Source: Bacillota bacterium | Lineage (GTDB): Bacteria; Bacillota; Sulfobacillia; Sulfobacillales; Sulfobacillaceae | DNA length: 34,828 bases | Assembly: GCA_023512105.1 (NCBI GenBank) | Contig: JAIMAE010000016.1 | Span: 1 to 34,828 of the forward strand | Direction: 5' to 3' | Part shown: piece after piece, positions 1 through 34,828 of the stretch | Numbering within the stretch: position 1 is the first letter of the stretch | How the letters are laid out: the number at the start of each line of letters is the position of its first letter | Made by a program: the position numbers and the translations under genes | The notes under the pieces: generated by a model | Database searches by the model: none | Told to the model about the DNA's origin: nothing | The model's input: only the letters and a program-made list of their open reading frames with translations

Positions 1-760
1 ATCGTGGCCGGCTGGACCTATTCGACCAATTTCCCCACGGTGAATCCGTTCCTTTCGCGCGGCGGCGGAGTCGACGCGTTCGTCGTCCGCTACAACGCGG
101 CCGGAACGGGGATCGATTTCGCCACTTATCTGGGGGGCGCGGGCGATGACCGCGCCTTCGGTTTGGCCGTGGACGGCTCGGGCCAAGCGGTCCTCACCGG
201 ATACACGACGTCGACCGGTTTCCCGGTGCTGGCGGCAAGCCAGGGAACGCTCGCCGGAGGCAAGGACGCATTTGTGGCGAAGCTGAACGCGGCGGGGACG
301 GGACTGGTCTTCAGCACTTATCTCGGCGGCAGCGGCCAGGACGAGGCCCGGTCGGCCGCCGTGGACGCGACTGGAGCGATCTACGTCGCCGGGAGCACTT
401 ATTCGTCGAACTTCCCGACGCTCAGCGCCTTCCAGACGATGAACGCCGGCGGCCAGGACGGCTTTCTCGCCAAGTTCAGCGCCGGCGGCAGCCGCCTCTA
501 CAGCACGCTGCTCGGCGGCCAGGCCGACGACCGGATCAACGCCGTGGCGGTGGACGGCGCCGGCCAGGCCTACGTCACCGGGGGGACGAGTTCGGCCAAC
601 TTCCCGATCGCCGGGGCCGCGCAGCCGGCGCTGGGCGGCGGCCAGGACGCCTTCGTGAGCAAGTTTTCGGCCGGCGGCACGCAGCTCATCTACAGCACCT
701 ATCTCGGGGGCAGCGGGGGCGGCACCGGCGCGCCGGAGGAGGGCAGCGGAATCGCCGTCG
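1..760 (+). CDS. SBBP-repeat beta-propeller protein, fragment open at the window start and cut at about 760
   Basis: Reading frame 1 is open from the first base, so the real start lies outside the window. The protein is built of tandem units of about 50-55 residues with the recurring core YLGG...D.A..AVD..G.AYV.G.T.S.NFP....GG.DAFV.KF, the pattern of the SBBP (seven-bladed beta-propeller) repeat. About four to five units are visible. Such proteins are usually large, secreted or surface-exposed, and common in Acidobacteria, Verrucomicrobia and Planctomycetes; their substrates are mostly unknown. The last unit reaches GSGIAV, where the next residues should be D-x-x-G, but the sequence switches to an unrelated tail that stops at 798. 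Codon use (GCC, GGC and TTC very heavy) looks unlike the genes to the right. No signal peptide or terminus is visible because both ends are missing. Confidence 0.8.
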
Positions 761-1721
761 GGTCATATTGCTTTTGCAGGGCCACCGCCTGCGGATAACT
801 TAAGGCCACCGCCCCGTTGGAAGACCAGTCATATCCATATCCGGGGATTCCGAGGATCACCTTCTGCGGCGGGATGGCCGAGATGGTATAGGAGAGGACC
901 TGCCGCACCCAACTGGGAGAAGCGATCGGGCCAGGAGGTCCCCCCGCCCAGTGCTGGTCGTAGGCCATGATCATCACCAGGTCGGCAGCGCGGCCCAGGG
1001 CTTGATAGTCGTAGGCCCCGGTCCAACTGTCGTTGGGGTTGTTGGAAACCTCCGCGGGCAGCGAGAGGGTCACCAGATAACCGTGTTGATGGAAGGTGCG
1101 GCTCAATCGTTGCACGAACTGACTAAAGGCATCGCGCTCCCGCGGGTCAATCCCCTCCCAATCTAAATTGATGCCGTCGAACCGGTTGGACTCCACCAAC
1201 GTCAGCATCTCGGCAATCGCCCGCTCTTCCGCGGTGTTGTTCTGTAGGAGCTGATCTAACACCTGCGGTCCGCCCTGACTGCGGACCAAGCCAAATACCC
1301 ACAAGTGATGCGCCATCGCCCAAGTCAAAACCCGGGTCTGGGTGCCTCCGGCAATCTGGCCGTCGGCATTCACGGTATACCAGAAAGGGATGATGCCAGA
1401 TAAAACGCCTTCATAGTGCTGTAAGAACTGCAGCGAACCTTGGGGGTCGCCAGGGTCGTAGTAGTAACCCAGTACCATCCCGGACGGGAGGTTGGAGCCG
1501 GTCGGCTGGGTGGAGGGGCTGGAGGAAAACGCCACCGGCTTGGCGGCCTGCGGGGAGGATGGGGTCCTTAACAAAACTTGGTCCCAGCGGCTAATCGCCC
1601 CGCCCCAGGCCGCAACCCGCTGGCTTGCGCCCCACAAGATAGCGCTCAGCAACAACACGGCGGCCAACACGCCAAACCAAAGACTGAGAACTCGTCCACC
1701 CCAACCTGCGCGGACGCCCAT
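699..1721 (-). CDS. GH18-family glycosidase (YaaH/YdhD-like), C-terminus replaced at the junction
   Basis: The gene starts with ATG behind GGGAGGAGG. The N-terminus has a basic segment and one hydrophobic helix (about residues 10-32), which would act as a signal anchor and place the enzyme outside the membrane. The catalytic signature DGINLDWE, the GH18 pattern DGxxxDxE, is present and intact. The nearby LVTLSLPAEV and MIMAYDQHW segments are the usual TIM-barrel strands. The family cleaves beta-1,4-linked N-acetylglucosamine-containing polymers; Firmicutes members are mainly spore-cortex or peptidoglycan hydrolases. No LysM domain is visible. Native sequence seems to end near base 763 (about residue 319), and the last twenty or so residues (Pro/Gly-rich) are antisense of the propeller gene. 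The true C-terminus is therefore missing and activity cannot be assumed. Confidence 0.78.
   Translation of the reverse strand: MGVRAGWGGRVLSLWFGVLAAVLLLSAILWGASQRVAAWGGAISRWDQVLLRTPSSPQAAKPVAFSSSPSTQPTGSNLPSGMVLGYYYDPGDPQGSLQFLQHYEGVLSGIIPFWYTVNADGQIAGGTQTRVLTWAMAHHLWVFGLVRSQGGPQVLDQLLQNNTAEERAIAEMLTLVESNRFDGINLDWEGIDPRERDAFSQFVQRLSRTFHQHGYLVTLSLPAEVSNNPNDSWTGAYDYQALGRAADLVMIMAYDQHWAGGPPGPIASPSWVRQVLSYTISAIPPQKVILGIPGYGYDWSSNGAVALSYPQAVALQKQYDPTAIPLPSSGAPVPPPLPPR
755..766. other. Probable chimeric junction between two unrelated genes
   Basis: Left of about 760 the + strand encodes an SBBP propeller repeat. Right of it the - strand encodes the C-terminal part of a GH18 enzyme. Each reading frame loses its family pattern at the same few bases: the propeller stops in mid-repeat after GSGIAV, and the glycosidase stops after a typical QYDP segment and then runs through antisense propeller sequence to a stop near 699. 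A single break explains both truncations. It may be an assembly chimera near a contig end or a true recombination point. Confidence 0.7.
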
Positions 1722-1776
1722 AGCATTCCTCCTCCCGGAACACCTTTATGAGTCCCAGGAGGGCGCTATGACCCCA

Positions 1777-1811
1777 AACAGATAAGGGGCTGGGAGTCGC
1801 CCCCCAGCCCC
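1777..1811 (-). terminator. Rho-independent terminator after the flavin reductase gene
   Basis: A perfect 9-bp inverted repeat (GGGGCTGGG at 1786-1794 with CCCAGCCCC at 1803-1811) lies just downstream of the stop codon. On the - strand it is followed by TTATCTGTTT. It separates the flavin reductase unit from the GH18 gene. Confidence 0.7.
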
Positions 1812-1828
1812 GGACCCGTCGATGTCCG

Positions 1829-2311
1829 TTATCCGCCGTAGTAAAAGCCGGTCTCTGCCATGGCCAAGGGTTGGCCTTCGCGAAATACACCGGCACCGAC
1901 CACTTCCGCCACGTAGATGCGATGGTCGCCGCCCCTGATCGACTGCTTCACCCGGCACTCGAAATAACTGAGCGCGTCCTTTAGAACCGGGCATCCCGTC
2001 TCCGGAGCCAGCTCGAACTCCAAGTCGCCGAATTTGTTTCCAACCCGGTGGGCCGGTTTAAAGAACTGCGTGGCAATCTCTTTTTGCCCGCTGGCCAACA
2101 CCGAGACGGCGAATACCCCCGTCTTTTCGATCGCCTCTTGAGACGAGGTCCCCTCTTTCGCGGCCAACACCACCAACGGCGGATGAAACGAGGTCTGGGT
2201 CAACCAGTTGCCGGTAAAGGCGTTGACCTCGCCGTTCTCGTCTTTCACCCCAACCACGTAAAGTCCGTAAGTAATGCCACGCAAAGCGGTCTTTTTGGCT
2301 GCTTCGTCCAT
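1829..2311 (-). CDS. Flavin reductase-like FMN-binding protein
   Basis: The protein has 160 residues and one domain spanning nearly the whole chain, matching the flavin reductase (split-barrel FMN-binding) family. These proteins use NAD(P)H to reduce FMN or FAD, often for a partner monooxygenase, or act as oxygen- or NO-handling flavoproteins. Visible family features are the N-terminal strand pair YGLYVVGVKDENGE, the segment NAFTGNWLTQTSFHPPLV that carries the FMN contact region, and FAVSVLASGQ in the middle. The ATG at 2311 follows a purine-rich GAGGGGGG site. No partner monooxygenase is adjacent; the upstream gene is a molybdenum hydroxylase subunit about 100 bases away. The substrate is not predictable from sequence alone. 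Confidence 0.82.
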   Translation of the reverse strand: MDEAAKKTALRGITYGLYVVGVKDENGEVNAFTGNWLTQTSFHPPLVVLAAKEGTSSQEAIEKTGVFAVSVLASGQKEIATQFFKPAHRVGNKFGDLEFELAPETGCPVLKDALSYFECRVKQSIRGGDHRIYVAEVVGAGVFREGQPLAMAETGFYYGG

Positions 2312-2346
2312 GAATTGCCCCCCTCTGGCCCTGGCGATGGTTCCAC

Positions 2347-2382
2347 CCGGGTTTCCCGGAAGCTCACTCTCCGAGCTCCCGG
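2347..2382 (-). promoter_or_regulatory. Two mutually exclusive hairpins in the leader of the flavin reductase gene
   Basis: On the - strand CCGGGAGCTC (2373-2382) can pair with GAGCTTCCGG (2356-2365) as a 10-bp stem containing one G-U pair. The 3' arm of that stem also forms a tight CCGGG-AAA-CCCGG hairpin (2347-2359). The two structures share 2356-2359 and cannot coexist. They lie about 35-70 bases upstream of the start codon. Whether they regulate anything or simply mark the end of the upstream gene is unknown. Confidence 0.35.
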
Positions 2383-2411
2383 TCTAGCCCCTCTAGCATA
2401 GCATAACCGGG

Positions 2412-4709
2412 TCAGCTCCCTGGACTCGACTGACGAGCCTCGCGGATCAAATGGAACAAGCGATCCGGCGTGGCCGGAAGCTCTCGCAGCTGAATCCCCA
2501 AGGGGCTTAACGCGTGTTCAACCGCCGAGGTCAAGGCCGGCAGCGCAGGAATAGTTCCCGACTCCCCCGCTCCCTTGATGCCCAGGGGGTTCAAGGGGGA
2601 GGGGGTCTCAAAGTGGGCGATCCGCAGGGTAGGCATCTCTTCGGTGGTCGGCAGCGGGTAGTCCAGGTAGGAGGTGGTCAAGGGCTGACCGTCGGCATCG
2701 TACCGCATCTCCTCGTACAAGACGGTGGACAGCCCGTGTAGGACTCCCCCGTGGATCTGCCCCTCCACCAAGCGGGGGTTGAGCATCCGCCCGCAATCGT
2801 GCACCACCACATAATCGAGAATCCGCACGCCTCCCGTCTCCGGGTCGACCTCCACCCAACAGGCGTGACAGCCATTGGCGTAGGTTGGGCCGGACTGGAA
2901 GTAGGTGGTGTGTTCGAGGCCCAGCGGCAAGGGGTCCCGAGGGTCGATGACGATGGGGGTCAGCGGATTGGCCCGGGCCGCGATCTCGCCCAAGGTCAAA
3001 GCCCGATCGGGAACGCCGCGCACGTATGCCTTGCCCTCAGCGAACACCACGTCTTCTGGGGAGGCCTCCAAAAGGCGGGCGGCCCAGCGCAGGATCTGCT
3101 CCCGCACCGCTTCCGCACTGGCCTTGACCGCGTTGCCGGCCAAGGTGGTGGCTCGGCTCCCGAAGGTCCCGATGGACAACCCGATGTCCTCGGTGTCCCC
3201 CAGCTGCACCCGGATCTGCTCCGGCGGAATGCCGAGTACGTCGGCCGCCACCTGGGCGAAGACCGTCTCATGCCCTTGGCCCTGGGCAGCCGCCCCGGAA
3301 AAGACGGTCACGTGGCCCGCGCCGTCCACCACCACTCGGGCCCCCTCGTAGCCTCCGCCACCGGTGTCTTCGACGTTTACGGCCAGGCCCACACCCAGCC
3401 ACCGCCCGGCCTGACGCGCCTCCTCAATCCGCTTGGGCGCGTCCTGCCAGCCAATCATTTCCAACGCACGGGTCAGCGTGGCCTCGTAGTTCCCGCTGTC
3501 GTAGACTATCGGCTCGGGCTTCTCGATCCCGGTGGCGTAAGGAAACGCCTCTGTCGGCACCAAGTTGCGGCGACGAACTTCCGCCCGGTCCATGCCCAGG
3601 GCGGCGGCCAATCGGTCCATCATCCGCTCCATCACAAAACACCCCTGGGGTCGGCCGGCTCCGCGATAGGGGCCGATCGGGGTTTTGTGGGTTCTGACCA
3701 AATGCCCAATCGCCTCGTAGTTGGGCAGTCGGTAAGGCCCCGGAATGGTCAGCGCGGTTCGCTGCATCACCGAAGCCCCTCGGCGGATGTAGGCTCCGTT
3801 GTCGACGTAAAACTCGTCGCGCAAGGCCAACAGCCTTCCGTCGCGGGTGGCGGCCAAGGTCACCTCGTGGACTTGTTCGCGCTCGTGTTGGGTGCTGACG
3901 AAGTGTTCCATGCGGTCCTCGATCCACCCTACCGGCCTTCCCAGGGTCAAGGCCAGCCAAGAGACCACCAAGTCTTCCGGATAGAGACGGTTCTTGACCC
4001 CAAAGCTGCCTCCCACATCCAGGGTCTGGACCCGAACCTGGCTCTCCGCCCACCCGAAGGCGCGCGCCAGACTGCGGCGCAGGTCGTGAGGAGTCTGGGT
4101 GGTGGTCCACACCGAAAGGCCCCCGGTGTGCGGGTCTGGCACCGCCACCGTGCCTCGCGTCTCCAGGGGATGGGCGCTGGCCCGGTGGATGACCAGGCGC
4201 TCGCGCACCACCACCGGCGCCTCGGCGATGGCCGCGGCTGCGTCGCCGTAGCCGACGCGCCGCTTTTCAATTAAATTCCCCTTGCCCTCCACCACCGCCG
4301 GGGCTCCCTCCGCCAAGGCGGAAAACAGGTCCACCACCGCCGGCATGGGCTCGTACTCCACGCGCACCGCCTCTAGGCCGTCCTCGGCCCGGTAACGGTC
4401 CTCTGCCGCCACCGCCACCACGGGCTCACCGACGTAGTGGGTGACTCCCCAGGCCAGAGCCGGTTGCTCGAGCACTTCGGGAGCATACTTCCCGGCCAAG
4501 TCCTCCCCGGTCACCACCGCCAGCACTCCCGGAATCGCCAAGGCCCCTCCGGCATCAATGCCGCGGATGCGCGCATGAGCGTACGAGGAACGCAAAAACG
4601 CCACCGTGACCAGTCCTGGCCAACGCAAGTCGGCGATAAAGCGACCGCGTCCGGTGAGCAATCGATGGTCTTCCACCCGGGCCACCGCACGACCTACCCA
4701 TTGAGCCAT
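2412..4709 (-). CDS. Xanthine dehydrogenase/CO dehydrogenase-family molybdopterin-binding large subunit (form II type)
   Basis: This 765-residue molybdenum hydroxylase large subunit resembles CoxL and aldehyde oxidases. The Ald_Xan_dh_C N-terminal domain is about residues 20-125 and the molybdopterin-binding domain follows to the end. Visible motifs are GGSFGVKN near 233 (the usual GGGFGGK glycine loop), PYRGAGR near 347-353, and GAGESG near 713-718 with the catalytic glutamate. PYRGAGR matches form II (AYRGAGR) rather than the AYxCSFR of true form I CO dehydrogenase, so oxidation of an aldehyde or heterocycle is as likely as CO. The ATG at 4709 follows AAGGAGG. The FAD (CoxM) and 2Fe-2S (CoxS) subunits normally encoded beside it are absent. 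The permease gene ends 16 bases upstream, suggesting co-transcription and possibly uptake of the substrate. Confidence 0.88.
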   Translation of the reverse strand: MAQWVGRAVARVEDHRLLTGRGRFIADLRWPGLVTVAFLRSSYAHARIRGIDAGGALAIPGVLAVVTGEDLAGKYAPEVLEQPALAWGVTHYVGEPVVAVAAEDRYRAEDGLEAVRVEYEPMPAVVDLFSALAEGAPAVVEGKGNLIEKRRVGYGDAAAAIAEAPVVVRERLVIHRASAHPLETRGTVAVPDPHTGGLSVWTTTQTPHDLRRSLARAFGWAESQVRVQTLDVGGSFGVKNRLYPEDLVVSWLALTLGRPVGWIEDRMEHFVSTQHEREQVHEVTLAATRDGRLLALRDEFYVDNGAYIRRGASVMQRTALTIPGPYRLPNYEAIGHLVRTHKTPIGPYRGAGRPQGCFVMERMMDRLAAALGMDRAEVRRRNLVPTEAFPYATGIEKPEPIVYDSGNYEATLTRALEMIGWQDAPKRIEEARQAGRWLGVGLAVNVEDTGGGGYEGARVVVDGAGHVTVFSGAAAQGQGHETVFAQVAADVLGIPPEQIRVQLGDTEDIGLSIGTFGSRATTLAGNAVKASAEAVREQILRWAARLLEASPEDVVFAEGKAYVRGVPDRALTLGEIAARANPLTPIVIDPRDPLPLGLEHTTYFQSGPTYANGCHACWVEVDPETGGVRILDYVVVHDCGRMLNPRLVEGQIHGGVLHGLSTVLYEEMRYDADGQPLTTSYLDYPLPTTEEMPTLRIAHFETPSPLNPLGIKGAGESGTIPALPALTSAVEHALSPLGIQLRELPATPDRLFHLIREARQSSPGS

Positions 4710-4725
4710 CGCAATGGACCTCCTT

Positions 4726-6051
4726 TCACAATCGTTGCACGTGGGCGCGTCCCTGGGTCCAACGGGGCATTCCCAGCCGAACCCATCCCCATGCCAACGC
4801 CAGCAACAAGGCCAGAAGGCCGGCAGGGGCAAGGAGGCCGGGACCGCCTAACAACGCTCCCACTCCCAGCGCCAGGTAGATCACACCTCCGGCGGCAATC
4901 CCATACCGGCCACCCAGGGCCCGAAACGGGCGCGGACGGTTAGGCTCCCGCCGCCGCAGCGACAGCACCAACACCGCCGTCAAGGCGTACATCAACGACT
5001 CCACCCCGGCCCCCACGTTAATCAGCAGCTGATAATGCCGAGATGCCACCACCACCCCCGCCAGCGCCAGGCTCAGCGCCGCCAACCCCAAAAGCGCCCG
5101 CGCCGGCACCAATCGGCGGTTGAGTCGAGCCCACCCGGGCGGCAAGGTGCGCTCCCGAGCCAGGGCGTAAACAAAGCGCGAGGCCGTGGACAGGCCGCCG
5201 TTGAAGGTGGTGCCGGCGGTGGTCAGGGTCAGGATCATCATCCACCAGTAGCCGATTTCTCCCATCGCGGCTCGACCGACCACCAACTGAGGTGTGAAAC
5301 TATCGGCCAAGCCTCGTGCCCCGGGATAGAGGGCCTCGAGCGCCGCGGTAAACAGGGCGTAAGCGATGGCCACCAACCCGAGAGCAATCAGCATTCCCTT
5401 GGGAATCGACCGGGCGTCGCGGAACTCCTCCGCCAACGGCGTGACCCATTCGAACCCCACATAGATGAACACGCCCACCGCTACCGCCTGCCAAAAGCCG
5501 CCGGAACCGGCGGCCCGGGGAAGCGAAGGGGGCAGGGGATGATGCCACAACACCGCCAACGAAAAGGCCATCAGCGTTGCCAGCAGAACCAGGGCGTTCA
5601 GATCCTGGATGGCGCCAGAGACGCGAATCCCCCGAAGGTTGGCGGCGCTGATCGCAGCTACCACCAAGGCCACCAACAAAAGACCCGGCACATGCGGCAA
5701 GGCCTGTCCAAACGCTTGGGCCAAGACAAAGGCGTCAGCCGCCATCACCAGCAGGACCGTGCTGGCGTAGACCAACGAAGCCACCCGGGCCAACTGGTCG
5801 TTCCATCCCCGTCCAATCCAGACGCGAATGGCCGCCGCCGTCGGGTACAACCCGTTAAGTTCGGCAAAATTGGTCGCCGCCAACACAATCAACACGCCGG
5901 CCACCAAAATCGCCACCCAGGCCCAATGACCACTGGTCAGTTGAGCTACCTCCACCGCGGCAAGAAAATTGATCGCCGCGGAAGCCAAGCCGGCACTGGT
6001 GGAAACCGCCGTGCGCAAGGGAAGCACACGTCTAAAACCGCCGATGCTCAC
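4726..6051 (-). CDS. APC-superfamily amino-acid/polyamine permease
   Basis: The protein is hydrophobic, with about twelve membrane-spanning segments. The first is SAGLASAAINFLAAVEVAQL, and the family glycine-rich helix and GFEWVTPLAEEFRDARSIPKG resemble the conserved 'G(F/Y)E...eE..nP.r.iP.g' region of APC permeases. It would import or exchange an amino acid or related amine at the cytoplasmic membrane; the substrate cannot be told. The start is uncertain. The frame is open to a TTG at 6195, but the conserved part begins near a GTG at 6051, which I use. It lies 16 bases before the molybdenum hydroxylase gene on the same strand, so the two are probably one transcript. Confidence 0.8.
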   Translation of the reverse strand: MSIGGFRRVLPLRTAVSTSAGLASAAINFLAAVEVAQLTSGHWAWVAILVAGVLIVLAATNFAELNGLYPTAAAIRVWIGRGWNDQLARVASLVYASTVLLVMAADAFVLAQAFGQALPHVPGLLLVALVVAAISAANLRGIRVSGAIQDLNALVLLATLMAFSLAVLWHHPLPPSLPRAAGSGGFWQAVAVGVFIYVGFEWVTPLAEEFRDARSIPKGMLIALGLVAIAYALFTAALEALYPGARGLADSFTPQLVVGRAAMGEIGYWWMMILTLTTAGTTFNGGLSTASRFVYALARERTLPPGWARLNRRLVPARALLGLAALSLALAGVVVASRHYQLLINVGAGVESLMYALTAVLVLSLRRREPNRPRPFRALGGRYGIAAGGVIYLALGVGALLGGPGLLAPAGLLALLLALAWGWVRLGMPRWTQGRAHVQRL

Positions 6052-6240
6052 CCGATGGACGATCGCCTTCCGGCCAGGACCACCTCCCGGATATGCGACC
6101 GCTTCCCTCCCTTCTTCAAGCGCGACGCCCCCACCACAGGCACCGGATTGCCTGGTCTTTCGCACAACTGGTTCAGCGGTGATTGGGTAGGTCAAGCCGG
6201 GCTTAGGTTGGCCCCCCTGTGCCCCGGACCGGCTTGGCTC

Positions 6241-6264
6241 TAAAAAGCCTCCTACCGGAGCCTC
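6241..6264 (-). terminator. Terminator after the SCP2-domain gene
   Basis: Immediately after the stop codon the - strand reads GCTCC-GGTA-GGAGGC followed by TTTTT. This is a short stem with one bulged G and a T run, a plausible end for the dusB-greA-lysS-side gene cluster. Confidence 0.55.
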
Positions 6265-6618
6265 TCAGTCGCCCCACAACAACAGGGTGATGATATCGAG
6301 GCGCATCAGGTCGTCAGAGGACCCCCGAACCATGAGCTCCCCTCGGTTGTAGGGCTCGGTGGGAGAAAGTTGCCCGGAGAAGACCGCCCGCAACACCTCT
6401 TCCGGCGCCTCCACCTCGAGGTCCGCCTCGTCGCCGGGTGCGTGGCGATGTAGCGTCAGTTCTCCCTGACGGCAAACGATCCAGAGTGGCGTCGCGTGTT
6501 CACCCTGGCTCGTGATGGCCACCACCCGATCCCAGTCCCGGTTCATATCCCGAAGCCGGCTATTTTGATTGCACTGGAGGCAAAACCCCTCCAAAACGGC
6601 CTCTAAGTTCTGGCTCAC
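6265..6618 (-). CDS. SCP2 sterol-binding-domain protein
   Basis: A 117-residue protein whose C-terminal two thirds fits the SCP2 (sterol carrier protein 2) fold: a hydrophobic strand pattern, then ADLEVEAPEEVLRAVFSGQLSPTEPYNRGELMVRGSSDDLMRL, in which 'dl.v...e....l..G...p..a...G.l...Gd...' is the family signature. Bacterial members bind hydrophobic ligands such as fatty acyl chains, but roles are poorly defined. The start chosen is GTG at 6618, two bases after the stop of the preceding gene and behind AAGGGGAG; a longer frame would overlap that gene. It is the last gene of the cluster and is followed by a terminator. Confidence 0.72.
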   Translation of the reverse strand: MSQNLEAVLEGFCLQCNQNSRLRDMNRDWDRVVAITSQGEHATPLWIVCRQGELTLHRHAPGDEADLEVEAPEEVLRAVFSGQLSPTEPYNRGELMVRGSSDDLMRLDIITLLLWGD

Positions 6619-6620
6619 CG

Positions 6621-7553
6621 CTATCGGCTCCCCTTGGCGTTTCGGGTGACATCGAGCAGAAGCCATTCGTACCGCAACGGCAATTCAGACACCCGCTGCG
6701 GCCATTGGCGGTCTTCTGCCGTGATCCCCAATGCCGCAACCACTGCAGCCTCCAAAATGTTGGTACCAAAACTGCGCCCGTCCAGGCGCGGGGTGGTGGT
6801 CACCACCCACGCCACCCCGCGCGCCGTCATCGCCTCAATATCCGCGGCGGTGGTGGTGTTGGTGATGATTCCCTTCCCGGACAAATCCGCCGGCCAGTAG
6901 CGGCGAATCAAGTGAAAATCGCCGGCGATGATCGCCGCTTCCGCGAAGTAGCGGGCATACCGGGGGTCGGGCTCCCGCCGCTGCTCGTCCCCGATCGGAT
7001 ACAGCTGAGAGAACGGCAGTTGGGTGAACTGGGGCAACAGCCGTCGCCCGATCGCCACCAACTCCTCCCGGGTGCGGATCGGGTAGTCGATGTGGGCGGC
7101 AAAGATCAGGTCTCCCGCCACCACCGGGTAGCCTTCTTGGTAAAAGGTCTCGGCCATCCCAAAACGGTCGAGAGCAGAGACCATCAACACCGGTTGGGAG
7201 GGATGGATGCGCCCTTTGGCCTGAAGGTCGAGGATGACCCGGCGCTCCCAGGTGCTTTTAATCCCGCTGCCGTCCACCACCGGGGTGGCGGTGGCCGCCT
7301 CGGCCAAGTAGGCTCCATCCCGAATCTCGTAGCGGGTCCCGTCTAGCCACAGCCAGCGGTCGATGCCTCCCAAGCCGATGGCGTCTACCTTGCCGTCCAG
7401 CTCGGCGATCCATTGGCGAGCTCGCTCCAGGTCACCGTCGCTGCCGCGCCGCTCCACCAAAATCCGGTGCCCCAGCAACTCCAACTCCGCCGCCTGATCC
7501 CGATGGGAACTGCCCAGGCTGACCCCGACGATTCGCTTCGCTCGACTCGACAC
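6621..7553 (-). CDS. Conserved protein of unknown function (310 residues), next to lysS
   Basis: I do not recognise a catalytic domain with confidence. The N-terminus (KRIVGVSLGSSHRD) and segments such as AIGLGGIDRWL, PVVDGSGIKSTWERR, PVLMVSALDRFGMAE and GIITNTTTAADIEAM, with the C-terminal SFGTNILEAAVVAALG, suggest an alternating alpha/beta fold. From memory, proteins like this are sometimes labelled 'quinate 5-dehydrogenase' in Firmicutes and Deinococcus genomes; I cannot verify that and see no clear Rossmann GxGxxG, so I do not adopt it. It starts with GTG two bases after lysS and is followed two bases later by the SCP2 gene, so it is translated as part of that operon. Codon use matches the neighbours, which argues for a resident gene. 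Confidence 0.75.
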   Translation of the reverse strand: MSSRAKRIVGVSLGSSHRDQAAELELLGHRILVERRGSDGDLERARQWIAELDGKVDAIGLGGIDRWLWLDGTRYEIRDGAYLAEAATATPVVDGSGIKSTWERRVILDLQAKGRIHPSQPVLMVSALDRFGMAETFYQEGYPVVAGDLIFAAHIDYPIRTREELVAIGRRLLPQFTQLPFSQLYPIGDEQRREPDPRYARYFAEAAIIAGDFHLIRRYWPADLSGKGIITNTTTAADIEAMTARGVAWVVTTTPRLDGRSFGTNILEAAVVAALGITAEDRQWPQRVSELPLRYEWLLLDVTRNAKGSR

Positions 7554-7555
7554 GG

Positions 7556-9106
7556 CTATTCCCCATCGTGCCCGCTCGGCAACGGACGCAGGGTCGGGAA
7601 CAAAATCACGTCGCGAATGGATGGACTGTCGGTGAGAAGCATCACCAACCGGTCGATACCCAGGCCCAGCCCGCCGGTGGGCGGCATGGCGTGCTCCAAG
7701 GCAACCAGGAAGTCTTCATCAAACGGATGCGCCTCCTCGTTGCCGGCCAGTCGCTGATGTTGCTGCTCGATAAACCGCTGCCGCTGGTCCAGCGGATCGT
7801 TGAGCTCTGAGAACGCGTTGGCCAGCTCCCGCCCCGCCACGAACAGTTCAAAACGTTCGCTGAGGTGGGGGCGGTTTGGGTCTCGTTTGGCCAAGGGAGA
7901 GATCTGCACCGGGTGATGCCACAAAAAGGTGGGTTGAATCAGCTCCGGTTCAATCAACACCGAGACGATCTTGTCCATGACCTGGTGGTGGTAAAAGCCC
8001 CGATCCACCGTGATGCCCAGCCGGGCCGCAAACCGGTGGGCGTCGGCGGTGGTCTCGATCTCCTGCCAATGCACGCCCGTCTTCTCGTACAGCCGCTGCT
8101 CCAAGTCCACGCGTTGGTAGGGCGGGGTAAAATCGAGGCGTTGGCCCTGGTACTCGATGACCAGGGAGCCTTTGACCTCCCACAACAGCGCCTGCAACAT
8201 GTCCTCGATCAGGCGCATCATCGCCTCGTAATCGACGTACGCCTGGTACAACTCCAACATGGTGAACTCGGGGTTGTGTCGCGTGGAAATCCCTTCGTTG
8301 CGGAAGACCCGCCCAATCTCGAAGACCTTCTCGAACCCGCCCACGATCAGGCGTTTGAGGTGGAGCTCGAGCGCCACTCGCAGGAACAACTCCATGTCCA
8401 ACGCATTGTGGTGCGTCCGGAAGGGACGCGCTTCGGTGCCGCCGGCCAACGGGAGCAATACCGGCGTCTCCACCTCCATGAACCCTTTGGCCGCCAAAAA
8501 GTCGCGGATGAACCGGATGGTCTGGGACCGCACGGCGAAGGTCTCGCGCACTTCGGGGTTGACCAGCAGGTCCAAGTACCGTTGACGATATCGGAGGTCG
8601 ACGTCGCGCAGCCCATGCCACTTGTCGGGCAGCTCGCGAAGACTTTTGGAAAGAAGCTCGAAGGAGTCCGCCTCCACCGTGACCTCTCCGCGCCGGGTCT
8701 TGAAGACGGTGCCGGATACCCCCAGAATGTCGCCAAGGTCTACCAACTCGAAGATCTGCCACAGGCGCTCGCCGAGCTGGTCGGCTCGAAAATGGCATTG
8801 AATGCGTCCTTGTTGGTCGTGAAGGTCCACAAACGCAGCCTGCCCATGGTGGCGGATGGCCATGACCCGCCCCGCCACCTGAACCGTGCGCCCCTCCAGG
8901 TGCTCGAAGGCCTCCTGAATTTCTCGGCTGTGGTGACTGACCGGGTAGGTGGTCGGGCGATAAGGGTCGACCCCTAGTTCGCGCAGGCGGCGCAACTTGC
9001 CCAGGCGCACCTCCCGTGGATCGTAGCCGTTCGAGCTTTCACTGGGGTTTTCCACCGATGCCGTCCTCCCGTCTGTGCCAGATCCCTGTCCGTCCGGTGT
9101 ATCCAT
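7556..9106 (-). CDS. lysS: Lysyl-tRNA synthetase, class II
   Basis: A 516-residue cytoplasmic enzyme that charges tRNA-Lys with lysine. The N-terminal OB-fold anticodon-binding domain (about residues 60-170; VQVAGRVMAIRHHGQAAFVDL) precedes the class II catalytic core. Motif 1 is FMEVETPVLLPLAGGTEARPF, motif 2 is FRNEGISTRHNPEFTMLE, and motif 3 is GLGIDRLVMLLTDSPSIRD; all three are complete. Length is normal apart from a poorly conserved N-terminal extension of about 25 residues before YDPREVRLGKL. It starts two bases after greA stops, an arrangement seen in many Firmicutes (dusB, greA, lysS). Confidence 0.96.
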   Translation of the reverse strand: MDTPDGQGSGTDGRTASVENPSESSNGYDPREVRLGKLRRLRELGVDPYRPTTYPVSHHSREIQEAFEHLEGRTVQVAGRVMAIRHHGQAAFVDLHDQQGRIQCHFRADQLGERLWQIFELVDLGDILGVSGTVFKTRRGEVTVEADSFELLSKSLRELPDKWHGLRDVDLRYRQRYLDLLVNPEVRETFAVRSQTIRFIRDFLAAKGFMEVETPVLLPLAGGTEARPFRTHHNALDMELFLRVALELHLKRLIVGGFEKVFEIGRVFRNEGISTRHNPEFTMLELYQAYVDYEAMMRLIEDMLQALLWEVKGSLVIEYQGQRLDFTPPYQRVDLEQRLYEKTGVHWQEIETTADAHRFAARLGITVDRGFYHHQVMDKIVSVLIEPELIQPTFLWHHPVQISPLAKRDPNRPHLSERFELFVAGRELANAFSELNDPLDQRQRFIEQQHQRLAGNEEAHPFDEDFLVALEHAMPPTGGLGLGIDRLVMLLTDSPSIRDVILFPTLRPLPSGHDGE

Positions 9107-9108
9107 CC

Positions 9109-9582
9109 CTACTGGATGGCGATCACCTGATAGCGAATCTTTCCGGCCGGCGCGTTGACCTCCACCACGTCGCCAACCCGCACCCCCATCAACGCCTTGC
9201 CTACCGGCGACTCGTTGGAGATCCGATTTTTCGAGGGATCCGCCTCCGCGGCTCCCACGATATCGTACTGCTCCTCGACGTTCTCGTCCAAGTCCCGCAC
9301 GGTGACCCGGGACCCGATGTGGACCATGGTGGGGTCCTCCTTCTCCGAGTCCACCACCCGGGCCTGCCGCAGCATCTTCTCTAACGTTTGGATTCGCCCT
9401 TCTACGAAGGCCTGTTCATTCTTCGCATCCTCGTATTCAGAGTTCTCGGAAATGTCCCCGAACTCCCGCGCGGTCTTGATGCGCTCAGCGACTTCCATGC
9501 GCTTAACCGTCTTGAGATACTCCAATTCTGCTTCCAGTTTTTTCAGGCCCTCTGCAGAGACCAATAATTCCCGTTCACTCAA
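9109..9582 (-). CDS. greA: Transcription elongation factor GreA
   Basis: GreA rescues backtracked RNA polymerase by stimulating transcript cleavage. The N-terminal coiled coil carries [16 protein letters not shown], whose acidic tip residues enter the polymerase secondary channel. The C-terminal FKBP-like domain ends with [19 protein letters not shown] choose the TTG at 9582 because GAAGGGG sits eight bases before it and the product (157 residues) has the usual GreA length. An ATG at 9609 is possible but has no good ribosome site. It lies between dusB and lysS. Confidence 0.93.
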
Positions 9583-9654
9583 ACCCGATCCCCTTCTTTC
9601 CGCGTCCATGGTCGCCACCGAGTCGGTGCAATACGGCAAAAGAGTTCGACATCG

Positions 9655-9691
9655 GCCGCGCTTCTCCTGCTGCCGAAGCCGCGCTCCTGCT
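9655..9691 (-). repeat. Short imperfect direct repeat upstream of greA
   Basis: On the - strand AGCAGGAGCGCGGC (9678-9691) is followed by AGCAGGAGAAGCGCGGC (9655-9671), the second copy having three extra bases. It lies between the dusB stop and the greA start in the 170-base spacer. Function unknown. Confidence 0.4.
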
Positions 9692-9754
9692 CGCTGGGTG
9701 GCTCTCCATCCCTTATGAAATCTAACTCTAAACCATTCCGCCCCGGCGCTGCCG

Positions 9755-10756
9755 CTAATTCCAAACCATCGCCCGACCCCGCGCGTGGTCCAGCCACGCC
9801 TGAACCAGCTCTTGCGCCTCGCTGGCCGTGTTGAGTTGGCTGGCCTTGGCCCGGTACTGGCTGGAACCCTCCACCCCTTTTAGATACCAAGCCAACTGCT
9901 TGCGCATCTCGCGCACGGCCACGGTCTCTCCTTTGAGGTCGACCAGCCGCTGCAGGTGCCACAAGGCCATGGTCGCCCGCTCCTCGGCCGTCGGCGGGTC
10001 CAAATCCTTGCCGTAGCGCCAATAATGGAGCACCCGCCGGAAGATCCAGGGGTCGCCGAAGGAAGCGCGCCCAATCATCACCGCGTCGCAGCCGGTCGTC
10101 TCCAACATCTGCAAAGCCCGCTCAGGCGAGGTGACGTCGCCGTTGCCGATCACGGGTATCGCATCTCCTACCCGCTCCTTGACCTGGCGAATGAACTCCC
10201 AGCGCGCCGGCCGCTGATAGTAGTCAGCCCGGGTGCGGGCGTGAATGGCAATCGCCTTGACCCCGATCGCTGCTAACCGCTCGGCCAAAGTCGGTGCGGT
10301 GATGGAGTCATCATCCCATCCGGCCCGCATCTTGACCGTGACCGGGACCTTGACCGCTCCCACCACCGCCTTGACCACCTCTTCGGCCACGTCCAGTCGG
10401 GTCAAAAGCGCCGACCCATCTCCATTGGACACCACCTTGCGCACCGGACATCCCATGTTGATGTCGATCAGGTCCGCTCCGGCCGCCTCGGCTTGGCGCG
10501 CCGCCTCGGCCATCACCTCCGGGTTGGAGCCGGCGAGCTGCACCCCCACTGGCGTCTCCTCAGGGTCAAGTTCCATCAGCCAGTAACTCTTGGCACTCCG
10601 ATGCAGCAGTGCATTGGCGTTGACCATTTCGGTCACGCACAGGCCAGCCCCTTGGCGGCGGGCGATCACCCGATATGCCCGGTTGGATACGCCCGCCATA
10701 GGCGCCAGCAGCACCGGCGGATCAATGGTAAGCGTTCCAATCTGCAAGGCTTCCAC
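9755..10756 (-). CDS. dusB: tRNA-dihydrouridine synthase, DusB type
   Basis: A flavoenzyme that reduces specific uridines of tRNA to dihydrouridine using FMN and NADPH. The TIM barrel begins with [14 protein letters not shown], followed by [21 protein letters not shown] carries the catalytic cysteine, then [26 protein letters not shown] and the phosphate-binding IGNGDVTS and [10 protein letters not shown]; the C-terminal helical tRNA-binding domain follows. The GTG at 10756 is chosen because the only ATG further out (10789) lies upstream of a TACAAT -10 element, which would leave it untranscribed. It is the first gene of the dusB-greA-lysS cluster. Confidence 0.93.
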
Positions 10757-10777
10757 CCCGCTCCAAATTTGTCCCTC

Positions 10778-10783
10778 ATTGTA
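10778..10783 (-). promoter_or_regulatory. -10 element (TACAAT) of the dusB promoter
   Basis: TACAAT on the - strand lies 21 bases before the GTG start and is preceded by TGTGC. The -35 region is weak (T-rich, around 10802-10808). The leader would be very short, with GGAG just before the start codon. Confidence 0.5.
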
Positions 10784-10819
10784 GCACATTCTATGCGGAA
10801 TAAAAGAGACCGCCGTGCC

Positions 10820-11983
10820 CTACGAGGCTTGCCAGGTAAGTACGGCCCGGCGAACCCACCGCCCCGGTTCGCATTTCATGGCCGCCACTGCCGGGTAGGC
10901 GACCTCTGGGCCGCACACCTGGCTCAGCCACTTGGCCACCTCCTCCGGCTCTCCCCCCTCTAACCACAACCAGGCGTCGGCCAAGGCCATCACCTCCATG
11001 GTCTGCAGCCACGCCGCCGCCAGGCCCCGAGCCGGCTCAGTTTGCAATCGCCTCCAAGCTGCCGCCGTCCAATGTTCCGGCTCAGCCAGCATCCCGGCCA
11101 AGGGAGTGTCGGCTTGGGCCTCATGCCAGACCTCGGCCAGGACCTCGGCCCACATCCGCTGCCAACCGGCCTCGGGGCCATAAAACACGGTATCCCGCGC
11201 GGGAAGGTACCACGCTTCCGCGCCGAGGGCCGCTATCAGCTGCTGCTGCGCTGGCGACACTGACCATGTCGCGCTTTCAACCGCCTGGGCGCGGTCAACC
11301 CCGCTCCACTCCCGCACCGGATATTGCCGACGTCGCTCCGACCACTCCGCTGCCTCCATCGCCCCGGCGTCCAGCCAGGGAAGCGGAGAAGGCCCGGAGG
11401 GCGCCTGCTCCCCGCGGGCCAGATACCGGCCGAGTTGACTTTCAAACCGCGCTTGCACCGCCGGTTCCACCCACCCAGCCTTCGTCCATTGCCGCACCCA
11501 CATCCGAAGTGTTCGGGCTTCCCCTCGCATCCGCGCCTTGGCAAAGATGTCCCCGTAGAGCGTGGGCATATGACCAAGCCAGTGGCCCACTTGCGATATC
11601 ACTGGACTCAGGCTGGCCGGACCGCGGCGCTCCCGTTCGATCCTCCAAAAGCTCAGGACCGCCCGGGCATGGCGCAAGGGGACCCACACGCTGCGCCAAC
11701 ACTCTGCAGCAATGCGACGCATCGCCCACCGCGCGTAGCGACCCCAGGGGCGGTAGCGGTCATCGCCCAATCGCTGTGCGGCTTCTCCAAGGTCCCGCCA
11801 CACTTGCCATTCCCCCGAGAACGCCTCCTCCGTCCAGGGCGGCGTCCACCGTTCGATCGCGACGTCGAACCAGACGGCGGCGCTGACCGGGTAGCGGGTC
11901 CGAATCAGACGCTCCGCCGTTGTTTGAAGCTTTTGCGCGGCTAGCTCCGCCTGGGCAGTTGCCGCCGTTCTCGTTGCGCTCAC
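10820..11983 (-). CDS. Tryptophan-rich protein of unknown function (387 residues)
   Basis: I do not recognise a family. The start is a GTG at 11983 behind GGGGGGA. The protein contains about thirty tryptophans (close to 8%), many arginines and alanines, and long helical stretches; no signal peptide or convincing membrane helix is visible. The N-terminus is a short Ala/Gln/Thr-rich helix, and the C-terminal half has several WxxxW spacings and short EPxxWTAAAW-like units. It is soluble-looking and probably all-alpha. It lies upstream of dusB, which has its own promoter, and downstream of the decayed island, so no operon partner hints at its role. Base composition and codon use fit the neighbours. 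Confidence 0.7.
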   Translation of the reverse strand: MSATRTAATAQAELAAQKLQTTAERLIRTRYPVSAAVWFDVAIERWTPPWTEEAFSGEWQVWRDLGEAAQRLGDDRYRPWGRYARWAMRRIAAECWRSVWVPLRHARAVLSFWRIERERRGPASLSPVISQVGHWLGHMPTLYGDIFAKARMRGEARTLRMWVRQWTKAGWVEPAVQARFESQLGRYLARGEQAPSGPSPLPWLDAGAMEAAEWSERRRQYPVREWSGVDRAQAVESATWSVSPAQQQLIAALGAEAWYLPARDTVFYGPEAGWQRMWAEVLAEVWHEAQADTPLAGMLAEPEHWTAAAWRRLQTEPARGLAAAWLQTMEVMALADAWLWLEGGEPEEVAKWLSQVCGPEVAYPAVAAMKCEPGRWVRRAVLTWQAS

Positions 11984-12186
11984 GCTCTTCCCCCCGGCTC
12001 CACCATATGCCGGCCGAGAGGATTCGGTTTTCCGGGCGACCACCCCCGGTTGGCAGCCGCGGGTTAGTGCCATATCTATGAGACCCGGGGACACTCAAGA
12101 GCAAGTGACATCGCCGTACGGAATATCCTATCCTATGACCCTCTTGACCTTACACCGGGTTCCGCGTCGGTGCATCTCACGATGAG

Positions 12187-12230
12187 AAAAGGCAGCTCGC
12201 AACTGGGCTGCCTTTATCCGTTTTATTTTT
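12187..12230. terminator. Bidirectional Rho-independent terminator
   Basis: Perfect 8-bp arms AAGGCAGC (12189-12196) and GCTGCCTT (12207-12214) enclose a 10-base loop. On the + strand the stem is followed by TATCCGTTTTATTTTT; on the - strand the stem runs into TTTTCTC. It could end the broken proteinase gene on the - strand. Bases 11984-12186 hold no other gene that I can support. Confidence 0.7.
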
Positions 12231-12270
12231 GCCTCGCCTTGGACTGCAGGAATGACAGCTGCCCCGTAAG

Positions 12271-12899
12271 CTACTTTAGAGTCCCGCCGTTCTCCAGCTT
12301 TTCCCCGGGGCCGTCTACGGAGAACCGACGCACAGCTGAGGACTCCATCACCGGAGCGACTCGTTGGATGTGATCCGGACGCCGTAGAGAGTACTGGCGT
12401 CTCTTGACCCCCCTTTGACGCAGAGCCGCGGTGATGTCCCGAGACATCCGCAGGCGCTCAACATCAATAGAGTTTTTCTGTAAAAGTGTTTGCAAGAACT
12501 CATCATCCATTTGTTTGTCATCTCCCAACGGCGAAGGGAACATAATGGCCTTCCCAGTGTATCGCACCCATGTGGGTAAACTTATTTTTACCAATCTCTC
12601 CCATTGAACCAAGTATCCTAGCGCGGGAACCATCTGCCCCTGCCTGCACTGCACCTGAGAATCGATGGGTCCCAACCGCGAATAATAGTCCATGTAAATA
12701 TTGTCGCCAGACATCGCTAAAATGGTGCCCGCAGAGAAGGCGTGATTGGGGATAATAAAGTTGACTTCTTCGTAATGGTACCCAAGGCCCCATATAAGGC
12801 AAACGCCTCAGAACGAAATACCTCCTTTATTTGTCGAAGTCGCTCATCAAGCTGAAGCTCAATGAATTCATTGGCATTCGTGGCGATTTTCCCGTTCAT
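12271..12899 (-). pseudogene. Broken serine-dehydrogenase-type proteinase (SDH_sah/DUF114, ClpP/crotonase fold)
   Basis: The start is an ATG at 12899 behind GGTGGAGG. The first frame gives an N-terminal helix ending RSEAFALYGALG. The frame then shifts near 12780-12795, and the next frame reads YHYEEVNFIIPNHAFSAGT and MSGDNIYMDYYSRLGPID, the typical active-site region of SDH_sah proteinases with the nucleophilic serine in AFSAG. Compared with the family, about fifty residues containing the TPGG oxyanion segment are missing between the two parts. After GQMVPALGYLVQWERL the family pattern is lost as well. Internal deletion, frameshift and altered tail together mark it as decayed. The region is richer in A+T than its neighbours, which fits a transferred gene being lost. 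Confidence 0.75.
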
Positions 12900-13670
12900 G
12901 CACAGTCTTTCCTCCACCGGCCGCTCCGTTCTGGTATCTATGTGACAGCCTATTTCGAGTATACAATTAACGACTGGAGATGACACGCATCAACGTTCGA
13001 CAAGAGCGATTTCCTCGTGACCAGCCACAGCAAGGACGGGGCCTGGAACGCAGTCCAGGTGGGGGAGTGGCAGACCCTGCGGCAAACGACCAGCAGGACC
13101 TAGGAACCGACGGGATCCCCGGACTACTGCGTGGAAGTCGGCGGGCGGCCGGCGTTTTGCCCGCGCCTGTAGGGGCATGCGGCCGCTGCCGGGGTCGAGA
13201 AAGTCGGCAATGTACCTGCATAGGGGTGTTAGGCGATAGCGACCATGGGATATGAAAAGGCGCGGGCGTATTTCCGGGAGCCGGGCAAGCAGGTGGTGCA
13301 GATCCTTCCTAGACTTTCATCCTGTGACCGAACGGTCCGCATGGTGGCGCACGCCCTAGATCCCACCGCCGCGGCGGCGCGGGCCAAACGTTGCGGGCCC
13401 CCACGCTTGCCGCGCCGGCTCGCGTGGGAACAAGGTTTTGCCTCTCATGCCGACCGGATGGCGTATCCACCGATGTCGCTCATTGGGGCTGCCCATCGGG
13501 TTGGGGACTGAGCCACTCCCCGTTTTCTGGAAGTGATGGCGCGTTGAGGGCTTTGCTTTTTTACTTTCCTCCCGTGGGGACGCTGCCATCTGGGAACGCT
13601 TCATCGCTAGTGCCGCTCTCCGCCATATGGGGGCAGACCGCTGGACCGGGCGCTGGAACCATTTTAAACG
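12900..13670. other. Gene-poor, decayed stretch
   Basis: Between the broken proteinase and the enoyl-CoA hydratase no intact gene can be supported. Short frames on both strands look like shadows or remnants. Around 13010-13180 (+) fragments such as FLVTSHSKDGAWNAV resemble coding sequence but are interrupted by stops. Only the 13245-13400 piece suggests a family. A T-rich run near 13555-13570 has no hairpin in front of it. Confidence 0.5.
13245..13400 (+). pseudogene. Possible remnant of a YbaK/ProX-type deacylase gene
   Basis: The ATG at 13245 opens MGYEKARAYFREPG, then LSSCDRTVRMVAHALDP. This resembles the YbaK/EbsC aminoacyl-tRNA deacylase N-terminus ('..vraff.e.g.....v......sT.ve.AAeaLGv....iaKtl'). 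After about residue 50 the similarity ends and the frame carries no family motifs, so at most a decayed N-terminal piece remains. The match is short and could be chance. Confidence 0.25.
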
Positions 13671-14483
13671 CTAGCCAGGGGGAGTCCTCTCCGATGACTC
13701 TTTCCCTCCTCGGCGCGCCAAAAAGGCCTGAATCCGAGTTCGCGCCTCCTCGGTCTCGACCAACGCCTGAAACCGTCCGGCCTCATCGGCTAAGCCGCGC
13801 TCAAACCATGCCCCGAGCGGCCGCCGTACCAAGGCCTTGGCCGCCTGCAGACTGGCCGCGGGTTGCTCGGCCAACTGGCGAGCCCGTTGATAAGCCTCGG
13901 GCCAGAGTTGGTCGTCGGCCACCACCCAGTCCACCAACCCCAAGCGCGAGGCTTCCTCCCCGCTCACCGTACTTCCCGATGCGATCAGCCACAAGGCCCG
14001 GCTTTCCCCCACCAGCCGCGGCAGGCGCTGGGTTCCACCAAATCCGGGAACCAGTCCCAGCCGCACCTCGGGCAACCCAAGGCGCGCGCTGACCGCGGCC
14101 AGGCGGAAATCCAAGGCCAGGGCCAACTCCAGTCCGCCTCCGAGAGCAAAGCCGCGGATTACCGCCAGCGACAAGAGCGGACTTTGCGCAATCCGGTGGA
14201 AGACAGCCTGGCCGAGGCGCGCGAGGTCCCAAGCTCCTTCTCCCCGTTGGTGTGAAGCCATGTCTTCCAGATCTGCGCCGGCAGAAAACGCCCGCCCTTG
14301 ACCGGCCACCAGCACCACCCGCAGGTGGGACTCTTTTTCTAACCCCTCCCACACCCGTTCAAGGTCTCGAAGGTCCTTTTCGCGCAAGGCATTGAGCCGC
14401 TCCGGGCGCCTGAACTCCAAAACCGCCCAGCCCGCCTCATCGCCGTCCGGCCTTGCCAGATGCCAGCAAGCCTCTTCCCTCAA
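13671..14483 (-). CDS. Enoyl-CoA hydratase/isomerase (crotonase) family protein
   Basis: A 270-residue crotonase-fold enzyme acting on acyl-CoA thioesters, probably hydrating 2-enoyl-CoA in fatty- or amino-acid breakdown. FSAGADLEDM (about 67-76) gives the first oxyanion-hole strand. ALGGGLELALALDFRLAA carries the second oxyanion glycine and the first catalytic glutamate, and LPEVRLGLVPGFGGTQRLPRLVG carries the second glutamate; both acids are present, as in true hydratases. The start is TTG at 14483 behind GGAGG with eight bases spacing. It lies 43 bases downstream of coaX on the same strand. The acyl-CoA substrate is not predictable. Confidence 0.88.
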   Translation of the reverse strand: MREEACWHLARPDGDEAGWAVLEFRRPERLNALREKDLRDLERVWEGLEKESHLRVVLVAGQGRAFSAGADLEDMASHQRGEGAWDLARLGQAVFHRIAQSPLLSLAVIRGFALGGGLELALALDFRLAAVSARLGLPEVRLGLVPGFGGTQRLPRLVGESRALWLIASGSTVSGEEASRLGLVDWVVADDQLWPEAYQRARQLAEQPAASLQAAKALVRRPLGAWFERGLADEAGRFQALVETEEARTRIQAFLARRGGKESSERTPPG

Positions 14484-14526
14484 GCCCGCTCCCTCCTTCC
14501 AACCTTTCCCGCACTACGACGCCATT

Positions 14527-15300
14527 TTAACCGTGGGCGGCCTCCAGCCACTCGACGGCGTAACGCAAACCATCCAACGTCAGTTGGGGCTCTAACTGCG
14601 CCGGAAAGCGTAACCAAGGCAACAACCGTTGACTCCATCCCCCGGTCACCACCACCGGGGCCCGCTCGCCCAACACCTTCCACGTCCGGGTCACCAGCTC
14701 GCTTACCATTCCGACGAACCCGTGCCCCACTCCTACTAAAACGGCCTGATTCGTGGTTTGCCCAATCGCCAAGTCGGGAATGGTCGGAGCCACCAACGGT
14801 AGCTTGGCCGTGCCCTGGGCCAGCGCCTGCGCCAAAAAGTGCGGTCCGGGAGCGATGGCGCCGCCCAGAAAATGACCTTCCCAGGAGACCGCGTCCACGG
14901 TGGCGGTGGTGCCCACGTCGACCACCACTACCGCGGCCCCCAGCTTACGCCAGGCCGCTAACGCGTTGACAAAGCGATCAGCCCCCAGGCTGTCGGGCGG
15001 CTGGTAGTCCACCGTCATCCCGTAACCCGGGGGCTGGATCTCGACCGGGGGCAGCTCCGATAGCACCTCGCCGACGCGCATGAAAATCGGCGTCAAAAGG
15101 GGCACCACCGACGCGATCGCGCACCTCCGAACTCCGCGTAGGCCGACCTGCTGCAACAGGCTGTGCAAGGATATCCGATATTCGTCGGCCGTCCGGCGGA
15201 CATCGGTGGACAGTCGCCACTCCTCGCGCCACCTGCCATCGATCCAAAGTCCGAGTTTGATATGCGTGTTGCCGATATCGATGGCCAACAACGGATCCAC
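14527..15300 (-). CDS. coaX: Type III pantothenate kinase
   Basis: Catalyses the first step of coenzyme A synthesis, phosphorylating pantothenate with ATP and a monovalent cation. The ASKHA fold signatures are complete: DIGNTHIKLGL at the N-terminus (P-loop-like phosphate 1), PDSLGADRFVNALAA (pantothenate site and catalytic Asp), VVDVGTTATVDAV (phosphate 2), then GGAIAPG. At 257 residues it has the usual length. The start is GTG at 15300 behind GAGGGGG. In many Firmicutes coaX lies close to dusB and lysS, as it does here with an insertion of unrelated and decayed DNA between. The promoter probably lies in the divergent space shared with the DUF190 gene. Confidence 0.95.
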   Translation of the reverse strand: MDPLLAIDIGNTHIKLGLWIDGRWREEWRLSTDVRRTADEYRISLHSLLQQVGLRGVRRCAIASVVPLLTPIFMRVGEVLSELPPVEIQPPGYGMTVDYQPPDSLGADRFVNALAAWRKLGAAVVVVDVGTTATVDAVSWEGHFLGGAIAPGPHFLAQALAQGTAKLPLVAPTIPDLAIGQTTNQAVLVGVGHGFVGMVSELVTRTWKVLGERAPVVVTGGWSQRLLPWLRFPAQLEPQLTLDGLRYAVEWLEAAHG

Positions 15301-15431
15301 AACGAGCCCCCTCGCCTTTACGATGTGCCTTTATGCTAACACAATCCGACCTGTCCGAGACGGCCGGCCTTAAAGGCGTGGACCCCGCGTCGCCCTTTCG
15401 GCTTGGACGCAAAAGCCACTGGTGGATCTGT

Positions 15432-15437
15432 TACAAT
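15432..15437 (+). promoter_or_regulatory. -10-like TACAAT upstream of the DUF190 gene
   Basis: TACAAT at 15432-15437 precedes the TTG start by about 42 bases. The best -35-like hexamer (TTGGAC) is about 23 bases upstream, too far to be convincing. It supports the internal TTG start rather than a GTG that overlaps this element. Confidence 0.35.
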
Positions 15438-15478
15438 ATGGGCGGCTGCGTTTACCCGGGCACGAGGAGGCAGAGAGG

Positions 15479-15856
15479 TTGACGGCCAAGATCTCCGGCA
15501 CCGCCGAGCGCATCCGCATCTTCATCGGTGAAGGGGACCGCTACGGCCACCAGCCCCTATACCACGCGATTGTGGTCAAGGCCCGACAGCTTGGCATGGC
15601 GGGCGCGACGGTGACCCGCGCCTTGGAGGGGTTTGGGGCGGCGTCGCGGATCAAGACCGCCAACTTGCTGGACTTGTCTTCCGACCTGCCGGTGGTGATT
15701 GAGATCGTCGATTCCAAAGAATACATCGACCGGTTTTTGCCAGTTCTGGAAGAGATGGTGAGCGAGGGGATGATCACCCGCGATCCGGTCGAGGTGATCA
15801 AGTACGCCCATCGTCCCTCCACCCCTCCCCACGTCGATCCCCCGAAGGAGCGGTAG
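15479..15856 (+). CDS. DUF190 family protein
   Basis: A 125-residue protein that matches DUF190 over ERIRIFIGEGDRYGHQPLYHAIVVKARQLGMAGATVTRALEGFG and the following DLPVVIEIVDSKEYIDRFLPVLEEMV. This is a ferredoxin-like, PII-related fold proposed to bind small ligands; its biochemical role is not established. DUF190 genes are often next to crcB fluoride channels, but none is here. The start chosen is TTG at 15479 behind GAGGAGG with eight bases spacing; a GTG at 15422 would overlap the promoter. moeA begins four bases after its stop, so the two are co-transcribed. Confidence 0.85.
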   Translation: MTAKISGTAERIRIFIGEGDRYGHQPLYHAIVVKARQLGMAGATVTRALEGFGAASRIKTANLLDLSSDLPVVIEIVDSKEYIDRFLPVLEEMVSEGMITRDPVEVIKYAHRPSTPPHVDPPKER

Positions 15857-15860
15857 CGCC

Positions 15861-17066
15861 ATGTTGACGGTAGAAGAGGCCCAATCCCTGGTTCTGCAGC
15901 GCGTGCCCCGGATGCCCGCGGAGTCCGTTCCGTTGTTGGAAGGGCACGGCCGGGTGCTAGCCGAGCCGGTGGTGGCCGACGCCGACATCCCGCCTTTTGA
16001 CAACACCTCGATGGACGGCTACGCCGTGGTCGCGGCGGACACCGTCACGACTCCGGTGGACCTTGAAGTGGTGGGCGTGGTGCCGGCCGGGCGGGTGGCC
16101 GAATTTACGGTCGGCCGCGGGCAGGCAGCAAAGATCATGACCGGAGCTCCCATGCCGCCGGGCGCCGACGCGGTGGTGCAGGTAGAATGGACCGAGCCCC
16201 TTGAGCAGGGCAGGCGCGTGCGCATCCAACGGGGGGTGGTACCGGGGCAAAACGTCCGCCCTCGCGGAGAGGACATGCGCCGAGGAGAGGTCGTATTACA
16301 ACCTGGAGAGCGCCTCACCCCTGCCGCCATCGGGATGCTGGCCACCTTGGGGAAAGCCTCCGTAGCGGTGTATCGACGGCCTCGGGTCGCCATCATCGCT
16401 ACCGGAGATGAACTGTTGGACCTTTCCGAACCCCTGCGCCCCGGGGCCATCCGCAATTCCAACAGCTACGCCTTGGCCGCGGCGGTGTCCTCCCAAGGAG
16501 GGATCCCCTGGGTCCTGCCGCCTGCCCGGGACGAACTCGCCTCCATTGAGGCGGTGTTGCAAGAGGCCATCGCAGGTGCCGACGTCATCGTCTCCTCCGG
16601 TGGGGTTTCGGTAGGCGATTTTGACCTCGTCAAAACCGCCTTGGAACGCCACGGCTCCCTGCAATTTTGGCAGGTGCGGATGAAGCCGGGCAAGCCGGTG
16701 GTCTTCGGCGAGCTCACCGGCCGTCCCTTCTTAGGCCTGCCCGGAAATCCAGTGTCGGCCTTGGTCACCTTTGAGCTGTTTGTGCGCCCGCTGCTGCGCG
16801 AGATGCAAGGCGACCGTCACTGGCAGCGCCCCATCTTGCCCCTGCCGCTGGGGGCGGCCTTTACAGAGGTGTCTGACCGGCGCCACTATGTCCGAGTCCG
16901 CCTCGCCCCCAATTCCGAGGGCCAATTGGCCGCCTGGCCCAATCCTGACCAGGGGTCCAACATTCAAACCTCTTGGCACGGCGCCGGCGGGCTGATGATC
17001 GTCCCGGAAGAGGCCGGACCCTTCCCCGCCGGCTCCATCTTGCCGGTGATGCTTTTGGACAGCTGA
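15861..17066 (+). CDS. moeA: Molybdopterin molybdenumtransferase MoeA
   Basis: Inserts molybdate into adenylylated molybdopterin to finish the molybdenum cofactor. Domain order is the usual one: MoeA N-terminal region with PPFDNTSMDGYAV (about residues 47-59), the MPPGADAVVQVE segment, the central MoCF-binding domain with IIATGDELLD, SNSYAL, and SSGGVSVGDFD, then KPVVFG, LGLPGNPVSALVTFELFV and a beta-barrel C-terminus. The length (401) is typical. The gene could supply the cofactor for the molybdenum hydroxylase at 2412-4709. It ends two bases before the stop of the convergently oriented transporter gene, with no room for a terminator between them. Confidence 0.95.
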   Translation: MLTVEEAQSLVLQRVPRMPAESVPLLEGHGRVLAEPVVADADIPPFDNTSMDGYAVVAADTVTTPVDLEVVGVVPAGRVAEFTVGRGQAAKIMTGAPMPPGADAVVQVEWTEPLEQGRRVRIQRGVVPGQNVRPRGEDMRRGEVVLQPGERLTPAAIGMLATLGKASVAVYRRPRVAIIATGDELLDLSEPLRPGAIRNSNSYALAAAVSSQGGIPWVLPPARDELASIEAVLQEAIAGADVIVSSGGVSVGDFDLVKTALERHGSLQFWQVRMKPGKPVVFGELTGRPFLGLPGNPVSALVTFELFVRPLLREMQGDRHWQRPILPLPLGAAFTEVSDRRHYVRVRLAPNSEGQLAAWPNPDQGSNIQTSWHGAGGLMIVPEEAGPFPAGSILPVMLLDS

Positions 17067-17068
17067 CC

Positions 17069-18286
17069 CTATTCGAAGCGCAGGGCGTCGATCGGCTTGA
17101 GCAAGGCAGCCTTGCGAGCCGGGTAGACGCCGAACACCACCCCTACCAGCAGCGCGAAGATCAACGCCACGCCCACCGAGGGCCACGAGACCGGAGCGGG
17201 GGTATGCATCAGCCGTCCGGCCAATCCCGAGCCCAAGATGCCCACCAAAGCTCCGAGCACCCCGCCCAACGCGCTTACGGTCACCGCCTCGACCACAAAC
17301 TGGGTCAAGATGACGCCCCGGGTGGCTCCCACCGCCTTGCGAATCCCGATCTCCCGAGTTCGCTCGGTCACCGAGACCAACATGATGTTCATGATCCCAA
17401 TGCCGCCCACCAAAAGGGAGATGGCGGCAACTCCGGTCAAGAGGGTGGTCAAGGTGGCGGAGACCTGGTTCAGCGATTGCAAGAGCGTGGCCTGGTTAAA
17501 GATTTGGAAGTCGTTGGCCTGGCTCGGCGCCAGGTGGTGGGCGGCCCGCAAGGTGGCGGTGATTTCTGCCTGAGCCAGGTTCATCTCCTCCGGCGATCCG
17601 GCGGAAGCCAAAATCTGGTTGACGAAGGGCACCGAGTCGAGGTCGTTCTCCATGGTGGTGATGGGGATGATGATTCGGTCGTCTTGGTTGGCAAAGCCGG
17701 CGGTGCCTTGGGTCTGCAGCACCCCGATCACCGTGAAGGGGACCCCTTTGATGTCGATGGTCTGGCCGATTGGGTTGGCGCCGTTGGGAAAGAGCGCCTG
17801 TTGGACGGTAGTCCCCAACACGGCCACGGTGGCACTGCGAGCCTGTTCCTGGGGGGTGAAGGAACGCCCGAGGCTAACCGGAGTCGGCCTCACCTGGCTG
17901 TAGTTCCAGGACGTCCCCTGAATAGAGGTCTGGTAGTTGTTGGGGCCCGCCACCACCTGGGCGGAAATGGAGAGCACCGGAACCACCGCGGCCACCGCAG
18001 GGTCCTGGGTGGCGATGGCGTTCACGTCGGCCAGCGTCAGCGAGGGACGCGAGCCGGCCCCCAGACTGACCCCGCCCTCTCGGGCCGCGGCCGGCGAGAT
18101 CTGCAACAGGTTAGACCCCAGCGACTCGATGTTGCTGCGAATCTGCAGCGACGACCCGTTTCCAATCGCCGCCAGAAGAATCACCGCGGCCACCCCGATG
18201 ATGATCCCCAGCATGGTCAGCGCTGAGCGCAATTTGTTGGTCAAAATCGCCCGCAGGGCCACCCGAATGGTCTCAGTCAAGGGCAT
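17069..18286 (-). CDS. MacB-like ABC transporter permease (FtsX family)
   Basis: This is a 405-residue membrane protein with one N-terminal helix (ALTMLGIIIGVAAVILLAAIG), a large extracytoplasmic MacB_PCD domain (about 45-275), and three C-terminal helices of the FtsX domain. The loop with EIGIRKAVGATRGVIL is the family coupling signature. Together with the upstream ATPase and adaptor it forms a MacAB-type mechanotransmission exporter for peptides, lipoproteins or drugs; the substrate is unknown. The ATG at 18286 follows GGGAGG with eight bases spacing and overlaps the ATPase end by 14 bases. Confidence 0.92.
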   Translation of the reverse strand: MPLTETIRVALRAILTNKLRSALTMLGIIIGVAAVILLAAIGNGSSLQIRSNIESLGSNLLQISPAAAREGGVSLGAGSRPSLTLADVNAIATQDPAVAAVVPVLSISAQVVAGPNNYQTSIQGTSWNYSQVRPTPVSLGRSFTPQEQARSATVAVLGTTVQQALFPNGANPIGQTIDIKGVPFTVIGVLQTQGTAGFANQDDRIIIPITTMENDLDSVPFVNQILASAGSPEEMNLAQAEITATLRAAHHLAPSQANDFQIFNQATLLQSLNQVSATLTTLLTGVAAISLLVGGIGIMNIMLVSVTERTREIGIRKAVGATRGVILTQFVVEAVTVSALGGVLGALVGILGSGLAGRLMHTPAPVSWPSVGVALIFALLVGVVFGVYPARKAALLKPIDALRFE

Positions 18287-19013
18287 GGCGGGCACCTCCC
18301 AGGGCGGCGGCGGGCGCCGCGCGCCGCTGTTCGTTCAAATGATCTTGGACGATATGGCCGTCTTGAAAACGAATGATGCGCTTTGCGTGCTGGGCCACGT
18401 CGGGCTCATGGGTGACCATCACCACGGTGTGACCGGCATCGTTCATGGTTTGAAACAACGCCAGGATCTCCTCGCTGGATTGGCTGTCGAGCGCTCCGGT
18501 CGGCTCGTCGGCCAGGACCAGGCGGGGATGGTTGACCAGGGCGCGGGCGATGGCCACCCGCTGTTGCTGCCCCCCAGAGAGCTCGTTGGGGCGATGCTGC
18601 AGCCGGTCCCCCAACCCCACTTGTTCCAACGCCTCAATCGCCCGCCGACGACGTTCCTGCTGGCGCACCCCGGCGTACAGGAGGGCCAACTCCACGTTTT
18701 CCAAGGCGCTGGTGCGCGGCAGCAGGTTGAAGCTTTGAAACACAAAGCCGATTTTCTGATTGCGCAGCACCGCCAGTTGGTCGTCGTCCAGGGTCGACAC
18801 CTCCACCCCGTCCAGCCAATACCGCCCCGACGTGGGCTTGTCGAGACATCCCAGGATGTTCATCATGGTCGACTTCCCCGAGCCGGAAGGGCCCATGATG
18901 GCCACGTACTCCCCCGGCTCGACCGTGAGGGACACGCCGCGCAGCGCTTGAAATTCTTGCCCCCCGATGAAGTAGACCTTGACCACCGATTCCATGCGGA
19001 TCAGGGCCTCCAT
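18273..19013 (-). CDS. MacB/LolD-like ABC transporter ATPase
   Basis: The protein has 246 residues. The Walker A motif is GPSGSGKST, the Q-loop lies in [18 protein letters not shown], the ABC signature is LSGGQQQR, the Walker B is [13 protein letters not shown], and the switch histidine is in [10 protein letters not shown]. These and the early [17 protein letters not shown] pattern fit the LolD/MacB branch that powers FtsX-type permeases. It lies between the adaptor gene (25 bases upstream) and the permease gene (overlapping), so the three form one operon. Confidence 0.95.
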
Positions 19014-19037
19014 GGCGCTCCCCCCTCGTCCTCTAAG

Positions 19038-21296
19038 TTACAGGATGCCGCCGCGGAATCGACCCGGCCCGCCAGCCCCGCCGGCGTTGCTCAGCTGTGA
19101 GGGAGGCACCAACAAAATGGTCTGACCCGCCTGAAGCCCAGAGGTGATTTGCACCGTCGAGCTGCCGAACAGCCCGGTCGTCACCGGCTGGAAATAGACC
19201 CCAGCGGGCAATCCCCGCGCAAAGCCGCCTCCCTGAGAGGACGCCGGCGCACCTGAGCCGGAACTGCTGCCTCCCCCGGTCTGTCCGCCAGCCCCTGGGG
19301 CGCCGCCCGCTCCCGGAAATCCGCCGCGCGGCCCTCCCGAGAACGGAGCCCCCGACCCTGTGCGGCGTCCGAAAGCCCGACCCGTCCGAGATCCTGAGGC
19401 GCTCTGGGGGGGCGTGCCCTTGACGTAGACGCCGGTGACGTTGCCGAAGGTCTGCAGCGCCACCGCCGGAACGGCCAGGACGTGCTTGGCCGTACCGGTG
19501 ACGATGGTCACGTTGGCCGTCATCCCCGGCAACACCTTGCCGCTGGAGTTGTCGATGGAGGTGAGCACGGTGTACTCGGTGACGTTGTTGATCACCTGCG
19601 GCTGCGGTTCCACCTCCAGCACCTGCCCGGTAAAGGTGGTGTCGGGGTAGGCCGAGATGGTGAGTTGCACGGCCTCGCCGGCGTGGACTTGACCGATGTC
19701 GGCCTCGGGCACGTTGACGTTGACCTGCAGCCCGTTTTGCACCGTGCTGTCGAGCACGAAGGCGGGCGTGCTCGAGGAGATGGTGTCGCCCGGTTGATAG
19801 TTGGACTGCACGATCACCCCGTCGATTGGGGCCCGCAGCACCGTTTCGTCCTCAAGGGCCTGAGCCGAGGCCAACTGAGCCTGGGCCGACTTGACGGCCG
19901 CCTGGGCGGCGGCGATGTCCGCGGCGGTAGGAGGTGCCTCGGTCTGGGCCAAGCTGGCCTCGGCCTGAGCCAACGCGCTCTGGTCCTGGGCCACCGTGTT
20001 CTCAGCCTGGTGGAGGGCCTGGAGTTGGCTGGTCTTGTCGGCGGCCACCGCTTGCGCCAACTTCAGACTTTCCAAGGCGCCCTGGTAGGCCGCCTCGGCC
20101 TGTTGTTCGGCCGCTTGAGCCTGTTGCACCGCCACCTGGGCCGCCTGCACGGTCAGGGGGTTGGTCTCCTGCAGGTTTTGCAATTGGGTCTGGGCCGCCG
20201 TCAAGTTGGCCTGGTCGTTTTGGATCGTGGCCTGGTCTTGCTGGACCGCCTTCTCGGCCGCCAACACATTGGTCTGGTCGGTCTGCACTTGGTTTTGCGC
20301 CGCCTGCAACGTGTTGTACGCCGTCTGAGCCTGCTGGGCGACCGTCTGGGTCTCGCTCAAGACGGTGCTGTAGGGATTGGTACCGTAAGAATGCCAAGAG
20401 TTATAGTTGTCCAGCGCCTGTTGGTACGCCTGTTCGGCCTGGGGATACTGCGCCGCCAGGTCGGAGTAGAGCGACTGGTCGGTGGCCAGTTGCTGTTGGT
20501 CGTTCTTCAGATTGGCCTGGGCGTTGGCCAACGTCTGCTGGTCCACTTGCAACTGGGCTTGGGCCGCCTGCAAGGCCTGTTGGTCGGCCTGAATGGTTTG
20601 GGGCAGACTTTCGGCCGCTGAAGTCTGCGCCCCGGCCTGGGCTTGGGCCAACTTGTTTTGAGCCGCCGCCACATTGGCTTGGGCGGCCGCCAACGCCGCC
20701 TGGTCTTGGTTCACCGCGTTCTGCGCCTGCTCCACCGTCTGTTCGTTGGGCAAGGGGTCGTTATAAATCTTGAGCTGGTCTTGATAGGCTTGCTCGGCCC
20801 CCTGCAGCACCACCTGGGCATGTTGAACGGCCGCCTGGGCCACCGCAATCGCCTGAGGCGTGGCCGGATTTTCTACCTTTTGCAGATTGGCCTCCGCCGA
20901 CTGTAGATTGGCCTCCGCCGATTGCACCTGCGGCTGGATGGAGGCGTCGGAAATGCGAGCGAGAATCTGACCCGCCTTGACGTGTTGGTTGACCTTGGCG
21001 TACACGGCGGTGACGATCTCGTTGGCTTGCGAAAGGCCGCCCCCCTGGGAGAAACTCAGGTTGATCTGCTGGGGCGCCTGCACCGTGCCAGAGGCCGTGA
21101 TGGTCTGGGTCACGTCCTGATAGCTGACGGTATACAGGTCCCCGGGAGGGATGGTCACCGCCGGGGCCCGCGTCTTGACGTAGATCAAGCCGGCTCCCCC
21201 GAGCACCACCACCGCCCCGGCTCCCAAAATCCACCGGTTCCACTTGCGGGGGCGCAGAACCAATAGTTTTGGACTAATTGTGGATTTGATGGCCAT
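19038..21296 (-). CDS. MacA/HlyD-like periplasmic adaptor with an extended Gln/Ala-rich hairpin
   Basis: A 752-residue membrane-fusion protein. There is one N-terminal membrane helix (about residues 20-40, WILGAGAVVVLGGAGLIY), a barrel/lipoyl half-motif (QTITASGTVQAPQQI, GQILARISD), then a stretch of roughly 350-400 residues made of repeated AQ, AQA and QQA helices. The second lipoyl half (DETVLRAPIDGVIVQSNYQPGDTIS) follows, then a beta-barrel and a C-terminal tail with a Gly/Ser-rich segment before the last domain. Typical MacA is about 370-400 residues, so the hairpin is several times longer. The ATG at 21296 follows AAGGGGAT. It is the first gene of the export operon. Confidence 0.9.
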   Translation of the reverse strand: MAIKSTISPKLLVLRPRKWNRWILGAGAVVVLGGAGLIYVKTRAPAVTIPPGDLYTVSYQDVTQTITASGTVQAPQQINLSFSQGGGLSQANEIVTAVYAKVNQHVKAGQILARISDASIQPQVQSAEANLQSAEANLQKVENPATPQAIAVAQAAVQHAQVVLQGAEQAYQDQLKIYNDPLPNEQTVEQAQNAVNQDQAALAAAQANVAAAQNKLAQAQAGAQTSAAESLPQTIQADQQALQAAQAQLQVDQQTLANAQANLKNDQQQLATDQSLYSDLAAQYPQAEQAYQQALDNYNSWHSYGTNPYSTVLSETQTVAQQAQTAYNTLQAAQNQVQTDQTNVLAAEKAVQQDQATIQNDQANLTAAQTQLQNLQETNPLTVQAAQVAVQQAQAAEQQAEAAYQGALESLKLAQAVAADKTSQLQALHQAENTVAQDQSALAQAEASLAQTEAPPTAADIAAAQAAVKSAQAQLASAQALEDETVLRAPIDGVIVQSNYQPGDTISSSTPAFVLDSTVQNGLQVNVNVPEADIGQVHAGEAVQLTISAYPDTTFTGQVLEVEPQPQVINNVTEYTVLTSIDNSSGKVLPGMTANVTIVTGTAKHVLAVPAVALQTFGNVTGVYVKGTPPQSASGSRTGRAFGRRTGSGAPFSGGPRGGFPGAGGAPGAGGQTGGGSSSGSGAPASSQGGGFARGLPAGVYFQPVTTGLFGSSTVQITSGLQAGQTILLVPPSQLSNAGGAGGPGRFRGGIL

Positions 21297-21398
21297 AACC
21301 CTATCCCCTTTTCCTCCGCGGCGTCTGCCCCTCCACTTCGCTAGCTGCATGGTCGGAGCGTTCCCCGAGCTCCTGTCACTTTACGGTTTAAACTGTTC

Positions 21399-21428
21399 AT
21401 GTTAAGAAATTGTTTCTTCTGTGGCCAA
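21399..21428 (-). promoter_or_regulatory. Promoter with embedded palindrome for the export operon
   Basis: On the - strand TTGGCC (21423-21428) and TAACAT (21399-21404) are separated by 18 bases. The spacer is largely filled by a 15-base palindrome, AAGAAATTGTTTCTT (21404-21418). An inverted repeat between the -35 and -10 is the usual site of a repressor such as TetR or MarR. No regulator gene lies in the neighbourhood. Confidence 0.55.
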
Positions 21429-21434
21429 AGATAG

Positions 21435-21456
21435 CTCATTTTGGGGCTAAAATGAG
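21435..21456. promoter_or_regulatory. 8-6-8 inverted repeat in the divergent region
   Basis: CTCATTTT and AAAATGAG flank GGGGCT, a perfect inverted repeat just upstream of the -35 of the export-operon promoter. It could be an operator; a hairpin is also possible. It is about 45 bases upstream of the ribD -35 element. Confidence 0.45.
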
Positions 21457-21501
21457 GGGTTAAGGGAAACTTTAGGGGCAAGCGGAGCGGCAGTTCTGGG
21501 T

Positions 21502-21530
21502 TTGATCGAGGCTCAGAAAATGGTTACACT
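21502..21530 (+). promoter_or_regulatory. Housekeeping-type promoter of the riboflavin operon
   Basis: TTGATC (21502-21507), a 17-base spacer and TACACT (21525-21530) match the sigma-A type consensus well. Transcription would begin near 21537, leaving a leader of about 120 bases before ribD. Confidence 0.65.
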
Positions 21531-21555
21531 GGGGTAAAAAGTCCTCGCCAAGCTC

Positions 21556-21606
21556 GGTTGAGGGCGCAACCTCCTGGAGCGCGGGAGCGGGCGGGAGGTA
21601 TTTTTT
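21556..21606 (+). promoter_or_regulatory. Leader hairpins with a terminator-like T run upstream of ribD
   Basis: GGTTG (21556-21560) pairs with CAACC (21567-21571). ACCTCC (21569-21574) pairs with GGAGGT (21594-21599), followed by A and six T's (21601-21606). The two stems share 21569-21571 and are mutually exclusive, as in an attenuator. The hallmark conserved sequences of the FMN riboswitch are not visible. Confidence 0.45.
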
Positions 21607-21657
21607 GTTGGTCTGCTTGCGGCGCCCAGAGACTTTTGCGAAGAAAAGGAACACGCG

Positions 21658-22818
21658 ATGGCCAGTCCGATGCAGCGCGCCTTGCAGTTGGCCCGCCGGG
21701 GAGAGGGATGGACCCGGCCCAACCCGATGGTGGGCGCGGTGGTGGTGAAAGATGGGAAGGTGGTAGGAGAAGGGTACCACCGCCGAGTCGGTGCGGCCCA
21801 CGCCGAAGTAGAGGCCCTCCGCCAGGCCGGGGAGGCGGCCCGCGGCGCCACCCTCTACGTCACCCTGGAACCGTGCAACCACTATGGGCGCACGCCTCCC
21901 TGTACCAAGGCGATTGTCGAGGCCGGAATCGCCGCCGTGCACATCGCCACCCCCGATCCCAACCCCGAAGTGGCCGGCGGCGGCGCCCGCTACCTTCAAG
22001 AACACGGAATCGCGGTGGTGTGGGGCGAAGAACGCCAGGCCGCCATCGCCTTAAACCGGCCCTTTTTCTGCTGGGCCGAATTGGGCCGCCCCTACGTCCT
22101 GCTTAAGGCGGCCACCAGCCTCGACGGCAAGGTGGCCACCGCCGGAGGACAATCCAAATACCTGACCCAGGCGCGGGCGCTGGCCTACGCCCATCGTCTG
22201 CGCCGCTGGGCGGACGCAATTTTGGTCGGGTCGGGAACCGTATTGAGCGATGACCCGGCCCTGACCTACCGAGGGCGTCGGCCAGGGCGAGACCCGGTGC
22301 GGGTGATCCTGGACGGACGGGGTCGGACGCCTCCCGAGGCACGCCTGTTCCACACCGGCTCGGAGGCCCCCACCGTGGTCTACACCACCGAGGCGGCCTC
22401 TCCAGCCTGGGAGCGAGCCATTTTCGCCGCCGGCGGGGAGGTGGTGCGGGTCGGCACCGACCGCGAAGGGCATCCCGCCTTGAAGGAGGTCATCGCCGAC
22501 CTCTTTCATCGCCACATCCAAGCCCTCCTGGTCGAAGGCGGACCGACGATCCACGCCGCCTTCCTGCGCGAGGGGATTGCCGACCGTTGGGTCTCGGTCT
22601 TCGCCCCCCTCCTGCTGGGGGACCCCGCTCCCGGAGCGGTGGCTTCCCCCGGGTGGGCCAGCTTGGCCGAGGCGCCCCGGATCCTGATCGACCGGGTTCG
22701 CCGCCTGGGCCCCGACCTGGTGGTGGAAGGGGACTTGGCCACCTCGCCGGTCGTCCGCCTGGGTGGGCAGACCGCCGCAGTTGGCGGGGAGAGTACGCCA
22801 GCCGAGATAGGAGGATAA
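21658..22818 (+). CDS. ribD: Bifunctional riboflavin biosynthesis deaminase/reductase RibD
   Basis: Performs the second and third steps of riboflavin synthesis. The N-terminal deaminase (about residues 1-145) has the zinc site HAEVEAL and LEPCNHYGRTPPCT. The C-terminal reductase (about 150-360) has KAATSLDGKVAT, a DAILVGSGTVLSDDPALTYR loop, and VEGGPTIHAAFL that binds NADPH. At 386 residues it is of normal size. It follows a clear promoter, begins the ribD-ribE-ribBA-ribH operon, and its stop is one base from the ribE start. Confidence 0.96.
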   Translation: MASPMQRALQLARRGEGWTRPNPMVGAVVVKDGKVVGEGYHRRVGAAHAEVEALRQAGEAARGATLYVTLEPCNHYGRTPPCTKAIVEAGIAAVHIATPDPNPEVAGGGARYLQEHGIAVVWGEERQAAIALNRPFFCWAELGRPYVLLKAATSLDGKVATAGGQSKYLTQARALAYAHRLRRWADAILVGSGTVLSDDPALTYRGRRPGRDPVRVILDGRGRTPPEARLFHTGSEAPTVVYTTEAASPAWERAIFAAGGEVVRVGTDREGHPALKEVIADLFHRHIQALLVEGGPTIHAAFLREGIADRWVSVFAPLLLGDPAPGAVASPGWASLAEAPRILIDRVRRLGPDLVVEGDLATSPVVRLGGQTAAVGGESTPAEIGG

Positions 22819-22819
22819 G

Positions 22820-23443
22820 ATGTTCACCGGACTGGTCGAAGCCGTAGGGACGATTGAATCCACGGGATGGGAAGCCGATGGGAGCACGCTGAGGCTGTGG
22901 ATTGCCGCCTCCCCGCCATTGGAGCTCAAACTGGGCGACTCGATTGCCGTCGACGGAGTCTGCCTGACCGCGGTAGAGGTCGAGTCGGAGCGATTTGCCG
23001 TGCAGTGCTCTCCCACCACCCTGGCTCTTACCACCCTCGGGCAGATGGCGGTGGGAACACCGGTCAACCTGGAGCGCTCGGTCACCCCTTCCACCCGCCT
23101 GGGCGGTCACATCGTGCTCGGCCACGTCGATGCGGTCGGGACGGTGGAAGCGCTCAAGGCGACGGGACTGGCGACGGAACTTTACCTCGCCCATCCCCCC
23201 GAGTTCAGTCGCTGGGTGGTCGACAAGGGCTCGGTGGCCGTGAACGGGGTCAGCCTGACCGTGGTGGACAAGCAGCCAGGACGCCTTCACATCACCGTGA
23301 TCCCGCATACCGCGCAGGCCACCAACCTGGGCCGCCTCAGGGCGGGCAGCCGGGTCAACCTGGAGTTTGACGTCCTGGCCAAATACGTGGCGGAACTTCT
23401 GGCCCCTTACCTTCCCCAAGCCCCCGCCAGCTCAGAAACCTAG
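22820..23443 (+). CDS. ribE: Riboflavin synthase alpha chain
   Basis: Dismutates two 6,7-dimethyl-8-ribityllumazine molecules into riboflavin and a pyrimidine. The protein begins with the invariant MFTGLVEAVG and contains two lumazine-binding repeats, one with GDSIAVDGVCLTAVEV and one with KGSVAVNGVSLTVVDK, giving the expected internal duplication. At 207 residues the length is standard. It begins one base after ribD ends, and ribBA follows with an 80-base gap. Confidence 0.96.
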   Translation: MFTGLVEAVGTIESTGWEADGSTLRLWIAASPPLELKLGDSIAVDGVCLTAVEVESERFAVQCSPTTLALTTLGQMAVGTPVNLERSVTPSTRLGGHIVLGHVDAVGTVEALKATGLATELYLAHPPEFSRWVVDKGSVAVNGVSLTVVDKQPGRLHITVIPHTAQATNLGRLRAGSRVNLEFDVLAKYVAELLAPYLPQAPASSET

Positions 23444-23523
23444 GAGTACAATGGAAGTAGGAAACCGGCAATCCGACCAAGGCCCATCCGGCCGTGGACG
23501 CTACTTGCAAAGAAGGGTCGAAG

Positions 23524-24732
23524 ATGTCTCACACTGCTCCGTTTAGCACCATACCCGAGGCCATCGAAGAGATTCGCCAGGGCCGCATGGTGGTCGTCGT
23601 CGACGACGCCGACCGCGAGAACGAGGGAGACTTGGTGATGGCCGCATCTTGCGCCACCCCTGACGCGATCAACTTCATGGCCCAACACGGCCGAGGTCTC
23701 ATCTGCGTGCCGATGACCGGTGAACGCCTGGACGCCCTGAATCTGCCGCAAATGGTCGAGGTTTCGCAGGACTCCATGCGCACCGCCTTCACGGTTTCGG
23801 TCGATGCCCGCCACGGCATCACCACCGGCATCTCCGCCCGCGACCGCGCCCGCACGATTCAGGTGTTAATCGACCCCAAGAGTCGGCCGGACGACTTGGT
23901 GCGCCCCGGGCACATCTTCCCCCTCCGGGCTAAGGAAGGCGGCGTGCTGCGGCGGCCGGGACACACCGAGGCGGGAGTCGACTTGGCGCGGCTGGCAGGT
24001 CTCGAGCCAGCCGCGGTCATCTGCGAAATCATGAAGCCGGACGGAACGATGGCCCGCCTGCCCGACCTGATCGAATTCGCCCAGCGCTTTGGACTTAAAA
24101 TCATCACCATCGCCGACCTGATCAAATACCGGCTGAACACCGAGACGCTGTTTACCCGCGAAGGCTCGGCCATCCTCCCCACCCGGTACGGGACCTTTCA
24201 CGCCATCGCCTTCACGGAAAAGTTGACCAACGTCACCCATTTGGCCTTGGTGATGGGAGACGTCGACGACGGTCGGCCGGTCTTGGTCCGGGTCCATTCC
24301 GAGTGCCTGACCGGTGACGTCTTCGGGTCTTACCGGTGCGACTGCGGCGACCAGCTGGACATGGCCTTACGGCGGATCGCGGAAGAGGGACGGGGCGTGC
24401 TCCTGTACATGCGTCAAGAGGGGCGCGGGATCGGGCTGGCCAACAAGATCAAGGCCTACGCGCTCCAGGAAGCCGGCTACGACACGGTCACCGCCAACTT
24501 GGCCCTGGGGTTTCCCCCAGATATGCGGGATTACGGCGTGGGCGCGCAGATTCTGGCCAATCTCGGAGTCAAGCAGATCCGGCTCTTGACCAACAACCCG
24601 AAGAAGTACCATGCTTTAGAGGGCTACGGCCTCGCCATCGTCGAGCGCGTGCCGATCCGAGCCGAGGCCAAGCCAGAAAACGCGCTCTACCTGGAGACGA
24701 AAAAGACCAAGTTGGGCCATTGGTTCGACTGA
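23524..24732 (+). CDS. ribBA: Fused DHBP synthase / GTP cyclohydrolase II
   Basis: The N-terminal domain (about residues 1-200) makes the four-carbon precursor 3,4-dihydroxy-2-butanone 4-phosphate from ribulose 5-phosphate; [11 protein letters not shown] and [17 protein letters not shown] carry its active-site acids and histidine. The C-terminal domain (about 205-402) opens the GTP ring; the zinc cysteines lie in [21 protein letters not shown], followed by [19 protein letters not shown] and TNNPKK. ATG at 23524 follows GAAGGG; an upstream in-frame start at 23494 has no ribosome site and adds unconserved residues. It lies between ribE and ribH. Confidence 0.96.
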
Positions 24733-24772
24733 ACCCGCCCAGAGGTAAGACACCATAAAGTAGGAGCTGTGC

Positions 24773-25246
24773 ATGGCCGAATATCAGGGATATTTAAAGA
24801 CGCATCCAGGGCAGCGGTGGGCCATTGTCGTCAGTCGTTTCAACCAGCGCGTCACCGACCGCTTGTTAGAAGGAGCCTTGGATCAGCTGATCCGGCACGG
24901 GGTGCCTGCGGAGTCGGTAGACATCTTCTGGGTCCCAGGGGCATTCGAGATCCCCGGAATGGTTAAGCGGGTGATGCGCCGCCGCTATGCGGCGGTGGTG
25001 GCGCTGGGCGCTATCATTCGCGGCGAGACGCCGCATTTTGAATACATCGCCGCCGCCACGGCCAGCGCCTTGGCCGACCTGGCTCGCAACGGCGAGACCC
25101 CGGTTGTCTTCGGCGTCTTGACCTGCAACAGCGAGGAGGAGGCCGACGCCCGGGCGGACGGCAAGGCCGGCAACAAGGGAGCAGAGGCGGCCCTGGCGGC
25201 GATCGAAATGGCCGACTTGTATCGGCAGGTGGGTGGCGAGTCCTGA
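24773..25246 (+). CDS. ribH: 6,7-Dimethyl-8-ribityllumazine synthase
   Basis: Condenses the RibBA and RibD products to lumazine. IVVSRFNQRVTDRLLEGAL, VPGAFEIP, ALGAIIRGETPHFEYIA with the catalytic histidine, and the C-terminal KAGNKGAEAALAAIEMA are all family-typical; the product is 157 residues. The segment before KAGNKG (LTCNSEEEADARADG) differs from the usual LTTDTIEQAIERAG but keeps its length. The final rib gene; it converges on the folK-birA gene 52 bases away, where no convincing terminator is visible. Confidence 0.95.
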   Translation: MAEYQGYLKTHPGQRWAIVVSRFNQRVTDRLLEGALDQLIRHGVPAESVDIFWVPGAFEIPGMVKRVMRRRYAAVVALGAIIRGETPHFEYIAAATASALADLARNGETPVVFGVLTCNSEEEADARADGKAGNKGAEAALAAIEMADLYRQVGGES

Positions 25247-25298
25247 TCTCTCTTTCCCGCCTCGAGCGCAGGGTCAGTAGGTCTCGAGCAAGGGTCGT

Positions 25299-26549
25299 TT
25301 AAGCGCGGCGGGGGCGCAGGCTGACCTCACCGGCCGTCACGCGGTAGAGCCCCCGCGGCGTACGCACCCAGAGGGCCCCTTCGCCATCGACCGCCTCAGC
25401 GATGCCCTCCAGCGTTTCCTGTGGGCCCAGAATTTGCACTGGCTGGCCCAGGGTGTCGCAGTAAGTCCGCCAGGCCTCTAGCAAGGCCTCGCGCCCAAGC
25501 TGGATCCAGGTCTCATACCCTTGTTCCAAGGCCAAGGCGAGCGCCGCCCACAACTCTTGGGGCTCAAAGGGGCGCCCGCTGGCTTCCTCCAGGGTGGCCG
25601 CCTTCCCCCAGGCAGGTGGAGCCACTCCGCGCACGTTGACGCCAATCCCCACCACCGCCAGCCCTTGGCCCCCGCCGCGAACCACCGTCTCAATCAACAC
25701 CCCGGCCACCTTCCGCCCCTCCCAGAGGGCATCGTTGGGCCATTTCAGACTCAAGCGGACGCCGGTGACCCGTTCCACGGCTGCCACCACCGCCACCCCG
25801 GCCAACAGGCTAAACAGTCCAGGCGCGGTGGCACCGACCATCGGCAGGAGGTAGGAGACCGCCAAGCCGTCCCCCGGCCGCATCCACCAGGTCCGCCCCC
25901 GCCGCCCCCTCCCCTCGGTTTGTGCGCCGGCCACCACCGCCGCCCCCACCGGCGGTTGGCCCTGTTCGACCCACTCCCGCAACCTGAGGTTGGTAGAGTC
26001 CAGAACCGGGTGGTACTCGACCGCCTGACCGACCCAGCGGCTGTTGAGCCTCTGGCGCCATTGCTCAGCCACCTCGGGGTCGGGCCCGAGCCGCCCCAGC
26101 CTTGTCACCTGCTGCTCCCACACCGCGGGGGAAGCAGGTCGGAGCGGGAAGTCGGGCCAAAGCTCGTACAGGGGTTCGAGGACAAAGCGCCGTTCGGTAA
26201 GGCGCGGGTGAGGCAAGGTCAAGGCCTCGGTGGCCCGGGTTTGCCCGCCGTACCACAGAAGGTCGAGGTCCAAGGTGCGCGGGCCGAACCGGACGGTGCG
26301 CTCGCGCAAGGCCGCCGCCTCGACCTGTTGCAGGTGATGCAGCAAGGCTTCGGGGCTAAGCTCGGTGCGCCCCATCGCCACCATGTTCAAATAGGGGGGC
26401 TGAGGCGGACCGCCTACCGGCTCGGTCTCGTACACCGAGGAGACCGCGGTCTCCCGCATGACCGCCTCTAGGGCGGCCAGCCCTTTTTTCAGGTTGGCCA
26501 GGCGATTTCCCAGATTGGATCCGAGCCCTACCACCGCTATCTCGCTCAT
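25299..26549 (-). CDS. FolK-BirA fusion: hydroxymethyldihydropteridine pyrophosphokinase joined to biotin-protein ligase
   Basis: One uninterrupted 416-residue frame holds two enzymes. Residues 1 to about 155 are FolK, with VVGLGSNLGNR at the start, SSVYETEPVGGPPQPPYLN, FGPRTLDLDLL and LPHPRLTERRFVLEPL; it adds pyrophosphate to the folate precursor. From about 175 to the end is a class I biotin-protein ligase, with LDSTNLRLRE, the biotin/ATP loop AQTEGRGRRGRTW, LKWPNDALWEGRKVAGVLIE and GIGVNVRG; there is no DNA-binding domain. The ATG at 26549 overlaps the folB stop as ATGA. Frame, codon use and spacing show no sign of a frameshift artefact. It is the last gene of the folate operon. Confidence 0.9.
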   Translation of the reverse strand: MSEIAVVGLGSNLGNRLANLKKGLAALEAVMRETAVSSVYETEPVGGPPQPPYLNMVAMGRTELSPEALLHHLQQVEAAALRERTVRFGPRTLDLDLLWYGGQTRATEALTLPHPRLTERRFVLEPLYELWPDFPLRPASPAVWEQQVTRLGRLGPDPEVAEQWRQRLNSRWVGQAVEYHPVLDSTNLRLREWVEQGQPPVGAAVVAGAQTEGRGRRGRTWWMRPGDGLAVSYLLPMVGATAPGLFSLLAGVAVVAAVERVTGVRLSLKWPNDALWEGRKVAGVLIETVVRGGGQGLAVVGIGVNVRGVAPPAWGKAATLEEASGRPFEPQELWAALALALEQGYETWIQLGREALLEAWRTYCDTLGQPVQILGPQETLEGIAEAVDGEGALWVRTPRGLYRVTAGEVSLRPRRA

Positions 26550-26917
26550 CGTCCCTCGCCCCGACGGCGCTCGACTTCGACTTCTGCCCAGTCTAAGACC
26601 ACCGGCAGAGGGGGCGCCATCTTGCGCACCCTGACGGTGGCGGTCTTGACTTGCGGCCATTGCAGCAAGCGGGCGGCGATCGACTCGGCCAGGGTTTCCA
26701 GGAGATTGCGCGAAGGGCCGTCCAAAATGTCCTGGACCGCCGCCACCACCTGAGTGTAATCCACGGTGTCGGCCAGCCGGTCGCTGGTCCCTGCCACCGC
26801 CAGGTCGACTTCCAACCCGACGTCCACGCGGTACTCCTGGGGAAATTCCTTCTCGTGCCGCAGGGCGCCATGCCGACTTTGAAACCGCATCCCGCGCAGT
26901 CGGATCCAATCAGCCAC
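26546..26917 (-). CDS. folB: Dihydroneopterin aldolase
   Basis: Converts dihydroneopterin to 6-hydroxymethyldihydropterin for folate. IRLRGMRFQSRHGA at the N-terminus, the strand YRVDVGLEVDL, DTVDYTQVVAAVQDI, and LLETLAESIAARLL followed by VTVRV-type TATVRVRK match the family. It has 123 residues. The GTG at 26917 is chosen because the conserved N-terminus starts there and it overlaps the folP stop by eight bases; a longer frame would be antisense-like. The normal GYHG motif reads SRHG. It overlaps folK-birA through ATGA. Confidence 0.93.
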   Translation of the reverse strand: MADWIRLRGMRFQSRHGALRHEKEFPQEYRVDVGLEVDLAVAGTSDRLADTVDYTQVVAAVQDILDGPSRNLLETLAESIAARLLQWPQVKTATVRVRKMAPPLPVVLDWAEVEVERRRGEGR

Positions 26918-27746
26918 GCCGCCACCACCGATCTGCCACCGCCAAGGCGTCCTTGGCCGCTGCGACGTTGTGCACCCGGACCACATCGATCTGGTAGGGC
27001 ACCGCCAGGGCGGCCACCGCCGCCGTCGCGACGTCGCGCTCCTCCGGCGGTCGGCCGGTGACCGCGCCCAAAAACCGCTTACGGCTGGGGCCCAGCAAAA
27101 GACCTGCCCCAAGGCCGGAGAACTCTCCCAACGCCCGCAGCACCGTCCAATTGTCTTCCACCCCGTAGGCGAACCCCAGCCCGGGGTCGACCAACACCCG
27201 CTGGCCCGCAATCCCCAGGGCGGATAGGGCCCCCAACGCCTGCACCAGACTGGCTTTGATTTCACCGAGGTCGACGGCCCCCGGCGGAAACTCGGGAGAC
27301 CGGTTGTACATGAGCACGTAGCCGACCCGGCAGCCAGCCAAAACCTCCCAAAGGGTGGGGTCCTTCTGACCGCCCCAGATGTCGTTGATGACGTCCGCCC
27401 CTTCTTCCACCGCTCTCCGGGCAATCTCTCCCTTGTAGGTGTCGACCGAGATGGGGCCGTCCCAGCGGCGCCGAAGCGCCTTTAAGACCGGTTCCAACCG
27501 CCGCCACTCTTCCTCGGCGCTCACCGGTCGGTGGCCGGGACGGGTGGACTCTCCGCCGAGGTCCAACATATCTGCGCCATCGGCGATCAGTTGATCGGCA
27601 TGGCGCAGCGCATCCTCCGGGCGCAGGTAGGCTCCCCCGTCGGAAAAGGAGTCCGGGGTCACGTTGACCACGCCCATCACGTAGGTCTTGGCTCCCAACC
27701 CCCACCGACCGCGACCCCAATCAAAGTACCGCGTTGCTGCCGACAC
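26910..27746 (-). CDS. folP: Dihydropteroate synthase
   Basis: Joins the pterin diphosphate to p-aminobenzoate. The TIM-barrel signatures are complete: MGVVNVTPDSFSDGGAYL, MLDLGGESTRPGHRPV (both conserved loops), ISVDTYKGEIA, VINDIWGG, VLVDPGLGFAYGVEDN, and the substrate-binding GPSRKRFLGAV. Of 278 residues. The GTG at 27746 follows GGAGG with a six-base gap and overlaps the end of the DUF763 gene by 26 bases. Probable operon order: DUF763, folP, folB, folK-birA. Confidence 0.95.
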   Translation of the reverse strand: MSAATRYFDWGRGRWGLGAKTYVMGVVNVTPDSFSDGGAYLRPEDALRHADQLIADGADMLDLGGESTRPGHRPVSAEEEWRRLEPVLKALRRRWDGPISVDTYKGEIARRAVEEGADVINDIWGGQKDPTLWEVLAGCRVGYVLMYNRSPEFPPGAVDLGEIKASLVQALGALSALGIAGQRVLVDPGLGFAYGVEDNWTVLRALGEFSGLGAGLLLGPSRKRFLGAVTGRPPEERDVATAAVAALAVPYQIDVVRVHNVAAAKDALAVADRWWRRG

Positions 27747-28869
27747 CGCTTTCCTCCTTCGCCGTCTTCAGGCCGACCGCTGCCTCGGATTGCCAACGCG
27801 CCAGCCGCCGCAGTGCCGCCATGCTTTCCTGTTGCCCGAGGTGCGCCCGCCTTAAGGCTTGTTCCAAGACGGCCAGGTTGTGGTCGTAATCCTGGCGCGA
27901 AACCGGAAACGGGTGGCCGTCTTTACCGCCGTGGGCAAAGCCGTAGCGAATCGGGTCCGTGCGGGAAGCCCGCACCCCGTAGATGACTTCGGCCGCCATC
28001 ACCAAGGCTCGCAACGTGCTGGGTCCCACCCCCGGCCGCAACAGGAGGTCGGTGAAATCCTGGGGTGGGCGCTCGTAGAGCTGATACAGCACCCGATTCA
28101 AGTACCGCTCGGCCGGGATGGCATGTCCAGCCGGAAAGACCCATTCCTCCCCTTGGCGGCTCAGGCAGCTCAGGGCGCGCTGCACCTCGCGCTCCGGAAC
28201 CTCCCCGGCCAGCGACGCGGTGGCTTGACGGGCTGAGGCCGACTGGGCCGCGGTCAGATCCAGCACCAGTCCTACCGCCGCCGCCCCTACGATCCCTTGG
28301 TGAGGCTCACAGACCGGATCCTCCACCGTCTCAGACCACCAATGGTAGCGGCGCGCCCAGCGGCCTCCCTCGCCTTCCATCCCTTGTTGGACCACCGCCC
28401 ACCGCCCGTCTGCGGTAAACCAAAAGGTGTGATGGTACAGCTGATATCCATCTTGCACGGCCGCGTTGTCCACCTTGGCCACCAGCCGGGAGGTGTAGAC
28501 CAACTGCTCGGCCGCGCTGGGCAATCCCAGGCGCTCGGCGATGGCCCCGATCTCCGAGGGGGTGGCCCGCGAGGCTCGCCCTTTCCCGCCCGCCGCATAG
28601 ACGCCGAGGTCGCGCCCGCGTTGGCTGAGTCCTTCCTTCAAAGCGGCGGTGACCACCGTGGTCAGCCCTGAGGAGTGCCAATCAAAGCCCAAGAGGGCCC
28701 CAAAGGCTTGGAACCAGGCCGGATCGGCCAGTCGGGCCAAAAGCTCGCCGGGTCCAAATTCCACCACGATCGCCTCGGCCAAAGCCCCGGCCAGCTGGAC
28801 CATACGTTGGTACAGCCAAGGTGGACAATGGCCACTATGGAGCGGCAGACGGGCGGTTTTCCTCTGCAT
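27721..28869 (-). CDS. DUF763 family protein
   Basis: A 382-residue protein of a conserved family found mainly in archaea and thermophilic bacteria, with no established function. The N-terminal pattern MQRKTARLPLHSGHCPPWLYQRM and then FGPGELLARLADPAWFQAFGALLGFDWHSSGLTT is the DUF763 signature. In the second half LLLRPGVGPSTLRALVMAAE looks like a helix-hairpin-helix DNA-binding motif. I chose the ATG at 28869 because the frame continues upstream without conserved residues and GGAGGGGG precedes this ATG. It overlaps folP, so it is transcribed with the folate genes. The context suggests genome-linked metabolism or DNA repair, but that is a guess. Confidence 0.88.
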   Translation of the reverse strand: MQRKTARLPLHSGHCPPWLYQRMVQLAGALAEAIVVEFGPGELLARLADPAWFQAFGALLGFDWHSSGLTTVVTAALKEGLSQRGRDLGVYAAGGKGRASRATPSEIGAIAERLGLPSAAEQLVYTSRLVAKVDNAAVQDGYQLYHHTFWFTADGRWAVVQQGMEGEGGRWARRYHWWSETVEDPVCEPHQGIVGAAAVGLVLDLTAAQSASARQATASLAGEVPEREVQRALSCLSRQGEEWVFPAGHAIPAERYLNRVLYQLYERPPQDFTDLLLRPGVGPSTLRALVMAAEVIYGVRASRTDPIRYGFAHGGKDGHPFPVSRQDYDHNLAVLEQALRRAHLGQQESMAALRRLARWQSEAAVGLKTAKEESGVGSNAVL

Positions 28870-28904
28870 TGGGTGGACTCCCCCTCCACTTCCCGTCAAC
28901 CAGT

Positions 28905-28910
28905 ATTGTA
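28905..28910 (-). promoter_or_regulatory. -10 element of the DUF763-folate operon promoter
   Basis: TACAAT on the - strand lies 35 bases before the ATG. The preceding -35 region is poor (GTTCGG about 16 bases upstream). It is the best promoter-like site before this operon. Confidence 0.4.
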
Positions 28911-29389
28911 TCACGGGCCTACTCCGCCGAACGGCGCCAGACGGCCTCCTGGGCCGATGCAAGGCTCCGCCATCCTGGAAGAAGGCCACGCGGCGTCGCC
29001 CGCGACCAACGGAGGGCTCGGAAGTAACCCTGAACGAGGCTCCTCCCTCCGGTGGAGCCGGGGCGGAGTCGACAGGCGAGCGCGCCGAGGGAGTGTTCCC
29101 GATCGCACGTGCCGTGAGGAAAGAGCGGGCAAGCCGATTGCTGGGGAGCGACCCACCCGGTCCAAAAGCCGCTGGCCGCCCGGCGACATCCGGGAAGGCC
29201 AGCTTGAGGGCATCCCTCGCCCCCCTCCGGTCAGAAAATGCCGCTGTTCCCCGGTCCATGCGTTTCACCCACCGGCGCGCAAATCGCAGCGATACCGCTT
29301 TGGGCCGGGGGAGGTCGTACATAACCCCACCGCCGTCGCGCTCGGGGATGGCCGCCGAGCAAGGCCTGGTTCCGGCCTGGCGGCCTCGG
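28911..29389. other. 480-base spacer without a recognised gene
   Basis: Frames here are Pro/Arg-rich and look like shadows; none has a ribosome site or family motif. The + strand contains short GC-rich stems, for example GGCTCC with GGAGCC near 29040-29060. No tRNA, RNase P, SRP or tmRNA core could be recognised. Confidence 0.4.
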
Positions 29390-30397
29390 CTAAAACCACT
29401 GCCAGAGCTGGCGGCTTTGCACCCGCCAACGCACGATGCGATAGGCCTGAGAGGAGTTCTCCACCAAGTATAACGTGCCGTCTGGCTCCACCCGGCCCCA
29501 GATGTGGGCCTGCACCGATTCGGGAGGCACCGACCAGGTCAGCAACAGGCGGCCGTTCGGCGCGTAGACGCTGACGCCGGCCTCCTGACCTCCGGACAGA
29601 TTCCAACCGAAGTAGAGCCTTCCCTCCTGGTCGACGCCCAACAACTCGGCCGTGCGCGCCTTGGCCGGCAGGCGGACCAACACGCCCTGGGTTCCCTGGG
29701 CGCTGACCTCCCGGATCCGCCGGGAGTCGGCAGACGGCCCCATAAACTCGAGCAGCACCGTCCCCGACGGGGTGACTACAAAGCTGACCAGCGGGGCTTT
29801 AAGCGCGGCCTCCCCCGCCGTCGAGGCCGAGTAGAGCAGGCTCCCGGCGTCGGGGTGGGCATTCGAATAAGCCTGGAGTTGCGAGTTGAGGCGGTTTTGC
29901 CCCACCGCCAGCCATTGTACCAACAGTTGGCCGGCTCGGATTCCCAGCCGCCAGGGAACCACCTGAACGCCTCGGCTTGCGCTGGCCGGCGCCACCGGAG
30001 CCAGCCCGCTGCCGGCCAGGCGATAGACTCCGCCCCCGTGGGCATCGGCGACGTAGACCTCCTGGCCAGGGCTGACCACCACGTCTTGTCCCAGCGTAGC
30101 GCCGAGCGCGGTGACCTTCTCGACCTTTCCGGCCGGATTGAGTTCCAGCAACCGTCCGCCGTAGCTGTCCAAGAGGTAGAGGTGGCGATGAAAGACGTCA
30201 AAGGCGAGCGGACCATACCGGCGTCCATCTACCCCCGAAACCTCGCGCACCGCGTCAGGTCCGTTGCCGAAGGAAAGACGCCACACCACCCGCGGTCCCG
30301 CCACCGCCAGGCGGACCACGCGGTGGAACCGGGCCAGGAACAACGCCACCGCCACCGCCAGCGCCACCAAGGACCCCAACCAAAGGCGCCTTGCCAT
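29390..30397 (-). CDS. Membrane-anchored beta-propeller-like protein of unknown function
   Basis: Of 335 residues. A basic start (MARRLWLG) is followed by a hydrophobic helix (SLVALAVAVALFLARF), so the bulk should lie outside the membrane. The rest is beta-rich, with repeated short blade-like units such as GPLAFDVFHRHLYLLDSYGGRLLELNPAGK, DVVVSPGQEVYVADAHGGGVYRL and GVDQEGRLYFGWNLSG, resembling NHL or SMP-30-type propellers. I cannot name a family. The ATG at 30397 is chosen because the anchor begins there. It follows the small zinc-ribbon gene by 61 bases on the same strand and is probably co-transcribed. Confidence 0.7.
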   Translation of the reverse strand: MARRLWLGSLVALAVAVALFLARFHRVVRLAVAGPRVVWRLSFGNGPDAVREVSGVDGRRYGPLAFDVFHRHLYLLDSYGGRLLELNPAGKVEKVTALGATLGQDVVVSPGQEVYVADAHGGGVYRLAGSGLAPVAPASASRGVQVVPWRLGIRAGQLLVQWLAVGQNRLNSQLQAYSNAHPDAGSLLYSASTAGEAALKAPLVSFVVTPSGTVLLEFMGPSADSRRIREVSAQGTQGVLVRLPAKARTAELLGVDQEGRLYFGWNLSGGQEAGVSVYAPNGRLLLTWSVPPESVQAHIWGRVEPDGTLYLVENSSQAYRIVRWRVQSRQLWQWF

Positions 30398-30458
30398 CCC
30401 ACTCCCTCCGCCAGGACGATATGCCGGACAAGGCAAGGCCATGCCTGGGGTCTGGCGG

Positions 30459-30743
30459 TCACGGGGCCAGCCAGGTCGCGGTAATCAGGACGCCCCCATC
30501 CTCGACATCGGCCCAGAATCTGGCCACGAGCTCCTCCTTCTCGTCGCAGACGGTACCAAACAGGCGGTTTTGCTCCACGTCATTCACCTGAATGACCACC
30601 TCCGGGCCAAATCGGTCCTCGGCCGCCGCCTGGACCTCCCGGAAGGCCCGCTCTCACAAGGTTCAGCAAAACTTGTACCGCCGCCCCCGAATCTCAGCCC
30701 AAACGTTGCCCCAGGTGGCTCCGCAGACGGCACACGCCTCCAT
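30459..30743 (-). CDS. Small zinc-ribbon-like protein with two in-frame TGA codons (possible selenoprotein or UGA-Cys protein)
   Basis: ATG at 30743 lies nine bases after AGGAGG, an excellent start, 30 bases after the preceding gene. Codons 1-26 read MEACAVCGATWG ... RGRRYKFC. Codon 27 (30665-30663) and codon 30 (30656-30654) are TGA, and codons 31-94 continue in frame with sensible composition (ERAFREVQAAAEDRFGPE ... VLITATWLAP), ending at TGA 30461-30459. The first half has a C-x2-C pair (4,7) and then F-C-TGA-x-x-TGA, where a zinc ribbon of the Ta0938-like kind would have C-C-x-x-C. Both TGAs thus occupy cysteine positions. Selenocysteine, UGA read as cysteine, or a pseudogene are the options; the second metal or redox site would be complete only if both are decoded. 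Confidence 0.6.
30614..30649 (-). promoter_or_regulatory. Candidate SECIS-like hairpins after the two TGA codons
   Basis: Hairpin 1: GGGCCT/AGGTCC with loop TCCGGG (30632-30649), loop 19 bases after the first TGA. Hairpin 2: GGTCC/GGACC with an inner GGC/GCC and loop GGCG (30614-30636), loop 26 bases after the second TGA and 35 after the first. Both loops lie in the spacing used by bacterial SECIS elements and contain G, but GC-rich coding DNA forms such stems by chance. Confidence 0.3.
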
Positions 30744-30773
30744 TTGCCGCTCCCTCCTCCCGGCTGAGACTCC

Positions 30774-31679
30774 CTAGGCCAAGCCGACTCCGCTTTCTTC
30801 CTCCGCCGCCTCCGCCATCTCGTCAAACATCCGCCGCACGTGGCCGATCGCCGTCTTGAGGGTCTCTAACACCTCGTCCATCTCCGCGTGACCGTAGCGG
30901 GCCAAGATCGCCGCCGCCTGGTTGCCGTGTTCTACGTCGGCCACCTCGGTGGCACGGATAAAGCCCAGCGCCTCTTCGGGCAATCCCAAGGCCCGCCAGG
31001 ATGCCCGTTCGAACCCGGTCCCTTGGGCAAGGCCGGCCCGGCGCGGCAATTCCCGGTCCCCCAACATCTCAATCCCGTTGACCGCCGCAAAACCTAAGAC
31101 CCAGTTGGGTTGTCGTGCCATCTCCTCCCAATAGCGGAAGGCCGCCTCGGCCGCCGGCAGGGGACGATCTCGCTCCAGCTCTTCCCGCTCCATCCCCAGA
31201 GCGCGCCCCAAGCGCTGTAAGAGCCCGTAGTGGTGGGTCCCCTCGCTGGGATCAGCTACCACCTCGGCCATCAAGTTCTCCACTTCAAAGGCGATTACGT
31301 CAAACTGGGGACAGTTGGAAATCACCGCCCCCACCCAGCGCGGGAACCGGCGGGAGAAGCCAAGCCAGCCGCGCACAAAGGCCCGCGCTTGGGCCGGCGT
31401 AGGCCCTTGGGCAAAGGCTTGGATCAAACGGGGCGGATCGCGAAAATATTGGTCCACCACCAGCTGCTCGATGCGCTCCACGTCCCGAGCCTGCGCCTCT
31501 CTGAGGCTCTCCCACTCCTCCAGGCGAGCGGCCAGCACCGAGGGCGACAGGGCTTGACGGCTGAGATTGCGGTTTAGCCACATGACGTGGGCGCCGTCGC
31601 TGGCAGCCGCCAAACTGGCGAAGTGTTGGGCCAACTCGTTCCAGTCGCGAGCAGGAACATCACAAACCGGGCAACGCAT
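30774..31679 (-). CDS. Haem-oxygenase-like (TenA/PqqC/CADD-type) protein with N-terminal zinc-finger motif
   Basis: The protein has 301 residues. The first 20 or so form a C2H2/CPxC finger (MRCPVCDVPARDWNELAQHF). The rest is all-alpha and matches the haem-oxygenase-like fold: FEVENLMAEVV followed by GTHHYGLLQRLGRALGM, then NGIEMLGD and TEVADVEHGNQAAAIL, providing glutamate and histidine ligands that in this superfamily hold a di-iron centre in oxidases such as CADD. It may be a di-iron oxidase or a metal-free PqqC-like enzyme. The ATG at 31679 is chosen because GGAGGAGAGG lies immediately before it. It precedes the TGA-containing gene by 30 bases. Confidence 0.7.
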   Translation of the reverse strand: MRCPVCDVPARDWNELAQHFASLAAASDGAHVMWLNRNLSRQALSPSVLAARLEEWESLREAQARDVERIEQLVVDQYFRDPPRLIQAFAQGPTPAQARAFVRGWLGFSRRFPRWVGAVISNCPQFDVIAFEVENLMAEVVADPSEGTHHYGLLQRLGRALGMEREELERDRPLPAAEAAFRYWEEMARQPNWVLGFAAVNGIEMLGDRELPRRAGLAQGTGFERASWRALGLPEEALGFIRATEVADVEHGNQAAAILARYGHAEMDEVLETLKTAIGHVRRMFDEMAEAAEEESGVGLA

Positions 31680-31733
31680 ACTCCTCTCCTCCCTCTTCAT
31701 GGGCCTTCCGGCGTCCTTTGCCTCCTCGTCCTC

Positions 31734-34181
31734 TCATCCGCCTGCTCCTTCCAGCTCTTTGGGCGGGTCGGCCGGGTCGTACACCAGCGGGGTCTCATTG
31801 GGGCCAAAGGTATCGAACACCACCAGGTAGTCCCGGGCCCGGGTCAGCGCCACGTAGAGCAGGCGCAGCCTCTCCGCCTCTTCTCGTCGCTGCTCCTCGG
31901 CCTCAAGCCAATCCCATCCCGCACTTTTTAACCCGCCAAGGTTCCAGGCCACCGCCCGCCCGTCCGGGGAGCGCAGCACCGGCGTCGCCCGCCTCCCTTC
32001 CCCGTGCCAATTGGCCACGATCACCAAGGGCCACTCCAGCCCCTTGGCCCGATGGACGGTGGACAAGGTGACCGCGTTCCCCCACTCTCCGACCTCGCCC
32101 TCTTCCTCCGGGTCCTGTTGGGCAACTTTGGTCAACAGCCACTGCGAAAATTCCCAGCTACCCCAGCGCCGCCCGCGCGTGCGCGCCAGTTCCCGCAGCT
32201 TCAACAGATTGGCCAGTCCTTGACGGTCCTCGGCCTCGCTGAGATACCGGGAGAGCCCGGTCGCCTCGTCCAAGGCGTCGAAGTAGTCGACCGCTTCGTA
32301 GCGGGCGACCTGTTGGTGCCACTCCCGCAACCGCTCGACCCACTCCTTGGCCGGCCCGCGCCCGCTGCCGAGCGGCGTGCTCTCCGCCAAATCTTGCGGG
32401 CTGAGCCCGACCCAGGGAGATGCCAGCCAGGCCGCCAGGTGCACCTGGTCCTCAGGGTCCAACACGGCGGCCAGAAAGGCGGCGAACCCGCGGACCTCGT
32501 CCCGCCGGAAGAACGAGGTCGACCCCAAGGCGGCCAGCGGCACCCCCTCGGCGGCAAAGGCCCGGCGAAAGTGAAACAGGCCGGTGCGGTTGGGGACGAT
32601 GACCGCGATGTCGGCGTAGGTGATCGGCCGCTCCAGCCCGCCCGCCCACACCGGCCAGGCGCCCTGGACCGCCTGCTGGGCCAACCGCGCAGCCCACCGC
32701 GCCTCGAGCTGGCGGCGTTGGTCGCGGTCGGCGCCAAGCTGGCCGCCGTAGACCTGCACCCGGGGAGGCAGCTGCTCGCCTTCCTGACGGCGCGAGGCCA
32801 GCAAGGGCATAAATTGCGGCCAATACGGCGGCGGCTCCTCGCCAGACGGCCAGCCCTGGAAGTGGCGGTTGACAAAATCCAAAATCGCGCCGTCAGAGCG
32901 GAAGTTCTGCACGATCTGCAGGGTTTGGCCACCCCCTGCGACCACCGCGTCGCGAACCCGGGCATAGGTCTCGACGTCGGCTCCCCGAAATCGGTAGATC
33001 GACTGTTTGGGGTCGCCGACGGCGAACAGCCTCCCGGGCACCCAGGGCGCCTCCTCGGTCGGTTCGACTTTGGCCAAGGCGTAAAGGATCTCGACTTGAA
33101 TCGGGTCGGTATCCTGGAACTCGTCGACCATGATGTGGCGCCACCGCTCCTGGATCCGGCCTCGAATCAGGGGGTATTCGAGGAGCAACCGGCGGGCTTC
33201 CCACAGGAGGTCGTCATAGGTCAGATACCCCGCCTGATGTCGCACCTTTCGCCAGTAGGGAAGAAAGTCGCCTTGCAGGACCTCGAGAAAACGGGCCAGC
33301 AAGCTGGTGGAAATCGTCTCTTGCCACCGCTTGAGGTCGGCAAAGAACGTCGCCAAAGCCACTTTTTGGGTTTTGAGCGCCGTCGCCGGCCTCCATCGCT
33401 TTTGGTTGCCCAGGAGTTTGGTCCGCAGGTGGCACTGGACCACCCGGCGCATCTTTTCCATCGGGGTGGGAAGCCGGCAGAAGTCTTCAACCCAGCTGGC
33501 CACCTCGCGCACCTGGGCCAAGCCAGGATCGTCGAGGGTGGTGGCCGCCTGTGCCGTTTGATGCAGCGCTTCCAGCCGCTGCCGCCACTGGTCCGCCCAC
33601 TCGGACAGATCCAGCGAGCCCGTTGGCGTGGATGGGGCCCCCGCTTCCCGCAAGGCCACCGCCAAGCGCGCGATCTCGTCCTCCCTGACGCCCAGCCGCA
33701 CCAGGTCTTGAATCACCAGCCGACTCGCAGGGGTGGCCGCCTCCTTCAACCAGCGGCGCCAACACTGGCTCCACAACCGTTCGCTGTCAAACCCGTCTAA
33801 GACCTCAAATGGCCATGGCAGGCCCAGAGGCAAGGCAAATTCGCTGACCAGTCGGTGGCAAAACCCATGGATGGTGGTGATGACCGCCCGTTCCATCTCT
33901 GCCAAGGCCCGGCGGGCCGCCCGGGCCCGGGACGGGTCACCGCCTTCGGCAACCTCAGTCAGTCGCGACTTCAGGCGGGCGCGAATCTCGAAAGCGGCTT
34001 TTTCCATGAAGGTGATGAGCACCAGGGCGTGGAGAGGAAGGTTGGCCTCCACCACCGCCCGCACCGCTCGCTCCACCAACAAGGTGGTCTTCCCGGTCCC
34101 AGCTCCCGCCTCCACCACCATGTTCACGTCAAAGCAACTCTGCGCCAGCTCTCGCGCCGCCTGGTCCTGGACTTCCGACAC
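31734..34181 (-). CDS. AddA-like UvrD/RecB superfamily 1 helicase without a nuclease domain
   Basis: Of 815 residues. Motifs in order: Walker A GAGTGKTT (26-33), Ia LITFMEKAAFE, II DEFQDTD (about 353-359), III GDPKQSIYRFRGAD, IV QNFRSDGAIL, V TLSTVHRAKGLEW, VI LLYVALTRARDYL. It acts as an ATP-driven 3'-5' DNA translocase in double-strand break processing. The chain ends about 30 residues after motif VI, while Bacillus AddA (about 1200 residues) continues into a PD-(D/E)xK nuclease; so nuclease activity would come from the neighbouring gene. Start is GTG 34181, 11 bases after the nuclease gene stops and behind GGGGGGAGG; longer frames would overlap that gene. UvrD-like naming is an alternative. 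Confidence 0.9.
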   Translation of the reverse strand: MSEVQDQAARELAQSCFDVNMVVEAGAGTGKTTLLVERAVRAVVEANLPLHALVLITFMEKAAFEIRARLKSRLTEVAEGGDPSRARAARRALAEMERAVITTIHGFCHRLVSEFALPLGLPWPFEVLDGFDSERLWSQCWRRWLKEAATPASRLVIQDLVRLGVREDEIARLAVALREAGAPSTPTGSLDLSEWADQWRQRLEALHQTAQAATTLDDPGLAQVREVASWVEDFCRLPTPMEKMRRVVQCHLRTKLLGNQKRWRPATALKTQKVALATFFADLKRWQETISTSLLARFLEVLQGDFLPYWRKVRHQAGYLTYDDLLWEARRLLLEYPLIRGRIQERWRHIMVDEFQDTDPIQVEILYALAKVEPTEEAPWVPGRLFAVGDPKQSIYRFRGADVETYARVRDAVVAGGGQTLQIVQNFRSDGAILDFVNRHFQGWPSGEEPPPYWPQFMPLLASRRQEGEQLPPRVQVYGGQLGADRDQRRQLEARWAARLAQQAVQGAWPVWAGGLERPITYADIAVIVPNRTGLFHFRRAFAAEGVPLAALGSTSFFRRDEVRGFAAFLAAVLDPEDQVHLAAWLASPWVGLSPQDLAESTPLGSGRGPAKEWVERLREWHQQVARYEAVDYFDALDEATGLSRYLSEAEDRQGLANLLKLRELARTRGRRWGSWEFSQWLLTKVAQQDPEEEGEVGEWGNAVTLSTVHRAKGLEWPLVIVANWHGEGRRATPVLRSPDGRAVAWNLGGLKSAGWDWLEAEEQRREEAERLRLLYVALTRARDYLVVFDTFGPNETPLVYDPADPPKELEGAGG

Positions 34182-34192
34182 CCGCCTCCCCC

Positions 34193-34828
34193 CTATTCGT
34201 CCTCCCGGCCGGCGTCGGCCTGCCTCCATAACGCCACTTCCGGGAGGTGCTCCGCCCGGTCTCGCGCTTCCTCCCCCACCTCGGCCGGGCAGATGATGCG
34301 GTAGGTACAAGTACGGCACGGCTCTGGACGGCCGTGGGGGATCGGCCAGAATTTCCCTTCGGCGATCCACTGGCCCATGGTCTGGACGATCGGCTCCGGG
34401 TCGGGCCATTCGGCCTCAGGCCCCACGGCGTACGAGGCAAACCGCCGCCGGGCGTTTAACCCCATCACGCGAACCGCCACCGGCTCCCCCCGGTCGCGGA
34501 TGGCCAGTCGGTACAACGCCATCTGCAAATTGTCCGGGCCGACTTTAAGCGGATGGGAGAAGGCCCCAGTCTTAAAGTCGATCACCTCCAGGCTACCGTC
34601 GGCCAAACGGTCGACGCGGTCTAGCCGACCCTCCAGCGCCACCCCGCCCACGGCAAAGCGAAGTGTCTGTTCCCGGAGCACGCTTTGCCGCCCTGCGAGC
34701 TCTTTGCGGCTCCACCACAAGGCGTCGGCCACCTGCGAGGCCAAAGACTCTACTTCCCCCTCGACCATCACCGAAAGCGCGTCTGGAGGCGGCGGGCTGT
34801 CCGCCATCGCCTTTTCAATCGCGGTCAG
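34193..34828 (-). CDS. AddB/RecB-type PD-(D/E)xK nuclease, C-terminal part, 5' end beyond the window
   Basis: The frame is open to the window edge (LTAIEKAMADS...), so this is only the C-terminal third or less. GRLDRVDRL, then LEVIDFKTG give the PD-(D/E)xK acidic residues and lysine; QMALYRLAIR is the QxxxY motif. PCRTCTYRIICP is a C-x2-C-x5-C pattern that in AddB and Cas4 holds part of a 4Fe-4S cluster, the fourth cysteine lying outside the window. Its coupling to the helicase gene 11 bases downstream supports an AddAB-like DNA end-processing complex in which this protein supplies the nuclease. Confidence 0.82.
   Translation of the reverse strand: MTAIEKAMADSPPPPDALSVMVEGEVESLASQVADALWWSRKELAGRQSVLREQTLRFAVGGVALEGRLDRVDRLADGSLEVIDFKTGAFSHPLKVGPDNLQMALYRLAIRDRGEPVAVRVMGLNARRRFASYAVGPEAEWPDPEPIVQTMGQWIAEGKFWPIPHGRPEPCRTCTYRIICPAEVGEEARDRAEHLPEVALWRQADAGREDE

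Follow-up and report, generated by a model that had tools for sequence, protein, structure and literature searches.

Our analyses have identified, in a bacterium of the phylum Bacillota, a small gene that is seemingly broken by two internal stop codons but is most likely intact, and that we interpret, with a probability of roughly 80%, as a double selenoprotein gene with selenocysteine (Sec) at codons 27 and 30. This interpretation follows from the presence of both in-frame TGA codons at invariant cysteine (Cys) positions, the homology to relatives on both sides of these codons, and the tRNA-Sec, SelB and SelD encoded by the same genome. An earlier note, made from the sequence alone, had proposed such a recoding, and the Cys residues of the relatives, the match to the Ta0938 family and the presence of tRNA-Sec, selB and a Sec-type selD support it. 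The gene is located in the window, by which we mean the whole stretch of 34,828 nucleotides that was analysed, and its features are summarized in Table 1.

Table 1. Positions of the small gene, its signals and its partner in the window.
Feature	Position	Strand	Remarks
Ta0938-family (PF11494) selenoprotein gene (proposed)	30459..30743	-	94 residues, proposed Sec at 27 and 30
TGA codon 27	30663..30665	-	Proposed Sec; Cys in all relatives
TGA codon 30	30654..30656	-	Proposed Sec; Cys in all relatives
TGA codon 95	30459..30461	-	Genuine terminator; frame end coincides with relatives' end
Ribosome-binding site GGGAGGAGGG	30752..30761	-	From sequence
Candidate bacterial SECIS hairpin, GGUCC-A-GGC[GGCG]GCC-GA-GGACC	30614..30636	-	Suggestive only
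Partner gene: N-terminal C2H2-type zinc finger (PF16293) and iron-containing redox enzyme/PqqC-TenA-like domain (PF14518, PF03070)	30774..31700	-	
Stretch holding the gene pair	30443..31733	.	1291 bp, versus 19 bp at this site in sister species G484

Gene structure and membership in the Ta0938 family

The earlier note had placed the gene at the correct coordinates, and the strong ribosome site, two in-frame TGA codons, 64 clean codons and third TGA that it described are all confirmed in the sequence. It is the minus strand that carries the gene, and the plus-strand reading of the same interval was discarded as unrelated and meaningless. Read on the minus strand as MEACAVCGATWGNVWAEIRGRRYKFC-TGA-TL-TGA-ERAF...ATWLAP-TGA, the gene consists of an ATG, a C-x2-C motif, the segment F-C-TGA-T-L-TGA, 64 sense codons and the third TGA, and the Shine-Dalgarno-like GGGAGGAGGG is located 8 nt upstream of its ATG. 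Within the frame of 94 codons no frameshift, TAA or TAG is present, and the GC3 values upstream (0.77) and downstream (0.83) of the two TGA codons are similar to those of the neighbouring genes (0.74-0.80). Automatic annotation would stop at codon 26 or label the gene broken.

Family searches were carried out with the protein translated with Cys at both TGA codons. The Pfam family Ta0938 (PF11494) is matched over residues 2-86, a span that includes both TGA positions (E=5e-13, 49.7 bits, gathering cut-off 27 bits), and the NMR structure of Ta0938 from Thermoplasma acidophilum (PDB 2fqh) is also matched, with a family profile E of 4e-32; the Ta0938-like small metal-binding protein that the earlier note had suspected is borne out by these two matches. 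The FCCDIC of Ta0938 aligns with F-C-TGA-T-L-TGA of the small gene. The small protein shares with this family a full-length match and the arrangement C-x2-C...F-C-C-x2-C, and members of the family are likewise encoded directly after a PqqC/haem-oxygenase-like gene, whereas the small gene is distinguished by TGA in place of Cys 27 and Cys 30, by its bacterial host and by its divergence (24-39% identity).

When 84,980 species genomes were scanned with the aligned small protein and Ta0938 as query, 25 relatives were recovered, which by record title are nearly all archaeal (viz. Thermoplasmata, Bathyarchaeota, Sulfolobales, and others), and all 26 aligned members match PF11494. Cys is present at both 27 and 30 in every one of the 25 relatives, in agreement with the earlier proposal that the TGA codons replace expected cysteines. 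In the alignment of 26 rows, C4, C7, C26, C27, and C30 never vary when the small gene's TGA codons are read as Cys; the small protein itself has Cys at 4, 7, and 26, and TGA, i.e. Sec if decoded, at 27 and 30. One of the two search patterns included FCC..C, and part of the relative set was thus selected for this motif; at least six relatives (L052, L064, L071, L072, L075, and L076) match the other pattern, CA[VL]CGATW, and also carry FCC..C, and since this pattern lies outside the Cys residues of FCC..C, these six were not selected for having them. Past the TGA codons the gene retains the invariant G63 as well as the C-terminus, and its open frame stops at the same point as in the relatives, which indicates that the third TGA is a true terminator. 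No second TGA-bearing homologue was found among the 25 relatives, the TGA form being known from a single genome; a protein-only search of genome, viral, and plasmid collections yielded no close relatives, and a search with the Ta0938 alignment found no relatives in viral contigs.

The two TGA codons may alternatively be explained by the decay of a horizontally acquired, unneeded gene that has suffered two nonsense mutations, and the restriction of the TGA form to one genome, its foreignness to the lineage and its divergence would all fit a pseudogene. However, each of the two hits is a TGA at an invariant Cys codon; under a model of single-base nonsense hits on the small gene, the chance that two hits both land on codons 27 and 30 is about 0.0015, and the chance that both land anywhere among the five conserved Cys codons is about 0.02. 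In addition, past the TGA codons the small gene preserves its frame, GC3, G63, and C-terminus, it has no frameshift, TAA or TAG, its ribosome site is good and its partner is intact, and we consider decay an improbable explanation. A sequencing or assembly error, with TGC or TGT as the true codons, would fit the metagenome-type assembly with its many contigs and the single copy of the gene; against it, such base errors are rare in an otherwise clean contig, and two independent errors that both convert an invariant Cys codon to TGA and alter nothing else among 94 codons would be required, so that this explanation has very little probability.

Decoding of UGA in the host genome

The host genome (404 contigs, 96.8% complete) encodes a standard tRNA-Sec with a UCA anticodon (73.5 bits), a SelB of 636 residues, and a SelD whose active site, SG-TGA-GCK (SG-U-GCK), has TGA at the known Sec position. 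A tRNA-Sec is common across the class. The gene selA was not found in the contigs of the host genome, and is present in 29 of the 34 genomes of the family, including that of the sister species G484. When the selA region of the sister is aligned on the host genome, the ends of contigs C16 (5548 bp) and C34 (5247 bp) fall at sister positions 6032 and 9209, respectively; because selA (sister 7263-8678) lies between these two ends, its absence is most simply an assembly gap, and we have rejected this absence as an argument against Sec. Of the Sec machinery to which the earlier note had pointed, tRNA-Sec, selB and a Sec-type selD are present in the genome itself, and selA, which probably falls in the gap, is present in the sister species.

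Several observations on this machinery were also made in other genomes. A SelD with one TGA (SGUGCK) is found in 30/30 family genomes having a match (L097, L101:3222-4253, and L136-L164). A strong selA match with one internal TAA, which represents a pseudogene or a base error, is located at G511:C33:64640-65902, and two full-scoring tRNA-Sec matches per genome are found in G509 (C73 and C12) and G482 (C70 and C175), due to duplication, mixed bins or assembly copies.

The host genome also carries a Sec-shaped tRNA-Cys (C290:8079-8170; L020, L002) with anticodon GCA, U73, an encoded CCA, a long variable arm and a 6-bp D stem, and such a tRNA is also present in several family genomes (relatives L077-L085). 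It resembles the selC* tRNA-Cys reportedly described by Mukai et al. Certain Sec-shaped tRNA-Cys elsewhere carry a UCA anticodon (PMC7609411), and with such tRNAs, U73 included, present in the host and in family members, an altered or Sec-shaped tRNA-Cys could read UGA as Cys and give rise to an ordinary four- or five-Cys protein, an alternative that had been raised in the earlier note. However, the host copy and all nine further copies called tRNA-Cys by ARAGORN have GCA, no UGA-reading (UCA) tRNA-Cys was found among the Sec-shaped copies examined, the UCA tRNA of the host is its standard tRNA-Sec, and SelD has TGA at its known Sec position; this alternative is thus not supported, and we attach only a slight chance to it.

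A candidate SECIS hairpin is present downstream of both TGA codons (Table 1). The distance to its apical loop (GGCG) is 26 nt from UGA30 and 35 nt from UGA27, and the one hairpin fits for both UGAs the published bSECIS loop distance of 16-37 nt (PMC13188914), as do 77% of random codon positions in the GC-rich window; the general bSECIS rules are non-discriminating and were rejected as a SECIS test. Its energy of -18.6 kcal/mol falls in about the best tenth of random positions. The SelD genes of the family mostly have a GGUCC-GGA-GGACC hairpin after the UGA, with a paired stem change to GCUCC/GGAGC in L148 and L151, and the small gene shares the 5-bp GGUCC/GGACC stem around a longer top. In 129 kb of the host's DNA this stem pair is present 8 times, both genes included, so that about 0.002 is expected per 35-nt stretch; the likeness was noticed after the fact, and the SelD stem also codes for the conserved GPEDL. 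The likeness is suggestive, and the GGUCC/GGACC hairpin may be the SECIS of the small gene. The Sec-type SelD of the host and its family would then have in common with the small gene TGA as Sec, SelB/tRNA-Sec and the downstream hairpin, and differs from it in being an unrelated enzyme with one Sec and a hairpin nearer to the UGA with a shorter loop.

The provision of a single hairpin for both UGAs, at 26 and 35 nt, and the two rounds of SelB that tandem UGAs require would also fit a gene in which only one UGA is decoded as Sec, or both are read inefficiently, with most of the product ending at residue 26 in a selenium-dependent switch. The relatives need both Cys, and a 26-residue product would miss most of the fold of the AlphaFold2 model described below, both of which make partial decoding a very doubtful alternative. 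Reading of two Sec codons spaced by only 9 nt would be inefficient, and this, together with the occurrence in one genome only and the 404-contig assembly, is counted against the double-Sec reading.

Operon partner and origin of the gene pair

The partner gene is located 30 bp upstream of the small gene, and its homologue (PqqC/haem-oxygenase-2-like) is found directly upstream in 25/25 relatives, indicating that the two genes form a conserved operon. Among the 398 phylum genomes and 154 class genomes searched, the host genome alone has PF11494. The gene neighbourhood is collinear in the sister species G484, where the two genes that flank the pair are 19 bp apart, versus 1291 bp here. The collinear flanks around this empty site indicate that the contig belongs to the host genome, and the empty site implies either a gain of the pair here or its loss from the sister. 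As the operon is distributed among archaea, its gain by horizontal transfer is the likelier event. We call the host Bacillota-like on the basis of a T-box leader and a glmS ribozyme in its contigs, both of which are typical of that phylum. No donor of the operon is given by the tree, in which the branch of the window's partner is too long (3.7 changes per site), and we have refrained from naming one; the long branch of the gene pair may reflect faster evolution or partial decay, both being compatible with the rates.

Two further records are of relevance to the contigs and relatives considered here. The relative L068 (JAJPJY010000158.1), titled 'bacterium Centralia_MAG_577', has an archaeal-type operon whose partner groups with an archaeal one, and is probably a mislabelled archaeon. 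The last 77 bases of the window (34752-34828) are identical to the first 77 bases of contig C21, as for an assembly-graph overlap, and C21 probably continues the window contig.

Predicted structure, related selenoproteins and evolutionary significance

An AlphaFold2 model of the small protein (Cys at both sites, 26 sequences) has a pLDDT of 92 and a fold that runs without a break through codons 27 and 30 as far as the C-terminus, consisting of an N-terminal Cys-rich hairpin, a helix from residues 27-28, and then a four-stranded sheet. A Foldseek/VIA search of this model against PDB gave no significant match, and 2fqh was absent from its results though the sequence profile finds it; the best structural match (Z 7.4), to a designed cystatin-fold protein, may represent merely a common arrangement. 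The TRASH/YHS metal-binding domains (PF24273 and PF04945) have similar Cys spacing around residues 4-36, with a weak profile match in which the small protein scores 25.8 bits against PF24273, under the 27-bit cut-off. A YHS selenoprotein (NF041384, GxU) is already catalogued, and no paper was found linking TRASH domains with selenocysteine. Judging from how the motifs are spaced and from the weak match to TRASH, a zinc-ribbon-like site may have C4-x2-C7 and residues 27-30 (or 26 and 30) as its ligand pairs. Compared with Cys, Sec is the stronger nucleophile and also binds soft metals more strongly. Several Sec proteins have been assigned to metal handling (PMC13188914), and the small protein could be a metal- or redox-active helper of its diiron-family partner, which is the least secure step of our interpretation.

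Double-Sec metal-binding selenoproteins have been catalogued, viz. UxxU (NF041115) and MbdU (NF045648, CU) (PMC13188914, Table 1), and in these, as is proposed here, two Sec are close together in a small metal-binding protein. The small protein matches no NCBIfam model, NF041115 and NF045648 included (E up to 1), and PF11494 is not in the 2026 list of 119 prokaryotic selenoprotein families/subfamilies (PMC13188914, Table 1). The PF11494 double-Sec protein would be an uncatalogued selenoprotein, of which the UxxU or double-Sec metal-binding kind and the decoding system were already known.

The course of events that we infer, comprising Sec insertion at both codons, the function of the SECIS, the direction of transfer and the metal or redox role, would be as follows. 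A two-gene operon known from archaea probably moved horizontally into a Sec-decoding Bacillota-like bacterium, where the two invariant Cys codons (27 and 30) of the small protein would have turned into TGA. SelB carrying Sec-tRNA(Sec, UCA) and kept in place by a hairpin ~20-40 nt downstream would insert Sec at both UGAs, and the UGA at codon 95, which has no hairpin signal, would lead to termination. The product would fold as Ta0938, with C4-x2-C7 and C26-U27-x2-U30 as the ligand pairs of a metal site that Sec may make a stronger soft-metal ligand and/or redox-active, and would probably serve the diiron-family partner as a metal carrier or reductant. Taken as a whole, the capture of an archaeal-type operon, the conversion of two metal-ligand Cys to Sec with one SECIS for both, and a selenolate-rich site beside a diiron-family enzyme form a tentative account, to which we give somewhat less than an even chance.

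If the double-Sec reading is true, two adjacent Sec in a probable metal site would represent an arrangement that is seldom seen. The case suggests that, once in a Sec-decoding host, a Cys protein gained by lateral transfer can be converted to a Sec form at two positions, and would provide a direct case for the study of Cys-to-Sec conversion and of Sec as a metal ligand.
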